Assembly (NCBI GenBank): GCA_027483535.1
Contig: JAIXUN010000003.1
Location: 496,001 to 560,000 of the forward strand
Direction of reading: 5' to 3'
DNA length: 64,000 nt
DNA from: a bacterium
Lineage (GTDB): Bacteria; Armatimonadota; Fimbriimonadia; Fimbriimonadales; Fimbriimonadaceae
Shown here: piece after piece, positions 1 to 64,000 of the stretch
Layout of the letters: each line of letters starts with the position of its first letter
Position numbering within the stretch: position 1 is the first letter of the stretch
Position numbers and translations under genes: made by a program
Notes under the pieces: generated by a model
What the model was told of the DNA's origin: nothing
The model's input: only the letters and a program-made list of their open reading frames with translations
The model's database searches: none

Positions 1-71
1 CAGCGCAGAAGGCTGCGCGATGTCATTGGATAACTCGGAAATTTACTAGGATTGAAACTATCGACCTGACG

Positions 72-77
72 TATCAT
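72..77 (+). promoter_or_regulatory. possible -10 hexamer of the PEP-CTERM gene at 85
   Basis: TATCAT lies 7 nt before the ATG at 85. A GAGGG stretch also lies between them, so the transcript could be leaderless or have a very short leader. It is one example of a pattern seen before many starts here. Confidence 0.35.
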
Positions 78-84
78 TGAGGGC

Positions 85-897
85 ATGAAACGATGTTTTC
101 TTGCATTATCTTTGGGCGTTCTGGTCATCCCTTCGGCTCAAGCACAGTATTTGCGCGCAAGCGCAGTGACAACGATTTCGGACTCGGCGGGCGGAGCTTT
201 TCAGTCGCGCGAGCAAGATTGGATCATCCAAGGTAGCACCGAAAATCTGGTCCGGAGCGCATACGCATCGACCATTCACTCCATGGCCTCGTCCTCGTTT
301 ACGGCCGCTTTCGGTGTTCTAAAGGCCGACGTGGATGCTCAAACAAGCAACCCAGGCACAACCAACCACAACGCGTCTGGCAGAGGGACGTTCTTCCCCT
401 TCACCAACGGCGTTGGGGCCTCATTTAACGACAAACTCACCCTACTAGGCGCGGGACCCGTCCGGTTGCGGGTGAGCTACAACCTTCACAGCATCCTCAC
501 CGAATCTGGTGCCGGGGCCCTGGCGGAAAGTGCGTTAGACACCTTCGCCTATCCACTAGCGGGTGGCCTGGTGCGGACGTCGGCCATCATTCGCCACGAC
601 GGTCCTGGTGAGTTCCGATCAGCCGCGTCGTTCCTTATTGAGGGGACTGCAGGTTCGGAGTGGGGCCTTCAAGCCGATCTCTACGCATTCGCTTCGGTTT
701 TATCGAACACTCCAGGGTTTTCACGTGCCCGAACCGATGCGTTCCATACAGGTCTCATCACCATCGAAGCGCTTGAAGGAACCTTCACTTCCGCAAGCGG
801 CCACAACTACGTTGCCGCAGTTCCGGAACCCGCTTCTTTCGCGGTGCTTGGTGTAGGACTTCTCGCCTTCCGCAGAAAGAAGAAAGCTACTCTTTGA
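85..897 (+). CDS. PEP-CTERM sorting domain protein
   Basis: Secreted surface protein of 270 residues. An N-terminal signal peptide (about residues 1-20, ending SAQA) is followed by a Ser/Ala/Thr-rich body with no recognised enzymatic domain. The C-terminus has the tripartite sorting signal: VPEPASF, a hydrophobic stretch (AVLGVGLLAF) and a basic tail (RRKKK). In characterised systems this signal is processed by an exosortase/archaeosortase-type enzyme; none is encoded in this window. The start has GAGGG just upstream. The stop region overlaps by 11 bases the convergent DinB-like gene. The specific role of the body is unknown; it may be a matrix or surface protein. Confidence 0.85.
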   Translation: MKRCFLALSLGVLVIPSAQAQYLRASAVTTISDSAGGAFQSREQDWIIQGSTENLVRSAYASTIHSMASSSFTAAFGVLKADVDAQTSNPGTTNHNASGRGTFFPFTNGVGASFNDKLTLLGAGPVRLRVSYNLHSILTESGAGALAESALDTFAYPLAGGLVRTSAIIRHDGPGEFRSAASFLIEGTAGSEWGLQADLYAFASVLSNTPGFSRARTDAFHTGLITIEALEGTFTSASGHNYVAAVPEPASFAVLGVGLLAFRRKKKATL

Positions 898-1402
898 GTC
901 GCTTAATGTGATACTCCAGGTGTCCTTGGGAAACCTGGAGTATCTCTAGAGGTCCCAAAACTCCAAAAAGCGGGTGTCGGAAGACGCCTTGATCTGGGGT
1001 GTTCTCTCCAAGGAGCGCCATTATCTCGGCTCGTCTTGCCGACCAATGGGCGACCACATCGCTGTACACGAGATTGGATGGAGGGTTCAAACTGGGCACG
1101 GTCATCATTGGCCTTGGCTTTGCCGACATCGCGCGCAACATGCCTCGTCCGATCCAGTTCATCTTCGGCTTTTTCGCCGCGAACTTGGCACGATCGACCT
1201 TTTTAATGAAGCCGATGTACATCCCATCGGTGAGTGCCAAATGCTCGACGGCTTGTAATGGGGAAAACCCGTTTCGAGGTCCCGGACGATTCTGCGATTC
1301 GACGTCCATCGCCTTGATTTCGCTGAGCCAAGCGGCGATTTGTGCCTCGTAGGCCTCGTGAGCCTTTCGAACTTCCGGGTGCATCTCTGTATTGTGATAC
1401 AC
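887..1402 (-). CDS. DinB-like (DinB_2 type) putative metal-dependent protein
   Basis: A 171-residue cytoplasmic protein that resembles the DinB/YfiT four-helix superfamily. These proteins bind a metal through three histidines, and many are thiol-dependent transferases. Visible here are an early helix with VEHLALTD and a late HLEYHIKRL segment giving the HxxxH pair expected of the metal triad. The start used is the GTG at 1402, which has an AACAGT hexamer 6 nt upstream. An in-frame ATG six codons in (1384) is an alternative. It converges on the PEP-CTERM gene with an 11-base overlap. The substrate cannot be deduced. The family call is reasonable, the function unknown. Confidence 0.7.
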   Translation of the reverse strand: MYHNTEMHPEVRKAHEAYEAQIAAWLSEIKAMDVESQNRPGPRNGFSPLQAVEHLALTDGMYIGFIKKVDRAKFAAKKPKMNWIGRGMLRAMSAKPRPMMTVPSLNPPSNLVYSDVVAHWSARRAEIMALLGENTPDQGVFRHPLFGVLGPLEILQVSQGHLEYHIKRLKE

Positions 1403-1426
1403 CCGGAAACTGTTCCGAAGTTGCGC

Positions 1427-2485
1427 CTAGGGGACAGACGCGAGCGCGTTCTTAAGGATGTTGATGGAGTCGATGTTCTCGGGGTCGACTTGGTTCAACG
1501 CAGCCAAGTAGAGCGAGATGTAGTCGCCAAGGAAGACCAGCGAAAGCAGCTTCTCGAGCAACGTATCGCCTTTCGCGGAGACGGTCGTGAATTTGCACAC
1601 GCCTTCGATCAGACCTTCGGTGACCTCGGCGCGCTTCTTCATCTTCGCGCTCTCGTTGCCGTCGGTGAGAAGGATGCCGACAAACCCGGCGATTCCTTGC
1701 TCGTTGGCTTTGACCCATCCAAGAATCTCGTTGTGGTTCAGCTCGGGATAGGTGTTGTTGAGAACCAGGTTCTTCGAGTTCTCGTTGATCTGACCCTTCC
1801 ACCGGTTGGCAACCGCGCCTTGCCAGGAACCAAGAGCGTAAAGAACGCTGAGCTTGCCGAACATCTCGATCGCAAGATCCTTTGCAATCGCGTTGCTGCC
1901 CTCAACTGTCCACTCTTGGACGCAAGCGTCTAGCAACTGGAAGGCTTTCTCGAAGTCGTTCTTGGCGATGAGACCAAGGTTTTCGCAGGCGACGATGACC
2001 GGAATGAGCATGAAGCCCAAAGCCGTTCGTGGGGGCTGACCACCAGGCACCACATAAACCGGATAACCCGCTTCGTCTGCAAGTGCCTTCAGCTTTCCGC
2101 CGCTAGTGACACAAATGATCGTTGCGCCCGCTTTTTGAGCGTCTGCAAAGGCGGAGAGAGTCTCTTCCGTGTTGCCGGAGTAGCTGCTGCAGATCACCAC
2201 GCTCTTGCTATTCACGTAGCTCGGGAGGTGGTAGTCGCGATTCACCAAGAAGGGTGCCTTGCCCGTTTCTTCGAACAGCGCTCGGACAAAATCTCCACCT
2301 GCGGCAGACCCACCAAGACCGGTGAGGATCACAATGTTCGGCTCGAAACCAAGTGGTTCAAGACTCACTCCTAGACTGAGTGCATGTGCCTCTCGACACT
2401 GATTCGGGAAAGCATCGGTAAGAGTAAGCATGCCCTTGGGATCCAGGGCGGTGACGGCTGCGCGACTGTTCAGATCGATCGACAT
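1427..2485 (-). CDS. bifunctional phosphoglucose/phosphomannose isomerase (SIS domain)
   Basis: Interconverts glucose-6-P or mannose-6-P with fructose-6-P, feeding glycolysis and nucleotide-sugar synthesis. The 352-residue product has two SIS-type sugar-isomerase lobes. The first contains GLGGSAAGGDF and the phospho-sugar binding CSSYSGNTEETL. The C-terminal part carries ELNHNEILGW, a typical segment of the archaeal/bacterial Pgi/Pmi family, whose usual length is about 320-350. The start chosen is ATG 2485 (MSIDLN), because GGAGG sits 4 nt before it; an upstream in-frame start at 2503 lies within the leader and lacks such a site. The leader contains an attenuator-like structure. GDP-mannose dehydratase is encoded far downstream at 59 kb, so mannose-6-P use is plausible. 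Confidence 0.88.
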   Translation of the reverse strand: MSIDLNSRAAVTALDPKGMLTLTDAFPNQCREAHALSLGVSLEPLGFEPNIVILTGLGGSAAGGDFVRALFEETGKAPFLVNRDYHLPSYVNSKSVVICSSYSGNTEETLSAFADAQKAGATIICVTSGGKLKALADEAGYPVYVVPGGQPPRTALGFMLIPVIVACENLGLIAKNDFEKAFQLLDACVQEWTVEGSNAIAKDLAIEMFGKLSVLYALGSWQGAVANRWKGQINENSKNLVLNNTYPELNHNEILGWVKANEQGIAGFVGILLTDGNESAKMKKRAEVTEGLIEGVCKFTTVSAKGDTLLEKLLSLVFLGDYISLYLAALNQVDPENIDSINILKNALASVP

Positions 2486-2495
2486 GAGGCCTCCA

Positions 2496-2566
2496 AAAAT
2501 CAAAACGACGGTCCGGGTTTCCAGACCGTCGGCGTTGACGTCTCTTCATGTTACCGGTCGACGGCC
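2496..2566 (-). promoter_or_regulatory. attenuator-like leader of the isomerase gene
   Basis: On the minus strand a hairpin (arms 2521-2531 and 2506-2516, 10 pairs and one mismatch, loop 2517-2520) is followed by the T-rich tract TTTTGATTTTT and then directly by the GGAGG ribosome site. That is a terminator placed in a 5' leader. Upstream, minus-strand GGCCGTCG (2559-2566) can pair with CGACGGTC, the 5' arm of the terminator, as an antiterminator of 8 pairs with one G-U. The ligand or trigger is unknown. The remaining intergenic DNA up to 2762 shows no gene. Confidence 0.45.
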
Positions 2567-2762
2567 GGTTTCAAGGTTTTTCGCGATCTGTGTTAACGTC
2601 CCGGGCGAATGTGGAACCAGAGGAATGGAGAGCGAGGTTGCGTGTCGGATAGGTTGCTGGGGGTTCGATTAGTGCCACTGCGAATGGGCTTATGGGTCAT
2701 TCGTCAATTTCTGGTCGGTATCCCGCATCGTTTCGTCTTGGCACCTCGATTAGGGGGCTTCG

Positions 2763-4880
2763 ATGGTTAACCACGATCTTGCCTCGGTGGCTGCTCAGAT
2801 CGGCCTTCCGGTCATGGTGACCGGCCCAGATCGCAAGATTGTTTGGGTAAACGAATCGTTTACCGAGACCACTGGATTCACCCTTGAAGAAGTTGCGGGT
2901 CAATCTCCGGGAGCGCTCTTACAGTGCGAACAAACGGATCAGGCAACCGTCGCAAAAATGCGCGAAGCGATGCGAGCGGGTGAGTCGATTCGGCTTGAGG
3001 TTCTGAACCGCCGGAAAGACGGCTCGCAGTTCTGGGTGGACCTCGCGATCTCGCCCTACTTCAACGCCGATGGCGCCCTCCTTGGCTTCATTGGCATCCA
3101 GGCCGACATTACCGATCACGTTTCGGTTCGACGTCAACTAGTTCGAACAGAAAACATGCTTCAGCAGGCAACACGCCTTGCGAAGGTGGGTGGCTGGGAA
3201 CTCTCACTCGCTTCCGCTGAAGTGCATTGGACGGCACAGACCTACGCGATCTTCGAGCTCGACCCGTCTATCCCCGTAGACCTTGAACTCGCCAAATCGT
3301 TCTACACGCCCGAGTCTTTGGCGATCATCGAAGCCGCAATTGCCCGAACCGTAGAAACGGGTCTTCCGTACAGCGTGGAAACCGAGGTTCGAACGGCACG
3401 TGGCGTCGTGCGATGGATCAGGAGCCTTGGCGCTCCTCAGTACGTGGATGGAGAGCTGGTCTCGTTGTTTGGGTCGGTTCAAGACATCACCGACAAAGTC
3501 CAACTCGAGCGAGCCCTTCGGCGAGCGGCTCACACGGATGCGCTCACCGGACTCCCGAATCGTCTGGAACTGCTGGAGATCTTGCGGACAGCCATCAAAT
3601 CGACGCGCGAAAAGCCAGACCATCTGTTCGCGGTGCTCTTCTTGGACTTCGACCGATTCAAGACGATCAACGACTCGCTGGGGCATTCTGCTGGTGACGA
3701 TCTTCTGATCGAAATTTCGAAACGACTTCAGAATGGCCTTCGTGCTCAAGACTCGCTCTACCGAAGGCAAGCGAGTAAAGTGCGCTGCCATAGCTCGGCA
3801 AGTCGAATAGGCGGTGACGAGTTTGTCGTGGTGCTAGACGGCATTCCCGATGCAGCCGCGGCCGAATCCATTGCGGGCAGGTTGCTCAAAGCCCTTGCCC
3901 ACCCGTACAAGATCAAGGGTCAGTTCGTGACCTCTTCGGTAAGCATTGGGCTCGTCATTGGCGATCATTCGACAACTGACGCGGAAACCGTTCTTCGCGA
4001 CGCCGACATTGCCATGTATGAGGCAAAGAACTCCGGTCGGGGTCGATACTGTTTGTTCACCGACTCGATGCACCACCGCGTTCGAGACCGGATGGACACC
4101 GAAATGTCCCTGATTCGCGCTCTTGAGCGTCGCGAGTTTGAGCTTCGCTACCAGCCAATCGTCGCCATCAGCGACGGGTCTCTGCAAAGCGTAGAGGCGC
4201 TGATCCGCTGGAATCATCCCACCAGGGGCCTGGTTTCTCCTGCCGAGTTCATCCCCATTGCCGAGGAGACCGGGCTGATCATTCCTATTGGCAAATGGGT
4301 TCTAGAAGAAGCATGTCGTCAGCTTGTGAGCTGGGACAAACTGCTCGGCGATCGGTCCCCGAAGACAATCTCAGTGAACGTCGCTCGCCAGCAACTGCTC
4401 GACGATGGGTTCATGCGTCATCTGGACGAGGCTCTGCGACTCTCGAAAATCGCTCCGGAACGGATTCATTGCGAGGTCACGGAGACGGGCATGATGTTTG
4501 ATGGCGAGGCGGCTCGTGCCGTTCTGAGACGCTTGCGCGACATGGGCGTGCGCGTTTCTCTAGACGACTTTGGCACCGGGCACTCGTCGTTGAGTTGCTT
4601 GCATGAGTGGCCGCTCGACGTTGTCAAGATCGACCGCTCGTTTGTTTCCAATCTTGTGGAGAGCCCGAAGTCGCAAGCATTGGTCAAGGCGATCCTGAGC
4701 ATTGCCCGCGAGTTCGGAATGACGGCAGTGGCGGAGGGCATTGAAACCCAGGCGCAACTGGATCTCCTCTCCAGCTTTGGTTGCACCCGCGCTCAGGGTT
4801 ACGTCTTCAGCAAGCCGTTGAGCGCGGAAGAACTGCCCCTTTATGTCTCGGGCGTCTCGGTTGCATCCCGGGTGGCTTAA
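2763..4880 (+). CDS. PAS-PAS-GGDEF-EAL c-di-GMP turnover protein
   Basis: Predicted cytosolic c-di-GMP signalling enzyme of 705 residues with no membrane segment. Order: PAS with PAC (about 1-120), second PAS/PAC (about 130-245), GGDEF (about 255-440), EAL (about 450-695). The first PAS resembles LOV domains but has GQSPGALLQ where LOV has GxNCRFLQ, so the flavin-reactive Cys is absent. The A-site is intact (IGGDEF), but about 15 extra residues (around YRRQASKVRCHSSA) precede it, where an inhibitory RxxD would lie. The EAL domain keeps EALIRW, SVNVA, VTETG, LDDFGTGHSS, VKIDRS and AEGIET, so phosphodiesterase activity is likely. A GGGGG run 7 nt upstream supports the ATG at 2763. It could act as a cyclase, a phosphodiesterase, or both. 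Confidence 0.93.
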   Translation: MVNHDLASVAAQIGLPVMVTGPDRKIVWVNESFTETTGFTLEEVAGQSPGALLQCEQTDQATVAKMREAMRAGESIRLEVLNRRKDGSQFWVDLAISPYFNADGALLGFIGIQADITDHVSVRRQLVRTENMLQQATRLAKVGGWELSLASAEVHWTAQTYAIFELDPSIPVDLELAKSFYTPESLAIIEAAIARTVETGLPYSVETEVRTARGVVRWIRSLGAPQYVDGELVSLFGSVQDITDKVQLERALRRAAHTDALTGLPNRLELLEILRTAIKSTREKPDHLFAVLFLDFDRFKTINDSLGHSAGDDLLIEISKRLQNGLRAQDSLYRRQASKVRCHSSASRIGGDEFVVVLDGIPDAAAAESIAGRLLKALAHPYKIKGQFVTSSVSIGLVIGDHSTTDAETVLRDADIAMYEAKNSGRGRYCLFTDSMHHRVRDRMDTEMSLIRALERREFELRYQPIVAISDGSLQSVEALIRWNHPTRGLVSPAEFIPIAEETGLIIPIGKWVLEEACRQLVSWDKLLGDRSPKTISVNVARQQLLDDGFMRHLDEALRLSKIAPERIHCEVTETGMMFDGEAARAVLRRLRDMGVRVSLDDFGTGHSSLSCLHEWPLDVVKIDRSFVSNLVESPKSQALVKAILSIAREFGMTAVAEGIETQAQLDLLSSFGCTRAQGYVFSKPLSAEELPLYVSGVSVASRVA

Positions 4881-4947
4881 CGCGTTTTTCCAAATTTGGG
4901 GACACGAGGGACCGTGATTTTGGATCGCGCAAAACTCATTCGAAGTT

Positions 4948-4953
4948 CATACT
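4948..4953 (+). promoter_or_regulatory. -10 hexamer, probable leaderless promoter of the ChaN-like gene
   Basis: CATACT is followed by exactly 6 nt and the ATG at 4960. No Shine-Dalgarno sequence is present between them. Confidence 0.45.
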
Positions 4954-4959
4954 GAGTTC

Positions 4960-5898
4960 ATGACAACAGCATTTGTGACCGGGACTCTTCTGGCGATCTC
5001 CGCCATGGGACAGACCGGAGGATCCGAGGCCCAGGTTTTGAACCCGAACAATCTGCCGATCGGCAAGAAAGGGACCCTCCAAGCTCCGGTCGGCAAGGTG
5101 ATTGAGACCGGTTCTGGGAAAGAGGTTGGAGTGGATGCGGTTGTGGAGGCATGCAAAGGGAAGTCGTTCCTTTTCCTTGGCGAGAATCACGCCACCATGC
5201 CGCACCAACAAATGCAAGCCGACCTGATCTTGGGTTTGGTGAAGGCGGGTCGAAAGGTGATCGTCGGGCTAGAGATGTACACCCGACCCAAGCAAGACTT
5301 TCTTGATGCTTGGGTGGCAGGAAAGCTGACCGAAGAAGAGTTTTTGACCCAAAGCGAATGGAAGTCGCAGTGGGGATTCCCGTACGAGTTTTACAAACCC
5401 GTGTTCGAGGCGGCTCGAAACACGAAATCGGCGATGGTCGCCTTGAACGTTCCCCGAGATTGGGTGCGCACCACCTCTCGAAACGGGTTTGACGCGCTGC
5501 CGACTTCGGTTCGGTTGCAGTTACCGTCTTCTCTGGACCTCACGAACAAGAACCACCGCATGGTGTTCGATTCGTTGATGGGAGGTCACTCGATGGGGCC
5601 CGCAGCAACTATGGACAAGATCTACTCGTCGCAAGTGCTTTGGGATGAGGGGATGGCGGATAGCGCGGTCAAATATTGGAACCTCGCCCCGCGAGGCCCG
5701 AGCACCATCTTTGTGGTCATCGCGGGATCGGGCCACATCATGTACGGGCAGGGAATCAACTACCGTCTCGCCAAGCGTGGATTCAAAAACGGGGTGACGG
5801 TGGTGATGAGTCAGGCCGAAAAGGATGAGACGATTTCGAAGGGAATCGGCGAGTTCTTCTATCTGACGAAGTTCGATCCGAAACCCGCTTCGAAATAA
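4960..5898 (+). CDS. ChaN-like (DUF399) putative haem-binding uptake protein
   Basis: Exported protein of 312 residues resembling ChaN, a haem/iron-associated lipoprotein family with an EreA/TIKI-like fold. A short signal sequence (about residues 1-18, ending AISAMG) lacks a lipobox Cys, so this copy is probably not a lipoprotein. Family landmarks are FLGENHATMPHQ (the E and H of the conserved GExH-type motif), GLEMYTRPKQDFLDAW and the C-terminal VVIAGSGHIMYGQGI with its G-x-GH. Start: ATG 4960, apparently leaderless. A terminator hairpin follows at 5916. It stands alone between the GGDEF-EAL gene and gyrB. Iron or haem handling is inferred from the family only. Confidence 0.8.
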   Translation: MTTAFVTGTLLAISAMGQTGGSEAQVLNPNNLPIGKKGTLQAPVGKVIETGSGKEVGVDAVVEACKGKSFLFLGENHATMPHQQMQADLILGLVKAGRKVIVGLEMYTRPKQDFLDAWVAGKLTEEEFLTQSEWKSQWGFPYEFYKPVFEAARNTKSAMVALNVPRDWVRTTSRNGFDALPTSVRLQLPSSLDLTNKNHRMVFDSLMGGHSMGPAATMDKIYSSQVLWDEGMADSAVKYWNLAPRGPSTIFVVIAGSGHIMYGQGINYRLAKRGFKNGVTVVMSQAEKDETISKGIGEFFYLTKFDPKPASK

Positions 5899-5915
5899 TC
5901 TGGTGATCTGGAAAA

Positions 5916-5943
5916 GGCTCCTCGGAAGGCGAGGGGCTTTTTA
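5916..5943 (+). terminator. intrinsic terminator after the ChaN-like gene
   Basis: An 8-pair stem (5917-5924 with 5930-5937, one G-T pair), loop GAAGG, followed by TTTTTA. Confidence 0.8.
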
Positions 5944-5985
5944 GGTTCAAATACGGGGCTTCGGGTATCCTGATACACTCTGTAA

Positions 5986-8151
<2,166 letters not shown>

Positions 8152-8184
8152 ACGGGGCTGCCCCAGAACACTGGGTGTAGTGAT

Positions 8185-8222
8185 AAAAAAGGACGTGACT
8201 CTGAACCGAGCACGTCCTTTGC
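8185..8222 (+). terminator. intrinsic terminator after gyrB
   Basis: Stem GGACGTG (8191-8197) with CACGTCC (8211-8217), flanked by AAAAAA upstream and TTT downstream. It could work in both directions. Confidence 0.75.
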
Positions 8223-8349
8223 TCGTTTTGACGGGCGTTTTTTATCGAATTCAGATTCAATGATCTGAGTAAACGGTTCTCTGTCCTGAATCCTTATGAC
8301 AGGAACTTCACGACCCGCGACGTTGCCTTGAACGCTGAATCATTACAGC

Positions 8350-9504
8350 GTGCAATTCCCAAACGTCGACCCCATTCCAATACCGGCGCCCGTTTGGTTA
8401 ATGAAGACTTTGAGTCTGTTGACCTTGGCGCTGCACTTCACGGCGGTCATGCTGCTTGTCGGCAGCCTATTGGCGGTTACGTGGTGGAGCCTTTCGGGGC
8501 GGTTGCGCAAGAACGCGACAGAGCTATCTTCTGCCCACGTTCTTGCAAGACGCCTTCCGACGCTCATGACCTACGTGATCAACTTAGGCGTCCCGCCCTT
8601 GTTGTTTGCGCAAGTCCTTTACGGACGCGCCATTTACACCAGCAGCGTGCTCATTGCCGCAAGCTGGATTTCGGTGATTGCGATGCTCATCGTCGCCTAT
8701 CGCCTTCTGTACATCATCCCAGACCGCTTGCAAGCAGGAAAGAGCGCTTTTCTTCCTGCGGTTGTCGCGTTCCTGTTGGTCTTAGGTGTCGGCCGCATTT
8801 ACTCGTTGAACATGACGCTCATGCTTCGACCGGAAGTGTGGCAGTCCATGTATGCAGCGTCGGATCAAGGCATTGCCCCGGTTCCGGCTGACCCGACGAT
8901 TACTTACCGATGGCTTTTCGTGATGTTCGGCGGAGTCATTTTTGGGGGAGCATGGATGCTTCTTCTGGCAAACATGAAGCATCTGGAATCGGATGTGGTC
9001 GCAAAGCTCCGAAAGACGGGCGTCGCCTTCGTCGTTGCAGGCGCGATTCCCCAACTGTTCTTCGCCTATCAAACACGGGCCGCTCAAGACGCGAAGACGC
9101 TTGAGACCCTGGCGAGCTACCCGATCGCAATGACGGGCGGCTACATCTACCTCCTCACCACCCTGGCGGTTGCGGGCCTGACCCTGGCGATGTTTAAGAA
9201 GGCTTCTCTTGGTCTTGCGATTGCCAACGTTGTCGCCGGATTCCTTCAGGTGACGGGAATGACCCTCTACCGAGACGGACTCCGCGACGCCGTTTTTGCC
9301 CAGAAAGGCTTTAGCGTCTTCGAGCGCACCGAAGTCTCCAACTGGAGCGTGATCGCGATCTTCTTAGTCCTGTTCGTGATCGGACTGGCGCTGGTGTTCT
9401 GGCTGGCAATGGTGATGAAGGGAGCAAAGCCGCTCGACGAATCCGTTCCGGTTGAGCCCGTTTCCCCTGATCGCATTTCCACCGATAAGGCGGTGCTCGC
9501 ATGA
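8350..9504 (+). CDS. polytopic membrane protein related to cytochrome bd subunit I (second, CydA-prime-like subunit)
   Basis: A 384-residue inner-membrane protein with about nine transmembrane segments, first gene of a respiratory cluster. Layout and several motifs parallel the CydA-like gene at 11124: a His in the first helix (LALHFTAVMLL), a central helix pair, and a C-terminal TGMTLYRDGLRD that aligns with TGSTEYAREAIRK there. It lacks the paired Glu residues of CydA helix III and other typical haem ligands, so it is probably a structural or degenerate partner, comparable in concept to CydA-prime of archaeal CydAA-prime oxidases. The start used is GTG 8350 (AATCAT 6 nt upstream). ATG 8401 is an alternative. 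The stop overlaps the Rieske start by 4 bases (ATGA). The homology statement is from visual comparison. Confidence 0.6.
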   Translation: MQFPNVDPIPIPAPVWLMKTLSLLTLALHFTAVMLLVGSLLAVTWWSLSGRLRKNATELSSAHVLARRLPTLMTYVINLGVPPLLFAQVLYGRAIYTSSVLIAASWISVIAMLIVAYRLLYIIPDRLQAGKSAFLPAVVAFLLVLGVGRIYSLNMTLMLRPEVWQSMYAASDQGIAPVPADPTITYRWLFVMFGGVIFGGAWMLLLANMKHLESDVVAKLRKTGVAFVVAGAIPQLFFAYQTRAAQDAKTLETLASYPIAMTGGYIYLLTTLAVAGLTLAMFKKASLGLAIANVVAGFLQVTGMTLYRDGLRDAVFAQKGFSVFERTEVSNWSVIAIFLVLFVIGLALVFWLAMVMKGAKPLDESVPVEPVSPDRISTDKAVLA

Positions 9505-10019
9505 GTGATGCAGTGAACACAGAAACAATTCCTCTCAACGTCAATACCGAACCCGTTGAGGTTGAAAACGACGAACACGGAGTTTCTCGCCGAGAGTTGG
9601 TGATGAAAGGCGTGATCGGCGGAGTCTGCCTCGCCTACACGGCAGCGGTCGGGTACCCGGTCTATCGCTATCTCAACTCGCCCGTCGAAAAGGCGGCCAG
9701 CGTGGCAGCGGTGAAGGAAGTGACCCTCGACGGCGCGGACACTCTCCCCATCGGAACCGCCATGGTCTTCAAGTTCGGAACCCACCCCGCGCTCCTCATC
9801 CACCACGATGACGGCTCTTGGGTGGCTCTCGATGCGGTTTGTACCCACCTTGGCTGTACGGTGCAGTACGACAAGGGTCAAAAGAAGATCACATGCGCTT
9901 GTCATGGCGGCGTTTTCGACGCCAAGACGGGCAAGAACATCGCCGGACCTCCTCCGAAGCCGCTCCCTGTGTACGCGGTGAAGGTGGAGAAAGGCAAGGT
10001 CCAGGTGACCAGGGCCTAA
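9501..10019 (+). CDS. Rieske iron-sulfur protein
   Basis: [2Fe-2S] subunit of a cytochrome bc/b6f-type quinol oxidoreductase, 172 residues, anchored in the inner membrane and facing the periplasm. An N-terminal SRREL motif followed by a hydrophobic helix (VIGGVCLAYTAAVGYPVY) fits a Tat-exported, uncleaved anchor. Cluster ligands are in CTHLGC and CACHGG, giving both Cys-x-His and Cys-x-x-His pairs and the two disulfide cysteines. A short FDAKTGKNIAGPPPKPL tail completes the fold. It is translationally coupled to the upstream gene and followed after 15 bases by cytochrome b. Confidence 0.93.
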   Translation: MSDAVNTETIPLNVNTEPVEVENDEHGVSRRELVMKGVIGGVCLAYTAAVGYPVYRYLNSPVEKAASVAAVKEVTLDGADTLPIGTAMVFKFGTHPALLIHHDDGSWVALDAVCTHLGCTVQYDKGQKKITCACHGGVFDAKTGKNIAGPPPKPLPVYAVKVEKGKVQVTRA

Positions 10020-10034
10020 GGGCCAGAGACCATC

Positions 10035-11111
10035 ATGGCTAAATCTCGAACCATCGAATACCTAAACGAACGGTTGGGTATGGACCAGTGGATCGCCTTC
10101 GCGAAGAAGAAGACGGTTCCGGCTCACCGACATTCATTTTGGTACTACTGGGGCGGCATCTCGATGCTTGGATTCCTTGTCCAAGTCGTTACGGGCGTTC
10201 TGCTCCTCATCTACTACAAGCCCGGTCCTGAGGCTTACGAATCTGTCCGGCAGATCACTTACGACATTCATTTCGGCTGGTTGATCCGCTCGGCGCACAA
10301 CTGGTCGGCGAACCTGTTCATCTTTGCCGTGTTCGTTCACATGTTCTCCGTCTACTTCATGAAGGCGTACAAGAAGCCTCGTGAATTCGGATGGTGGTCG
10401 GGCATGTTGCTCCTGTTCATTGGACTTATGTTCGGATTCAGCGGCTACCTACTGCCGATGGACGACTTGGCCTTCTTTGCGACCAAAGTCGGTCTAGAGA
10501 TTCCGAACAGCGTTCCGGTGGTTGGACCCACGATCGCCAACCTGCTGCGCGGCGGCTTGGAAGTTACCGAACTCACGGTTCAGCGCTTCTTTGCTCTGCA
10601 CGCGGTGGTGTTGCCTCTGCTGTTCATTCCGCTTCTCATGTTCCACCTGTATCTGGTGCAACAACACGGCAACGCCCTTCCGCCCAGTGAGGAAGAGGTT
10701 CCCGTTGAAAAGCGAAAGACCATTCCGTTCTTCCCGAACTTCCTTGCCAAGGACTTGGCCATGTGGCTCATCGCTCTGAACGCGATTGCACTCATGTCTT
10801 CCATGTTCCCGTGGCAACTCGGAACCCAAGCGGATCCGCTTGCTCCTGCCCCTAAGGGTATTCACCCTGAGTGGTACTTCATGAGCTCCTTCCAGGTGCT
10901 CAAGGTGATGGGCAACCTGTTCCCGGGAGTCGCGGGTGAGGTGATTGGCATGGGCATCTTTACCCTTGGCCTGATCCTCTGGTTCTTCATCCCGTTCTAC
11001 GACACGCAAAAAGCCTCTGGCAGGCGCGGTCGTCTAGCGCACTACTTCGGCTTGTTCGCTCTTGGCATCATCGTGCTCACGACTGCATGGGGCTTCTTGG
11101 CCGTTTCTTAA
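10035..11111 (+). CDS. cytochrome b of a bc-type complex (fused b6/subunit IV form)
   Basis: Membrane subunit of the quinol-oxidising complex, 358 residues and about 8 helices. The b6-like half keeps the bis-His pairs: HNWSANLFIFAVFVHMFSVY in helix B, and LHAVVLPLLFIPLLMFHLY in helix D. KKPREFGWWSG and FGFSGYLLPMDD match the Qo-site loop region. The subunit-IV-like half contains the Qo motif PEWYFMSSFQ. So this is a fused, single-chain form slightly shorter than mitochondrial cytochrome b. It sits between the Rieske gene and the CydA-like/cytochrome c fusion, with short gaps (15 and 12 bases), which suggests a single operon and complex. No separate cytochrome c1 gene is present. Confidence 0.93.
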   Translation: MAKSRTIEYLNERLGMDQWIAFAKKKTVPAHRHSFWYYWGGISMLGFLVQVVTGVLLLIYYKPGPEAYESVRQITYDIHFGWLIRSAHNWSANLFIFAVFVHMFSVYFMKAYKKPREFGWWSGMLLLFIGLMFGFSGYLLPMDDLAFFATKVGLEIPNSVPVVGPTIANLLRGGLEVTELTVQRFFALHAVVLPLLFIPLLMFHLYLVQQHGNALPPSEEEVPVEKRKTIPFFPNFLAKDLAMWLIALNAIALMSSMFPWQLGTQADPLAPAPKGIHPEWYFMSSFQVLKVMGNLFPGVAGEVIGMGIFTLGLILWFFIPFYDTQKASGRRGRLAHYFGLFALGIIVLTTAWGFLAVS

Positions 11112-11123
11112 GGAGATCACACT

Positions 11124-12599
11124 ATGAACTACCCTGTTTGGAATGTTCCCGTCATCGGTGGAGTCTGGGTGATCGGAATCATCGCGATTGTCCACATGAT
11201 GGTCGCCCTCTTTGCGGTCGGCGGCGGATTGTATCTGCCAATGGCCGAAGCGAAAGCAATGAGAGAAGGTCGAGAAAGCTGGATGCCTGTCATCAAAAAG
11301 CACTCTCGCTTCTTCATGATCCTCACCAATACCCTCGGTGCCGTGACAGGCGTCGGAATTTGGTTCGCCATCGGTCTGGTTCAGCCCGAGGCAACCAGCA
11401 CACTCATTCATAACTTCGTCTTTGGATGGGCGATGGAGTGGGTGTTCTTCATCATCGAACTCACCTCGGCGGCGGTGTACTACTACTCGTGGGACAGGAT
11501 TCCCAAAGAGCTTCACCTGAAGGTGGGTTGGCTCTATGCGATCGCCTCGTTCTGCACCCTCGTGATCATTAACGGCATCCTGTCGTTCATGCTCACCCCA
11601 GGTCAGTCATGGTTGGACGTAGCGGGTACGGGCCAAGAAGCCAGCAAATTCTGGATGGCGTTCTTCAACCCAACGTACTTCCCGAGCCTGGTCGTTCGAA
11701 TCCTGGTCTGCGTGGCTTTCGCAGGCATCTACGCACTGCTCTCCATCTCCCGCATGGAAGACGAGACGTTTGAGAAGAAGGGTCGAATCGCAATGACGCG
11801 ATGGAGCGCAAGCTGGTTGCTCCCGATCTTCACGCTCATGCCGATCGCCTTCCTGTGGTACTTCGCGATGATGCCGAACTTCAGCAAAGACCTGCTGCAA
11901 CTCGGCTTCTCCACCATCGGATCAGGAGCGTTCACGCAAGTCACGCGAATCGCTCTTGTCTCGCTGTTCACCACGGCGACGATTGCGGGAGTTGTCTACT
12001 TCTTTGCCTACAAGCATCCGAAGGAGTTCAGCCCAGGACACGCTTGGAGCATTGTGTTCCTTGCCCTAGCGGCAACCGGCAGCACCGAATACGCACGGGA
12101 GGCGATCCGCAAACCTTACGTCATCGGTGGGCACATGTACTCGAATAGCATTCGACGAAATGAGATCGCTGACTTCAACACCAAGGGATATCTCACGTCC
12201 AGCATGTGGGTGGCGAAAGATTCGCTCGATGAGCTTGCGAAAGGGAAGCTGATGTTCGCCGGACAGTGTCTGTCTTGCCACACCGAGACGGGCTACCGTT
12301 CGATGAAACGGTTGATTGGAGATCGCGATGCGGAGTCTGTTCTAAGCCTGCTCAACTCGTTGCACGAGGCAAAATCCGACAATCCGTACGTGAAGTACAT
12401 GCCTCCTCTGGTGGGCAAGAAGGATGAGATTCAAGCCCTCAGCCTTTACTTGGTGCACCTGACCAAAGCAGGAAAAGCCGGTGCAGAAACGGAGGAACCC
12501 GCAGTTGCCGCTACCGCGAAAACTGTTAAGGAATCGCCGAATCCCAAGGCGGCTCCGGTCAACCTGAACCCAGGTCCGGCGATGATTGGAATGAACTGA
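11124..12599 (+). CDS. cytochrome bd subunit I-like membrane protein fused to a C-terminal cytochrome c domain
   Basis: A 491-residue fusion. Residues about 1-370 form a CydA-like bundle of about nine helices: H24 in helix I (the position of the b595 ligand), WAMEWVFFIIEL with E105 and E112 close to E. coli E99/E107 (spaced 7 rather than 8), followed by YYYSWDRI as in CydA, and TEYAREAIRKPYVIGG like the EYGRQPW region. Residues about 371-435 are a mono-haem c domain with CLSCH at 382-386 and M426 as a possible sixth ligand. The tail is Ala/Pro-rich. Such CydA-superfamily members with c haems are known (OR-C group), but activity here is not established. A GGAGA ribosome site precedes the ATG. 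Role inferred: electron acceptor from the adjacent Rieske/cytochrome b, possibly reducing oxygen. Confidence 0.78.
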   Translation: MNYPVWNVPVIGGVWVIGIIAIVHMMVALFAVGGGLYLPMAEAKAMREGRESWMPVIKKHSRFFMILTNTLGAVTGVGIWFAIGLVQPEATSTLIHNFVFGWAMEWVFFIIELTSAAVYYYSWDRIPKELHLKVGWLYAIASFCTLVIINGILSFMLTPGQSWLDVAGTGQEASKFWMAFFNPTYFPSLVVRILVCVAFAGIYALLSISRMEDETFEKKGRIAMTRWSASWLLPIFTLMPIAFLWYFAMMPNFSKDLLQLGFSTIGSGAFTQVTRIALVSLFTTATIAGVVYFFAYKHPKEFSPGHAWSIVFLALAATGSTEYAREAIRKPYVIGGHMYSNSIRRNEIADFNTKGYLTSSMWVAKDSLDELAKGKLMFAGQCLSCHTETGYRSMKRLIGDRDAESVLSLLNSLHEAKSDNPYVKYMPPLVGKKDEIQALSLYLVHLTKAGKAGAETEEPAVAATAKTVKESPNPKAAPVNLNPGPAMIGMN

Positions 12600-12621
12600 C
12601 GAACCATCCCAAGATCGCGAT

Positions 12622-12657
12622 AGAGACCCCCCGAAGCAGTCGCTTCGGGGGGTCTCT
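12622..12657 (+). terminator. perfect 16-bp hairpin after the respiratory cluster
   Basis: Arms 12622-12637 and 12642-12657 are perfectly complementary, with the 4-nt loop AGTC. No T-run follows on either strand, so it may be a 3'-end stabiliser or Rho-assisted terminator rather than a classic intrinsic one. Confidence 0.6.
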
Positions 12658-12700
12658 GAAGTATTAAGACGGGTGCGAGCGAGTTCAACGCACCCGCTTC

Positions 12701-12717
12701 TTAACGATCTCTTAACA
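12701..12717 (+). promoter_or_regulatory. PhoP-type phosphate box upstream of pstS
   Basis: TTAACG-ATCTC-TTAACA: two direct hexamers 5 nt apart, matching the TTAACA-N5-TTAACA pattern known for PhoP boxes in Bacillus. It lies 33 bases before the pstS ATG. A 7-bp dyad (12671-12677 with 12689-12695) lies just upstream. Phosphate-starvation induction is inferred. Confidence 0.6.
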
Positions 12718-12750
12718 TTTCGTCGGTACCTTCCCAACCGGGTAACTACC

Positions 12751-13782
12751 ATGAAAATCCTGCGCTCTCTTGCAGCTTTCTCGCTTCTTGCCGTGATGAT
12801 TTCTGGCTGTGGAAACAATGGTTCCACTCCTGAGAATGCTTCCTCAACGGGTTCGGAAACATCCAACGCTCCTTCTGGTGAGAAGGTAGCCGGAAAGATT
12901 TCGATGGACGGTAGCAGCACCGTCGGTCCGGTCTCGGAAGCGATGGCTGAGGCATTCACCCAAGCGAACCCCGATGTTCAGATGGACGTTGCGGTTTCTG
13001 GAACGGGTGGCGGATTCAAGAAATTTGCGGCGGGCGAAATCGACATCGCCGGAGCGTCCCGACCCATCGAGGACAAAGAGATCGAAGCTTGCAAAGAGAA
13101 GGGCATCGAGTTCGTTGAGATCCCGATCGCTTTCGACGGACTCTCCGTTGTGGTCAACCCCCAGAACGATTGGGTTGAGGACATCACCGTTGCCGAGCTG
13201 AAGAAGATTTGGGAGCCCAAGAGCACCGTTAAGACTTGGAAAGACGTGAACCCTGCATGGCCCGCCGAGCCGATCAAGCTCTACGGTCCTGGCACCGATA
13301 GCGGCACGTTCGACTACTTCACCAAGGCGATCAACGGTAAGGAAAAGGAGAGCCGATCCGACTACCAAGCCTCCGAAGATGACAACACCCTTGTGACGGG
13401 CGTGAGCGGAGACAAGGGCGGACTCGGATACTTTGGCTACGCTTACTACGAGCAGAACAAGGACAAGCTCAAAGTCTTGAAGGTTGCAGGCGTGGCACCC
13501 TCCCCAGAATCCATTGGCGACGGCACGTACACTCCGCTCAGCCGACCACTGTTCTGGTACGTCAACACCAAGTCGCTCGACCGACCTGAGGTTCAAGCCT
13601 TCCTGAAGTTTGCGCTTGGAGACGGTACGAAGAACGTTTCTGAAGCGGGCTACATTTCGCTTCCGGCAGAAGCCTACAAGCTTGCTATGGAGCACATCAC
13701 GAGCAAGAAGACGGGTACGGCATTCAAGGGCGCTCAGCCTGGAATGAAGATTGAAGATATCCTGAAGGCTGAGAAGAAGTAA
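12751..13782 (+). CDS. pstS: phosphate ABC transporter, phosphate-binding lipoprotein
   Basis: High-affinity phosphate receptor of the PstSCAB importer, 343 residues. The signal peptide ends in a lipobox (VMISGC), so it is a lipoprotein. After a Ser/Gly/Asn-rich linker the mature fold starts with DGSSTVGPV, which supplies phosphate-binding residues; GTGGGFKKF and PGTDSGTFDYF are further binding loops of the family. The ATG at 12751 is chosen because it gives an intact signal peptide; a longer reading frame upstream would bury it. pstC follows after 9 bases. The PhoP-type box upstream predicts phosphate control. Confidence 0.95.
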   Translation: MKILRSLAAFSLLAVMISGCGNNGSTPENASSTGSETSNAPSGEKVAGKISMDGSSTVGPVSEAMAEAFTQANPDVQMDVAVSGTGGGFKKFAAGEIDIAGASRPIEDKEIEACKEKGIEFVEIPIAFDGLSVVVNPQNDWVEDITVAELKKIWEPKSTVKTWKDVNPAWPAEPIKLYGPGTDSGTFDYFTKAINGKEKESRSDYQASEDDNTLVTGVSGDKGGLGYFGYAYYEQNKDKLKVLKVAGVAPSPESIGDGTYTPLSRPLFWYVNTKSLDRPEVQAFLKFALGDGTKNVSEAGYISLPAEAYKLAMEHITSKKTGTAFKGAQPGMKIEDILKAEKK

Positions 13783-13791
13783 GGACCTTTC

Positions 13792-14718
13792 ATGGCAGTA
13801 GTGTCTCCCTCGTTCTCCCGGTATTCCGGTAGGGGTTCTCGCAACAAGGCGAAAGAATGGATCATTCTCGCCGTGTGCTTCCTCTGCGCCGCGGTTTCGA
13901 TTCTCGTTACCGCCGGGATCATCGGTGTTCTTTCGAGGGAGGCATTTATGTTCTTCAGCAAGGTGAGCTTCGGGGAGTTCTTCGGAACGACCGAATGGTC
14001 GCCGTTGGTGAAGCCTCAAAAGTTTGGTGTGTGGCCCTTGGTCACGGGCACCTTGATGATCACCATCGGATCGGCGTTGATCGCGGTTCCGCTTGGGTTG
14101 ATGTCGGCGATCTATCTGAGTGAGTACGCTCATCCGAAGGCGCGGGCAGTTCTGAAGCCGATTCTGGAAGTTCTGGCGGGCATTCCCACCGTCGTCTACG
14201 GCTACTTCGCGCTGTTTACGATCACCCCGGCGCTGCAATCGGTTTTCAAAAACGTTCAGGTTTACAACGCGGCATCCGGCGCGATCGTCGTTGGCGTCAT
14301 GATCCTCCCGCTGGTTTCCTCTCTGTGTGAGGACGCCCTCACAGCGGTACCCAAAGCGCTTCGAGAAGGTGCGTATGGGCTCGGAGCGACGAAGATGGAG
14401 GTCACGATGAAGATCGTGGTTCCCTCTGCTCTTTCGGGCATCATGGCAGCCGTGATCCTCGCCATTAGCCGCGCGATCGGGGAAACGATGGCGGTGACTT
14501 TGGCTTCTGGAATGAACCCGAAGCTCACTCTGAACCCGGCGGAGAGCATCCAGACGATGACCGCTTACATCGTTCAGATTTCGAAGGGCGACACGCCAAA
14601 CGGAACCCTGGAGTTCCAAACGATCTTCGCGGTGGGTGTCACTCTGTTTGCCACCACCTACGTTCTCAACGTCCTTGCCAATCGATTGGTCAAAAGATTC
14701 CGGCAGGTGTACGCCTAA
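13792..14718 (+). CDS. pstC: phosphate ABC transporter permease PstC
   Basis: One of two inner-membrane permeases of the phosphate importer, 308 residues with about six helices. It has the usual PstC features: [24 protein letters not shown], the [12 protein letters not shown] segment, and the EAA-type coupling loop ([20 protein letters not shown]) that docks on the ATPase, then [11 protein letters not shown]. It follows pstS by 9 bases and precedes pstA by 12, indicating one transcript. Confidence 0.95.
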
Positions 14719-14730
14719 GGGGCATCGGAT

Positions 14731-15654
14731 ATGTCGACTTCGCTCAAGCCTCCGAAGGAAACAATCTCAGCCGCGGTTATCGAGGTGCCTGAAGAGTTGC
14801 GCTGGCAACTTCCGTTTTGGCGTCGATTTTTCAATAAGTTGTTCGGGGCATTTTGCTTCACGGCACTGGCCATAGCGGGTGTGCTCCTTGTTTACTTGCT
14901 GTTCTCGATCTTCCGAGATGGCTTTGGGCGACTGAGTCAGCAGTTCTTTGAGTCCTTCCCTTCCTCCAGGCCACAAAGAGCGGGCGTGAAGGTGGCGCTG
15001 ATGGGATCACTTTGGGTGGTCGCATTGACGGCAATCATCGCGGTGCCAATGGGGGTCGCAGCGGCCATTTACCTGGAAGAATTCAATACGAAACGAAACA
15101 AACTCGTCGAGTTCATCCAGTTGAACATCGCCAATCTGGCAGGTGTTCCGAGCATCGTTTACGGACTTCTTGGCTTAGCGGTCTTTGTTCGCTGGATGGC
15201 GCTGGATCGGAGTGTGATCTCGGGAGCGCTGACGATGTCGCTGCTGATTTTGCCCACGATCATCCTTGTCTCCCAGGAAGCGCTCAAAGCGGTTCCCAAG
15301 AGCTATCGAGAGGCCTCTCTGGCACTAGGAGCGACGAAGTGGCAGACCATTCGACGCCAAGTGTTGCCTTCCGCAGCCCCTGGAATTTTGACCGGCATCA
15401 TTCTTTCTATCTCCCGAGCTATCGGCGAGACGGCTCCGCTGATCACGATCGGTGCGGTCACCTACATCAACTTCGTTCCGAAAGACGTCAAATCGCGATT
15501 CACCGTCTTGCCGATTCAGATCTTCGAATGGTCTGGGCGGCCTCAAAAGGGTTTCCACGAGAACGCAGCGGCGGCGATTATTGTGTTGCTCGCCGTTCTC
15601 TTGCTCATGAACAGCCTCGCGATTCTGCTTCGACAAAGAGCAACTCGGCGGTAA
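14731..15654 (+). CDS. pstA: phosphate ABC transporter permease PstA
   Basis: Second permease of the phosphate importer, 307 residues. The PstA pattern is clear: an N-terminal cytoplasmic segment, helix I near residues 45-70, GVPSIVYGLLGLAVF, the coupling loop SYREASLALGATKWQTIRR, and [16 protein letters not shown]. It is the last pst gene here. The ATPase PstB and regulator PhoU, commonly next in the operon, are missing and must be encoded elsewhere if the transporter works. The next gene is an unrelated peptidase. Confidence 0.95.
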   Translation: MSTSLKPPKETISAAVIEVPEELRWQLPFWRRFFNKLFGAFCFTALAIAGVLLVYLLFSIFRDGFGRLSQQFFESFPSSRPQRAGVKVALMGSLWVVALTAIIAVPMGVAAAIYLEEFNTKRNKLVEFIQLNIANLAGVPSIVYGLLGLAVFVRWMALDRSVISGALTMSLLILPTIILVSQEALKAVPKSYREASLALGATKWQTIRRQVLPSAAPGILTGIILSISRAIGETAPLITIGAVTYINFVPKDVKSRFTVLPIQIFEWSGRPQKGFHENAAAAIIVLLAVLLLMNSLAILLRQRATRR

Positions 15655-15697
15655 GAATTCAGGCGAATCGTCGCACTGGAATTATTCGCAAAATCGG

Positions 15698-15703
15698 TAT
15701 TAT
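15698..15703 (+). promoter_or_regulatory. -10 hexamer, probable leaderless promoter of the M42 peptidase gene
   Basis: TATTAT, then 6 nt (CCGGCT), then ATG at 15710. No ribosome site lies between. Confidence 0.5.
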
Positions 15704-15709
15704 CCGGCT

Positions 15710-16786
15710 ATGAGACCGGAGTCTTTCGAATTTTTCAAGGCGATCGTAAACGTGCCGAGCCCTTCGGGGTTTGAAGAGCGCGCGGCAGAGGTTTATAGAG
15801 GCTATACCCAAGCCTATGCCGACAAGATCGCTACCGACGTTCACGGGAACGTCGCCGCCATCCTAAACCCCGAGGCGGAGATGAAAATCATGCTTGCGGG
15901 GCACATGGATGAAATCGGTTTCCTGATTCACTACATCTCTGAAGAAGGACTCCTTTACTTCAGCACCATCGGTGGACACGATTCGGTGATTCCGGTCGGC
16001 CAGCGTGTTTGGGTTCACGGAAAAGAAAAGGTCGCGGGCGTCATTGGTAGAAAGGCGATTCACCTGTTGAAGGATGAGGAGCGCAAGCGAAAGCCGGAAA
16101 TCGACGATCTCTGGATCGATATCGGCGCAACCTCCCGAGCTGAAGTAGAAGAGTTCATCTCGCTCGGCGATTGCGTGACCTACCAGTACGAGTTCCAGAT
16201 GCTGAGGGGCGATCGGGCAACGGCGCGAGGCTTCGACAACAAGATGGGATCGTTCATCGTTGCCGAGGCTCTGCGACTGCTCAAAGAAGAGGGCGGACTC
16301 GACCCCAATGTTGGCGTTTATGCGGTTGCGACCGTCCAGGAAGAAATCGGACTTCGCGGTGCTCGAACCTCCAGTTATTGGATCAATGCTCAGTCCGGTC
16401 TTGCGGTCGATGTGAACCATGCGATTGACTATCCGAGCGTGAGCAAGACCAAGTACGGTCAGTTGGACACGGGCAAGGGTCCGTCGGTCATGCGCGGTGC
16501 GAATGCCAATCCGATCGTCTTCAACATGATTCGAGAAGCGTGCGCCAAGGAAGACATTCCGTATCAGGTCGACGTCACGGCAGGAGGCACGGGGACCGAC
16601 GGAAATGCCATGCAGTTGAATCGGGCGGGCATGGCGGTTGGAATCGTTGGCGTGCCGCTTCGGTACATGCACACTCCGTGCGAAGTGCTATCGCTGACCG
16701 ACGTCGAGAACTGCGCCCGGCTCATGGCGGCGTACTGTCGATCGGTTACCCCTTCGACAGATTTCACACCGAGAATTCTGTCGTAG
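15710..16786 (+). CDS. M42 family metallo-aminopeptidase
   Basis: Cytosolic zinc or cobalt aminopeptidase of the M42 (FrvX/TET, glutamyl aminopeptidase) family, 358 residues, the usual length. Metal and catalytic motifs are all seen: LAGHMDEIGF (His ligand and catalytic Asp), RGFDNKMGS (bridging Asp), VQEEIGLRGA (general-base Glu and Glu ligand), AVDVNHAID (Asp ligand), and YMHTPCEV (last His ligand). Such enzymes often form 12-mers that finish off peptides made by the proteasome or other proteases. The -10 hexamer just before the ATG suggests an independent, leaderless transcript. Confidence 0.92.
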   Translation: MRPESFEFFKAIVNVPSPSGFEERAAEVYRGYTQAYADKIATDVHGNVAAILNPEAEMKIMLAGHMDEIGFLIHYISEEGLLYFSTIGGHDSVIPVGQRVWVHGKEKVAGVIGRKAIHLLKDEERKRKPEIDDLWIDIGATSRAEVEEFISLGDCVTYQYEFQMLRGDRATARGFDNKMGSFIVAEALRLLKEEGGLDPNVGVYAVATVQEEIGLRGARTSSYWINAQSGLAVDVNHAIDYPSVSKTKYGQLDTGKGPSVMRGANANPIVFNMIREACAKEDIPYQVDVTAGGTGTDGNAMQLNRAGMAVGIVGVPLRYMHTPCEVLSLTDVENCARLMAAYCRSVTPSTDFTPRILS

Positions 16787-16801
16787 GCCAAGCCATCTAA
16801 C

Positions 16802-16838
16802 GGGGAGGAGACGCAATGTTTGTGCCGTTCACCTCCCC
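16802..16838 (+). terminator. weak terminator-like hairpin after the M42 gene
   Basis: GGGGAGG (16802-16808) pairs with CCTCCCC (16832-16838) over a 23-nt loop. No T-run follows. Confidence 0.3.
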
Positions 16839-16945
16839 AAGGCTTCATCTTGAGATTTCAAGTAACTTTGCCGGTAAAGAACCCATGAGGCTCTGCTAGA
16901 CTTATGAAGTCGTGAGCAAAGGTGCTTGCGCGCAAAGTGTTTCTC

Positions 16946-17614
16946 ATGAAAAGGCTTGGTTTAGCAATCATTTTGGGCTCCGTCGCTGCATTCTCGCAGG
17001 CGGGTCTTATCGACAACTTCACGCAGGGTTCCTACGATACGGGACTTCTCACCACGGGCAGCAATTTTCAGTGGGTAAATGCGGCTAACGTTCCTGGTGG
17101 CGTTCGAGCTCACTACTTTGAGATCGAGTCCAATGACATTGGAGACGACGGACGTGCACGAACCTTCCTCGGCCCGGGAATCTTCTCGGTAACCAGCGGA
17201 GCGGGTGTGGATGTCTACGCAGAAATTGGTTACGGCTTCAATACAGGATCTGCAAGCCCCAACCTTCCGCTCAACCTCGATTTTTCGGGTACTCCGATTT
17301 TCTCTTTGGATGTTCGAAGCACTGACGTTGCGGTTCCTTACACGGTCATCCTCGGATCGACCACTCTTGGACTTTCGGCTCAGCGCAACGGGTTCCTTCC
17401 TGGCGCGGTTACCCCGTCCATGAATGCGGTTGCAACCCTCGATTTCTCCGGCGAATCGTTCCTGAACGATGTTGACTTCATCTTCATCGCTTTCGACCCG
17501 GTAGTTGGTGGCGACTTCTCGATCACCAAGATCCAAACCGTTCCTGAGCCCGGTACCATCGCAGGCGTTGGTCTCGCGTTGGCAGCATTCGCTCGCCGAC
17601 GAAAGAAGGCCTAA
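16946..17614 (+). CDS. PEP-CTERM protein, paralogue of the one at 20426
   Basis: Secreted protein of 222 residues with a signal peptide (residues 1-19, ending FSQA) and a PEP-CTERM tail: VPEPGTIAGVGLALAAFARRRKK. The body aligns along its full length with the protein at 20426; shared strings include YDTGLLTTGSN, NVPGG, IESNDIGDDGRARTF and the late SF-DPVVGGDFSITK. It is likely a beta-rich surface or matrix protein. The ATG at 16946 is preferred to the upstream GTG at 16922 because it begins the signal peptide. A strong terminator follows. No enzyme motif is visible. Confidence 0.85.
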   Translation: MKRLGLAIILGSVAAFSQAGLIDNFTQGSYDTGLLTTGSNFQWVNAANVPGGVRAHYFEIESNDIGDDGRARTFLGPGIFSVTSGAGVDVYAEIGYGFNTGSASPNLPLNLDFSGTPIFSLDVRSTDVAVPYTVILGSTTLGLSAQRNGFLPGAVTPSMNAVATLDFSGESFLNDVDFIFIAFDPVVGGDFSITKIQTVPEPGTIAGVGLALAAFARRRKKA

Positions 17615-17635
17615 AAGGAAAAGCACCAAGCATTG

Positions 17636-17667
17636 GGGCTCTGAGGGTTTCCTCAGGGCCCTTTTTG
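17636..17667 (+). terminator. intrinsic terminator after the PEP-CTERM gene
   Basis: An 11-pair stem (17636-17646 with 17651-17661, one G-T), loop GTTT, followed by TTTTT. Confidence 0.85.
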
Positions 17668-18099
17668 TTTATGGTCCCCTACGTTTGGGTTGACCACATT
17701 TCACGCAGCGACTCCCGTGTGACAGTTGAGCAAAGGTCCCTGTGAGCCTTTTGCACACCGCTGAGGGGCTGTTTGAACCCTATGGCGTACACCGCCCTCC
17801 CCTCTGCAAACAGGATTCGAGCAATAGCCTGAGCGCGCCGCTCTATATCGCTGAAGGAGGTCACCGAGGTTCGAGAGCTGAGATATCTGTGAGGAGGACG
17901 GCCTAGAATCGCCTATTTTGCCCCGACCGTCGCTAAAACGTTTCTTAGCCTCAGAAACTATTTGGCTTGCTGAAACAAAGCAAAGCTAAGGCTTCTTTCG
18001 GTGGGTTGTTTGGGCCACCTTGAACGGGTGGTGCAGGCGATAAATTGCGAACGCATACTTCTTTTGTAGCATCTTCGCAAGAGATGTTTTAGAGGAGAA
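17668..18099 (+). other. 432-base intergenic region before the pseudopilin gene
   Basis: No convincing gene. A 61-codon open frame on the minus strand (17679-17864) has no recognisable motif and no ribosome site. The right half (about 17935-18037) holds the riboswitch-like structure listed separately, and GAGGAG at 18093 is the ribosome site of the pseudopilin gene. The left half shows nothing identifiable. Confidence 0.5.
17935..18037 (+). promoter_or_regulatory. candidate structured leader, possibly c-di-GMP-I (GEMM)-like riboswitch
   Basis: The leader has GCAAAGCTAAGGCT, similar to the conserved GCAAAGC-YA-RGG core of GEMM RNAs, after a hairpin-forming stretch, and a later GGTGG/CCACC hairpin (18000-18004 with 18015-18019). 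CCACCT (18015-18020) can instead pair with GGGTGG (18026-18031), so two exclusive hairpins exist, as in a switch. The 5' part of the GEMM consensus is not clearly matched, so the class is uncertain. Control of a pilin-like gene by c-di-GMP would fit known biology. Confidence 0.3.
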
Positions 18100-18909
18100 A
18101 TGAAGGACACTCGCAATTACGTGAAAAAGGGATTTACCCTAATTGAACTCTTAGTGGTTATTGCAATTATTGCAATTTTGGCCGCTATTTTGTTCCCTGT
18201 CTTTGCCCAAGCAAAGGCATCCGCAAAGCGCATTTCTGCGTTAAGCAATACGAAGCAAGTCGGAACTGGAATCCAGCTATATGCTATAGATGTCGATGAC
18301 ACCTTTGTTCCGGGGACATTGCAACAAGGAACGGGATTTCAATTTACCTACTTCGAGGGGATCTTGAACCCCTACATCAAGAACGTTCAGATTTGGCAAG
18401 ATCCCGCTGCAACCCATACAGCTACTCTTCAGAGATCGATTGGATTAAGCGAGAAGGCATCGGCAAACATTGGATCTTTGTGGCCTCTTAACCGGGTGTG
18501 GTCTCTCACGTCTATCGAATACAGTTCGCAGTTTATTGTCGGTGGCGGAGTGCAACCGAGTGTCTTTACCGCGGGTGTTACCGGATTACGAACAACAAGT
18601 ACGGGAAGTTCTTTCCAAGCTTGCCGAGCGGTTCTTAACCGTGTAGCGGGGAATCCACAAATCAACTTGACGCTGCCCTACGTGAGACATGCCGGAACAA
18701 ACAATTACACCTTTGCCGATTCCAGTGCAAAGAATCTGCGACCCGAGCAGACGATTCTCCCGCTGAATCTTTGGCATCCACTCCGACCGGAGGGCGCAGT
18801 TCAGTTCGCTAACCCTCAGTCTCAGACAGGTCAGCCGTTGACGCCTTCGCCCCTTCCGATTACGGCCACAACCAACTGCAATGCGTTGACCTGGTGGGGA
18901 GGGCGCTGA
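18100..18909 (+). CDS. type IV pilin-like pseudopilin (prepilin N-methylation domain, H-X9-D type)
   Basis: Pseudopilin of 269 residues. A short leader ends in KKG, followed by FTLIELLVVIAIIAILAAILFPVFAQA: the prepilin peptidase site with the E5-equivalent Glu and hydrophobic helix. This class (DUF1559-like, abundant in Planctomycetes, Armatimonadota and relatives) usually has a C-terminal H-X9-DG motif; here VRHAGTNNYTFADSS gives H-X9-DS, so the Gly is lost. The cysteine-containing C-terminal part is beta-rich. Ribosome site GAGGAG precedes the ATG. The stop overlaps the start of a TlpA-like thioredoxin gene. Expected to be an extracellular filament or secretion-system subunit; the partner machinery is not in the window. 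Confidence 0.85.
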   Translation: MKDTRNYVKKGFTLIELLVVIAIIAILAAILFPVFAQAKASAKRISALSNTKQVGTGIQLYAIDVDDTFVPGTLQQGTGFQFTYFEGILNPYIKNVQIWQDPAATHTATLQRSIGLSEKASANIGSLWPLNRVWSLTSIEYSSQFIVGGGVQPSVFTAGVTGLRTTSTGSSFQACRAVLNRVAGNPQINLTLPYVRHAGTNNYTFADSSAKNLRPEQTILPLNLWHPLRPEGAVQFANPQSQTGQPLTPSPLPITATTNCNALTWWGGR

Positions 18910-20150
18910 TGAGCATTGCCATCGCTTTTCTCATCGCCAGTCAAGGCGCTGCGCCCATCACCGTGAACTTGGAACGGAAGGTCACGGGTCTAGATTTCAA
19001 CGGCACGAAGGAGCGAAATCAGATGTACATGCCGAGTAGCGCGAAGCTAGATTCGGAGCAACCGAAAGAGGTGACGAAGCTCCCGGCTGCATTCGGAACC
19101 AACTCGTTCTTCAAACTCAGTCTTGGCAATGACCCGGCTTCGGTGTTTGTCGGACTCTTGCAGAACCAGGGGGACGAGTCTCGATTGTTCCTCGACTTCA
19201 ACCAGAATGGGGATCTCACCGATGATCGTCCGGCCGACTGGAAGAGCAAGCCTCCTGCACAAGAAGGAGGTTTGGTCCAATGGAGCGGCACGAACATCTT
19301 CTCCGTCGGCTATAAGGCGGGGAACAAAAAGTTCAAAGGTGAATACGGCTTAAACTTTTACTTTTCACCAGGGCGAAGCGCAATTGGCTACTACCGATCA
19401 ACGCTCTTAGAAGGAACGGGCGTGATCAATAACAAGAAGGTTTTCTTCCGGTTGTATGAAGATGGAAACAACGGCGTGTTTAACCGACGTTACGATCTTT
19501 CCGATGATCCCGCAACGCTCAAGCCGGTCACACTAGTTATCGACGAAAGTCGTAAAGATGTTCGTGGAACGTTTGAATACGAGGGTGTGAACTATCTTGC
19601 AGACATCAGCCCTGATGGTTCGCGCCTAAAACTCGAGCCAACTTTCAAGATCGTTAAGTCTCCGGCCAAGCCTCCCGAACCCGCACCGGAGCTTTTGAAG
19701 CCAGGCGTCGTTGCGCCGGACTTTGAGGTGGACGCTTATGAGGGGAAAGCCGTAAAGCTCAGTGATTACAAAGGGAAAGTTGTGGTCCTGAAGTTTTGGG
19801 CGACCTGGTGTGGACCTTGCATAAACTCCATGCCGCACTTTGAGCAGGTTTACTCAAAGGTCAAATCACAAGACGTCGAACTACTTGCAGTTTGCGTGAG
19901 CGATGAGAGACCGGCATTCCAGCAATGGGTTGCAAAGAACAAGTCGCGATTCTCGTATCCGTTCTTCTTTGATCGAGCCGGAAAGAACACCGACGCGGCC
20001 ATTAGCAAAAAGCTGTATCGCGTTTCAGGGATTCCGACGGTGTACATCATCGACCGCGCCGGAAATGTCGCTGAAGCGATCGTCGGCTTCAATCCGAACG
20101 GAGACGAGCGCGTCGAGAGTGCTCTCAAAAAGCTCGGAGTTCAGGTCTAG
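18909..20150 (+). CDS. secreted protein with C-terminal TlpA-like thioredoxin domain
   Basis: A 413-residue exported protein. The signal peptide spans about residues 1-19. Residues about 20-255 form a beta-rich region of unknown function, with LFLDFNQNGDLTDDRPADW reminiscent of a calcium-binding loop. The C-terminal 145 residues are an AhpC/TSA-Redoxin domain: GVVAPDFEVDAYEGKAVKLSD, then FWATWCGPCINSMP with the WCGPC active site and the cis-Pro loop SGIPTVYIID. It probably handles disulfides in the envelope. The start is the ATG overlapping the pseudopilin stop (TGATG), preceded by GGGAGGG, so the two are translationally coupled. The pseudopilin has one Cys in its mature middle and another near the C-terminus, so a disulfide partner is possible. 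Confidence 0.85.
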   Translation: MSIAIAFLIASQGAAPITVNLERKVTGLDFNGTKERNQMYMPSSAKLDSEQPKEVTKLPAAFGTNSFFKLSLGNDPASVFVGLLQNQGDESRLFLDFNQNGDLTDDRPADWKSKPPAQEGGLVQWSGTNIFSVGYKAGNKKFKGEYGLNFYFSPGRSAIGYYRSTLLEGTGVINNKKVFFRLYEDGNNGVFNRRYDLSDDPATLKPVTLVIDESRKDVRGTFEYEGVNYLADISPDGSRLKLEPTFKIVKSPAKPPEPAPELLKPGVVAPDFEVDAYEGKAVKLSDYKGKVVVLKFWATWCGPCINSMPHFEQVYSKVKSQDVELLAVCVSDERPAFQQWVAKNKSRFSYPFFFDRAGKNTDAAISKKLYRVSGIPTVYIIDRAGNVAEAIVGFNPNGDERVESALKKLGVQV

Positions 20151-20170
20151 CCTTCCGATTCCTTAAGCTA

Positions 20171-20206
20171 GCGTCCCTCTTGCGAGTCGTTTGACAAGAG
20201 GGACGC
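20171..20206 (+). terminator. hairpin terminator after the TlpA-like gene
   Basis: A perfect 12-bp stem (20171-20182 with 20195-20206) with a 12-nt loop. No T-run follows. The rest of the gap to 20425 shows no gene. Confidence 0.55.
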
Positions 20207-20425
20207 GCGGTTCTACTGGTTCAACTGAGTGGCTTGGGCAAGGGGCGCTCTGAAGTTGAACTCCGATTGTTCGCACTAGAATCGTCCCTCCCACCGGGGC
20301 AAAATATCCGCAGGCGAGAATATCTCGAATCCTAGTGTTTATACGGATACGCGGATTTGAACAAACTCATACACTTTTACTGGGTTCATAAGCGATTGCG
20401 CTTCTGACTTGGCTTGGACGTGTTT

Positions 20426-21094
20426 ATGAAAAAAGGGTTTGTTCTCTTAGGACTTCTCACTGGGCTCGCAGCGATATCCAACGCAGCGTTTGTCGACGAC
20501 TTCAATCTGGGCGCATACGATTCGGGGCTTCTCACCTCGGGATCGAATTCGCAGTGGATCAACGCGGGAAATGTCCCGGGCGGCACTCGATACGCCAAAA
20601 TTGAAATCGAAAGCAACGACTTCGGAGACGATGGTCGAGCGCGCACTTTCACTACCCCAGGCGTGTACAACGTCTCGAGCGGTACGGGTGTGAACGTCAA
20701 AACCCTTCTTGGATATGGCTTCTCGTCTGGTAGCGCCACGCCGGACGCCCCGTTGAACCTCAACTGGGCAGGTGCACCGGTCTTCCTCATCAACGTTCGC
20801 AACACCGACCTTTCGGTTCCGGTCACGGTTGAAATTGGAAGCACCACCCTTGGCCAGTCGGCCATCCGAATGGGCACTCTTCCGGCGGCAGTCACCAGCG
20901 GAAACGTTCCCGTCAACTTCGACTTTACGGGCGAAGCGTTCCTGGGAGACGTTGACTACATCAAGGTGAGCTTCGACCCGCAGTCGGAGGGTGACTTCAC
21001 GATTTCTGACATGCAAGTCGTTCCGGAGCCTGCCACCCTTGCCGGAGTCAGCGCGGCCATTCTAGCCTTCGCACGCCGCCGACGACGCAAGTAA
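20426..21094 (+). CDS. PEP-CTERM protein, paralogue of the one at 16946
   Basis: Secreted protein of 222 residues: signal peptide (residues 1-19, ending ISNA), beta-rich body, and the sorting tail VPEPATLAGVSAAILAFARR plus RRRK. Same length as the protein at 16946 and visibly homologous throughout: YDSGLLTSGSN, NVPGGTR, IESNDFGDDGRARTF, TVEIGSTTLGQSA, FLGDVDYI and SFDPQSEGDFTI. The ATG at 20426 starts the signal peptide; the upstream TTG is not needed. The pair probably arose by duplication around the pseudopilin/TlpA genes. Role unknown. Confidence 0.85.
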   Translation: MKKGFVLLGLLTGLAAISNAAFVDDFNLGAYDSGLLTSGSNSQWINAGNVPGGTRYAKIEIESNDFGDDGRARTFTTPGVYNVSSGTGVNVKTLLGYGFSSGSATPDAPLNLNWAGAPVFLINVRNTDLSVPVTVEIGSTTLGQSAIRMGTLPAAVTSGNVPVNFDFTGEAFLGDVDYIKVSFDPQSEGDFTISDMQVVPEPATLAGVSAAILAFARRRRRK

Positions 21095-21118
21095 TTCTTG
21101 CGCCAAGCTCGGCTTTCA

Positions 21119-21147
21119 TGGGTCGGTTCCTACCAGGAATCGACCCA
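21119..21147 (+). terminator. intrinsic terminator after the PEP-CTERM gene
   Basis: A 13-pair stem (21119-21131 with 21135-21147, one G-T) and the 3-nt loop ACC, followed by GCTTTGTTT, a weak T-rich tail. Confidence 0.75.
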
Positions 21148-21175
21148 GCTTTGTTTACCGGCTTAGCCTGCGATT

Positions 21176-21181
21176 CATAAT
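21176..21181 (+). promoter_or_regulatory. -10 hexamer, probable leaderless promoter of rimO
   Basis: CATAAT (one change from TATAAT), 7 nt, then ATG at 21189. Confidence 0.4.
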
Positions 21182-21188
21182 AGTTGGT

Positions 21189-22610
21189 ATGAGTTCTTCC
21201 CAAGACGGTCAAAATCCATCCCAATCGGGTGGATCCGTAAAGATCGTAACCCTGGGATGCGCTAAAAACGAGGTCGATAGCGAAGAGATCGCGGGCGTCC
21301 TCCAATCGGCTGGATTCGAGGTGGACGGCTCGGCGAGAAAGTCCGACGTCACCGTCATCAACACTTGCGGCTTCCTTGAAGCGAGCAAGGCGGAATCGAT
21401 TCAGGCCATCAAAGACGCCGTTAAGCAGAAGCATGCAGGCAAAACGGGTCGCGTTATCGTTGCCGGATGCTTGGCGCAGAGACTAGGCGCAGAACTCATG
21501 AAGTTGGCTCCCGGAGCGGACGCCTACGTGGGCGTCGGTCAGATGGGACGCTTCGACGAAATCGTCCGCGAAACCCTTACCTCCCGCGAGCAGGTTCTCG
21601 ATGTCGCTCCTCCTCATCACCGATGGGCAGACGTTCCGACCCGCGCTCGCGCAGGTCGACCCTGGAGTGCGTACCTAAAGGTCAGCGAAGGGTGCGATCA
21701 CAAGTGCACCTTCTGCACCATCCCAAGCTTCCGAGGCAAGCACGACAGTAAGCCGATCGAGCGGGTCGTTGCCGAGGCGCGGCACCTTGCCATGCAAGGC
21801 ACGCGCGAGATCAACCTGATCGCTCAGGATGTCACGCAATACGGCTACGACCTCTACAAAGAGTTCACCCTCCCCAAGCTGCTCCGCGAACTGAACGGTG
21901 TGGACGGGATCGACTGGATTCGGATCCTTTACTTCTATCCGAACCGACTCACCGATGAAGTCATCGAGGCAATGGCGACCCTTCCGAAGGTCGCGCACTA
22001 CATCGATATTCCCCTGCAGCACGCACACCCCGATACTCTGCGCCGAATGAAACGGCCGTGGGACGGCGAGCGGTACCTCAAGCTTTTTGAAAAGGTCCGT
22101 GCGGCAATGCCGGACGTCGCGATTCGAACGACGTTCATTGTGGGATTCCCCGGCGAAACGGACGAAGAGTTCGAGTATCTGATCAACTTCATCGAGGAGG
22201 CGAAACTCGACAAGGTCGGAGCTTTTGTGTTCAGCAAAGAGCCCGGCACGCCCGCTCATGACATGGAAGACCAGGTCTCGTTCAAGATCAAACGGCAGCG
22301 CTACGACCGATTGATGGCCAGGCAACAAAAGATTTCTCGACGAGTCAACGAGTCGTGGATTGGAAAGTCTCTCCCGGTGCTGATTGAAGATGTTCGGGAT
22401 GGCTGGCTGATCGGTCGCTCCCATCGAGACGCTCCCGAGATTGACGGAATGGTCTTTGCCAAGGGTGAAGCTTCGCCGGGAGACCTCGTGAACGTGGAAG
22501 TGACCGAGGCGGAAAATTACGACCTCTTCGGTGCGGTGGAAGGCTCGGTGGTGAAACCACGAAAGCGAATGGTTTCCCTGCGAATGGCGGAACCCGCCCG
22601 GCCACTCTAA
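21189..22610 (+). CDS. rimO: ribosomal protein S12 methylthiotransferase RimO
   Basis: Radical-SAM enzyme that adds a methylthio group to a conserved Asp of ribosomal protein S12; 473 residues. UPF0004 domain first, with three cluster cysteines in GCAKNEVDS, NTCGF and AGCLAQR. The radical-SAM domain has SEGCDHKCTFCTIPSFRG (CxxxCxxC). A C-terminal TRAM domain covers about residues 395-460. RimO rather than MiaB is supported by the CTFCTIPSFRGKHDS and ALPLxx-type PKVAHYIDIPLQHAH segments, though distinguishing them by eye is not absolute. Start at 21189, likely leaderless. The C-terminus ends with a basic tail. Confidence 0.9.
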   Translation: MSSSQDGQNPSQSGGSVKIVTLGCAKNEVDSEEIAGVLQSAGFEVDGSARKSDVTVINTCGFLEASKAESIQAIKDAVKQKHAGKTGRVIVAGCLAQRLGAELMKLAPGADAYVGVGQMGRFDEIVRETLTSREQVLDVAPPHHRWADVPTRARAGRPWSAYLKVSEGCDHKCTFCTIPSFRGKHDSKPIERVVAEARHLAMQGTREINLIAQDVTQYGYDLYKEFTLPKLLRELNGVDGIDWIRILYFYPNRLTDEVIEAMATLPKVAHYIDIPLQHAHPDTLRRMKRPWDGERYLKLFEKVRAAMPDVAIRTTFIVGFPGETDEEFEYLINFIEEAKLDKVGAFVFSKEPGTPAHDMEDQVSFKIKRQRYDRLMARQQKISRRVNESWIGKSLPVLIEDVRDGWLIGRSHRDAPEIDGMVFAKGEASPGDLVNVEVTEAENYDLFGAVEGSVVKPRKRMVSLRMAEPARPL

Positions 22611-22645
22611 CTTTTTCTTGCCCGCGAAAGAGCCCCAATAACCTA

Positions 22646-22680
22646 AAAAGGCCGTCGCCCCATAAGGGGCGAACGGCTTG
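22646..22680 (-). terminator. intrinsic terminator of the flagellin gene
   Basis: Read on the minus strand: an 11-pair stem with one bulge (arms 22651-22661 and 22666-22677), loop TTAT, followed by CTTTTT. It lies between the convergent rimO and flagellin genes. Confidence 0.8.
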
Positions 22681-22702
22681 TCTAGGAGGTGCGTGTCTAA
22701 AA

Positions 22703-24136
22703 CTAGCCCTGGAGAAGACTAAGAACGGCCTGTGGGGCGTTGTTAGCCTGAGCCAAGACGGAAAGACCGGCCTGCTGAAGGATCTGGAACTTGGTGTACT
22801 GAGTCATTTCAGCCGCCACGTCCGTGTCTCGGATCGCGCTCTCGGTTGCTGCGAGGTTCTCTCGAGCCGTTCCGAGCGATCGGATGTTGGACTCCAGAAC
22901 GTTTCGTTGGAAGTTACCGATAGAGCCTCGAGCCTTGCTGACATCTTCAATCGCCTGGTCGATAACCTTGAGGGCATCGGTAGCGTTCGAGAAGTTGCTA
23001 AGATCCAGGTTGCTGAGGTTCTTGCCTACGACTCTTCCTTGGCCAAGTTGGCTGGCAGCGAAGTTACCAATCGAGAGGGACGCAGTTTGGTTTGCGTTTC
23101 CACCGATTTGGAACTGGGCCGATCCGACCACTACTTGTCCAACTGCTGCTGCAGTTGCCGTGGTGGCGTTTCCTGCTTCCGTGAGTCGAAGGGTGTTGCC
23201 GACCGCATCCCGAAGAGTCAGACCGTCTGCACCGTTGAGACCTCCGGTGAAGAGGACCGCACCCGAGCCACCGACTTCAACCGTTGCGGTTGCATCGGTA
23301 CCCGTTTGGGCGGCCGTTGTACCTGCGGCGGCAGAGATGACTCCTTGAGCGTCGACGAAGTCGATGCGGGAGTTCGATCCCACCTTCGTAGAGGTGAACT
23401 CGATTCGGTTCGATGCGTTCAGAATTGCCGTGACACCGGTTTGAGCGGATGCAGCGTTGATGGCAGAGATGACTTCTGCACCCGTTTGACCTGCTGCGAA
23501 CGAGAAGGTCGTACCGTTCAGCGAGAAGCTACCTGCGGCAAGCACGTTGCCACCCGTAAGAGTTGCCGACGTGTACAGCGCCTTCGTTCCTGCGGTGACC
23601 GAGGAAAGAGTGATGGTAGCGTTCGACGACAGCGAAGTCGTGCCGATGTTGCTGCCAAGCTGAATGCTGGCGATTCGGGTTGCGTTGGTGATTTGCGAGT
23701 TGATGCCCGCAGTACCGTCTAGCAACTTCTTCGTGCCGAACGTCGTGTTTTGCGAAATTCGGGAGATCGACTCAACGATGGACGTGAGCTGAGCTTGGTT
23801 GGCTTGAACCTGAGAAGAGCTAACCGTTCCCGTGTTCGCCGAAGCGACGGCGAGTGCCCGAGCATCGTTGAGAAGTCGGTTCACCTCAGAAAGTGCACCC
23901 TCTGCAGTTTTTGCAAAGTTGACCGCGTCTTGGTTGTTTCGCAGAGCGGCGTCAAGGCCGGTGAGCTGGGCTCGGAATCCTTCCGAAGCGATCAGGCCCG
24001 CCGGATCTTCTGCCGCGCTGTTGATGCGCAGACCGGTCGACAGTCGGTTGATCGACTGGTTGAAGTTGATAGACGTGTTTTGGACATTTCGCAGCGTTCC
24101 CATTGCTGCGACGTTGGTGTTTACTCGAAAAGACAT
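22703..24136 (-). CDS. flagellin
   Basis: Main filament protein of the flagellum, 477 residues. The conserved N-terminal D0/D1 (MSFRVNTNVAAMGTLRNVQ, SINRLSTGLRINSAAEDPAGL) and C-terminal D1/D0 (RENLAATESAIRDTDVAAEM to the end NNAPQAVLSLLQG) are intact. Between about residues 165 and 385 lies a Thr/Ala/Gly-rich variable domain including a flagellin-IN-like repeat (SFAAGQTGAEVISAINAAS). The start is ATG 24136, with GGAGG placed 6 nt upstream; a longer frame to 24184 has no support. The gene stands alone with its own leader and terminator. A C-terminal Arg-free D0 is typical. Confidence 0.95.
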   Translation of the reverse strand: MSFRVNTNVAAMGTLRNVQNTSINFNQSINRLSTGLRINSAAEDPAGLIASEGFRAQLTGLDAALRNNQDAVNFAKTAEGALSEVNRLLNDARALAVASANTGTVSSSQVQANQAQLTSIVESISRISQNTTFGTKKLLDGTAGINSQITNATRIASIQLGSNIGTTSLSSNATITLSSVTAGTKALYTSATLTGGNVLAAGSFSLNGTTFSFAAGQTGAEVISAINAASAQTGVTAILNASNRIEFTSTKVGSNSRIDFVDAQGVISAAAGTTAAQTGTDATATVEVGGSGAVLFTGGLNGADGLTLRDAVGNTLRLTEAGNATTATAAAVGQVVVGSAQFQIGGNANQTASLSIGNFAASQLGQGRVVGKNLSNLDLSNFSNATDALKVIDQAIEDVSKARGSIGNFQRNVLESNIRSLGTARENLAATESAIRDTDVAAEMTQYTKFQILQQAGLSVLAQANNAPQAVLSLLQG

Positions 24137-24290
24137 GCGTTCCTCCATGAACCGCTGTAGATCATCGTGGGAATCCTTTCCCACTCTTTCGTGACCTACC
24201 TGTCAGGTTCACCAGGTTCTTTCCACGCTGAATTACCAGGTTAACCTAGTAAAATTACCTGGATTCAAATATTTTTACCGGCAAGCAGTT
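24137..24290 (-). promoter_or_regulatory. flagellin leader with hairpin and repeated CCTGGT/ACCTGG motifs
   Basis: Just upstream of the ribosome site is a 7-bp hairpin (24167-24173 with 24178-24184). Further upstream, plus-strand CCAGGT occurs at 24212 and 24236, and CCTGG at 24258, with TCAGGT at 24204 and the 10-bp palindrome AGGTTAACCT at 24238. These could be regulator sites. No canonical sigma-28 promoter was found. Confidence 0.4.
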
Positions 24291-24370
24291 TTACGGGCAT
24301 TCCCCGACTGCACCTCTTATCCCGCAGAGTCGGACCGCTTCGGTTACACTGTGAGGGCAGGGAACTTAGG

Positions 24371-25954
24371 ATGAGTTTGGTAGGAAGAGTTGGTCGCAAA
24401 CGTCCCCGCGCAAGGCTTGCCATCGGATTCCTCTATCTGATTCTCACCCTCGGGGCGGTAACCACTCTCTATCCGTTCGCGCTCATGGTGAGCACAGGAT
24501 TTAAAGGCGCCACCGACCAGAACGACAACCGCCTCTTGCCCAAATTCTGGAGCGACACCGAAGAGCTTTACGCCAAATACATTGACGACAAGTATTCAGG
24601 CGACGCCTCGCTGACCGCGTCCACACGTGCCGTCTCTCCAGAGGTCGCCGTGGCAGAGGCCGAAAAGGTCTCCCAGTACACCTCGTTCTTAGAAAAGCTG
24701 CCCGCGGACCTGTGGATTGCGGGTTTCCGAAACGCCCCCAACCAGGTAACGGGTCGCCTCAACGTTCGATACCAAAGCTGGTTGCGCACTCAATTCGGAT
24801 CGATCGAAGAGTTGAACAAAGCGTATGTGGAAGAGAACCTCGCGTTCCAAACGGTCCAGCCCCCCGCCGAACCTCTTGACCGAAAGACGTGGAAACCCGT
24901 CGTGAGTCGTCGCTGGACGGATTGGTTGAAGTTCAAAGAAACCCTTCCCGCTGAGTTCCGAGTCCCGGTTCGTCTCCAGCGAATGTATCAAGACTTCATT
25001 CGAGTGGAGTACCGGAATCGTTTTGAAGACGTACCTGCTTGGATCGCAGGCAGCGCCAAAACCTTCGACGACCTGAAAATGCTCGACGTCAAAGCTGGGC
25101 AAGAACAGTCCAAGCTGCTTGAGAAGTTCTACGCGGGGCGCGTTCCAGAGCGGTATCGAGCCCAGAATGCGGAGACTGAATGGGCAAAATTCTCGGGAAT
25201 CAACGCTCCCATTCGAGAGATTCAGCTCCCTGCCGAAGCATTCGAGCGCGATATGGTCGCGAAAAACGCGGCTTCGATCAAGGGCGAGTTCACCGGGCGC
25301 AACTATCGTTACGTTCTGGATTACATCCTTATCAATGGTCGTGCGGTGCAAAATACGGCCGCTTTCTGCTTGCTCGCCATCCTCACGCAGCTTCTGGTGA
25401 ACCCGCTAGCGGCCTACGCTCTCTCACGATATCCCATCAAGGTGAGCGGTCAAATTCTCATCTTCTTGCTGGCAACCATGGCCTTTCCAGCAGAGGTGGC
25501 GATGATTCCGAGCTTCCTTTTGCTGAAGGATTTGGGACTGCTCAACACCTTCGCCGCGCTGATCCTTCCGGCTGCCGCGAGTGGGTACATGATCTTCCTG
25601 CTCAAGGGCTTCTTCGATTCGCTGCCACAAGAATTGTTCGAGGCGGGTCAGTTAGATGGCGCGCGCGAGTGGGTGATGATGCTCAAAATTGCCTTCCCGC
25701 TCTCTCGTCCCGTGCTTGGCTACCTAGCCCTTCTCGCGTTCATGAGCAGCTACAGCGCGTTCATTTACGCCTTCTTGGTGGTTCAAGACCAGAAGATGTG
25801 GACGCTGATGGTTTGGCTGTACCAGCTACAGATGAGCGCCCCCCGAGCGGTGGTCATGGCGGCGCTTGCGCTTGCGGCGTTGCCCACACTCATCGTATTC
25901 CTTTCCGCTCAACGGGTGATCATGCGCGGAATCGTGCTGCCCGGCGAACGGTAG
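24371..25954 (+). CDS. ABC transporter permease, MalG type, with large extracytoplasmic insertion
   Basis: Inner-membrane permease of a carbohydrate importer, 527 residues against about 280 for usual MalG-like proteins. Helix I lies at about residues 18-40 and ends LYPFALMVSTGFKG. About 260 hydrophilic residues then follow before the remaining five helices (from about 320). The EAA loop is present: LFEAGQLDGAREWVMMLKIAFPLSRP. The insertion is helical and charged, with no recognised domain. No partner permease, binding protein or ATPase is adjacent. Ribosome-like AGG lies close to the ATG, and a TACACT hexamer lies at 24346. Substrate is presumably a sugar, from the family only. Confidence 0.85.
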   Translation: MSLVGRVGRKRPRARLAIGFLYLILTLGAVTTLYPFALMVSTGFKGATDQNDNRLLPKFWSDTEELYAKYIDDKYSGDASLTASTRAVSPEVAVAEAEKVSQYTSFLEKLPADLWIAGFRNAPNQVTGRLNVRYQSWLRTQFGSIEELNKAYVEENLAFQTVQPPAEPLDRKTWKPVVSRRWTDWLKFKETLPAEFRVPVRLQRMYQDFIRVEYRNRFEDVPAWIAGSAKTFDDLKMLDVKAGQEQSKLLEKFYAGRVPERYRAQNAETEWAKFSGINAPIREIQLPAEAFERDMVAKNAASIKGEFTGRNYRYVLDYILINGRAVQNTAAFCLLAILTQLLVNPLAAYALSRYPIKVSGQILIFLLATMAFPAEVAMIPSFLLLKDLGLLNTFAALILPAAASGYMIFLLKGFFDSLPQELFEAGQLDGAREWVMMLKIAFPLSRPVLGYLALLAFMSSYSAFIYAFLVVQDQKMWTLMVWLYQLQMSAPRAVVMAALALAALPTLIVFLSAQRVIMRGIVLPGER

Positions 25955-25962
25955 GCCAACCT

Positions 25963-25990
25963 ATAAACTGATAAACATTAAACGATAAAC
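25963..25990 (+). repeat. four tandem ATAAAC-like hexamers
   Basis: ATAAAC at 25963, 25971 and 25985 and TTAAAC at 25978, that is, spaced 8, 7 and 7 bases. They directly precede the sigma-54-type promoter and may be activator sites. Confidence 0.45.
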
Positions 25991-25997
25991 AAGGGAT

Positions 25998-26012
25998 TGG
26001 CACAAACCTTGC
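25998..26012 (+). promoter_or_regulatory. sigma-54-type promoter of a PEP-CTERM gene
   Basis: TGGCAC-AAACC-TTGC matches the sigma-54 -24/-12 consensus TGGCAC-N5-TTGC exactly in the key GG and GC positions and spacing. It lies 55 bases before the ATG at 26068. Confidence 0.65.
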
Positions 26013-26067
26013 GTCCATGTGTCTGCGGGGGAACCTGTGTTTGCAGGTGATTCCAAGGACATATCCT

Positions 26068-26889
26068 ATGGTTCGATTAAAGACTCTGGTCTCGCTTGCG
26101 GGCGTGCTCGTTATGACGAGTGCGTATGCGCAAGTCAATCATTTCTTTTGGACGGACAAGCCCAAGTATCAGTCGTTTAACACAACGACTTTGAATCCGG
26201 CTACGTTCAACAACGACGCGGGGCGAGTGCGCCAACTCAGCTCCGACTGGAACGGAAACTCTAACGAGTTCAGCTTCTGGTCCAACTTCACCAATGCTTC
26301 CAACGGGAAGCGACCGAACGGTTTCTGGCTCGCGGTTAGCGACGGCCCGAACCCCAAGGGTGATGCAGGCGAACTCGCCATCTTTTACCTGGATGCCAAG
26401 AACCCCAGCGACCTCAAGTTGACGGTCTACGGATACAACGGCGCCAACGGTAACACGTCGTTCTTCGACGGCAACGGGAACAAGAGCGGAAATCAAACTC
26501 CGGACAAGATCCTCACGTCGGTCAAGAACAACTCGTTCATCAAGGACCTTCGCGCGACGGTCGAGCCAGAGGATGGTTCGCTCTCCCTTGGATTCAAGAT
26601 CGACGCAACGGCGATCCAAAACTACAAGCCGATCAACACGGGCGCTTCCGCATGGAAGGGTGTCGACTTCAATCAGAAGCTTGGCATTTGGTTCCACCCG
26701 GTTCAAGATCTCGATACTTCTTACGACAGCAAGGGCTGGCTCACGAAGTTCGATTTCAAGAAGCAAGGTTGGGTTGATACCGAGAACATGCACACCAAGC
26801 CTGGCCCCACGCCGGTTCCGGAGCCCGCAACCCTTGCGGTCATCGGACTTGGTGCCGCCGGTCTGCTTCGACGACGTAAGAAGAGCTGA
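26068..26889 (+). CDS. PEP-CTERM sorting domain protein
   Basis: Secreted protein of 273 residues. Signal peptide (about residues 1-22, ending SAYAQ), a body rich in Asn, Asp, Lys and aromatic residues, probably beta-structured, and the sorting tail VPEPATLAVIGLGAAGLLRR plus RKKS. The start is ATG 26068, with AAGGA 9 nt upstream; the in-frame codon at 26017 is in the leader. Unlike the other PEP-CTERM genes here it has a sigma-54-type promoter. RpoN with the PrsK/PrsR pair controls PEP-CTERM genes in floc-forming bacteria, so a similar circuit is possible. No enzymatic motif seen. Confidence 0.87.
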   Translation: MVRLKTLVSLAGVLVMTSAYAQVNHFFWTDKPKYQSFNTTTLNPATFNNDAGRVRQLSSDWNGNSNEFSFWSNFTNASNGKRPNGFWLAVSDGPNPKGDAGELAIFYLDAKNPSDLKLTVYGYNGANGNTSFFDGNGNKSGNQTPDKILTSVKNNSFIKDLRATVEPEDGSLSLGFKIDATAIQNYKPINTGASAWKGVDFNQKLGIWFHPVQDLDTSYDSKGWLTKFDFKKQGWVDTENMHTKPGPTPVPEPATLAVIGLGAAGLLRRRKKS

Positions 26890-26912
26890 TTCCTCAGCCC
26901 TTCATAAAATCT

Positions 26913-26948
26913 GGGTCTCCTTCAGCTATCTGAAGGGGGCCCAATTTG
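26913..26948 (+). terminator. intrinsic terminator after the PEP-CTERM gene
   Basis: A 13-pair stem (26913-26925 with 26930-26942, including G-T pairs), loop CTAT, then AATTTG. Confidence 0.7.
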
Positions 26949-26967
26949 CCTTATAGCCCGATCTTGG

Positions 26968-26973
26968 TAATAT
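26968..26973 (+). promoter_or_regulatory. -10 hexamer, probable leaderless promoter of the envelope operon
   Basis: TAATAT, then 6 nt (TTCGGG), then the GTG start at 26980. Confidence 0.5.
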
Positions 26974-26979
26974 TTCGGG

Positions 26980-27657
26980 GTGACAGCCAGTGACTCGGAT
27001 AAACGAAGGGAGTTTGTTCCGGTGGTCACATGGGTCCTCATCGCGCTCAACTTGATTCTCTTCTTGTGGGACCGTCGATGGAATCCCTTTGGCTCCAACT
27101 TACTTTTTGCCGACCTCATGATGCGACCTGCGGACGTGGTCGCTGCGCTCAAGGGGGGTGAGAAATTCCCGTTCACCACGTTGCTGACCTCGATGTTCAT
27201 GCATGGGTCCCTCGGGCACATCTTCGGCAACTTGCTGTTCCTGTGGGTTTTTGGTCCTTTGGTGGAGCAAGTCATGGGTGGTTGGCGCTTCACGCTTTAC
27301 TACTTGGCATGGGGAGTCATGGCATCGCTCGCCCACATCTATGTCGATCCTTACGCAACGGTTCCTACTCTCGGAGCTTCGGGGGCCATCGGAGGCGTGC
27401 TCGGTTCTTACCTGTTGCTCTTCCCGACCCAAAAGATCGAAATCGTGATTCCGCTGCTCGCTTTTGCCGAGTTCGAGCTAAGTGCCTGGATTCTCTTGAC
27501 CGCGTGGTTTATGTGGCAAGTTTTTGTCCCTCAGGCGGGCGTCGCCAACTGGGCGCACGTCGGTGGATTTCTTGCCGGAATGGTCACGGTGCTGGTTATG
27601 GGCGGAGCAAAGAGGGTCCTTGCCAGGCTTCCTAAAGAAGAGTTAGAAAACCTATGA
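26980..27657 (+). CDS. rhomboid family intramembrane serine protease
   Basis: Six-helix inner-membrane protease of 225 residues, with the compact bacterial rhomboid size. Catalytic Ser134 in LGASGAIGG and His193 in WAHVGGFLAG are present, as are HGSLGHIFGN (H75, H80 and N84 of the oxyanion region). It cleaves substrate membrane helices, but the substrate is unknown. The GTG start has a -10 hexamer 6 nt before it. It is the first gene of a run of eight and overlaps the next by 4 bases (ATGA), so it may process one of the envelope proteins encoded downstream. Confidence 0.92.
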   Translation: MTASDSDKRREFVPVVTWVLIALNLILFLWDRRWNPFGSNLLFADLMMRPADVVAALKGGEKFPFTTLLTSMFMHGSLGHIFGNLLFLWVFGPLVEQVMGGWRFTLYYLAWGVMASLAHIYVDPYATVPTLGASGAIGGVLGSYLLLFPTQKIEIVIPLLAFAEFELSAWILLTAWFMWQVFVPQAGVANWAHVGGFLAGMVTVLVMGGAKRVLARLPKEELENL

Positions 27658-29591
27658 AGCCGTTTGATCTATCGTTCCTCAAAGGAGAGCGAGCATTTAT
27701 CGCGCTGCTATCCATCGGCGTGCTGTTGGTGGTCTTAGGTTCGTTCCTTGGGCTTCAGCCCAGGCTCAATCGCGAGGCGACGAACAAGATGGTCACCCTA
27801 TCGGTCGAGCTCGAGACCATTGAAGAGCTTGGGGCAACCCAGGGTCTGCTCTTGGAAGACTCCCTGAAAACGGTGAAGGGGTTCGGGATCAACGCGGTGG
27901 TGATTCCAGAGCAAACAATCGGCGATCTGGTTCAGGCCGGGAAGTGCGAGTTTGTGAGCGGGACCATCGATCCTAAACTCACCGCCGTCTCCATGAGCAC
28001 GCTCCGAGTCAACGACGTGAGCGTGATGCCCCGGGTCATTCGTGGGTTGAACATTCGTTTTCCCGCGTTCACCACCTCCCAAACGGCTCGAGGAAACACC
28101 ATCGCAATGCCCGCTGTCGATATCGACGCACTTCGAGGGACGCCGATCGGACTCGATCCTATCAAGTGCGCCTCGGCGATGAAAGAAGGATTCCAAATCA
28201 TTGCCCGATGCTCCAATATTCCCGGCTCAACGGTTGTTTCGGTCAAGGAAACGCTTGCCTGGGCGGGGGAGTTAGGAGCCACTATTCTTTTGCCTTCGGG
28301 TGAGCAAGTTCTTGGCAGAAGGCAAGCCATGGCCGGGCTCTTCGCGGGTTTGGAGAACTCCGGGATCCGGTATTCCTCGCCCGAGTTCACGAAAATCGGT
28401 GGAGATGCCGAGGTCCTTGCGACCATTCCCGATAAGGTGCTGCGGTTGCATGCCGCCCAAGCAGGCGAACTAGACAAGCTGAGCCCGGAAGCAGCGGTAG
28501 AGCGATATCGAAAAGCCGCCGCCGAGCGACAGCTTCGGGTGCTTCTGGTGCGACCCCTGTCGCTTGCGGCCGAGCAACCGCTCCAAGCATTCGGCGAGTT
28601 TGCCGGAGCGATCGCTACCGATCTGAAGAAGGATGGGCTCGAGGTCGGGGTGGCCCAACCGTTTGGATCGTCACCTTCCAGTCGATTGAGTCAGGGATTG
28701 ATTGCAGTTGGCTCGGCAGCCCTTTTCTTGTGCCTCGGTTTAACCCTGCTCGATGGGCTGCTCCTGATGGGGTTTGTTCTCGGAAGCACGGCGCTATCTT
28801 TGGGGTCCATTGTGAGCGGATCGCTCACCTCTATCTTCTGCCTTTACGTCGCAGTGACCATTCCCGTGTTGGGTTACTTGCTCATCGAGCGTTGGAAGCC
28901 GCATCCACTCTTAGGGCTGCTCCTTGTGTTTGGCACCGCTCTGTTAGCGGGATTGGCCATCTCTGGACTGCTCACCGACGTGGCGTACACCGTTCGAGCG
29001 AAAGCCTTCTTGGGAGTGAAGATTGCGGTGTTTCTTCCAGTGCCAATTATTGGGGCGCTCGTGTTCCGAAGAATCGGGAACGTCCGCTCTGCTCTCGGCT
29101 CGGCGATCACATGGGGATCCGCTTTCCTTGCGCTTGGCGTGTTGGCTGTGCTCGGCATCATGGTTGCCCGCTCCGGCAACGATGGTCCGGCTGGGGTGAG
29201 CGGTGGCGAAATGGCGTTCCGTGGATTGTTGGAGACGATCCTTCCGGTTCGACCCCGAACGAAGAGTTTCCTCATTGGATTCCCCGCGTTAACGGTCGGA
29301 CTGTTTTGGTACGCGAAAGCGAAATACGATGGGCAGCTTCTCGGTCGAGCCGCGGGATGGGTTGCGCTCCTGATCATGCTGGGCGGAATAGGGTCGACCG
29401 ACGTGGTGAACACCTTCTGCCACATTCACACGCCGTTCCAAGTGAACCTGCTTCGCGTTCTTTTGGGAACCGGATTTGGGGTGGCTATCGGCTCTCTGGG
29501 CTGGGTGGTACTCTCCAGCCGAGCCATCGATTTGCCTTCACGGCTAGGTCGTCTTCGACCCATCGCGGCTGGGGAAGGGGAGCCTAAATAA
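27654..29591 (+). CDS. DUF5693-like multi-spanning membrane protein
   Basis: A 645-residue membrane protein. One N-terminal helix (about 14-36) precedes an extracytoplasmic region of about 300 residues, then about nine or ten helices from about residue 345 to 630. It resembles the DUF5693 family, which in several phyla is encoded next to csaB as here. The extracytoplasmic part includes phrases such as RVNDVSVMPRVIRGLNIRFP and SIKETLAWAGELGA-like segments suggestive of a TIM-like enzymatic fold, but no catalytic motif is certain. The start overlaps the rhomboid stop. Its guilt-by-association role is assembly or export of a pyruvylated cell-wall polymer. Confidence 0.75.
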   Translation: MKPFDLSFLKGERAFIALLSIGVLLVVLGSFLGLQPRLNREATNKMVTLSVELETIEELGATQGLLLEDSLKTVKGFGINAVVIPEQTIGDLVQAGKCEFVSGTIDPKLTAVSMSTLRVNDVSVMPRVIRGLNIRFPAFTTSQTARGNTIAMPAVDIDALRGTPIGLDPIKCASAMKEGFQIIARCSNIPGSTVVSVKETLAWAGELGATILLPSGEQVLGRRQAMAGLFAGLENSGIRYSSPEFTKIGGDAEVLATIPDKVLRLHAAQAGELDKLSPEAAVERYRKAAAERQLRVLLVRPLSLAAEQPLQAFGEFAGAIATDLKKDGLEVGVAQPFGSSPSSRLSQGLIAVGSAALFLCLGLTLLDGLLLMGFVLGSTALSLGSIVSGSLTSIFCLYVAVTIPVLGYLLIERWKPHPLLGLLLVFGTALLAGLAISGLLTDVAYTVRAKAFLGVKIAVFLPVPIIGALVFRRIGNVRSALGSAITWGSAFLALGVLAVLGIMVARSGNDGPAGVSGGEMAFRGLLETILPVRPRTKSFLIGFPALTVGLFWYAKAKYDGQLLGRAAGWVALLIMLGGIGSTDVVNTFCHIHTPFQVNLLRVLLGTGFGVAIGSLGWVVLSSRAIDLPSRLGRLRPIAAGEGEPK

Positions 29592-29598
29592 CAGTCAT

Positions 29599-30678
29599 AT
29601 GCCGAAGATTCTGCTTGCGGGCTACTTAGGGTGCGGAAACCTCGGTGACGATGCGGTCATGCTCGGCGTCGTTGACAAGTTTGGGCCAGAAATCGAGTAC
29701 TCGGCTCTGTCCGGCTTTCCGGAAGAGACCTATCGGACGTACAACATCCCCGGTATCGCCCGAAAGGAAATGAAGTCGGTCGAGAAGGCGATTCAGGCCG
29801 CCGATGCGCTCGTCTTTCCCGGCGGATCGATTTTCCAAGATGCCACTTCCGTGATGAGCGTCATGTATTACGCTCAACTCATCAAGATTGCCAAGAAGAA
29901 CGGGAAGAAGGTGATTCTTCTCGGTCAGGGCGTGGGACCGCTCTCGACCTGGCTGGGCAAGCGAACCGCCGCTCAGGCGTTTAACTCCGCCGACTTAGTG
30001 GTTTGCCGAGATCCAAGCAGCGTTCAGGCGCTCCGAGAACTTGGGGTGAAAAGCAAAGTTCACCTGGGAGCGGATTCCGCATTCCTGCTTCCCCCTCCCG
30101 TGGTGGAGGAAGGAGGGACGTTCTCGGTGGGCAGCATGAAGTCCGTCGCGATTGCACCACGACCCCTGGATAAGAAGGGAGTCAACGAAGTTGCCCTGTT
30201 TGGCGAGTTCTGCCGATTGGTTTTTCAGGCTGGACAAGCCCCTACGCTCGTTGAGATGGATGCCGTCGAAGACGGCCCGATCATCGACGCGATCTCCAAG
30301 CAACAGGGAGGGAGGATCCCTCAATTGCGCAAATTGGGGTCGCCAATAACGGTTCAACAGCGGCTGGCAAGGATGGATTCGGTTGTCGCCATGCGACTTC
30401 ACGCCGGGATCTTGGCGACCACCGTCGGCGTCCCTCCGCTCATGATCAGCTACGATCCAAAGGTCGCCGCTTTTGCCAAGCAGCTCGATCTCGGTTCTGC
30501 CTTGCCCGTGGAAGGTTTGACTCCAGCCCGATTGTTCGATGCCTATCAAGCGCATCAAAAGCAATCGGATGCGCTGCGCGCCAAAGTGGAATCTCGTCGA
30601 AAAGCCTTCTTGGACCAAGCCATGACGGGACTGGAGCTTGCCCGCGAAACCTTGGGACTCGCGAAGCGTCAACCATAA
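29599..30678 (+). CDS. csaB: polysaccharide pyruvyl transferase CsaB
   Basis: Adds ketal-linked pyruvate to a cell-wall polysaccharide, the mark recognised by SLH domains of S-layer and envelope proteins. The 359-residue protein has the CsaB pattern: MPKILLAGYLGCGNLGDDAV, FPGGSIFQDATS, LLGQGVGPLSTWLGK, CRDPSSVQALRELG, and MRLHAGILATTVGVPPLMISYD near the C-terminus. It follows the DUF5693-like gene by 7 bases and precedes the barrel gene by 1. In diderms such as Thermus and Negativicutes, pyruvylated polymer plus SLH proteins tether the outer membrane, which fits the neighbouring outer-membrane genes. No SLH protein is in the window. Confidence 0.92.
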   Translation: MPKILLAGYLGCGNLGDDAVMLGVVDKFGPEIEYSALSGFPEETYRTYNIPGIARKEMKSVEKAIQAADALVFPGGSIFQDATSVMSVMYYAQLIKIAKKNGKKVILLGQGVGPLSTWLGKRTAAQAFNSADLVVCRDPSSVQALRELGVKSKVHLGADSAFLLPPPVVEEGGTFSVGSMKSVAIAPRPLDKKGVNEVALFGEFCRLVFQAGQAPTLVEMDAVEDGPIIDAISKQQGGRIPQLRKLGSPITVQQRLARMDSVVAMRLHAGILATTVGVPPLMISYDPKVAAFAKQLDLGSALPVEGLTPARLFDAYQAHQKQSDALRAKVESRRKAFLDQAMTGLELARETLGLAKRQP

Positions 30679-30679
30679 G

Positions 30680-33457
30680 ATGCGCGGGTCGCGCGTTTTT
30701 GTTCTGTCTATGGCCTTGGTGTTGGGGGTTGCGGTGCCGTCGCGCGCGAACGCTCAGCTTGTGTTCCGTTTCGATAAGAAGCTGTGGATCGAACTCGCCC
30801 GAAAGATGCGAACGGGCAAGGGCGGAACGGGAAAAGTCGCTCTCCCAAGTTCGGTTCAGAAAGAGACCGAAAAAAAGTCGAACACGATGGACCCGAACCA
30901 GAATCGGCTACCCTCCCCGAACGACCCTAGAAACCGCAAGAAGAAAGAGGGGCAGACTTGGCTCCAAGAGAACGTCACCGACCGCGTAAAGGTCACCGGA
31001 CAGCGAACACTCGGCTACCACTCGTTCAGCGTTCAGGGCGATCGCGAGGCGTTCAACGCGCTTACCAACTTCGGAACGGGTCTGCAGCAATTCACCGATA
31101 TCGGCAGCCTGCAGGTCACGGGTGCCCAGGTTTTGGGTGTTCTGAACTTCGATTTCCGTTTCAACGATAACCGGTTTCAGGACCCTCAGAACCAGCAGTA
31201 CACCCTTCGTTATCAGAACGCCGAATACGACCTGGCCTACGGAACGATTCAAGCGACCCTTCTGAACTCCAACCAACTCATCGGTTTCAGCCGATCGGTC
31301 GAGGGGTTTGTGGGAGGGTGGAAGGATGGCAATTTCTCGGCGAGGGTGCTCACGACGCAAGCTCGAGGTTCGGCCCGGACCGTCGTAATCGAAGGCAACA
31401 ACTCGGCCGGACCGTATTACCTGCAGGGTGGACGGGTCATCGACGGAACCTTGCGACTTCAGGTCGATGGTCAGGCGCTTTCTCTTGGCCGAGATTTCAT
31501 TCTCGACGCTGAACTCGGCACGATCACGTTTTTGGATCGAGTCATCGCGCCGACCAGTTCGATAACGGTCACTTACGAGTCGTTCGGGTTCGGACAAAAC
31601 TCCGGTCGAATTGAAGGCGCCAGCTTAGGCTACGACTTTGGATCGGCGGGGCGACTCGGTTTCACCACCATCCGCCAGGTGACAGGTGCAACGGGCGGAG
31701 CGCTTGAACGACTGGAGCAGTTCCAAGGTTTTGGCAGCCCATCCACCCCGTATTTCCTTCAATTTGAACCTATCGCCGGGTCGGTGGAGATTCGAGTCGA
31801 TGGCATCATCCAGGTGCAAGGAATCGCCGGGACAAATGTTGGGGACTATTTCTTCGACCCGCAAAACCCGCTCATCTTCTACTTCCGGCGGTTCATCCCA
31901 AGCTCTTCGACGGTCATCGTCCGGTATCGCCCCAGGCTGACCCAAACGGTTGATGGCGATCGAGAGGTCACGGGTTGGGACTATCGCATTCCGCTCGGCG
32001 TTTCCAAGTCGACCGATGGTTCCGCCACGACAAACCGGGGCTACATCCAGTACAACTCGGCTCAGGGAAAGCTGAAATCGGCGACTCCTCTTTCCGGCAC
32101 CGCCCGATCGGTGGATAGCCGTTACGAACTAGGGAACTACACCATCAAAGCGGGATGGCGAGAGATTCCGAACGATTTCGTGAGCGTTGAATCCACGGGC
32201 TTTGCCAGAAACGAGCGGTCGGTCCAATCGGGTGTCGAGTACCGCGCGGGTCGGTATCAGGGTGAATTCGCCTACAGCAACGCTGTCATCGATACCTCGA
32301 ATCCGCTCGACCCATCGCAGACTTTCACCTCGACCCGGGCGGTGAACATGAGCGGAACGATGAACTTCCGCAATATCAACGGAGGTCTATGGTCGGCCAC
32401 GCACAGCCGAATGAGGTTGCGCAACTCCGAATCCACCCGCTTGGACACGAGCACCGTTTCCTATGCCAAGTCGTACGGTCGATTGAACCAAAGCTACGGG
32501 GTGGAGACCCAGATTGGGCGCGGAAGAGTCGGTGACCAAACCGCAACGAAGATTGCCAACATCAACGTGGATACGATTCGCGCGAGCTACACCTACGACG
32601 CAGGTCAGGGACTTTCCGCGAGTTTGCGCGCCAGTCAGAGCAATGTCAAAGTCGATACGGACGAGGGGCAAGGCTTCGACACCTTCTTCTCCGTAGGGTA
32701 TCGAGGGGATTCGCCCTGGGCAGTAACGGCCAGTTACATCGTGAGCGATAGTGGAGCCGTTGCCTCCTTAGGCGGATTCCTCAACTCGGCGGGACTTGGT
32801 TTCGGCGGGAACGGTTTTTCGGGCGGCTCCGGGCAGGGAACGCTCAGCGTGGGCTCCACGGCGCTGCGTCGCGTGGGATTGGATGTTGAGCGAAGAATCA
32901 ACTCCAAATGGAACGTTCAGGTGGGAGCAAGTCAGCAAACGGCGACGGGTCTCTCGACCAGCAACACCGAGCTCGAGAACTTTCGACTCTCGTCGGACTA
33001 CTCGTTCGATGACAGTCACCGCTTCTTTCTGAGCCTAGACCGATCGTTTGTCACGTTCGTTTCCGGCATCGTGCAAAAGACTTCGGCGACCACGCTCACG
33101 GGATTCTTTGAAGGAAGACCGGAGGGCCCCTGGAGCTATCGAGTGGGCTATAGCAGCCTCATTTCTGAAGGCGGAACCTTCTCGCAGGACAGCCTGGGGT
33201 TGGATTTTGATATCGGCTACCGCATCGATGCCAAGCAACGATTGAACCTCTCCCGGATCAGCAACCAGGTGCGGGGCTACTATCCGCAGGATGACTCCGC
33301 TCTTTCTTTTGGTTACTCGTATTCGATCTACAAGAACTTGGCGCTCACCGGACGATACAACATCCGCGACTTGAAGAACCTCGACCCCACCCAAAGCGCG
33401 GGGGCTTTTCGGGCGAATACGTTCGATTTGGAGTTGACCTTCGACTTCGGCAAATAG
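30680..33457 (+). CDS. large predicted outer-membrane beta-barrel protein
   Basis: A 925-residue exported protein; signal peptide about residues 1-25 (ending SRANA). A basic/Pro-rich linker to about 80 is followed by alternating, aromatic beta strands to the end, which reads DLELTFDFGK. Two modules of the form VDGQxLxxGxDFxxDxxxGTITFLDRVI (about 255-305) and VDGIIQVQGIAGTNVGDYFF (about 370-420) resemble the strand-loop modules seen in SprA-type outer-membrane proteins. That resemblance is from memory and needs testing. The start is the ATG 1 base after the csaB stop. It may anchor, secrete or assemble surface polymers or proteins. No domain can be named with certainty. Confidence 0.7.
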   Translation: MRGSRVFVLSMALVLGVAVPSRANAQLVFRFDKKLWIELARKMRTGKGGTGKVALPSSVQKETEKKSNTMDPNQNRLPSPNDPRNRKKKEGQTWLQENVTDRVKVTGQRTLGYHSFSVQGDREAFNALTNFGTGLQQFTDIGSLQVTGAQVLGVLNFDFRFNDNRFQDPQNQQYTLRYQNAEYDLAYGTIQATLLNSNQLIGFSRSVEGFVGGWKDGNFSARVLTTQARGSARTVVIEGNNSAGPYYLQGGRVIDGTLRLQVDGQALSLGRDFILDAELGTITFLDRVIAPTSSITVTYESFGFGQNSGRIEGASLGYDFGSAGRLGFTTIRQVTGATGGALERLEQFQGFGSPSTPYFLQFEPIAGSVEIRVDGIIQVQGIAGTNVGDYFFDPQNPLIFYFRRFIPSSSTVIVRYRPRLTQTVDGDREVTGWDYRIPLGVSKSTDGSATTNRGYIQYNSAQGKLKSATPLSGTARSVDSRYELGNYTIKAGWREIPNDFVSVESTGFARNERSVQSGVEYRAGRYQGEFAYSNAVIDTSNPLDPSQTFTSTRAVNMSGTMNFRNINGGLWSATHSRMRLRNSESTRLDTSTVSYAKSYGRLNQSYGVETQIGRGRVGDQTATKIANINVDTIRASYTYDAGQGLSASLRASQSNVKVDTDEGQGFDTFFSVGYRGDSPWAVTASYIVSDSGAVASLGGFLNSAGLGFGGNGFSGGSGQGTLSVGSTALRRVGLDVERRINSKWNVQVGASQQTATGLSTSNTELENFRLSSDYSFDDSHRFFLSLDRSFVTFVSGIVQKTSATTLTGFFEGRPEGPWSYRVGYSSLISEGGTFSQDSLGLDFDIGYRIDAKQRLNLSRISNQVRGYYPQDDSALSFGYSYSIYKNLALTGRYNIRDLKNLDPTQSAGAFRANTFDLELTFDFGK

Positions 33458-33496
33458 TTGCCGAAATTCCGGGGTGCCTTGATCGTTAGACTAGTA

Positions 33497-34840
33497 ATGC
33501 CGTCGCGCGGTTTTATTCGAGGCACTTCGTTTGCCTCCTTAGGTTTGTTGTTTGTGACGCTGTTCGGTTGTGGCGGCGGGGTCGATATGGGCCGAGGCAC
33601 CATTACGGGTCTCGTGTTCGACAACTCCGGCCAAATTGTGCGAGACGCCCTGGTTTATATCGATAACGGCCCCGAGGCGTACACGAACTCCACCGGATCG
33701 TTCACCCTGGCGAATGTTGGCGGCGGAACGCAGCGCGTTTATGTGCAAGCCATTCAGGACGGGGTGGTTCACGAGGGTGAATCCGATGCACTAGTGAACG
33801 ATGGTGAGATTTCTCGCACCGTGAACATCACCATTTCCCCGGTGATCAACGCGGGCACGCTCGCTGGAAACGTTCGAGACCGATTCGGATTTCAGATGAC
33901 GGGCGCGAGGGTTCAGATTCGGCAGCGAACCGGTGGCGCACCTTCGGCAATGACCGCCTTTACCAACGATTCCGGAAACTATCGAATTTCGGGGCTGAAG
34001 CCGGGGATCACCTACGACGTGGTCGCGACTTCGCGAGGCTACCGAGGTTCTTCGTTCTCGTTTCAACTCAACAACGGTCAAACGCTCAGCCAGAACCTTA
34101 CACTCAACGAGCCGATCGGTTCCAGCATGCCGATTCCATCTGGGGTGGCGGCTGTTTCTTGGTCGTCCATCTCCTCCACGCGCGATGCTCGATCCGGTCA
34201 AGCCCTGGAAACCATCAAGCGTCTTCTTGATCCCGACCGGGCAAAGCGAAAGATTCAGCGAAAGGTGAACAACAATGCGGAGGCCGGACGAGCCGCCAAT
34301 GGACAGGTGGAGGTTGAAGTTTATTGGAATCGCATCACCAACTTGGATATGCGGGGCTTTGGAATTTATCGAAACGACAACTCCGGCGAGTGGTTCGACC
34401 GGGACTTCCTCGTCGATCCCACCTCAGAGCTGTTCGTCGATTCCGGAAACTCTCTTGAGCCGGGGAACGACTACGCCTACTCCATCACGTCCATCGCCAC
34501 GACCTACGATGGCTTCCGAGGCGAATCTGACTTCAGCGATGTCGCCGCAGTTCGTCCCATTGGATACCTGGAGCTTCTCGATCCTTCTGGACCCGGAGTG
34601 CGGATCAACTGGAGGGCGGCAACCGGAGCCTCGCGGTACGCGGTGTATTTGTTCGACCGTTACCCTTCTGTGAATGTGTCGGATATCTTTAACAACTATG
34701 ACTCCCCGGTGACGTCGACTTCGTTCACGTTGCCGTCCGGCCTGATTGCGGGTCGCACATATTACTATTTGGTCTTGGCCGAAAACTCCGATGGCTCGTC
34801 TAAGAGTGTGAGTGTGGTCGGATCGTTCGTGGCCCCGTAA
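33497..34840 (+). CDS. lipoprotein with carboxypeptidase-regulatory-like and Fn3-like regions
   Basis: A predicted lipoprotein of 447 residues. The signal ends in the lipobox TLFGC followed by Gly residues. Residues about 35-110 and 125-205 look like two CarboxypepD_reg (prealbumin-like) domains: GLVFDNSGQIVRDALVYID, and GNVRDRFGFQMTGARVQI. After a basic linker (about 230-280), two Fn3-like modules follow, each with the phrase YAYSITSIA or YYYLVLAENSDG. The ATG at 33497 begins the signal; TAGACT lies 4 nt before it, so an extra internal promoter is possible. Outer-membrane or inner-membrane retention is unknown. Probably scaffolds the neighbouring barrel and secreted protein. Confidence 0.75.
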   Translation: MPSRGFIRGTSFASLGLLFVTLFGCGGGVDMGRGTITGLVFDNSGQIVRDALVYIDNGPEAYTNSTGSFTLANVGGGTQRVYVQAIQDGVVHEGESDALVNDGEISRTVNITISPVINAGTLAGNVRDRFGFQMTGARVQIRQRTGGAPSAMTAFTNDSGNYRISGLKPGITYDVVATSRGYRGSSFSFQLNNGQTLSQNLTLNEPIGSSMPIPSGVAAVSWSSISSTRDARSGQALETIKRLLDPDRAKRKIQRKVNNNAEAGRAANGQVEVEVYWNRITNLDMRGFGIYRNDNSGEWFDRDFLVDPTSELFVDSGNSLEPGNDYAYSITSIATTYDGFRGESDFSDVAAVRPIGYLELLDPSGPGVRINWRAATGASRYAVYLFDRYPSVNVSDIFNNYDSPVTSTSFTLPSGLIAGRTYYYLVLAENSDGSSKSVSVVGSFVAP

Positions 34841-34913
34841 AGAGGTGTTGCTCCAAGGCCGGGTACAGGGTTTGGAGCGGCTCCGTTTAAGTACCATTCA
34901 GTTGAGTTCGTTT

Positions 34914-37694
34914 ATGCGATTGTCTGTTCGTTTTGCCGGGTTTCTGTTGAGTGCCCTCGTGACGGTTGGGTTCTTTGGGCTCGCGACTTCTGCTTCGGCG
35001 CAAACCAACGTTGTTAGGGTGGATGTGAGTGGCCGGGGTCGAGAAGACGTGGTGGCCAATGCCGACTTCAAAGTTCGGCAGATGGCGCAAAACTTTCACC
35101 GTCTCATTGCTCCCTCTTTGCAGGCTCGCCGCCAAGCCGATAGAAACCGATCTCGCGCCGCTTTGACCCAAGGATTGGTCGGATTCCCGGTTCGCGTAGA
35201 TACCTATCGAGACGGAGTTCGACTCCCAACGCCGCGGAGTCGCGACAACGAGATCACGCTGCAATTCGACACCACCGGATCGCGAGCCTTCCCGGAGTCT
35301 TACCGGAACTATCTCCAATCCGTTTTCGATACCGCGAAGACCACGATGGACGTGGTTTTCGGCGATCCCGCGATTTCGGGTACGGTTCGCGTGACCAACT
35401 GGGATGTGGACATCAACGATCGCGAGGCGGTGATCGGTGGCTACTACCTCTCCAACAACGGCTCTTCGGAACGCGAGATTCGCTTCCCGATTTACAACAG
35501 TCCCGAAGCGGCGGCGGTGAACTTTATCCACTGCCTTCTGCTGGCGTATCTCCCTGACCAGACCTACGCGTTCGATGCGTTCAACGAAGGACTCGTGCGA
35601 GCCGCCACCATGCGGATCGCTCGCCAAGCTTCGGCGCTCCCTTCGCTCGATGCGGAACTGGTGGAATCGGTGCTCGGCAACGGTTACGACGCCCAGGAGC
35701 ATTACGATTGGTACAACCAACGAGCCCTTTCCGCGACCCGGTTCATCCCTTCGAATCTGCTCAACACCGCGCTACCGGCGGGTGGTTCGGTGGGCGGCGT
35801 TTACCTGCTCCGGTATCGAATGGCGGGAACCGCCTGGTACAAGGTTCTCGCCGAGTACCCGACCTTCCTGAACGAACTGAACATCCGATTCCGAGCCAAC
35901 ACGGGCATTCGAAACGATCTTGCCGCGTTGGTCAATTTGGGACAACAGACTCTCAACGCGCTACGACCCTCTGACCCGACGGTCGAAGGGAAATCGTTCG
36001 CGACCTGGTTTGCGGAGCAAGCGGTTTTGGAATCGAAGGACACTCGGGGTCTGAAGCTTGCGGTGGAATCCGTCCCGATCGTCTCCGGCCTTTCCGGCAC
36101 GGACTTCGGCGTCTTCCTCATTCAGGCTCACTATTGGGAATCGCGAGTAAACGGCGACGAGATTCTGCTCGGCGGGACCTCTTATCCGGTGTTCTGGTCG
36201 AACACCTTCGAGCGAATCCTGCCCGATGCGCAGTCGGAGAAGATGGAACTCGCTGGAGCGTACGGATCGGTGGCACCCAACTTTGAGAACCAAAACTCGG
36301 GTCGACCTTATCGCGTCGCGTTTGATCTCCCGGTGCAGGATCGGATTGTTCGAACCTATCTGCCTGCTGGTGCGGTTGCGACCGCGACCAGCACGGGTCA
36401 AAACACTTTTTACGGGTCGGTGGTAGGGGTGACGCCCGTGGCGGGAGCCACGCTTTCGGTTCGCCTTTCGGTGGGTAGCGAGATCATCTCCGGTATTCCG
36501 GTGGTCGACAACACCTTTGGAACGCGAATTGTCACCGCTAACTTCCTTGGACACCGATCGGTTCTGATCGAACTGATCCAGACCACAACTACAGGCAACA
36601 CCGTGCTGCTCACTCGGCGCGTGAACAAGTCTCCCGGGGCGCTTGCGGTCGATCTCAAACTGAGCCAAACCGGGAACTACCAGTGGCCGCTCGGAATCAC
36701 GACCGGTCTTCAACTCCTGGGCCTTCCCGTTACCCCGCTGAGCTCCAACCTGAGCGACGTGATCGCTCAGAACGAGACCAGCGCGTTGGTGGCTCGGTAC
36801 AACGGGAGCCGCGCACGTTACGATCTTTTCCCGGACACGGGCGCTCTGGAGCAGGGCCAGGGATTCTTCTTGCGCAGTTCGGTGGATAGACCGACTCACT
36901 CCTTTGCAGCTAAGATCGATCGCAACACGCCGCTTGCGGTGGCAGTGAGACCGGGCTGGAACATGATCTCCATCCCCGGCGAGGGCAATGTGAACGTCTC
37001 GTCGATCATCGTCGCCCGAACGACTCGCTTCCCCCGCACCTGGGCAGACGCCACCAGCGGAACGGTCGGTTCGACCGACGTGGACATGGGTGCTGAAATC
37101 TTCGGCTTCACGGCTGGGGCCAATGATCCCGTCACCGGAGTGCCAGAAGGGGGCACGCTATCGCCCGTGACGACGCTGGTGCCGGGCAAGGGCTACTTTG
37201 TGCGATGTCTCTCCGCGGAAGGTGTGACGCTCCTCTTCCCATCGGAAGCGAGCCGAGGCAGATCTCTTAACCGCACGCAGAGCGGGCCACGCCGACACTT
37301 CACGCTCACAGCGACCGCTGAACGGGGCCGAGAGAAGACAGCCGCGATCATGCGACTCACCGCTTCTGGCACCGCCGGATTCGATATCGCGGAAGATTCG
37401 CCGCTTCCACCGAGCCCAGGTGGCCTCCAGATTCAGATCGAGAACGAGGCCAACTTCTATCGTGAGGTTCGGCGCTTGGGTCGAGACACCACTTTCCGGG
37501 TGCGAGTAGACGGCATGCAAGTAGGCAAAACCTATACGGTGAGCTTCTTGCCCGAGGGGGTTCGAGCGAGGGAAGTGATTGTCCGAGATCGACTCACCGG
37601 GAAGCGATTCCGAGTGAATCAACGAACCGGAGTCATCATCGCGGGACGAGCAACGCCTTACTCCTTTGATGTCACCATCAAGGGGGCACGCTAA
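34914..37694 (+). CDS. large secreted protein with degenerate metallopeptidase-like segment
   Basis: A 926-residue exported protein; signal peptide about residues 1-30 (ending SASAQ). Near residues 190-225 the line FIHCLLLAYLPDQ and then FNEGLVRAATMR looks like a gluzincin metallopeptidase core in position and surroundings, but the HExxH motif is absent (H-C-L-L-L), so catalysis is unlikely. Later come beta-rich domains, including one with GWNMISIPG, a phrase common in surface-associated beta domains. The C-terminus has no sorting signal I can name. It overlaps the next gene by 1 base (TAATG). The ATG at 34914 starts the signal peptide. Function unknown; surface or periplasmic structural role inferred. 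Confidence 0.65.
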   Translation: MRLSVRFAGFLLSALVTVGFFGLATSASAQTNVVRVDVSGRGREDVVANADFKVRQMAQNFHRLIAPSLQARRQADRNRSRAALTQGLVGFPVRVDTYRDGVRLPTPRSRDNEITLQFDTTGSRAFPESYRNYLQSVFDTAKTTMDVVFGDPAISGTVRVTNWDVDINDREAVIGGYYLSNNGSSEREIRFPIYNSPEAAAVNFIHCLLLAYLPDQTYAFDAFNEGLVRAATMRIARQASALPSLDAELVESVLGNGYDAQEHYDWYNQRALSATRFIPSNLLNTALPAGGSVGGVYLLRYRMAGTAWYKVLAEYPTFLNELNIRFRANTGIRNDLAALVNLGQQTLNALRPSDPTVEGKSFATWFAEQAVLESKDTRGLKLAVESVPIVSGLSGTDFGVFLIQAHYWESRVNGDEILLGGTSYPVFWSNTFERILPDAQSEKMELAGAYGSVAPNFENQNSGRPYRVAFDLPVQDRIVRTYLPAGAVATATSTGQNTFYGSVVGVTPVAGATLSVRLSVGSEIISGIPVVDNTFGTRIVTANFLGHRSVLIELIQTTTTGNTVLLTRRVNKSPGALAVDLKLSQTGNYQWPLGITTGLQLLGLPVTPLSSNLSDVIAQNETSALVARYNGSRARYDLFPDTGALEQGQGFFLRSSVDRPTHSFAAKIDRNTPLAVAVRPGWNMISIPGEGNVNVSSIIVARTTRFPRTWADATSGTVGSTDVDMGAEIFGFTAGANDPVTGVPEGGTLSPVTTLVPGKGYFVRCLSAEGVTLLFPSEASRGRSLNRTQSGPRRHFTLTATAERGREKTAAIMRLTASGTAGFDIAEDSPLPPSPGGLQIQIENEANFYREVRRLGRDTTFRVRVDGMQVGKTYTVSFLPEGVRAREVIVRDRLTGKRFRVNQRTGVIIAGRATPYSFDVTIKGAR

Positions 37695-38581
37695 TGAACC
37701 TACGCAAAGTCACTCTTTTGTTCCTGGCTCTTCTGGCGCTGGTCCTGGTTGGATGCGGCGGCGGAGGTGGTGGAACACCCGCGGGCGGGATTCGCATCAC
37801 GGGTCGCGTGCTCAACGTTGCCACGGGTGGATCGCTGAACCCGGTTCCAACCATCCAGCTTGTGAGTGGCGATAGAGCGGTGAACGCCAGTATCGCCGAC
37901 GGTTCGTTCTCCATCAATGCTCCTTCCGGGACGACCTCTTTGTTGGTGAATACGCCCGGTTTTGGCGTCTTTACCTTCAGTTTCCCCGCCGCCTCGCAGA
38001 CTGTTAGCGACATTGGCGATCTTTGGGTGGGGCCGGAAAAGGTGACGGTGACGGGTCGGTTGCTCGATGCCGGGAACAACGAGCCGGTTGCGCTTGCCAA
38101 CGTCTCGTTTGGCGGTCAACATGCGGTCACCGATTCCAATGGGCAGTTTGCCATTGGTCAGGTGGCGTACTCCACCGCTTCTCCTGCCGGATTCTTGGGT
38201 CTTGTGGGCCTTGCGGGCAAAACGGGCTACTTCCCCAACGAATTCACCAGCGGAGGCGCATTGCCTTCGGGTGGAATTGCCAACGTTGGAGACGTGCTGC
38301 TCACCCCGCTGAGCGACACCACTCCTCCACCGCTGCCTTACAACATCTGGGGCGTCGTGGGACCGGTGGCGCAAGCTCCGGGGACGATTGTTGAGCTCAC
38401 CGACACTTCCGGAACCGTACTGCGCCGGGTGACGCTCGGCTCGGACGGGACTTACCGATTCTGGATGGTGCCGGGCAGCTACCGAGTCCGCTTCAACAAA
38501 GGCACGCTCACCGCGCCGACGCAAAACGTTACACTGTCTGCAACAAACGAGGTGATTCGCCGCGATGTCACGCTTGGATAA
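37694..38581 (+). CDS. lipoprotein with carboxypeptidase-regulatory-like domains
   Basis: A 295-residue lipoprotein: the signal ends ALVLVGC, followed by GGGGGG. Three prealbumin-like beta modules are visible (about 30-110, 115-205 and 215-295), for example RITGRVLNVATGGSLNP, VTGRLLDAGNNEPVALANVS and YRFWMVPGSYRVRFNKG. It is coupled to the upstream gene by a shared base (TAATG) and its stop lies inside the next gene by 17 bases. Related in build to the lipoprotein at 33497. Probable structural or binding role in the envelope; no enzyme motif seen. Confidence 0.75.
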   Translation: MNLRKVTLLFLALLALVLVGCGGGGGGTPAGGIRITGRVLNVATGGSLNPVPTIQLVSGDRAVNASIADGSFSINAPSGTTSLLVNTPGFGVFTFSFPAASQTVSDIGDLWVGPEKVTVTGRLLDAGNNEPVALANVSFGGQHAVTDSNGQFAIGQVAYSTASPAGFLGLVGLAGKTGYFPNEFTSGGALPSGGIANVGDVLLTPLSDTTPPPLPYNIWGVVGPVAQAPGTIVELTDTSGTVLRRVTLGSDGTYRFWMVPGSYRVRFNKGTLTAPTQNVTLSATNEVIRRDVTLG

Positions 38582-40046
38582 AAGAACAAGTACGTCTTCC
38601 CCCTGGGCGACGGCGGTGATAACCGCCGGGGCTTTGGTGGTGGTCGGCGTTGGCGGAAAAGCTCTGTACAGCGGTCTGGTCACTTTCGTAAAGCAAGACC
38701 CGCTCGCGGCGATGCGGACCGCTGATACCAGCGAAATTCCGCTGAACGTTGGTATCCAGATGAGGGGAGTTTCTTTACGCCACTATGAAGGCAAAGAACT
38801 CACTACCCAGTGCAACTTAGACCGCATCGACGTTCAACAGAATCGACAGATTTATGACCTCGTTGGGGTGAAGAACGGTCGATACGCCACCAAGAAGGGT
38901 GTGTTCAATTTCGAGGCCGAAACCGGTAACTGGAACGGCTTCTCGCAATCGCTTACCTGTTCAAAAGCGGTTCGTGTCTCCGGAAAGGATCTTGAACTGA
39001 CCTCGACGAACATCATTTTTGACCAGCGCAAGCAGCAGATGGACATCACTTCGGATGTTCAGGGCAAGGCGTTCGGGGGCAAGATTTGGCTGGCGAACCT
39101 CTCGTACGGTTTTGAATCGGAAAGTCTGGCGTCGAGTCATGCCAAGTGGTCGGGCAAGCTTCCCGGCGAGTTTGTGCAAGATACTCCCGGGGTTTCGGGT
39201 CGCACTTGGGATATCGACATCAAGAACAACAAGCTGAAAGGCGACTTGATGGAAGGCACCGACGGCACGTTCACCGACGGCGAGATCATTGTGCGCGCGC
39301 CCAAGAAGATGTCTTACGACCGTAAAAAGGAGATCCTAACCGCAAGTGGCGGGGTGCTCTACTTCAGCGGTAAGGCGAACATTCTTGCCGATCAGGTGGT
39401 GGTGTATCGCAAAGAGAAGCGAGCCGTCCTTACCGGCAACGTGCAGATGCTCGTGAAGCCGAAAAAGGAGCAAGATCTCCCTCCGAAGCAAGAGGAGTTG
39501 CCGCCGTTCACTCCCAGTGTGCCGGACGACATTCTTGCCAAGCGCCCTCTGCCGGAGAACGACCTGAAGCAGAAAGCCGAGCAGGTTCGAGATTCCAAAA
39601 CCCTGCGCGAGTACCCGCTGGCGGTGAACTCCCAGAAGATCGAGTACTGGTATCGCAAGGGCCAGCGCCGAGCCGAGATCACGGGCATGCCACAAGCTCG
39701 GCAGGAGTTGCCCGAGGGGCAATGGCGATACGCCTGGACGGAGCGCGCCGCCTATGACGGTGAAAAGGAACTGCTGAAGATGTTCAGCGGATCGAAGATG
39801 CGGAGTCGCATGAAGAACTCCGTCGGAGACGACCTCAACGCGGACTGGTTCGAATTCAGCACCAAAGAAAACGACGACGAGTACTCGGCCGAAGGTCTGA
39901 AGGGCAAGTTTGCGGATACCAGCGACGAAGACGAGCGTCCCGACGGGAAGAAGAAAGATCCTCCTACCGGTGGCGGCCAATCGGGTGGCGGCGGCCTTCA
40001 GGGTCCGATCGGTACCAACCGCCCGGGTCGGTTGCTGCGCGGGTGA
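38565..40046 (+). CDS. LptC/OstA-like periplasmic protein
   Basis: A 493-residue protein with one N-terminal helix (about residues 16-40) and long repeated beta-jellyroll segments, as in the LptA/LptC/OstA family that moves lipopolysaccharide across the periplasm. Examples are LRHYEGKELTTQCNLDRIDV, SKAVRVSGKDLELTSTNIIF, and GVLYFSGKANILADQVVVYR-like lines ending in AVLTGNVQM. A charged, Pro-rich segment (about 305-335) interrupts a second such region, and the tail is Gly/Pro-rich. It starts within the preceding gene (17-base overlap) with GAGGTG upstream. A role in lipid or glycolipid transport to the outer membrane is inferred from the family. It is the last gene of the co-directional run. 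Confidence 0.7.
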   Translation: MSRLDKRTSTSSPWATAVITAGALVVVGVGGKALYSGLVTFVKQDPLAAMRTADTSEIPLNVGIQMRGVSLRHYEGKELTTQCNLDRIDVQQNRQIYDLVGVKNGRYATKKGVFNFEAETGNWNGFSQSLTCSKAVRVSGKDLELTSTNIIFDQRKQQMDITSDVQGKAFGGKIWLANLSYGFESESLASSHAKWSGKLPGEFVQDTPGVSGRTWDIDIKNNKLKGDLMEGTDGTFTDGEIIVRAPKKMSYDRKKEILTASGGVLYFSGKANILADQVVVYRKEKRAVLTGNVQMLVKPKKEQDLPPKQEELPPFTPSVPDDILAKRPLPENDLKQKAEQVRDSKTLREYPLAVNSQKIEYWYRKGQRRAEITGMPQARQELPEGQWRYAWTERAAYDGEKELLKMFSGSKMRSRMKNSVGDDLNADWFEFSTKENDDEYSAEGLKGKFADTSDEDERPDGKKKDPPTGGGQSGGGGLQGPIGTNRPGRLLRG

Positions 40047-40049
40047 CGT

Positions 40050-40862
40050 CTAGTGCGTCACCGTCGGCGTGGCGCCGATGATGTCGGCGGCGCGTTTGGC
40101 TTCTGTCAGGGCGTCGAACCGCTCGTTCTCCAGGTACTCCACCGAGATCGACCCGCTGTAGTCCCGATCTGCAAGCGCGTTCAGTAACCAGTGAACATCG
40201 ACTTCGCCAGACAGGAAAGGGACCTGAAACGAGTCGATAGTGGCGTCTCGCAGATGCACGTGCACCGAGTGCCCCAACAGCCAGCCGTAGTCTTGAATGG
40301 GTATGCCCGACATGACCAGGTGACTCGGATCGAACACGAACTGCAGCCGAGGCATGCAGTCGCTCAGCTTCTTGCAGTGATACAGGTTTTGAATAGGTGA
40401 GCGGTAGTGCGGTTCTAGCCCAAAGACAACGCCTTGCTCTTCAGCGATATCGTACTGATCGTACAGGCTTTGGACGCAGTCCATCATGAGAGTATCGAAA
40501 GGCCGGGAAGGATCGGCCGGACACGCTTGTAAAGCGGCGACCTGCACGCCGAACCTTTTCATGAACTTCGCCAGAGCTTCGGTTTCGGCAATTCGGGTTT
40601 GGATGGCGGAAGGGCTCCGATCCCAAAGAGGCACCGAAACGCCCATGTTCATGAATCGAACCGTGAGTCCGGTTTGAGTCAGAGCGCGATCGACCCTTTC
40701 TGCCACTGAGTCAAAATTTCGAACCATATGGGCGGGTTCTAAGTGGCACCAGCCTGCAATGGCGAGCAGATCGATCTCGCGAAAGCCGGCGTCGGCGATG
40801 TCTCGCATCGCCCTTTCCATGGTTTGACCGCTCCTGACGGCGGTGGAGCACACAATGGTCAC
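40050..40862 (-). CDS. sugar phosphate isomerase/epimerase family TIM-barrel protein
   Basis: A 270-residue cytosolic protein of the AP-endonuclease-2-like TIM barrel family, which includes xylose isomerase-like epimerases. Metal-ligand candidates appear in VVFGLEPHY (Glu), VFDPSHLVMSG (Asp and His), HVHLRDA (His) and ISVEYLEN (Glu), the usual order. The start used is the GTG at 40862, with GAGG 5 nt upstream; the frame is open to a TTG at 40901, whose ribosome site is poorer. It faces the envelope operon with only 3 bases between stops. Substrate unknown. Confidence 0.75.
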   Translation of the reverse strand: MTIVCSTAVRSGQTMERAMRDIADAGFREIDLLAIAGWCHLEPAHMVRNFDSVAERVDRALTQTGLTVRFMNMGVSVPLWDRSPSAIQTRIAETEALAKFMKRFGVQVAALQACPADPSRPFDTLMMDCVQSLYDQYDIAEEQGVVFGLEPHYRSPIQNLYHCKKLSDCMPRLQFVFDPSHLVMSGIPIQDYGWLLGHSVHVHLRDATIDSFQVPFLSGEVDVHWLLNALADRDYSGSISVEYLENERFDALTEAKRAADIIGATPTVTH

Positions 40863-41115
40863 ACGAACCTCGCTGTAGTCATAGAAACCTCGCTGTTTCA
40901 ATCCCTTTACGAATGCTTATCGGCACTATAAACCCGACAAAGTGGAATGGCAAACTTTCTTGTCTTGCGATTTCCCTAAGCGCGTTGACGAAGGCAGGCA
41001 TGGCAAGTTCTCTTATCTTGTTTGAATGTTTGTCCGTTGATTCTTTGCCGCTACTGATAAAACGCATGGGGGTGCCCGCAAACAAATGCCGAAACTTGTC
41101 GTAAGGTGAAATAAG

Positions 41116-41754
41116 ATGTCCGGCACTCCCTTTGAAGAGCCGACGGTCGGGCAGATATTGGTTTATCGCAAAGTCGCGATCGCTGTAACCGCGTTGTTCT
41201 TGGGCTTGCCCAACGCCTTCGCTCGGGCGGTGCTCGATGATGAGATGGACGAGTACCTGCAACTCCGTCAACCCGATCGTGATCGCCTCAAGATCATGCA
41301 ACGGCACGTGTACAACGAACTCCTAGCCAGGGAGTGCGTGGTGCGCTACGCCGCCACCGCCGCCGAGAGCCTTGCCGCCGACCCTGAGAGCGAATTGGCT
41401 CAGTGCCGAATCATGGGCGATACGGGCTTGTTAGGGGAAGCCGACGATTGGAACGTGATCGACCGAGTTCAAGAGATCTTAGAACCCATTGTCCCGTTCG
41501 GATTCACCGAAGATGAGGGCGTGATCCTTGCCGAAACCATCCGCAGCCTGTGCAATTACTACAATTCGGTGGCGTACCGGCTGGTCCAGGGTCACTTGCT
41601 CACCGTTATCTTGGATGCTATTGAGATGATCCAGCGCAACGGCCGGTTGGAAGTGGCTTGGATCAATTCGAAGTTGGAGAACCTGGCCGAGCAGGATTGG
41701 AATACGTTGGCGCCTGTTTCTATGATGGCCGACGGTAGCGACGTGTTCGAGTAA
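41116..41754 (+). CDS. protein of unknown function
   Basis: A 212-residue protein I do not recognise. One weakly hydrophobic stretch (about residues 20-40, VAIAVTALFLGLPNAFARAV) is too broken to be called a certain membrane segment; the rest is acidic and probably mostly helical. AAGGTGA about 8 nt before the ATG supports the start. The body has no Cys-rich or repeat motif. It is followed by a GNAT enzyme on the same strand, 43 bases away. Codon use looks like that of its neighbours. Confidence 0.55.
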   Translation: MSGTPFEEPTVGQILVYRKVAIAVTALFLGLPNAFARAVLDDEMDEYLQLRQPDRDRLKIMQRHVYNELLARECVVRYAATAAESLAADPESELAQCRIMGDTGLLGEADDWNVIDRVQEILEPIVPFGFTEDEGVILAETIRSLCNYYNSVAYRLVQGHLLTVILDAIEMIQRNGRLEVAWINSKLENLAEQDWNTLAPVSMMADGSDVFE

Positions 41755-41797
41755 GCACCCCCGGATTGCCGGAATGAACGGGTTCCGCTTATGCTGA

Positions 41798-42238
41798 ATG
41801 CCCGTGACCTCTCCCAACGCGCGAATAGTTTGCTCTACAACCGAGTGGGCGCCTGAATACGATGAACAGATCATCGACGGCCTGAGGGCTTTCAATCGAG
41901 TTCACCTTGGTCCGCACGAGCGTGTGTTTATAAAGGCGGTGCTTCTTGATTCGGAAGGGAAGGTAGTAGGCGGTGCTCTGGGGTCGGTGGTGATCGGTTG
42001 GTTACACGTGGACGCCTTGTGGGTTGCGGACTCACATCGCGGTAACGGGTACGGTTCGCAGATTCTGAGAACGTTGGAACAAGAGTCAATTCCTCTCGGA
42101 GCCAAGTCGGTTTATCTTGAAACCTTGGGCTTTCAGGCAGAGGGTTTTTATCTGAAGCAAGGGTACGCCGAGTGCGGCCGAATCCAGAATTTTGCGCAGG
42201 ATTGGGATCATATCTTCCTTCACAAAGAACTGACCTAG
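41798..42238 (+). CDS. GNAT family N-acetyltransferase
   Basis: A 146-residue acetyl-CoA-dependent acetyltransferase. Motif A is clear: LHVDALWVADSHRGNGYGSQIL, with the RxxGxG acetyl-CoA loop (RGNGYG). The later TLGFQAEGFYLKQGYAECG matches motif B (aromatic, then Gly-Tyr). The ATG at 41798 is only 2 nt after TATGCT, so a promoter there is uncertain. Substrate unknown; the family covers antibiotics, small amines and proteins. Confidence 0.88.
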   Translation: MPVTSPNARIVCSTTEWAPEYDEQIIDGLRAFNRVHLGPHERVFIKAVLLDSEGKVVGGALGSVVIGWLHVDALWVADSHRGNGYGSQILRTLEQESIPLGAKSVYLETLGFQAEGFYLKQGYAECGRIQNFAQDWDHIFLHKELT

Positions 42239-42262
42239 GTTCGCGCTTGGCTTCTGTTCGGG

Positions 42263-42268
42263 TAGCTT
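42263..42268 (+). promoter_or_regulatory. -10 hexamer, probable leaderless promoter of the DHFR-like gene
   Basis: TAGCTT, 6 nt, then the GTG start at 42275. Confidence 0.4.
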
Positions 42269-42274
42269 TATGGC

Positions 42275-42799
42275 GTGAAGATCACGCTTTTTATCGCGAC
42301 CAGTCTGGATGGCTACATCGCCGGACCGGATGATGACCTGTCGTGGTTGTTCACCGATGCAGACTACGGCTTTACCGATTTTTACGATTCGGTAGATGCG
42401 CTTGTCATGGGTCGCGGAACGTACGAAGTCATCAAGACTTTCGGGAAGTGGCCGTATTCCGGCAAGCACGCCGTGGTGGTTTCTAGCAAAACCGAAGTCG
42501 AGACTTCTACGCCGGATACGGTCGCTTTCAAAGGCGAACTGAAGGATCTTTCGGAGAATCTGAAGGCTCAAGGCTACGAAAACGTTTGGCTGGTGGGCGG
42601 TGGAGAACTGGTTCGCTCCTATCTTAGCGAAGGGCTGATCGATAACATCAACGTCTCGCTTCACCCGGTGCTGCTCGGCACGGGAATTCCCCTGTTCCCA
42701 GACGGCTTCCCGCGAACGATGTTGGAACTGGAAGCGGCCGAGTCTTACGACGCCGGTTTGGTTCAGTTGCAGTATCGAGTTAAGAAGAAGAAGGCTTAA
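42275..42799 (+). CDS. dihydrofolate reductase / RibD C-terminal domain family protein
   Basis: A 174-residue cytosolic reductase of the YyaP/RibD-C fold, which uses NADPH. Family landmarks: MKITLFIATSLDGYIAGPDD at the N-terminus, LVMGRGTYEVIKTFGKWPY, and VWLVGGGELVRSYLSEGLID near the cofactor loop. Start is a GTG at 42275, apparently leaderless. Its stop overlaps the convergent helicase by 4 bases. Substrate not known; it is not a canonical FolA. Confidence 0.85.
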   Translation: MKITLFIATSLDGYIAGPDDDLSWLFTDADYGFTDFYDSVDALVMGRGTYEVIKTFGKWPYSGKHAVVVSSKTEVETSTPDTVAFKGELKDLSENLKAQGYENVWLVGGGELVRSYLSEGLIDNINVSLHPVLLGTGIPLFPDGFPRTMLELEAAESYDAGLVQLQYRVKKKKA

Positions 42800-44631
42800 G
42801 CCAGCCGGACTTCAGGTCGGTGGCGTTCTTTGCGCTTCAGTTCCAGAAGCGTCCACGCCTGACCCGCGTTGTCCAGCATCGCCAAAACCGCATCTTCCAC
42901 GCCGAGCGTTTTCAGCTCTTCCTTTTGCTGCGGGGTGACCGACCCCTGTCTCCAACGATTCGACGCGGTGGTGAACCCGGCAATGAACGGCCAGGTCTCT
43001 TTTATCCGCGAATCCGCGATCCGGAACGCTTCCGGAAGGTCGCGACTGAGCGGGAAGTCTTGCGGCTGGCGAGATTCGGACGAGAGCGAGAGGTGGAAGA
43101 ATCCCAGCGCGTCCTCTTCGATCATCGCCATGCGGTGAGCCTCGGTCTTGGAAGAACCGCAAGCCAGCAGATATTTCCCCATCCCAATCTTCATCCAGGC
43201 GTTTCGACTGCTAGAAATCACCTCGTCGGGCGGGGTGAGTTCGGCGAGCATGTCCACCGCCGTAAGTGTTTGATCCAACTCGTCGAAGTTGATGTTTCTG
43301 CGGAAGAGAACCGCCTTGGCGCGGGGATCGACCTGCTCCCACTTTTGCATCGCCTCCAGCAGGGTGTGACCTTCTAAATCGAGGTCCTGCGGCAAGCCCA
43401 CCACCGCCGCTAGCGAGGGTTGCTCGTCGGGATCTTCAGTGGGCATCTTGGCGCGCTTGCCGTTGTCCACCACGTCGATCACGACGCAATCCGGCTTGGC
43501 GCTCTTGAAAATCTGTTCGCGACGCGCGCTGGCGTCGGGCAGACCCTCAATGGTGTTCGGCAGCACGCGCAACCCCCGCCCGATCATCTGGCAGAAGAGC
43601 GCCCACGACTTCGTGGGTCGGAGCAGGAGGACGCACGAAACGTCGGGAACGTCGAACCCCTCGGTCGCGATTTCCACATTGGTGAGCACCTGAGTGATGC
43701 CCATGCTGAATCGCTGCATGATCCGCGCCCGCTCGTCGGAACTCATCGAGCCGTCTACCGACTCCGCCTTGAACCCTTCTTGCCGGAACAGTTCGGCAAC
43801 GGTTTTGGCGTGCTCGACACCTGTGCAGAACACGATGGTTTTGCGATCTTTGGCCTTTTGAACCCAGTTTTCGAACGCGGTTCGGTTGCGACTCTCCGTG
43901 TTCACCGCGTCTTGAAGCTGCTTGGCGCTGTAATCGCCATGCACGACTCGAACCTTACTGAGGTCGACGCCGGTGGCGATTCGGTACCCCTTCAGGTCGG
44001 CCAGCCAACCATCTTGAATGGCGTCTCGAAGGGTGTAGGTGAACGCCACCTCCTCAAAAATGGCCTCTTCCTCGCCGTGCAGAGGTCGATTGTCCATGCG
44101 GTGGGGGGTGGCGGTAACCCCCACCGTGAAGCAATCGCCTTCATACGAGCCGATGCCTCGCATGACGTTCTGGTAGGTATCGGCGGCGGCGTGGTGGGCC
44201 TCGTCGATGATGAGACAACCAACGCCGATCCCCTCTTCTTTCAGGTCGTCCATCCGGACGGTGCCTTTGCGACCCAAGGACTGCACACTGCCGACCACGA
44301 CATCGAACGGATCGCCGATTTTGCGCTCTGAATCCAAAAGCACCTGAAGTGCCCGGTTTTGGGTTTGAATCCGCTTTTGAGCCTGCTCGAGCAACTCTCG
44401 ACGGTGAGCCAGCACCAGGCTCGGTCGTCCCATTTCTTCGTGAATCTTGCCTACCAGCGCGCTGAAGAGCGTGGTTTTGCCCGTGCCGGTGGGCATGATG
44501 GTGAGCACCCGGCGGAGTCCACGATCGCGACACGCAAGAATTTGCGCCAATGCCTTAGCCTGGTACGGCCTAAGCATGATGTCGGTCACGGTGTTCCCGG
44601 ACCCAACATTCCGATCGGAGTTGGGGTTCAT
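42796..44631 (-). CDS. SF2 DEAD/DEAH-box helicase (SSL2/type III R-like)
   Basis: ATP-dependent DNA helicase or translocase of 611 residues. RecA-like domain 1: MLRPYQAKAL (Q-motif-like), MPTGTGKTTLF (Walker A), LAHRRELLEQA (Ia), LIIDEAHHAA (motif II, DEAH), VGVTATPHR (III). Domain 2: IVFCTGVEHAKTVAELF, TNVEIATEGFDVPDV (V), and QMIGRGLR (VI). The C-terminal 220 residues are an unassigned helical domain. The start used is ATG 44631; an ATG at MLRPYQ, 18 codons in, is an alternative. No restriction or methylase gene is adjacent, so it is probably not part of an RM system. The 3' end overlaps the DHFR-like gene by 4 bases. Confidence 0.9.
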   Translation of the reverse strand: MNPNSDRNVGSGNTVTDIMLRPYQAKALAQILACRDRGLRRVLTIMPTGTGKTTLFSALVGKIHEEMGRPSLVLAHRRELLEQAQKRIQTQNRALQVLLDSERKIGDPFDVVVGSVQSLGRKGTVRMDDLKEEGIGVGCLIIDEAHHAAADTYQNVMRGIGSYEGDCFTVGVTATPHRMDNRPLHGEEEAIFEEVAFTYTLRDAIQDGWLADLKGYRIATGVDLSKVRVVHGDYSAKQLQDAVNTESRNRTAFENWVQKAKDRKTIVFCTGVEHAKTVAELFRQEGFKAESVDGSMSSDERARIMQRFSMGITQVLTNVEIATEGFDVPDVSCVLLLRPTKSWALFCQMIGRGLRVLPNTIEGLPDASARREQIFKSAKPDCVVIDVVDNGKRAKMPTEDPDEQPSLAAVVGLPQDLDLEGHTLLEAMQKWEQVDPRAKAVLFRRNINFDELDQTLTAVDMLAELTPPDEVISSSRNAWMKIGMGKYLLACGSSKTEAHRMAMIEEDALGFFHLSLSSESRQPQDFPLSRDLPEAFRIADSRIKETWPFIAGFTTASNRWRQGSVTPQQKEELKTLGVEDAVLAMLDNAGQAWTLLELKRKERHRPEVRLA

Positions 44632-44951
44632 GAAGAGAAAGGGTGAGAGAGCGGCGTCGTTGCCGCTGCTCTATGCAAGTCGTAAAGACGCCTGAGGGGG
44701 TCGGAAGGGAGCCTTTAATTCTCCCCATCTTATCCCCATTTTGGTCGATGGGCGGGCGTTGGATCGTGCCTTTTTTCCCTGGGGGTTGTTGGGCGCCGGA
44801 ACCCTCGCCCCTCCGGGGGAGAGGGTGCCCCGCTAGGGGCGGGTGAGGGGTCCGGAAGGTTGGGGACGGGGAGTTTCTGGTCGGTCCTCCGGACCTTTGG
44901 TCTTTAACGACCTCACTACCCAGACCTGACGGTCTGGGCTAACAATCTTGC

Positions 44952-45051
44952 CGGTCCTCCGGACCTACCGACGGGAGAATTCAGTTGAACCTGTAGAGAA
45001 AAGGTGCGCCAAAATTCCCCTCTATGGAGGGGTGGCGCGGAGCGCCGGGGT
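44952..45051 (+). repeat. 100-bp direct repeat, copy 1
   Basis: About 93% identical to 45348-45447 by eye (about 7 differences). It includes a GGTCC-TCC-GGACC hairpin, the line GTTGAACCTGTAGAGAA, and one copy of the 43-bp structured repeat. Confidence 0.8.
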
Positions 45052-45183
45052 GGTCGGCACCACCGAATACTTCCCAATCTCGGGGGACGAAGAACCTCGA
45101 CGGGGCAAGAAGGTCGCGGGGCTTAAGAGGCATTTCCGGAGACCACCCCGCCCCGTTGGGGCACCCCTCCCAAGAGGGGAATT
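45013..45183. repeat. 171-bp element with 43-bp terminal inverted repeats
   Basis: Ends are 45013-45055 and the inverted 45141-45183. Each end folds into two hairpins. The central 85 bases code for nothing recognisable. The build resembles a miniature inverted-repeat (MITE-like) or REP-doublet element. Confidence 0.65.
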
Positions 45184-45211
45184 TAACTGGATCCCCTTTT
45201 ACAAACTCCGT

Positions 45212-45307
45212 AAAGCGGCGGAGCCGCGACCATCATCGCAGCCCAGGGTTTCAACCCTGGGTCTATGCCGTTCAGTTAAGCCCCGAACGGCGGAGCCGTG
45301 GCAATAG
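45212..45307 (+). repeat. composite repeat B, copy 1
   Basis: Made of AAAGCGGCGGAGCCGCGAC, ATCATCG, the near-palindrome CCCAGGGTT-TC-AACCCTGGG (45242-45261), and CGAACGGCGGAGCCGTGG ending CAATAG. Copy 2 is at 47316-47412. Confidence 0.8.
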
Positions 45308-45347
45308 GTCTGGTGGAGATCCGAATAATGAGCGTGAAATGTCCGGT

Positions 45348-45447
45348 CGGTCCTCCGGACCTACCGAAAGGAGAATGCAGTTGAACCTGTAGAGAAGAGG
45401 TGCGCCAAGATTCCCCTCTACGGAGGGGTGGCGCGGAGCGACGGGGT
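45348..45447 (+). repeat. 100-bp direct repeat, copy 2
   Basis: Partner of 44952-45051 at an offset of 396 bases. A third GGTCC-TCC-GGACC core without the rest lies at about 44883-44896. Confidence 0.8.
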
Positions 45448-45451
45448 GGCG
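45409..45451 (+). repeat. 43-bp structured repeat, third copy
   Basis: Same two-hairpin unit as the ends of the 171-bp element: CCCCTC-TACG-GAGGGG, then GCGC-GGA-GCGA. Its last bases are GGCG where other copies read GGTC or GGTT. Confidence 0.7.
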
Positions 45452-45508
45452 CGGAGCGACCATGAAGTTTTCGCCTGCAACGGCCGACCGTCACTGTGGG
45501 TAATACCA

Positions 45509-46099
45509 ATGACGGACTTAGGTATCGCCCAAATGGCTCCCGACGACACCTCAAGATCAACGGTTCAGACCGAGAACCCTGCAAGGTGGGTGGTGCCGCT
45601 CGTGCTGGCAACGGCTCTTTGTGCGTTGCGTTGCCAGTTAACGTTCCCGTTTTCGTCCGACCACTGGCTGGCATACCATCGCGCAGTCCTCAACGGAAAC
45701 GCGCCGCCAACCTTGATGGGTCTAGCCTTGAATGCGGTCGTCTTTGGAGGTTGGTTCGCCATTACCGGACTGGGGCTCTCCGTCTGGGCGCACTGCTTCA
45801 CAAACGATGATCTCGATTCCCGGTTGATCGTGCCGTGGATCGGTTCGCTTTTAGCTCTGCCCATCTTCGTGGTTAGCCTCGTTCCCCTCTGGGTGTTCTT
45901 CAACTTGACCTGGGTGTGGCTCGGCTCATCGGTCATTGCTGCCATGTACTCGCTAATTTTCTTTGTTGGAACGTGTTTTCGGGGTGTTCGACCGAAGGCG
46001 AGCGCTTGGAAAGGAGCTGCGGAGCGGTTCTCTTACGGACTGATTCTTGCGTGTGTACTCGACTTGTTCATTTTTTGGTCGATGGGTGGAGGCAGATAG
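45509..46099 (+). CDS. polytopic membrane protein of unknown function
   Basis: A 196-residue protein with about five transmembrane helices (roughly at residues 28-45, 72-98, 110-136, 140-160 and 172-192). I do not recognise the family. The ATG at 45509 (MTDLGIAQM) is preferred to the frame's earlier start at 45428, which lies in repeat DNA. It is the first of three co-directional small genes lying between two clusters of repeats. Function unknown; a small membrane-associated role is all that can be said. Confidence 0.6.
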   Translation: MTDLGIAQMAPDDTSRSTVQTENPARWVVPLVLATALCALRCQLTFPFSSDHWLAYHRAVLNGNAPPTLMGLALNAVVFGGWFAITGLGLSVWAHCFTNDDLDSRLIVPWIGSLLALPIFVVSLVPLWVFFNLTWVWLGSSVIAAMYSLIFFVGTCFRGVRPKASAWKGAAERFSYGLILACVLDLFIFWSMGGGR

Positions 46100-46216
46100 G
46101 AATCGTCATTCGGGTTGTTCAGGGAGTTTCCTGAACCTGTTTCAGCCGTGCACAGCCAAGCCGGGAGGCTCGGTATTCTGTGGGTACAGAAGTATCAGCT
46201 CGGCGAGGCTCAACCA

Positions 46217-46900
46217 ATGGACGAGGCAAAGAAAAAAGAGGACGCCAAGTACAACCGCGTCACGAATATCGTTTGCTACTTGATCTTGGCGGGGATTGTT
46301 GGAGTCCCTTTTTTCAGTCTCTCGAACCAAGAGAAGAAGCAGGCCGAAAAGGTGATGGCAACCGTCGGAGACGCAGAAGCTCGTTTCTACCAAGGTTTAG
46401 CGAAGGATCTCGTTAGCCGACTCGCGATCAAAAGCGAACCAGGCAAGTTGGTTTGGATCCTCGGTCTCAGCCGGTCGGATGCGCTCGATCAGTTGAGCCG
46501 AACCGGGCTGGATAACGCCGTTGCGGTTCGCCAATCGGCGTGGGGCGGGAGTCCCGAAAGGTGGGATGTTTTGCAGTCTTACTCCACGCTCCCGAAGCGG
46601 GATGGCTTAGTGGTTCAGGCGCAACGGAGTCGCATCGTGTGGTTCGACATCAAGAAAGAGAGACTCGGGTTCGTTGTTGGCGATCCCTCTCTTCCAAAAG
46701 TGTCCTTGCCGGCGAAAGTGGATAACTGGAAGGTTGTCGAGGGAGCGAATGACGGCAAAGATCCGGAAGGGCTTGTTGGAATTTTCGAGGTCGATCGAAA
46801 GAAGGGCCTGTTGATCGATCCCGAACGGTCTGTTCGAAGCCTCGAGCCGGAAGGCGATTCGAATGCGAGCACTGGTGGTTCACCGGAAGGAGTGAAATGA
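46217..46900 (+). CDS. single-span membrane-anchored protein of unknown function
   Basis: A 227-residue protein. A basic N-terminus, one transmembrane helix (about residues 16-35, VTNIVCYLILAGIVGVPFFSL) and an extracytoplasmic mixed alpha/beta domain of about 190 residues. No catalytic motif is visible. The ATG at 46217 has GAGG 9 nt upstream. Stop and next start overlap by 4 bases (ATGA), so it is co-translated with the 86-residue gene. Belongs to the repeat-bracketed island. Confidence 0.6.
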   Translation: MDEAKKKEDAKYNRVTNIVCYLILAGIVGVPFFSLSNQEKKQAEKVMATVGDAEARFYQGLAKDLVSRLAIKSEPGKLVWILGLSRSDALDQLSRTGLDNAVAVRQSAWGGSPERWDVLQSYSTLPKRDGLVVQAQRSRIVWFDIKKERLGFVVGDPSLPKVSLPAKVDNWKVVEGANDGKDPEGLVGIFEVDRKKGLLIDPERSVRSLEPEGDSNASTGGSPEGVK

Positions 46901-47157
46901 ATATCGGACACCTGGTTGTCGTGGTGCTCACTGCGTACGCTGTGAGCATAGAAGGCAAGCTGAATTGGAAGAGCATTCTTCGACTTTGCTGGCCTGCCTA
47001 TCTCCTTGCTTTCATCGGGATTTTCTTGTCGGAGGAATACGGCTTGTCGTGGGGAAGCTATCTTAGCCTGTTGGGAGTCATCCCGTTTTGGCTGATGGTG
47101 AAGCGTCGGGAAACGAGAACTGTTGGTGAAGCTGGGTCCGAACCGCGAGAACGATAG
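46897..47157 (+). CDS. small membrane protein of unknown function
   Basis: An 86-residue protein with about three hydrophobic segments (about residues 4-17, 31-47 and 54-69) and a basic, charged tail. GGAAGGAG precedes the ATG, and the ATGA overlap couples it to the upstream gene. It may be a subunit of a small membrane complex with the two preceding products. No homologue is recognised. Confidence 0.6.
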   Translation: MNIGHLVVVVLTAYAVSIEGKLNWKSILRLCWPAYLLAFIGIFLSEEYGLSWGSYLSLLGVIPFWLMVKRRETRTVGEAGSEPRER

Positions 47158-47179
47158 CTTGCGCCTACGGGTAACCCGG

Positions 47180-47222
47180 AACCACCCCGGTCCTTCGGAC
47201 CACCCCTCCATAGAGGGGAATT
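47180..47222 (-). repeat. 43-bp structured repeat, fourth copy
   Basis: On the minus strand it reads CCCCTC-TATG-GAGGGG, then GTCC-GAA-GGAC, in the same frame as the copies near 45 kb. The second hairpin differs from those copies but stays paired. Confidence 0.75.
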
Positions 47223-47315
47223 AGGTTCCGACCTGCCGACGCATTGAGACCAACACAGAAACCTTCACCCCTGCCAGGAGGGGGAACTGATTGGTCAGAA
47301 AAAGACCACGCTCCG

Positions 47316-47412
47316 AAAGCGGCGGAGCCGCGACAATCATCGTAGCCCAGGGTTTCAACCCTGGGGACAACAAGTGCCCAAACAAATTCGAAGGGCGGAG
47401 CCCTGGCAATAG
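47316..47412 (+). repeat. composite repeat B, copy 2
   Basis: Partner of 45212-45307: AAAGCGGCGGAGCCGCGAC and the CCCAGGGTT-TC-AACCCTGGG palindrome (47345-47364), ending GGCGGAGCCCTGG then CAATAG. Confidence 0.8.
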
Positions 47413-47460
47413 AGTTCTCTGTCCGGTTTCCCTAGTCGCGAGGAAAACCGGAGACCACCC

Positions 47461-49266
47461 CTACGGCGACTTCACCAATCGCACCGACCGCAGATTCATC
47501 GCCGCGTACTTTGGCTTCGACTTCGCGACCACCATCGCCGTCGCCTTCGTATCCGAGTCGATCTCGATCGGTCCGAGGGTCACCTTCTTAAAGGAAGACC
47601 AACCGCCCGTTCCCTGTGCCTCGAACTCCAGAGCCCTCCCGGCGATGCTCAGCCCGATCGTTGCGCCGGAAGAGTCCTCTTCGCAGGCGTACTCAACCTC
47701 CACCTTAAACGATCCGCCCTTCTTGACCGCAAACTCCCAGGTGGCCGAAGAAGCAAGGTCGGTCCAAAAGCCGAGGCACTTCTTATCCGCTTCGAATCGA
47801 GTGTTCCCCGTGGTTTTGGCATCGCCAGAGAACAACATCACGTTGCCATCTGCGTCCTGCCCAAGCGGCACGTCCTCGACCAACGGAGCCTCGGCTAGGT
47901 TCACCTGAACCACTCGAATCTCGCCTGGTTCCCCGGTGCGGCGTAGGTCAACCGTCAGCCCGCGATCAGTCGCCTCCGTGATCAGCAGAGCCCGCTCGCG
48001 AAGGTAATTCGCGGTGTTCACCTTCGATTTCAGACCCGGGAGTTCGATCTTGTCCGCCTTCTCGTCGAACACCACCGCAAAGAGGGTGTTGCCCTTTCGA
48101 GTCACCTTGCCCCATGGCATGGGACGCTTGAAAGGACCTGCAACCGTGCCGTAAACCGATTCGCCGTTGCGCTTCATCCATTTGCCCACCTCGGCGAGCC
48201 GCTCGATGGAGGCGGTCGGGATTTCTCCTAGATCGGTCGGACCCACGTTCAGCAGATAGTTGCCACCCTTAGAGGCGCAATCGACAAGGTTCTCAATCAG
48301 AGTCCGGGCCGATTTCCAGTTGGTGTCGTTCTTGTGGTAGCCCCAAGACCCGTTCATCGTCATGCAACTCTCCCAATCGTAGGCAAAGCCATTGGCAGGA
48401 ATCTCTTGCTCAGGGGTGCCGAAATCGCCGACATGACCCTCTGCCGTCGAGCCGCTCATGCCCGCTCGACCCACGTCTACCCGGTTGTTGATGATCAGGC
48501 TCGGCTTTTTGCGGCGCAGATCGCGATACGTTTGCATGCCGAGTTCGTGGCTCCACCCCTTCCATTCACCGTCGAACCAAAGAACCGCCGGGTCGTAGTT
48601 CTGCATGATCTCGTCGAGTTGCCCTCGGAACACGGTGAGGTAACGGTTGAAATCGGCGCCCGTGGTCGGTCGCTTGTCCCACCCTTCCCGAGGAAGAAAG
48701 TCGGGGTGATGCCAATCCAAGATCGAGTGGTAGAGGCAGAACTTGATCCCCTCCTCGCGGCAGGCATCGGCGAGTTCCTTCAGCGGGTCTCGCTTGAAGG
48801 GGCTGTTGCCCACGTTCCAGGTGCCGAACTTGCTCGGCCATAGCGCGAAGCCGTCGTGATGCTTGCTGGTGATGACGATGTACTTCATCCCCGCTTCTTT
48901 GGCAATGCGAACCCATTCCTTGGCGTTGAACTTCACCGGGTTGAACTGCTGTTGCAGCGGCTCGTAATCCGCTACCGGAATCTGGGCGTTGTTCATCAGC
49001 CATTCACCGGCGCCGGGATAGTTCTTACCGTTCCACTCGCCCGCCGGGATGGAGTAGAGACCCCAGTGAATGAACATTCCAAACCGGGCTTCGCGCCACC
49101 ATTGCATCCGCAGGTCTTTGCCGGCTGGGGTCTCTTTGAGCGGGTCGAAAATCTGCGCGGGGTTGGTCGGTGAATGGAGCGTTGGGGCGCTGAGGGTCGG
49201 GAAGCTGGGGGTCGAGATGCCCGAAAGCGAGGGCAGCATCGCGATCGCTAGAACGGCGGCGGTCAT
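47461..49266 (-). CDS. GH29 alpha-L-fucosidase, subfamily A-like
   Basis: Secreted glycosidase of 601 residues that removes alpha-linked fucose. Signal peptide about residues 1-16. The GH29 TIM barrel (about 45-400) has FGMFIHWGLYSIPAGEW, ITSKHHDGFALWPS and LWFDGEWKGW with nucleophile D232. The acid/base in subfamily A varies in position; it is not assigned here. Residues about 500-601 form a beta-sandwich resembling CBM-type modules (FKVEVEYACEEDSSGA). The start is ATG 49266, with TAAAAT 6 nt upstream. A second fucosidase follows on the same strand, 57 bases away and upstream of this one in transcription. Confidence 0.92.
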   Translation of the reverse strand: MTAAVLAIAMLPSLSGISTPSFPTLSAPTLHSPTNPAQIFDPLKETPAGKDLRMQWWREARFGMFIHWGLYSIPAGEWNGKNYPGAGEWLMNNAQIPVADYEPLQQQFNPVKFNAKEWVRIAKEAGMKYIVITSKHHDGFALWPSKFGTWNVGNSPFKRDPLKELADACREEGIKFCLYHSILDWHHPDFLPREGWDKRPTTGADFNRYLTVFRGQLDEIMQNYDPAVLWFDGEWKGWSHELGMQTYRDLRRKKPSLIINNRVDVGRAGMSGSTAEGHVGDFGTPEQEIPANGFAYDWESCMTMNGSWGYHKNDTNWKSARTLIENLVDCASKGGNYLLNVGPTDLGEIPTASIERLAEVGKWMKRNGESVYGTVAGPFKRPMPWGKVTRKGNTLFAVVFDEKADKIELPGLKSKVNTANYLRERALLITEATDRGLTVDLRRTGEPGEIRVVQVNLAEAPLVEDVPLGQDADGNVMLFSGDAKTTGNTRFEADKKCLGFWTDLASSATWEFAVKKGGSFKVEVEYACEEDSSGATIGLSIAGRALEFEAQGTGGWSSFKKVTLGPIEIDSDTKATAMVVAKSKPKYAAMNLRSVRLVKSP

Positions 49267-49272
49267 GCCTCT

Positions 49273-49278
49273 ATTTTA
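49273..49278 (-). promoter_or_regulatory. -10 hexamer, probable leaderless promoter of the subfamily A fucosidase
   Basis: TAAAAT on the minus strand, 6 nt (AGAGGC), then ATG at 49266. Confidence 0.5.
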
Positions 49279-49323
49279 AGGGGTTTAAGACCGAACCGCC
49301 GCGACTCTTCGAATATGCGTGTC

Positions 49324-50766
49324 CTAATTTCCGAGCGTTCTCGGAGAGGCGTAAAGGCCGACCTCCGAGATTGCCGGTGCGCCGCGACCATCGATGAACG
49401 CAATCCGAATCTCCGAAACGCGTCGCGGTTCAAAGCGCAGCAACCGGCGATTCCCGATGGTTTTGCCTTCAATCACCACCGAATCGTCTCCGGCAGAGTT
49501 GGAAGGGTTCACCTGTACCCGGAATGCCGCCACTCGCTGACCCAGCGGCAGGTGTTCTCGAATCTCCAAAACGTCGGCAAGAACTGGAGTGGGGAACTTC
49601 AGAATCAGTTCGCCCCGAACCGTATCTTTGGCGATCCAGTACGTGTTTCGCTTGCCATCCAAAACCGCGCGAGGGTTCGAGAGCGGCTTCTCCTTGACGT
49701 CTTCCAGAGTTCCGACCGCTTCCACCTTCGCGTCTTTGGCGAGGTTGCGCTTGAAGGTTTTGTCCAGAATCTCCTTCAGCCCCATCAAAGACTTGATGTC
49801 GGGATCGGCGATGAGCCCCCGAGGATCGGGTGGAACGTTGAGCAGCAGGTTCGACCCACGACCCACGCTGGCGTAGTACAACTCTTCCAATTCGGCGGGA
49901 GTTTTTACCTTCGAATCCTCCGAGGACCGGTAGAACCAGCCCGGTCGGATGGAAACGTCGCATTCGGCAGGGACATAGAAGTTGCCCTCTCGCTGACCCT
50001 CGCCCAGCTCTTTATAGAGCGGAGTTCCCGGCACGTATCGGTTGCGGTTTAAGTTGCCCCAGTGAGGGTCGGAGGCGATCCCGGCCTCGTTGCCCACCCA
50101 TCGAATATCCGGACCGGCGTCGCTGAACATCACCGCGTTCGGTTGGAACTTGCGGACGGTCTCGTGGAATCGCGCCCAGTCGTAAACCTGTTTCTTGCCG
50201 TTCGGACCCTCGCCGTTGGCGCCGTCGAACCACATCTCGAACACGGGTCCGTAGTTGCCCAAGACCTCTTTGAGCGTCTCTACGTACGCCACGTTGTATT
50301 CCGGAGTGCCGTAGAGCGGGTGGTTTCTATCCCAAGGCGAGACGTACACGCCAAACTTCAGACCCTCGGCTTTGCACGCCTCGCTGAGCGCCTTGAGCAC
50401 ATCGGTCGTGTTCTTGGAGTTGGCGACGGTGTGGTTGCTCTGCTTGCTCGGCCAGAGGCAAAAGCCGTCGTGGTGCTTGGCGGTGATGATCACCCCTTTC
50501 ATGCCTGCTTGCTTAAAGACTCGCGCCCACTGCTTCGGATCGAGTTGGGAGGGATCGTAAACGTTGGGATTCTCTTTGCCGTCGCCCCATTCCTTGCCCG
50601 TGAACGTGTTGGGTCCGAAGTGGACAAAGGCGTAGTACTCCATCTCGTGCCACGCCAGTTGCCGCTTGTGAGGCACGGGTTCGAGGGGGATTCGAGGGTC
50701 GGGACCGGGGATCTGCGGCATGGTGGTTCCTAAGACCGCGAGGGCGACGGTCGAGGTGAGAATCAT
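49324..50766 (-). CDS. GH29 alpha-L-fucosidase, subfamily B-like, with F5/8-type C-terminal domain
   Basis: Secreted glycosidase of 480 residues. Signal peptide about residues 1-17. The barrel (about 35-340) shows YYAFVHFGPNTFTG, ITAKHHDGFCLWPSK and EMWFDGANG with nucleophile D181. From about 345, a galactose-binding-like (F5/8 type C) sandwich follows: VLDGKRNTYWIAKD, EIREHLPLGQRV and VSEIRIAFIDG. This arrangement is usual for subfamily B, which prefers alpha-1,3/1,4 linkages next to branched galactose. Start ATG 50766, with TAACAT 6 nt upstream. With its neighbour it suggests growth on fucosylated glycans. Confidence 0.92.
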   Translation of the reverse strand: MILTSTVALAVLGTTMPQIPGPDPRIPLEPVPHKRQLAWHEMEYYAFVHFGPNTFTGKEWGDGKENPNVYDPSQLDPKQWARVFKQAGMKGVIITAKHHDGFCLWPSKQSNHTVANSKNTTDVLKALSEACKAEGLKFGVYVSPWDRNHPLYGTPEYNVAYVETLKEVLGNYGPVFEMWFDGANGEGPNGKKQVYDWARFHETVRKFQPNAVMFSDAGPDIRWVGNEAGIASDPHWGNLNRNRYVPGTPLYKELGEGQREGNFYVPAECDVSIRPGWFYRSSEDSKVKTPAELEELYYASVGRGSNLLLNVPPDPRGLIADPDIKSLMGLKEILDKTFKRNLAKDAKVEAVGTLEDVKEKPLSNPRAVLDGKRNTYWIAKDTVRGELILKFPTPVLADVLEIREHLPLGQRVAAFRVQVNPSNSAGDDSVVIEGKTIGNRRLLRFEPRRVSEIRIAFIDGRGAPAISEVGLYASPRTLGN

Positions 50767-50772
50767 GGATGA

Positions 50773-50778
50773 ATGTTA
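50773..50778 (-). promoter_or_regulatory. -10 hexamer, probable leaderless promoter of the subfamily B fucosidase
   Basis: TAACAT on the minus strand, 6 nt (TCATCC), then ATG at 50766. Confidence 0.5.
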
Positions 50779-50836
50779 GCACCCAGCTACTCGCGCTAAT
50801 GCTTGGATCCTTGGACCAAAACCCGCCAGGTAGAAG

Positions 50837-52222
50837 TTACTTGCCAGACTTTCCAGACTTGCCGTCTTTACCGTCTTTGTCTTTGTGGCTCGACCGCGTG
50901 AACAACCGGATCGGAGTTCCCTCTAGCGGATACTCCTTTCGAATCTTGTTGAGCAGGTACCGCTCGTAGCTGAAGTGCATGATGTCGGGATCGTTGCAGA
51001 ACAGAACGAAGGTAGGCGGCGAAGTAGCCACCTGCGTGGAGTAGTAAATCTTAAGGAAGCGACCCTTGGAGGTGTACGGCCGCTCGAAGCACGCTTCTTG
51101 AACGAGGCGGTTGAGCGCGCCCGTCGAGATTCGGAAGTAGTAGCTTTCCACCGCGGAAAGGACCATGTCTAGCGCCGGGGCTAGACCCGCGCTTTCGATG
51201 GCGCTGGTGAACACGATCGGCGCGTAGGCCAGTTCCGGAAGCTGATCGCGAATGGTCTTAATGAAGTCCTTTTTGATCAGCGAGTTCTTCTTCGGCTGAC
51301 CATCTGGCGGCTCTTTGGTGTCCCATTTGTTCACGCAAAGAACACAAGCTTTTCCGGCATCATGCGCTAGTTTGGCAACCCGCTTGTCTCCGTCGGTAAG
51401 ACCCTCGCTACCGTCGATAACGACCATCGCGCAGGTGGCTCGGTCGATCGCCTTTTGGGCTCGATTGACCATGTAGTACTCGATAGAGCCCTGGATTTTG
51501 CCCTTTCGACGAATACCTGCGGTGTCGATGAGTCGGAACTTTTCGCCTCGGTGCTCAAGCTCGGTGTCGATCGCGTCTCGGGTGGTGCCCGCGATATTGG
51601 AAACGATCATCCGCTGTTCGCCCGTGAAGGCGTTGATCATCGACGATTTTCCGACATTCGGTCGACCGACGATAGCGAGAAGAATCTCTTCCTTCGCTTC
51701 GGTTTGAAGCTCTGCAGGGTCCGGCAGGTTGAAAACGACTTCGTCGAGAACGTCGGCAACGCCTCGACCGTGCAGACCGGAGATCGCGAACACCTCGCCG
51801 ATACCGAGTCCGTAGAACTCCGGTGCGAAGTCCTCCCGGGCCATGTTGTCGGCCTTGTTGACCACCACAAAGATAGGAGTTTTGATGCCTCGCAACAGGT
51901 TGGCAAGGTCCATGTCGTCTTGGGTAACGCCGCTGGTGACGTCTCCCATGAACAAAATGACGGTGGCTTCTTGAATGGCGACTTGGGCCTGAAGTCGAAT
52001 CTGCTCGGCGAGCGGATCGGACTCTTCGAAAAGAATTCCTCCGGTGTCTACCACCTGGAACTTTCGACCGCGCCACTCCATTTCGGCGTAAAGGCGGTCT
52101 CGGGTAACGCCGGGAGTATCCTCAACAACGGCGATTCTCTTGCCAACCAAACGGTTGAACAAGGTGCTTTTGCCCACGTTTGGGCGACCCACTATAACGA
52201 CGACGGGAAGTTTGGAGCGCAT
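50837..52222 (-). CDS. der: ribosome biogenesis GTPase Der (EngA)
   Basis: Double-GTPase needed for 50S ribosome maturation, 461 residues. First G domain: GRPNVGKSTLFNRL (G1), DTPGVTRDR (G3 region), VVNKADN (G4). Second G domain from about 175: GRPNVGKSSMINAF, DTAGIRRKGK, CVNKWD. The C-terminal KH-like domain (about 350-445) contains FVLFCNDPDIMHFSYERYL and GTPIRLF. The tail is Lys/Gly/Asp-rich (KDKDGKDGKSGKSGK). Start ATG 52222, with GGAGGG 9 nt upstream. A single-copy essential gene, useful as a phylogenetic marker. Confidence 0.96.
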   Translation of the reverse strand: MRSKLPVVVIVGRPNVGKSTLFNRLVGKRIAVVEDTPGVTRDRLYAEMEWRGRKFQVVDTGGILFEESDPLAEQIRLQAQVAIQEATVILFMGDVTSGVTQDDMDLANLLRGIKTPIFVVVNKADNMAREDFAPEFYGLGIGEVFAISGLHGRGVADVLDEVVFNLPDPAELQTEAKEEILLAIVGRPNVGKSSMINAFTGEQRMIVSNIAGTTRDAIDTELEHRGEKFRLIDTAGIRRKGKIQGSIEYYMVNRAQKAIDRATCAMVVIDGSEGLTDGDKRVAKLAHDAGKACVLCVNKWDTKEPPDGQPKKNSLIKKDFIKTIRDQLPELAYAPIVFTSAIESAGLAPALDMVLSAVESYYFRISTGALNRLVQEACFERPYTSKGRFLKIYYSTQVATSPPTFVLFCNDPDIMHFSYERYLLNKIRKEYPLEGTPIRLFTRSSHKDKDGKDGKSGKSGK

Positions 52223-52350
52223 GCGGAATTCCCTCCGTTAAGAAACAAGGTGGGGACAACGCAAAGGGTACCCGATTTGGGCCTTTCGGTCTTAACAGCC
52301 CGGTTCGAATCGGTATCCTCTGCAGGCTGTTGTTCCCCGGTTCTGAGATC

Positions 52351-53082
52351 ATGAATCGCCGTTTAAATTCATTCATCGCCATTGGCACTGCGCTCAGTGC
52401 TGTCGTTCTGTCGGCCGTTTCTAGCGCAGAAATGCCAGACAATCGCAGCCCATTTCGACTATCGAGCGAGATGCAAAAGAGCGACGGTAAATCCTGGCTC
52501 ACCTTAAAACCGATAGAACAGGTCCTTTTGGAACAAAAGGATGAAGAGAAGGGACGGGAACCGAACGACCGCCAGGACGGCACCCACCGGATCTATCGAT
52601 ATCTCACCATCTTCGGTGGTCAAAACTGGCTGATCCTGGGGAGCGAAGATCCGCGGAGCGGGTGGGGATTTTCTTACGGATACGCCCGGAAAGAGCCTCG
52701 ACTGAAATGGTGGGGCATGGATGGCGAGTTGATTTGGGAGGGGTACTACCTTCGCTCGGATAGCGACGGCGTTAACGGCCTGCCGCCCGTTCCCACTCAT
52801 GCCTATGGTCTGCTACTGACCGCCCGCTATCGGTGGAAGTGGGGAAGAGCTTACGGCGTCTATTTCGATTACGGATTCGGCGTGCAGTATGTGGACCGCA
52901 CCTCGAACGACCTCACTCTTCATTGGAACACCACCCCGGCGCTTGGTTACGGGTTGCTCATGCGTCGAGGTCCGGACGAGTATCACTTCGGAGTTCGTTT
53001 GCTGCACGCCAGCAACGGGGGAAGGCGACTGCCGAATCCGGGTCAAAACTTCGCGGTCGCCACTTTTGGAGTTCGTTTCTAG
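52351..53082 (+). CDS. PagL-like outer-membrane lipid A deacylase homologue
   Basis: An exported barrel-type protein of 243 residues. Signal peptide about 1-26 (ending SSAE). Alternating aromatic beta strands fill the second half. The C-terminal HASNGGRRLPNPGQ followed by FGVRF matches the PagL end, with H219 and S221 placed like the catalytic His and Ser. The acidic triad member, a Glu 14 residues after the His in Pseudomonas PagL as I recall it, falls on Asn here, so activity is doubtful. PagL removes a 3-O acyl chain from lipid A; finding a relative fits a diderm with an outer membrane. ATG 52351 starts the signal peptide. Confidence 0.72.
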   Translation: MNRRLNSFIAIGTALSAVVLSAVSSAEMPDNRSPFRLSSEMQKSDGKSWLTLKPIEQVLLEQKDEEKGREPNDRQDGTHRIYRYLTIFGGQNWLILGSEDPRSGWGFSYGYARKEPRLKWWGMDGELIWEGYYLRSDSDGVNGLPPVPTHAYGLLLTARYRWKWGRAYGVYFDYGFGVQYVDRTSNDLTLHWNTTPALGYGLLMRRGPDEYHFGVRLLHASNGGRRLPNPGQNFAVATFGVRF

Positions 53083-53132
53083 GCTTCGCGGAGATAGTAG
53101 TCTTCAATAGTTAGAAAGCCGTAGATTTGCCG

Positions 53133-53138
53133 TAAAAT
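53133..53138 (+). promoter_or_regulatory. -10 hexamer, probable leaderless promoter of the TrmB-like gene
   Basis: TAAAAT, 6 nt (AGGGTC), then ATG at 53145. Confidence 0.5.
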
Positions 53139-53144
53139 AGGGTC

Positions 53145-53912
53145 ATGGCATCTTCTAAAACCGCTACGATCCTTTCTGGACTAGGGTTTACCGCCTTGGA
53201 GTCGGAGGTTTATTCGTTTTTATTGGGTGAATCCCCGGCAACGGGGTATCGAGTGGGTCAGGCGTTGGCAAAGCCCGCCGCCAACATTTATAAGGCCCTG
53301 GAATCTTTAGAGCAGAAAGGGGCCATCGTTGCCGAAGCCGGTAACAAAAAGCATGTTCGACCCGTTCCGCCAAGCGTTTTGATTCAGCGAATCGAGAAGG
53401 AGTTTCGATCCAAGAGCAGCAAGGCGCTGAAGCAGTTGGAAAAGCTTGGGCAGCCTGCCGTGGAGGGCGTGTTCCAACCGGTGACCACCCCCGAAATGCT
53501 TCTGGCTCAAGCTCAGCAGATCATTCGAAGCGCCGATTCCGTTTTGCTGGTGATGGGCACCTCGGCCGCAGTTTCAGAATGCTTGGACGAGATCGAGGGC
53601 GCATTGGAACGAGGCGTTGACGTTTACGTTCTTACCGATCTGCCGATGCCTTTTTCGGGTGGCACGCTGGTCACAGGAAACATTGCAACGGGTGACGCAT
53701 CGGTTCTCGAGATCGGCGCCGATGATCGAGCCGCACTTTCTTCGGTGGTCTTGGGAAGCACCGTGCAGGGTGTTTGGGCAGAAGATCACGCCTACGCAAA
53801 CCATTTGTTCGCCGGACTGCTGAACCGCATGGCGGTTGCGATGATTCGCAAAACCATCGACGAAGACGGGAGCAAAAAGCAGATTCGATCTGTTTTGGAT
53901 TCTGTACCGTAG
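53145..53912 (+). CDS. TrmB-family transcriptional regulator
   Basis: A 255-residue DNA-binding regulator. An N-terminal winged helix-turn-helix (about residues 8-80: ILSGLGFTALESEVYSFLL, TGYRVGQALAKPAANIYKAL, LEQKGAIVAEAG) is typical of TrmB. A short coiled linker leads to a C-terminal PLD-like/sensor region (about 110-235). In archaea and some bacteria TrmB proteins sense sugars; the ligand here is unknown. It starts a run of co-directional genes (CutC, hydrolase, sirtuin) and may regulate itself or those genes. Confidence 0.88.
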   Translation: MASSKTATILSGLGFTALESEVYSFLLGESPATGYRVGQALAKPAANIYKALESLEQKGAIVAEAGNKKHVRPVPPSVLIQRIEKEFRSKSSKALKQLEKLGQPAVEGVFQPVTTPEMLLAQAQQIIRSADSVLLVMGTSAAVSECLDEIEGALERGVDVYVLTDLPMPFSGGTLVTGNIATGDASVLEIGADDRAALSSVVLGSTVQGVWAEDHAYANHLFAGLLNRMAVAMIRKTIDEDGSKKQIRSVLDSVP

Positions 53913-53936
53913 TCTTTCAATCACGGTTTGTCCGAG

Positions 53937-54647
53937 ATGCTCGTTGAGATCATTGCCTGCAGCGTAGAAGACGCGATCATCGCCGAAGAACACGGCGCGG
54001 ATCGTGTGGAGCTTTGCGTAGGCATCGAACTCGGCGGGCTCACGCCTTCCGTGGGCTTGCTGCGAGAGGTTCGCCGACAAACGACTCTCGGAATCGCGGT
54101 CATGGTTCGACCCCGCCCGGGCGGCTTTTATTATTCGGAATCCGAATATGAAACGATGAGGGAAGACGTCGCTCGATTTGCCGACGAGGGAGCGAGCGCG
54201 ATTGTCACCGGGGTGCTCAAAAAGGATGGGAACCTGGATAGAGACCGAATGTCGGAACTCAGGGACATCGCAGGAGGCATTCCCATGGTTTGTCACCGAT
54301 GCTTCGATGTCACCCCCAACCTTTCGGAGTCGTTAGAAACCCTGGTGAAGCTCCGTTATCGCCGAGTGCTCTCTTCGGGCGGGCAAAATACGGCTTTGGA
54401 AGGCAAGGAGGTTCTGCGAGACCTCATTCGAAAGGCGGCAGGCCGGATTGAGGTTCTTCCGGGGAGCGGAATACGATCGCACAACCTTGCCGAACTGGTC
54501 GCGTTTACCCACTGCAATCAGGTGCACGCGACGGCTTTTGAACCCGGAAACGATCCTACGACCACCAACGGGTCCGTTGATTACGGTCCGTTTAAGAAGG
54601 TTTCGGGGCGACTGGTGGAAGAATTCGTCTCTGTGGCTCGCGCTTAA
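53937..54647 (+). CDS. cutC: CutC family copper homeostasis-like protein
   Basis: A cytosolic TIM-barrel protein of 236 residues. Family motifs: VEIIACSVEDAIIAEEHGAD, RVELCVGIELGGLTPSVGLL, VMVRPRPGGFYYSESE, the metal-region VCHRCFDVTPN, RVLSSGGQNTALEG, and EVLPGSGIRSHN. The ATG at 53937 fits the usual start; the frame extends to a TTG at 53928. CutC was named for copper tolerance, but its biochemical role is still debated. It follows the TrmB-like gene by 24 bases. Confidence 0.93.
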   Translation: MLVEIIACSVEDAIIAEEHGADRVELCVGIELGGLTPSVGLLREVRRQTTLGIAVMVRPRPGGFYYSESEYETMREDVARFADEGASAIVTGVLKKDGNLDRDRMSELRDIAGGIPMVCHRCFDVTPNLSESLETLVKLRYRRVLSSGGQNTALEGKEVLRDLIRKAAGRIEVLPGSGIRSHNLAELVAFTHCNQVHATAFEPGNDPTTTNGSVDYGPFKKVSGRLVEEFVSVARA

Positions 54648-54672
54648 TCTTTCGACCTCGTGGGCCGTAGTT

Positions 54673-54678
54673 TAGGAT
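54673..54678 (+). promoter_or_regulatory. -10 hexamer, possible leaderless promoter of the hydrolase gene
   Basis: TAGGAT, 6 nt (GGAACC), then ATG at 54685. TAGTTT at 54668 overlaps and is an alternative. Confidence 0.4.
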
Positions 54679-54684
54679 GGAACC

Positions 54685-55443
54685 ATGAACCTACCACCCA
54701 TGATTGCTCTGTTCCCCACTTTGCTCGGTGGCACGGGTGGGCAACGCCCGGCAGAAAAGCCCGTTGCGGTGTTGATTCACGGGGCTGGCGGAGGAGGCTG
54801 GGAGTACCGATCGTGGGAGCCCGTTCTTCGCAAACTTGGCTATCAGGTGATCGCCAAAGACCTCATGCCCGCCAAAGATGGGCTGGCGAAGACCACCCTC
54901 TCCGATTACGTGCTGCAGGTGGAGAGTTGGATTCCCAAAACACGGGGTCGAACTCTGTTGGTTGGGGCAAGCCTAGGCGGTGGAATCGCTTTGGAGGTCG
55001 CCAAACGGGTCCGAGTCGACGGGGTGGTTTTGGTAAACGCGGTCTTACCGAAAGGAATTGCGGATCCCAAGGGGTCGGAAGGCATTCCCGACGTTTTGAA
55101 GTGGGCGAACGGACCTTACAAAGAAACGGTGGACGCAATGCCCGATTCCGATGAGGCGACTCGGAAGTTCGCCTGGAAGCGCTGGCGAGACGAATCGGGA
55201 GCGGTGATGCGCGCGGTTCGCGGTGGGCGCACTTACCAGCGACCTCGTAGCCCGGTTCTGTTTATCGTCAGTCGAAAGGACACCGATATCCCGCCGGATC
55301 TCTCTATGAAATGGGCGACTCAGTGGGGGGCAGATTCAATGGTGTACGCGAACATGAGCCATGTGGGACCGTTGCTTGGTAAGCGGTCGCCAGAAGTGGC
55401 TGAGATGGTCGGCAGGTGGTTTCTGTCGAAGGGGAATCGATGA
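54685..55443 (+). CDS. alpha/beta hydrolase
   Basis: A 252-residue alpha/beta-hydrolase with a short signal-like N-terminus (about residues 1-14). The oxyanion loop is VLIHGAGGGGW; the nucleophile elbow is VGASLGGGIAL (Ser in GxSxG); the acid is probably the Asp in SRKDTDIPPD, and the catalytic His is in MSHVGPLLG. The protein resembles esterase/salicylate-esterase-like members; substrate unknown. Its last codons overlap the sirtuin start (ATGA), so the two are co-translated. Confidence 0.88.
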   Translation: MNLPPMIALFPTLLGGTGGQRPAEKPVAVLIHGAGGGGWEYRSWEPVLRKLGYQVIAKDLMPAKDGLAKTTLSDYVLQVESWIPKTRGRTLLVGASLGGGIALEVAKRVRVDGVVLVNAVLPKGIADPKGSEGIPDVLKWANGPYKETVDAMPDSDEATRKFAWKRWRDESGAVMRAVRGGRTYQRPRSPVLFIVSRKDTDIPPDLSMKWATQWGADSMVYANMSHVGPLLGKRSPEVAEMVGRWFLSKGNR

Positions 55444-56165
55444 ACATTGTCGCGCTGACCGGAGCCGGAATTTCTCGCGAGTCGGGCCTGCTCACTTTTC
55501 GAGACACCGACGGCCTTTGGGCGGGTTACCGCATAGAAGACGTCTGCACCCCCGAGGCGTGGCGAACACAGCCGGAAGCGGTTCTCGACTTCTACAACAT
55601 GCGTCGTAGGGAAGTAATCGCCGCGCAACCCAACGCGGCGCACTTGGCGCTTGCCAAATTGGAAGCGCATCTGGAAAGCACCGGCAAGGGCACCCTGAGC
55701 ATCATCACGCAAAACGTTGACGATCTGCACGAGCGGGCGGGCAGCAAGCGAGTACACCATCTTCACGGCGAAGTCCTCAAGATCCGAAGCGAGTACGACT
55801 TCGACCTCGTGCAAGAAACTCGAGAAGACGTGCATTTGGGCGATCTGGCTCCCGACGGAGCCCAACTGAGACCCCATATCTGCTTCTTCCACGAGACTCC
55901 GTACGATTGGGATCTTGCCCAACAAGCGGCGGAGGAGGCGGATATCTTTCTGGTGATCGGCACGAGTCTCAGCGTGTATCCTGCGGCGGGACTGGTGGAC
56001 ATTACTTCGGCAAGCGAACTTGTTTTCATCGATCCTCACCCGCCGCGCGTTCACGGGATTCGCAAGCCAATAGAGGTGATCGCAGAAACTGCGGGGGTGG
56101 GCGTTCCTGAGTGGACGGAGCGTTTCTTCGAAAAAATGTCGTCTTTGAACGTGTTTAATGATTAA
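55440..56165 (+). CDS. sirtuin (Sir2-family NAD-dependent protein deacylase) lacking the zinc site
   Basis: A 241-residue NAD-dependent lysine deacylase. NAD motifs: TGAGISRESGL (8-18), FRDTDGLW, ITQNVDDLH and the catalytic His109 in HLHG; later VIGTSLSVYPAAGLV. Y52 and R55 form the YxxR pair that marks class III sirtuins (desuccinylase/demalonylase) in SIRT5 and CobB. The four zinc cysteines of typical sirtuins are absent between residues 110 and 150, which contain only one Cys, in HICFFHE. A few bacterial sirtuins lack the zinc site. GGGGAA 5 nt before the ATG. Confidence 0.88.
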   Translation: MNIVALTGAGISRESGLLTFRDTDGLWAGYRIEDVCTPEAWRTQPEAVLDFYNMRRREVIAAQPNAAHLALAKLEAHLESTGKGTLSIITQNVDDLHERAGSKRVHHLHGEVLKIRSEYDFDLVQETREDVHLGDLAPDGAQLRPHICFFHETPYDWDLAQQAAEEADIFLVIGTSLSVYPAAGLVDITSASELVFIDPHPPRVHGIRKPIEVIAETAGVGVPEWTERFFEKMSSLNVFND

Positions 56166-56226
56166 TTTATGTTTACGGAATCCCTTTCCAAGCATTTTCA
56201 CGCGCGTACTTGGTTAGCCGGTCCCG

Positions 56227-56256
56227 TAAAATCTTAGAGTTGCATATAGTGCAACT
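56227..56256 (+). promoter_or_regulatory. promoter and operator-like dyad before the glycosyltransferase gene
   Basis: TAAAAT at 56227-56232, then AGTTGCA-TATAG-TGCAACT (56238-56256), a perfect 7-bp inverted repeat close to the likely start of transcription. It is a candidate repressor site. A second TAGGCT hexamer 4 nt before the ATG at 56340 may be another start. Confidence 0.4.
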
Positions 56257-56339
56257 GTAAAAAGCGGCAACGTCGCCGAGTCTTTTGCATTGGTCTACCC
56301 ACCAACTGGGTGATTTTTTAGGACTAGGTTAGGCTCACC

Positions 56340-57515
56340 ATGCAATCGGTTGCTTCTCAACATCAGACAGACTCGAACCTCACTCGAACTTCTAGTTCGG
56401 CCACGCGAAAGTTCGAGCTGACCATCGTTACTCCAACGCTCAACGAATCGAAGAACCTGGAGAAGTTTTACGCCTCTCTCACGAAGGCTCTCGATGGTCT
56501 GAAGTGGGAACTGGTCATTGTGGATGACAACTCCAGAGATGGATCGGCAGAGATTCTCATGGACATGGCGAATCGGTACGACAACTTCCGATTCCTCCGC
56601 CGCATCGGTCGATCCGGCATCAGCACGGCCGCGACCGAGGGCATGCTCAGCGCCGCATCCGATGTGATCGCGGTGATGGACGTCGACGGTCAGCATGATG
56701 AAACGAAACTGGCCGAGATGTTCAAACTGATCTCCGAGCAGGGCGTGGATGTAGCTGTTGGAAGTCGATTCGCCGATGGAGCCAACTTGGTCGACTTCTC
56801 TTCGTTCCGCACCAACCTCAGTCTGTGGAGCAACAAGATGGCTCAGAAGTGGTTCGATGTCCAACTGGCGGACTCGATGGGCAACTTCTTCATGCTTCGC
56901 CGAGACGTTTTTGAACTGGCGGCTCCGCAACTGGGTGGTCGAGGTCAAAAGCTGCTGCTCGATATCCTCCTGGTTAGCCCGCGAACGTTGAACGTGGTGG
57001 AGGTCCCGATTGTTTTCGGAGTGCGAGAGCATGGTGAGAGCAAGCTGAGCCACATCGCCGCTATCGACTTTGGCCTTCAGCTCTGGGATCGATCCTTCGG
57101 GCGATTCTTGCCCACCAAGGTTCTGTTGGACCTTCTCGGGATTCTCACCTATTCGCTCATTTCGACCTTCGTTCTTTGGTCGATCATCAAGATCGGTTTC
57201 GCGGCAACAGGTACCTACTTTGCGGGTCAATGGCTTGTGCCGATCGCATCTATTCCATCCACCGTATTGGCTTATTACTTCCAGAGCTTGCTGATCCCGA
57301 AGCGCAAGAGACCGAAGGGACTGGATAAGGTGGGCGACTTTGCCAAGTTTTATGCCGTCTCGTTCCCGTTCACTCTCGTTTCGGCCTGGGTAACGGGCTC
57401 GGTAATGCCCAGTGGCGACCCTCGCTTGCGCTTTTTGTTCGGTGCCTCGCTCACTTGTAGCTTAGGCCTAGTGATGGCCTACCACTGGCGAAAAGAGATG
57501 GTGTCCAAGCGTTGA
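56340..57515 (+). CDS. GT2 glycosyltransferase with GtrA-like C-terminal membrane domain
   Basis: Polyprenyl-phosphate sugar transferase of 391 residues, like DPM1/ArnC-type enzymes. The catalytic domain (about 20-240) shows VTPTLNESKNL, IVDDNSRDGSAE, VMDVDGQHDETK (the DxD-type acidic cluster) and a late GESKLSHIAAI. Residues about 265-390 hold four helices of the GtrA type, with IPKRKRPKGL in a cytosolic loop. It is likely to charge a lipid carrier with a hexose, and the polytopic protein that follows (TTGA overlap) could be a matching glycosyltransferase. Confidence 0.9.
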   Translation: MQSVASQHQTDSNLTRTSSSATRKFELTIVTPTLNESKNLEKFYASLTKALDGLKWELVIVDDNSRDGSAEILMDMANRYDNFRFLRRIGRSGISTAATEGMLSAASDVIAVMDVDGQHDETKLAEMFKLISEQGVDVAVGSRFADGANLVDFSSFRTNLSLWSNKMAQKWFDVQLADSMGNFFMLRRDVFELAAPQLGGRGQKLLLDILLVSPRTLNVVEVPIVFGVREHGESKLSHIAAIDFGLQLWDRSFGRFLPTKVLLDLLGILTYSLISTFVLWSIIKIGFAATGTYFAGQWLVPIASIPSTVLAYYFQSLLIPKRKRPKGLDKVGDFAKFYAVSFPFTLVSAWVTGSVMPSGDPRLRFLFGASLTCSLGLVMAYHWRKEMVSKR

Positions 57516-59071
57516 GCTTAGAGCCGGGTTCGCCATCGAACTCAATCGGGTCGAGCGGGATTTCGCCAGAGATCCGGCAGATAGAACGGCTGGCGCTTGT
57601 TGCCGCCATTCTTTCGTCGGCGGTGGTCCTGCTCACTCCGTTTCTGCCTTACCTTGACTATCCGAATCACGTCGCCCGATTTGCCTTGCTCGGCAAGTTT
57701 CAAAACACGGCACTCTTCAACGAGTTCTATCGGGTGAACCCGATCTTCGTGCCGAATCTCGGATTTGATCTTCTTGCGGTCAATCTCAGCAAGATTCTTC
57801 CCGCCGACCTAGCCACAAGGTTGATCCTTGCCGGTTGCCTTTTCTCTGGTTCATTCGGTTGGGCAAAGCTGCTACTGAGGCTCGTGAAACAACCGTTGCC
57901 ACTAGTGGTTGCAATCCCGCTCTTCACGGTTTCTTACTCGCTACACACGGGCTTTTTAAACTTTCTACTCGGCATGGCGATCATGCCTTGGATCGTTTGG
58001 TGGTACCGCTCCTGGCTTGAATCAAAACGGCCCGCTGCTTACGCCCTATTCTTTGGGTTGGCGGTTGCCTGCTTTGTTTCTCATGCGCTTTCCGCCATGC
58101 TCTCCATCTTGGTTGCAGTAGCGGTTAGCTTCCTATGGGAGATCGAGGGTGTTAAGAAGCGATCGTCGCTAGTGGGATGGTCCGTTCCGCCCGTGCTGCT
58201 GATGGGTGTTCTGCTCAAGCTAAGTCCCTCTAGCGGCGAGTTTTCTCGTATTGAGTTCGGCACTCTCAAGCACAAGTTGGCCATACCTTTGATCGCGTTA
58301 AAGGGGCCAACGTGGAAGTTCGACTTTGCGATCTATGCCCTCGTCGCGGTTCTGCTGCTAGGAGGGCTTGTCCTCAAGTCGGCAAAGTGGGATCGCCGTG
58401 GAATCATGCTCGCAGGGGTGCTTTTGGCAATCGCCGTTGCGACTCCTACGGCTTTGGCGGTCGCGGCGAATCTTGACCATCGACTCGGCTATTTCTTCCC
58501 GATGCTCATTGCAGGAGCGGCAGTGTTTCCGAAGCATTCGGTGAAAGTGGCCGCAGTTGCTCTCGCATTGGTGGGTGTGCGCAGTGCCTGGCTGGGCAAA
58601 CACGCCCTTCAGTCCGCCCCCACTTGCGTGGCCGCCCAGACGGCTCTCCTCAACCTCCCAGAAGATGCGGTTGTGTTTAATCTGCCGTTGGGACGAGACA
58701 CAAACTGGCGGTTGGAAGAGTACAACCCCTCGATCCTGAATCTCCCCCACATGGCCATTTGGCAGCGGCCAATGATGATCAGCGGCCTTTACTCGTATCC
58801 CACTCAGCAACCGCTGGTCTACTCGGAGGTTGGTTCCAAACTGAACTACCTTGGCGTAGCGCCGACCGTTACCTCTAATGCGTTTCAGAACGATGTGGCC
58901 GTTTGCTTGTCTCGATTGAATGAGGCAGGGGATGCGTACAAAAACAGAGCTTATCTGTTCGTGACATCCCTAGAAGGACTCCCCACACCTCTCCCGCAGG
59001 GGTTGAAAGAAGTGGCGAAGGGACCTCGATTTTGGATATTCAAGTTGGAGGGTTCAACCCCAGGAATATGA
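57512..59071 (+). CDS. polytopic membrane protein, possibly a GT-C type glycosyltransferase
   Basis: A 519-residue membrane protein with about ten to twelve helices between residues 28 and 370 and a C-terminal soluble part of about 140 residues. After the first helix an extracytoplasmic loop has PFLPYLDYPNHVARF, a pattern with acidic residues as in GT-C enzymes, which use lipid-linked sugars. That family assignment is inference. The start is a TTG overlapping the glycosyltransferase stop (TTGA), so the two are co-expressed. It is separated from gmd by 166 bases holding a small dyad. Confidence 0.65.
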   Translation: MSLEPGSPSNSIGSSGISPEIRQIERLALVAAILSSAVVLLTPFLPYLDYPNHVARFALLGKFQNTALFNEFYRVNPIFVPNLGFDLLAVNLSKILPADLATRLILAGCLFSGSFGWAKLLLRLVKQPLPLVVAIPLFTVSYSLHTGFLNFLLGMAIMPWIVWWYRSWLESKRPAAYALFFGLAVACFVSHALSAMLSILVAVAVSFLWEIEGVKKRSSLVGWSVPPVLLMGVLLKLSPSSGEFSRIEFGTLKHKLAIPLIALKGPTWKFDFAIYALVAVLLLGGLVLKSAKWDRRGIMLAGVLLAIAVATPTALAVAANLDHRLGYFFPMLIAGAAVFPKHSVKVAAVALALVGVRSAWLGKHALQSAPTCVAAQTALLNLPEDAVVFNLPLGRDTNWRLEEYNPSILNLPHMAIWQRPMMISGLYSYPTQQPLVYSEVGSKLNYLGVAPTVTSNAFQNDVAVCLSRLNEAGDAYKNRAYLFVTSLEGLPTPLPQGLKEVAKGPRFWIFKLEGSTPGI

Positions 59072-59074
59072 GGT

Positions 59075-59091
59075 TAATCCTGACAGGATTA
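59075..59091 (+). promoter_or_regulatory. small dyad upstream of gmd
   Basis: TAATCCT-GAC-AGGATTA, a perfect 7-bp inverted repeat with a 3-nt centre just after the stop of the membrane protein gene. It could be an operator or a weak hairpin. Confidence 0.3.
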
Positions 59092-59189
59092 CCATCAGGT
59101 TTCTGTTTAGGTTTGACCAACCTTTACTGGGGAAAAACCATTGGGCGATGGGGAATCCGGCAACGATGCCGTTCGGTTGTCCAAAATAG

Positions 59190-60272
<1,083 letters not shown>

Positions 60273-60307
60273 GGCGCTGTTCTTTTCTTTAAGAACGGTT
60301 TCTGTCA

Positions 60308-60337
60308 AACTTGGGCGTCGTGAGTGACGCCCAAGTT
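60308..60337 (+). terminator. perfect 12-bp hairpin after gmd, overlapping the permease start
   Basis: Arms 60308-60319 and 60326-60337 pair perfectly, with a 6-nt loop that contains the GTG start codon of the permease (60320). It is followed by CATTTTAAG. It can terminate gmd and also shield the permease start. Confidence 0.6.
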
Positions 60338-61699
60338 CATTTTAAGCCTCATAAGCACCTGAAACGGGGTGCGATGACGGCGGGCATGCTCGCAATGACC
60401 GTCTTCTGCCAAGTGAGTGGCGGTCCGTTTGGGCTCGAGTCGGCAGTGAAAGAAGCCGGTCCCGGCATGGCGATCTTGCTGATTGCTTTGCTCCCCATTT
60501 TCTGGGCTCTGCCCGATGCCCTCACCACCGCCGAGCTTGCTCCGGCTCTACCCATGGAAGGTGGATACGTGATGTGGGTGAAGCGGGCGATGGGTCCCTT
60601 TTGGGGATTCCTCAACGCCTGGTGGACTTGGATCTATGCCTTGGTAGATGCCGCGATCTACCCGGTTCTGTTCACCACCTATTTAGCTACCCTCCTCAAA
60701 TCTTCGCTGGGCGTGACGGTTCTAGACACTCAGCCTTGGGCAAGGTGGGCGGTGGCAATGGTGATGATCGTCGCGTTCACTTTTCTGAACGTTCGCGGCA
60801 CGCGTTTGGTCGGGAAAACCAGCGTGGTGATGGCGTGGCTCATCATCGCCCCGTTCCTGCTACTGTCCGTTGTTGGACTCGCGAAATGGTTCACCAACCC
60901 TACGGCCACCATCACGTCGTTCACTCCTGCCGAAAAATCGGTGGGTGGGGCGCTATCGGCCGGGCTATCGATTGTGATGTGGAATTACCTGGGTTGGGAT
61001 GCGCTCTCCACCATCGCCGAGGAAGTGGAAGAGCCTCAGAAGTCGTATCCAAGGGCGATCTTTATCGGGGTTCCGTTGGTGACGGCGGTCTATCTGCTGC
61101 CCACCTTAGCGGGGCTGGCCCACTTTAAAAACATCGATGGCTGGGAAGAAGGCGCATGGCCTGCCATTGCTCAGGCATCGGCGGGAACGTGGCTCGCGGC
61201 ACTGATGCATGTCGCGGCTTTGGTTTCTCCGATTGCGCTCTTTACCGGATCGCTCCTCGGGTCTTCCCGAGTGCCGCTCGTTCTTGCCGAGGATGGCTTT
61301 TTGCCGAAGAAAATGGCCGAGATCCACCCAAAGTTCGGCACTCCCTGGATCTCGATTTTAGTCTGCGGGGGGGTCTATGCTTTGCTTGCGACAAGATCGT
61401 TTAAGGATCTAGTCGAGCTAAACGTGGTGATGTACGGCGCGGCGCTTTTCTTGGAGTCGGCAACGCTACTCATTCTTCGTAAAAAGGAACCCGACCTGCA
61501 TCGGCCTTTCAAGATTCCCGGCGGTTGGCCCGTGCTTTGGGCGATCTTCCTTGCCCCGGTCGCCATGGTGATCCTGCTCTTTGTGCTCTCGATCCAAGAA
61601 GAAGGTTGGGAGGCGCAGAAGCTCACTCTTTGGGCGGTGATTTCCGGACCGCTTGTCTACGGACTGATTCACCTCTATCGACGCAAAGCCGCTTCGTAA
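60320..61699 (+). CDS. APC-family amino acid permease
   Basis: Secondary transporter of the APC superfamily with about 12 helices, 459 residues from the GTG at 60320. The first helix has MTAGMLAMTVFCQVSGGPFGLES, in which the SGGPFG is the substrate-binding loop equivalent of GSGIF. GAWTTAELAPALPMEGGYVMWVKRAMG-type lines (helix II-III) and the WNYLGWDALSTIAEEVEEPQKSYPRAI segment (helix VI/VII) are typical of the APA/AGT group. Start choice is uncertain: TTG 60311 and ATG 60374 (in MTAGM) are alternatives. The RBS is hidden in the hairpin. Substrate unknown. Confidence 0.85.
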   Translation: MSDAQVHFKPHKHLKRGAMTAGMLAMTVFCQVSGGPFGLESAVKEAGPGMAILLIALLPIFWALPDALTTAELAPALPMEGGYVMWVKRAMGPFWGFLNAWWTWIYALVDAAIYPVLFTTYLATLLKSSLGVTVLDTQPWARWAVAMVMIVAFTFLNVRGTRLVGKTSVVMAWLIIAPFLLLSVVGLAKWFTNPTATITSFTPAEKSVGGALSAGLSIVMWNYLGWDALSTIAEEVEEPQKSYPRAIFIGVPLVTAVYLLPTLAGLAHFKNIDGWEEGAWPAIAQASAGTWLAALMHVAALVSPIALFTGSLLGSSRVPLVLAEDGFLPKKMAEIHPKFGTPWISILVCGGVYALLATRSFKDLVELNVVMYGAALFLESATLLILRKKEPDLHRPFKIPGGWPVLWAIFLAPVAMVILLFVLSIQEEGWEAQKLTLWAVISGPLVYGLIHLYRRKAAS

Positions 61700-61705
61700 C
61701 GGCGA

Positions 61706-62728
61706 CTATTTGCCTTTGCGGATGGGCTTTGGAATCAGACGATCTAAGGCCTCAGCCTCTCGCAACCGAGCTGGATTTTCCTTCGGGGAATACAGTTCGA
61801 TCCGGCCCGCGACGTTGCGCATGGGAGTCACTTTAAAGCCTTTGAACTTCTTGCCCTCGTATCGAAGTGTGTAAATCGCAGACTTGGCAGGAAGCGGGGA
61901 GATGAAGTTGCCCATCGAGTAGATAATCGGCTTCCCTCGATAAACCTCTTTGCCCTGAAGGGTGTGCGGGTGAGCTCCTAGAATTCCGTCGGCGCCGCAG
62001 TCAATAAACGTCCTTCCAAGAGAGATCTGATACGGCGTGGGTCTACTTTGTCGCTCAATCCCCCAGTGAAGAGCGACGAAAACAAGGTCGGCTTCCTTGC
62101 GGGCCAGACCGACCAGGCGTTTCATCCGCTTCTTTGCTTGCGGACCGACGACGCCGTCGAACTCCAGAGTTGCAATCCCCGGCGAGTTCTCGCGAGCCGG
62201 ACCGCACTTGGCCATCGCCCCCGAACCCATGAAGGCGAGATAGCTCACCATCGCTACTTTGAGCCCGTTTTTAAGCGTGTACACGGCGGGCTTTTCTGCT
62301 TCTGAGGCGTTCATACCCGCCCCCGAATAAGCGAGCTTTGCTTTGTCCAGCAACTCGATCATCTCCCGCAGGCCCTCTTTGCCGTAATCCATGGCGTGAT
62401 TGTTGGCGAGCGAGAAAAGGTCGATCCCCAGCGCTTTGAGTTGCTTGATATGGACCGGATCTGCCTTGAGAATGAACTGCTGCTTTGCCCGAACCTCGGC
62501 GGCGGATTTGAACGGGGTGGGTCGAGTGGCGTTGGTGAGAGGGATCTCTAAGTTGAGATACGCCACGTCGGCCTTTCTAAACAAAGAAGCGACCTTCGAG
62601 AAAGAAGGTCGCTTTGGAGAGACGTGGTAGAGCATTACGTCTCCGCCCGCCACCATTGTCCAGCTATTCGGATTCGCCGGAACGGTCGAACCCTGTGAGA
62701 GGACAATGGCAACGGCGAGAGCGGTCAT
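61706..62728 (-). CDS. CapA-like metallophosphatase-fold protein
   Basis: A 340-residue exported protein of the CapA/PgsA family, named for poly-gamma-glutamate synthesis. A short signal region (about residues 1-18) is followed by the calcineurin-like fold: AGGDVMLYHVS, LNLEIPLTNA, SLANNHAMDYGKEGL, VALHWGIE and GAHPHTLQGKEVY, then IIYSMGNF. All five metal/active-site blocks are visible. Its ATG lies 1 base before the stop of the upstream Tat-exported gene (TGA-T-ATG on the minus strand), so the two are coupled. No capB/capC genes are near, so a poly-glutamate role is unlikely; the family also has other roles. Confidence 0.88.
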   Translation of the reverse strand: MTALAVAIVLSQGSTVPANPNSWTMVAGGDVMLYHVSPKRPSFSKVASLFRKADVAYLNLEIPLTNATRPTPFKSAAEVRAKQQFILKADPVHIKQLKALGIDLFSLANNHAMDYGKEGLREMIELLDKAKLAYSGAGMNASEAEKPAVYTLKNGLKVAMVSYLAFMGSGAMAKCGPARENSPGIATLEFDGVVGPQAKKRMKRLVGLARKEADLVFVALHWGIERQSRPTPYQISLGRTFIDCGADGILGAHPHTLQGKEVYRGKPIIYSMGNFISPLPAKSAIYTLRYEGKKFKGFKVTPMRNVAGRIELYSPKENPARLREAEALDRLIPKPIRKGK

Positions 62729-62729
62729 A

Positions 62730-63629
62730 TCAGACTTGTTCGCGAAGCTTTTCTAGCAACGCCTTGGTTGCCTTGATGCCTTCGTATTCGTCCAACCGGG
62801 AGCCTTCGTATTCGATGCCGATAAACCCTCGATAGCCGGCTTCTTTCACGATCTTCAGCAGTCGTGCGTAGTCCTTCGTCGTCTCGCCGCCATCTGCGCC
62901 GAAATCGTGACTCTTGGCGGAGACGCCCTTCGCGAACGGCATCATGTCTTGAGTGCCCTGATAGCGGTCGTATTCGTAGAAGTTGCCGAAGTCCGGCAGG
63001 GTGCCGACGTTCTTCATGCCGACCGTCTTCATGACATCGGTGAGCCACTGACCGTCGCTAGAGAGGCCGCCGTGGTTTTCAACGATGACATTGATCTTTG
63101 CACGAGCGGCATAAGCGCCAAGTTGAGCAAGTCCATCGGCGCAGAGCTTCGCTTGTTCCTCTCGGCTTCCACGGGAGTAAGCGTTGACCCGAATGGAGTG
63201 GCAACCAAGGAACTTAGCCGCTTCCACCCACTGCTTGTGGTTCTCAACTGCTTTGGCCCGACCCGTTGCATCAGGATCACCCATTTGACCTTCGCCATCG
63301 ATCATGATCAGAACGTTCTTCACACCTTCTCCGGCGCAGATTCGGTTCAGTTCTCGAAGGTAGGGGAGGTCCCAAGCCTTCGTCTTGAAGAACGAGTTGA
63401 CGTACTCAACGCCGCCGATTCCGAACTCCTGTCGGGCGATCTTTGGAAAGTCGAGGTTGGTGATCTTGCCCGCAAAGAGGGTTTTGTGGAGTGACCACTC
63501 GGCTAGAGAGATTTCGAACCAAGGCGCGGCGGGTGCCAGAACCTTGGGAAACCTGGGCATCATTACCGAGGCGGCTCCGGCAAGGCCGGCAGCCAAAACT
63601 TCGCGTCGACTGAGCGGTGTCGAGGACAT
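62730..63629 (-). CDS. Tat-exported sugar phosphate isomerase/epimerase-like TIM barrel
   Basis: A 299-residue protein with a Tat signal ([15 protein letters not shown], about residues 7-22) and a TIM-barrel body of the xylose-isomerase-like superfamily. Possible metal ligands: [29 protein letters not shown] (Glu), TLPDFGNF (Asp) and FIGIEYEGS (Glu). Tat export suggests cofactor- or metal-loaded folding before export. Start ATG 63629, with TAGACT 4 nt upstream on the minus strand. Such exported isomerase-like proteins are common in Armatimonadota and Planctomycetes and are thought to act on extracytoplasmic sugars; substrate unknown. Confidence 0.85.
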
Positions 63630-63663
63630 GGCTCAGTCTAACCCGAATGGACCCTGCTTGGAA

Positions 63664-64000
63664 CTACACTTCGATGATTGAGACCACGATAAGCGGTCTT
63701 AATCCGGACTTTTTCAAGATCGCGCGTTTGGCGGTGTCGGTGATGAGGTGTCGCACCTTGCCAAGGTCGGAAATTTCGGCCTTGTTCATGTCGTTGAGAA
63801 CGTCGTAAACCCAATTTTGAGCCTGATCGAGTAGACCTTCCGGCCCATGCAGCCCCCTCGACTGAAGCATGAGGTCCCCGACGAACTCGCCGTGAGTGGT
63901 GTCCACTGCAACCGTGATGGTGACAAACCCCTCGTTGGAAACGTTGTAACGATCGCGAAGTACGTCTTCGGTGACCCCTGGCGTTCCAGACCCATCGACT
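63664..64000 (-). CDS. rnj: ribonuclease J, C-terminal part (truncated by the window end)
   Basis: Last 112 codons of a gene that enters from beyond 64000. The sequence reads VDGSGTPGVTEDVLRDRYNV, then VTITVAVDTTHGEFVGDL, SRGLHGPEGLLDQA, and ends KKSGLRPLIVVSIIEV. This is the beta-CASP-linked C-terminal domain of RNase J, a 5'-3' exo-/endonuclease in mRNA and rRNA processing. The metallo-beta-lactamase core is outside the window, so catalytic residues cannot be checked. The stop is a TAG at 63664-63666, 34 bases before the convergently... same-strand neighbour ends its own upstream region. Confidence 0.85.
   Translation of the reverse strand, partial: VDGSGTPGVTEDVLRDRYNVSNEGFVTITVAVDTTHGEFVGDLMLQSRGLHGPEGLLDQAQNWVYDVLNDMNKAEISDLGKVRHLITDTAKRAILKKSGLRPLIVVSIIEV

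Follow-up and report, generated by a model that had tools for sequence, protein, structure and literature searches.

Inverted two-hairpin repeats around DUF559 genes in a Fimbriimonadaceae genome and other bacteria: a RAYT-like arrangement with an unrelated enzyme?

At most of the DUF559 loci sampled in several bacterial phyla, and at one of the two intact DUF559 genes in a genome of the Fimbriimonadaceae (G000; 3.77 Mb, reported as 99% complete), short hairpin repeats enclose the gene as an inverted pair. The best explanation, to which we assign a probability of about 0.6, is an arrangement like that of REP elements with their RAYT transposases that employs an unrelated enzyme, mobility itself being a proposal. 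This suggests that a repair-type DNA cutter, and not a known transposase, spreads this class of hairpin repeats. More tentatively, at somewhat below even odds, the units may represent a widespread class of mobile elements without any known transposase or recombinase, whose hairpin ends are spread through cut-and-repair by the element's own single-domain Vsr-like nuclease, an ultra-stable DNA mini-hairpin being exchanged between copies in the process. We know of no single-domain PD-(D/E)XK nuclease that moves DNA alone.

REP-like palindromes are among the commonest bacterial repeats and an enzyme is known only for those with a RAYT; a survey counted the REP families that seem to have no transposase of their own among the open questions (PMC3733652). 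If the proposal is true, a Vsr-like nuclease would be the missing enzyme of many such “orphan” families, and if DUF559 serves the G-rich two-hairpin families, a large protein family of unknown function would acquire a role and REP elements a second, unrelated origin. In the open-access literature neither DUF559 nor very short patch repair was found tied to repetitive extragenic palindromic sequences (an earlier description outside open access is possible), and none of the open-access papers naming DUF559 appears, by title and abstract, to be about palindromic repeats.

The repeat family and its paired element

The window, i.e., the whole stretch of 64,000 nucleotides that was analysed, holds four full copies of the repeat (Table 1). 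The covariance model placed them where they had been reported before, at 45014-45054 (+), 45142-45182 (-), 45410-45450 (+) and 47181-47221 (-) with 62-69 bits, and detected no further full copy in the window. In copy 1, ATT is followed by hairpin 1 (45017-45032, CCCCTC-TATG-GAGGGG), a T, hairpin 2 (45034-45046, G-GCGC-GGA-GCGC-C) and the tail GGGGTGGT (45047-45054); its DNA fold has an energy of -12.4 kcal/mol (z -4.3). The earlier note had given the same hairpin 1 for each of the four copies, and it is indeed invariant among 36 distinct 41-nt copies. The alleles of hairpin 2 are also as described there, except that the stem has five base pairs rather than four, since G21 pairs with C33. The end mismatch noticed in one copy (GCGC-GGA-GCGA) is present but is no oddity, as it belongs to the commonest allele class in the genome.

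Table 1. Repeat copies and larger repeated segments in the window.
Feature	Position	Strand	Basis or remark
Repeat copy 1	45013..45055	+	CM R1, 68.5 bits
Repeat copy 2, inverted; hairpin 2 G-CCCC-AAC-GGGG-C	45141..45183	-	CM R1, 65.1 bits
Repeat copy 3; hairpin 2 G-GCGC-GGA-GCGA-C	45409..45451	+	CM R1, 62.6 bits; allele table
Repeat copy 4, inverted; hairpin 2 G-GTCC-GAA-GGAC-C	47180..47222	-	CM R1, 65.8 bits
171-bp element: inverted repeat pair with gene-free core of ~85 bp	45013..45183		One of ~28-31 such units
102-nt segment (upstream flank and repeat copy 1), duplicated at 45348-45449	44952..45053	+	Repeat search D1, 93% identity
Second copy of the 102-nt segment, bearing repeat copy 3	45348..45449	+	Repeat search D1

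The genome-wide search with a covariance model, which the earlier note had proposed, yielded at least 150 copies in G000 (66 by BLAST alone), and a scripted count over the retrieved loci gave 92 full copies with ~38 different second hairpins. Most copies form inverted pairs, ~28-31 in the genome and mostly spaced at 153-177 bp. The element of 171 bp that two of the window's copies had been said to delimit is therefore a recurrent unit. With these numbers the family falls within the usual description of REP elements (palindromes of 20-50 nt in high copy number, often in inverted pairs). One end of a unit continues with GGTGGTCGGCA and the other with GGTGGTCTCCGG or TTCCGG. Certain cores are common to distant units, which implies that units are copied as wholes. 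At a few sites a collapsed form, AATTCCCC-N-GGGGAATT, occurs, which may have arisen when the sequence between the GAGGGG direct repeats of both ends was deleted.

The copies are unevenly distributed: among the matches listed, 4 of 150 fall in C1:336000-2456978, a stretch of 2.1 Mb that makes up 56% of the genome (binomial p ~1e-46), and the others cluster in contigs C3 and C4 and within the initial 340 kb of C1. Between the inverted copies 3 and 4 of the window (45428-47155) there are ORFs of 223, 261 and 86 aa, none of which passes a Pfam cut-off; they could be carried as passengers in a composite unit or simply be neighbours.

The variable second hairpin

Pairing in the 36 distinct copies is retained in 96.0% of pair cells, compared to 87.4 ± 1.0% in shuffles, and the covariation score (0.189) is about three times that of shuffles (0.062 ± 0.010), none of 500 of which reached it; for slid structures it does not exceed 0.069. 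Four of the five pairs of hairpin 2 have changes on both sides, and in 13 of the 36 sequences the bases of the outermost variable pair do not pair. Random, non-compensatory change, which the earlier note had named as the observation that would speak against its reading, is not what the further copies display: despite the frequently unpaired outermost position, covariation lies far above that of shuffles. Folding of five copies as single-stranded DNA gave exactly both hairpins in four and both hairpins plus the end mismatch in the fifth.

The way in which pairing is maintained differs from what had been supposed. Units whose cores are 96-97% identical differ in their second hairpin (GCCTGAAAGGCC vs. 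GTCCCGAGAATCGGGAAC; CCCGCAGGGC vs. CCCCAACGGGGC), which shows that hairpin 2 is replaced as a whole block and that the “compensatory” change is largely block exchange; as each new block is a palindrome in its own right, pairing is kept. The earlier conclusion that compensatory change reflects selection for the folded form thus keeps its factual part, i.e., pairing above chance, and is weakened as an inference by these swaps between near-identical cores. Strictly stepwise compensatory evolution conflicts with the block exchange and was rejected. It is highly unlikely that selection maintains the repeats for their RNA or DNA structure, as terminators or mRNA stabilisers, and keeps pairing in hairpin 2 point by point, an explanation that would account for the strong covariation statistics and the stable folds but not for the swapped blocks, nor for an end mismatch retained in the commonest allele. 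The repeat itself also has no credible Rfam match, so that the structured RNA considered in the earlier note finds no counterpart there; only neighbouring repeats match. More generally, the hypervariable second hairpin is a caution that covariation statistics in repeats can come from exchange of whole palindromes.

The direct repeats GGGGTG(G) that flank the block could offer a route for its recombination. In Sinorhizobium meliloti, strains 1021 and Rm41 have a second hairpin at a site where most of it is deleted in ml66. GNA loops occur in 57 of 92 copies in G000 and in 51 of 64 copies of an alphaproteobacterial set. C-GNA-G loops such as that of GCGAAGC form exceptionally stable DNA mini-hairpins. 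Indeed, GCGAAGC has been used as such (PMC4686876). The stability of these mini-hairpins would suggest that it is the DNA, and not an RNA, that folds.

DUF559 genes between inverted repeats

Similar repeats occur beside DUF559 genes and, therefore, this family was looked for in G000, which has two intact DUF559 genes and one partial match within a longer frame. Both intact genes directly adjoin repeat copies. The one at C4:41910 has a + copy (41803) on one side and a - copy (42326) on the other, each within 60-80 bp, an inverted arrangement like that of the 171-bp element. The encoded proteins match PF04480 (E values of 1e-28 and 2e-30). In the PDB, the DUF559 profile retrieves 3HRL and, with weak matches, PvuRts1I and I-Bth0305I, and an AlphaFold model (pLDDT 92) matches 3HRL, the catalytic domain of I-Bth0305I (3R3P) and Vsr (1VSR). 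Over 43 diverse members the residues E..DF..E.DG..H..R, of PD-(D/E)XK type, are invariant; they include E71 and D73 in the numbering of the DUF559 protein at locus L032. Profile and modelled fold agree that DUF559 is a one-domain Vsr-like PD-(D/E)XK nuclease, for which cleavage of the repeat is predicted.

More widely, inverted hairpin flanks (score ≥20) were found at 67 of 91 DUF559 loci from G000 and related Fimbriimonadia-type genomes, whereas randomly cross-paired flanks had a median score of 11 and reached 20 in ~10 of 270 cases. At 80 DUF559 loci from GTDB genomes (Armatimonadota, Alpha- and Betaproteobacteria, Chloroflexi, Ignavibacteria, Patescibacteria and others) 70 had such flanks, which were found at 1 of the 212 other ORFs in these loci. 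The recurring layout consists of stem 1, GTG or GACC, a variable hairpin (missing in some) and then GGGGTG or GGTGGAGGGG. Records of a plasmid collection revealed the same layout in S. meliloti (114-nt inverted flanks), Sphingomonas and Sphingobium. Convincing inverted hairpins were absent at the DUF559 matches in Azospirillum, P. aeruginosa, E. coli, Shinella and one locus of Sinorhizobium K101; the association is, therefore, frequent rather than universal.

The similarity of repeats between genomes tracks the identity of the DUF559 proteins (Spearman 0.36; reached in 0 of 1000 permutations), so that the two sequences diverge together. The nearest relatives of the DUF559 proteins of G000 (62-66% identity) occur in two genomes, G004 and G033, that have the G000-type repeat too, and there it also flanks the DUF559 gene on either side. 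A third genome, G002, has 22 similar repeats and no DUF559 of the matching clade; one of its repeats (L155:1501-1546) combines a longer hairpin 1 with an identical second-hairpin allele, GGCGCGAAGCGAC, including the end mismatch.

In about a dozen of 101 Sphingomonas genomes the gap between sufB and sufC is occupied by a hairpin-DUF559-hairpin unit of ~470-510 bp, while in the others it measures 38-147 bp or contains unrelated insertions. This comparison shows a discrete unit with presence and absence rather than the act of insertion, and in that clade the unit looks vertically inherited. The gap (L139:2361-2844 and orthologous sites) is an insertion hotspot, which depending on the species holds DUF559 units, other palindromes or unrelated sequence.

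The earlier note had read the repeats as REP/RAYT elements and suggested a search for RAYT-like transposases. The first half of this reading is sound, in that the repeats are REP-like (high copy number, pairs, two hairpins). Its second half is not: the transposase family searched, Y1 (PF01797, Y1_Tnp), is absent from the near-complete G000, and full copies (ATTCCCC...GGGGTGGT) carry neither a GTAG nor a CGTC foot. RAYT as the driver is therefore rejected. It is, likewise, very unlikely that these are ordinary REPs multiplied by a Y1 HUH transposase since lost from G000, with DUF559 as a bystander. In favour of that explanation, Y1 genes are widespread among relatives (49 of 61), but none of the six Y1 loci that were checked there bears the G000-type repeat. 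Three of them (L149, L150, L151) have long inverted repeats of an unrelated kind (scores 48-105). The missing GTAG foot and the very frequent flanking of DUF559 also argue against a lost RAYT.

So does the abundance of similar repeats in Caulobacteraceae, as 69 of 80 genomes of this family are without Y1. The alphaproteobacterial pattern GGAGGGGGACC-N-GGTGGAGGGG has 1-93 copies in all 20 chosen DUF559-bearing genomes and the reversed pattern has none. Repeat copies are present in 57, DUF559 in 63 and Y1 in 11 of the 80 Caulobacteraceae genomes. With phylogeny ignored, copy number correlates with DUF559 count (rho 0.59, n = 80; 0.57 among the 69 Y1-free genomes) and weakly with Y1 (rho 0.37), and 23 of the 26 Y1-free genomes with at least 10 copies possess DUF559. 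Three genomes (G115, G147 and G133) with 11-36 copies have no DUF559, which may reflect gene loss or be a point against the DUF559 model.

Proposed mode of spread and relation to known systems

A DUF559 gene bounded by inverted two-hairpin repeats is, in our judgement, probably a small genetic unit of which the 171-bp element and the solo copies are non-autonomous derivatives. The repeat would be the terminal structure of this unit. The DUF559 protein would recognise the hairpins cognate to it, which at replication forks would probably take the form of single-stranded or cruciform DNA, and would cut at the second hairpin, which GGGGTGG bounds, or next to it. Repair by the host with another copy as source could then spread the repeats and exchange the block of the second hairpin. 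We infer the cutting of repeats, the copying route and the role of DUF559 as driver. An ability of DUF559 proteins to damage DNA in living cells is suggested by VsrA, a DUF559 protein of Caulobacter that is needed for the SOS response in cells without the methyltransferase ScmA; the authors of that study proposed a role in mismatch repair (PMC12907096). A purely repair-related (VSP) function of all DUF559 proteins, with accidental or regulatory flanking hairpins, would be in line with their Vsr-like fold; we regard it as the most improbable of the explanations considered, as there is no evident reason why a repair gene should be flanked by inverted, clade-specific repeats in ~80% of cases.

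Unlikely, though less so, is that DUF559 genes are homing endonuclease genes which invaded pre-existing pairs of REP-like repeats, the repeats being their target and having spread by other causes. The homing endonuclease I-Bth0305I is among the nearest solved folds, and the gene sits between repeats where the short elements have only a core. However, the type of repeat matches the DUF559 clade, no other candidate driver was found in G000 (Y1 having been searched for), and the halves of the core are unrecognisable beside the gene in one such locus (L032), apart from a weak similarity to TTTCCCGG. I-Bth0305I, which shares fold and catalytic-type residues with DUF559, is itself intron-associated, whereas the DUF559 gene lies between inverted hairpin repeats of many copies.

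The proposed unit, driven by DUF559, resembles REP/RAYT systems (REPtrons, BIMEs, REPINs) in its short palindromes of high copy number, their inverted pairs, the enzyme gene bounded by the same palindromes and the apparent single-strand structures. It differs in the enzyme, a PD-(D/E)XK nuclease instead of a Y1 HUH transposase, and in the repeat, which lacks the foot and has two hairpins, the second being hypervariable. A DUF559 gene of Sinorhizobium likewise has long palindromic repeats at its two ends, built of hairpin and tail in the same order, and these may be rhizobial palindromes of the RIME type, such as RIME1; their sequence differs from that of the G000-type repeat. The CGTC and untagged REPs are also REP-like palindromes without a RAYT, frequent in Alphaproteobacteria and present in several phyla, but they have another sequence and foot and no dedicated enzyme was found there, whereas DUF559 is a candidate here (PMC3733652).

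MITEs share with the short elements their small size, the lack of genes, the inverted ends and several copies with related cores. However, no target-site duplication was detected (2 of 28 pairs with ≥5 bp, compared to 0.9 by chance) and no DDE transposase is implicated, so that a MITE of a DDE transposon, for which a duplication of fixed length is expected, was rejected. Nested repeats in G000 provided no clean empty site, the flanks being mosaics of other repeat families, and in the comparison of S. meliloti strains the differences between sites resemble hairpin-mediated deletions or replacement rather than clean insertions.

Other repeats accompany the family in the window. A second two-hairpin family, CCCTCGCCCCTCCGGGGGAGAGGGTGCCCCGCTAGGGGCGGGTGAGGGGTC (44801-44852), has the same layout as the G000 family; DUF559 of the clade associated with it was not found in G000, and in relatives this type flanks DUF559 genes of another clade (L113, L117, L120). 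Three further segments (44919-44966, +; 45214-45261, -; 47318-47365, -) match Rfam RF01687, Acido-Lenti-1, one above and two just below the curated cut-off. This sequence recurs at many repeat-rich loci of G000, where it, therefore, behaves like another interspersed repeat family.
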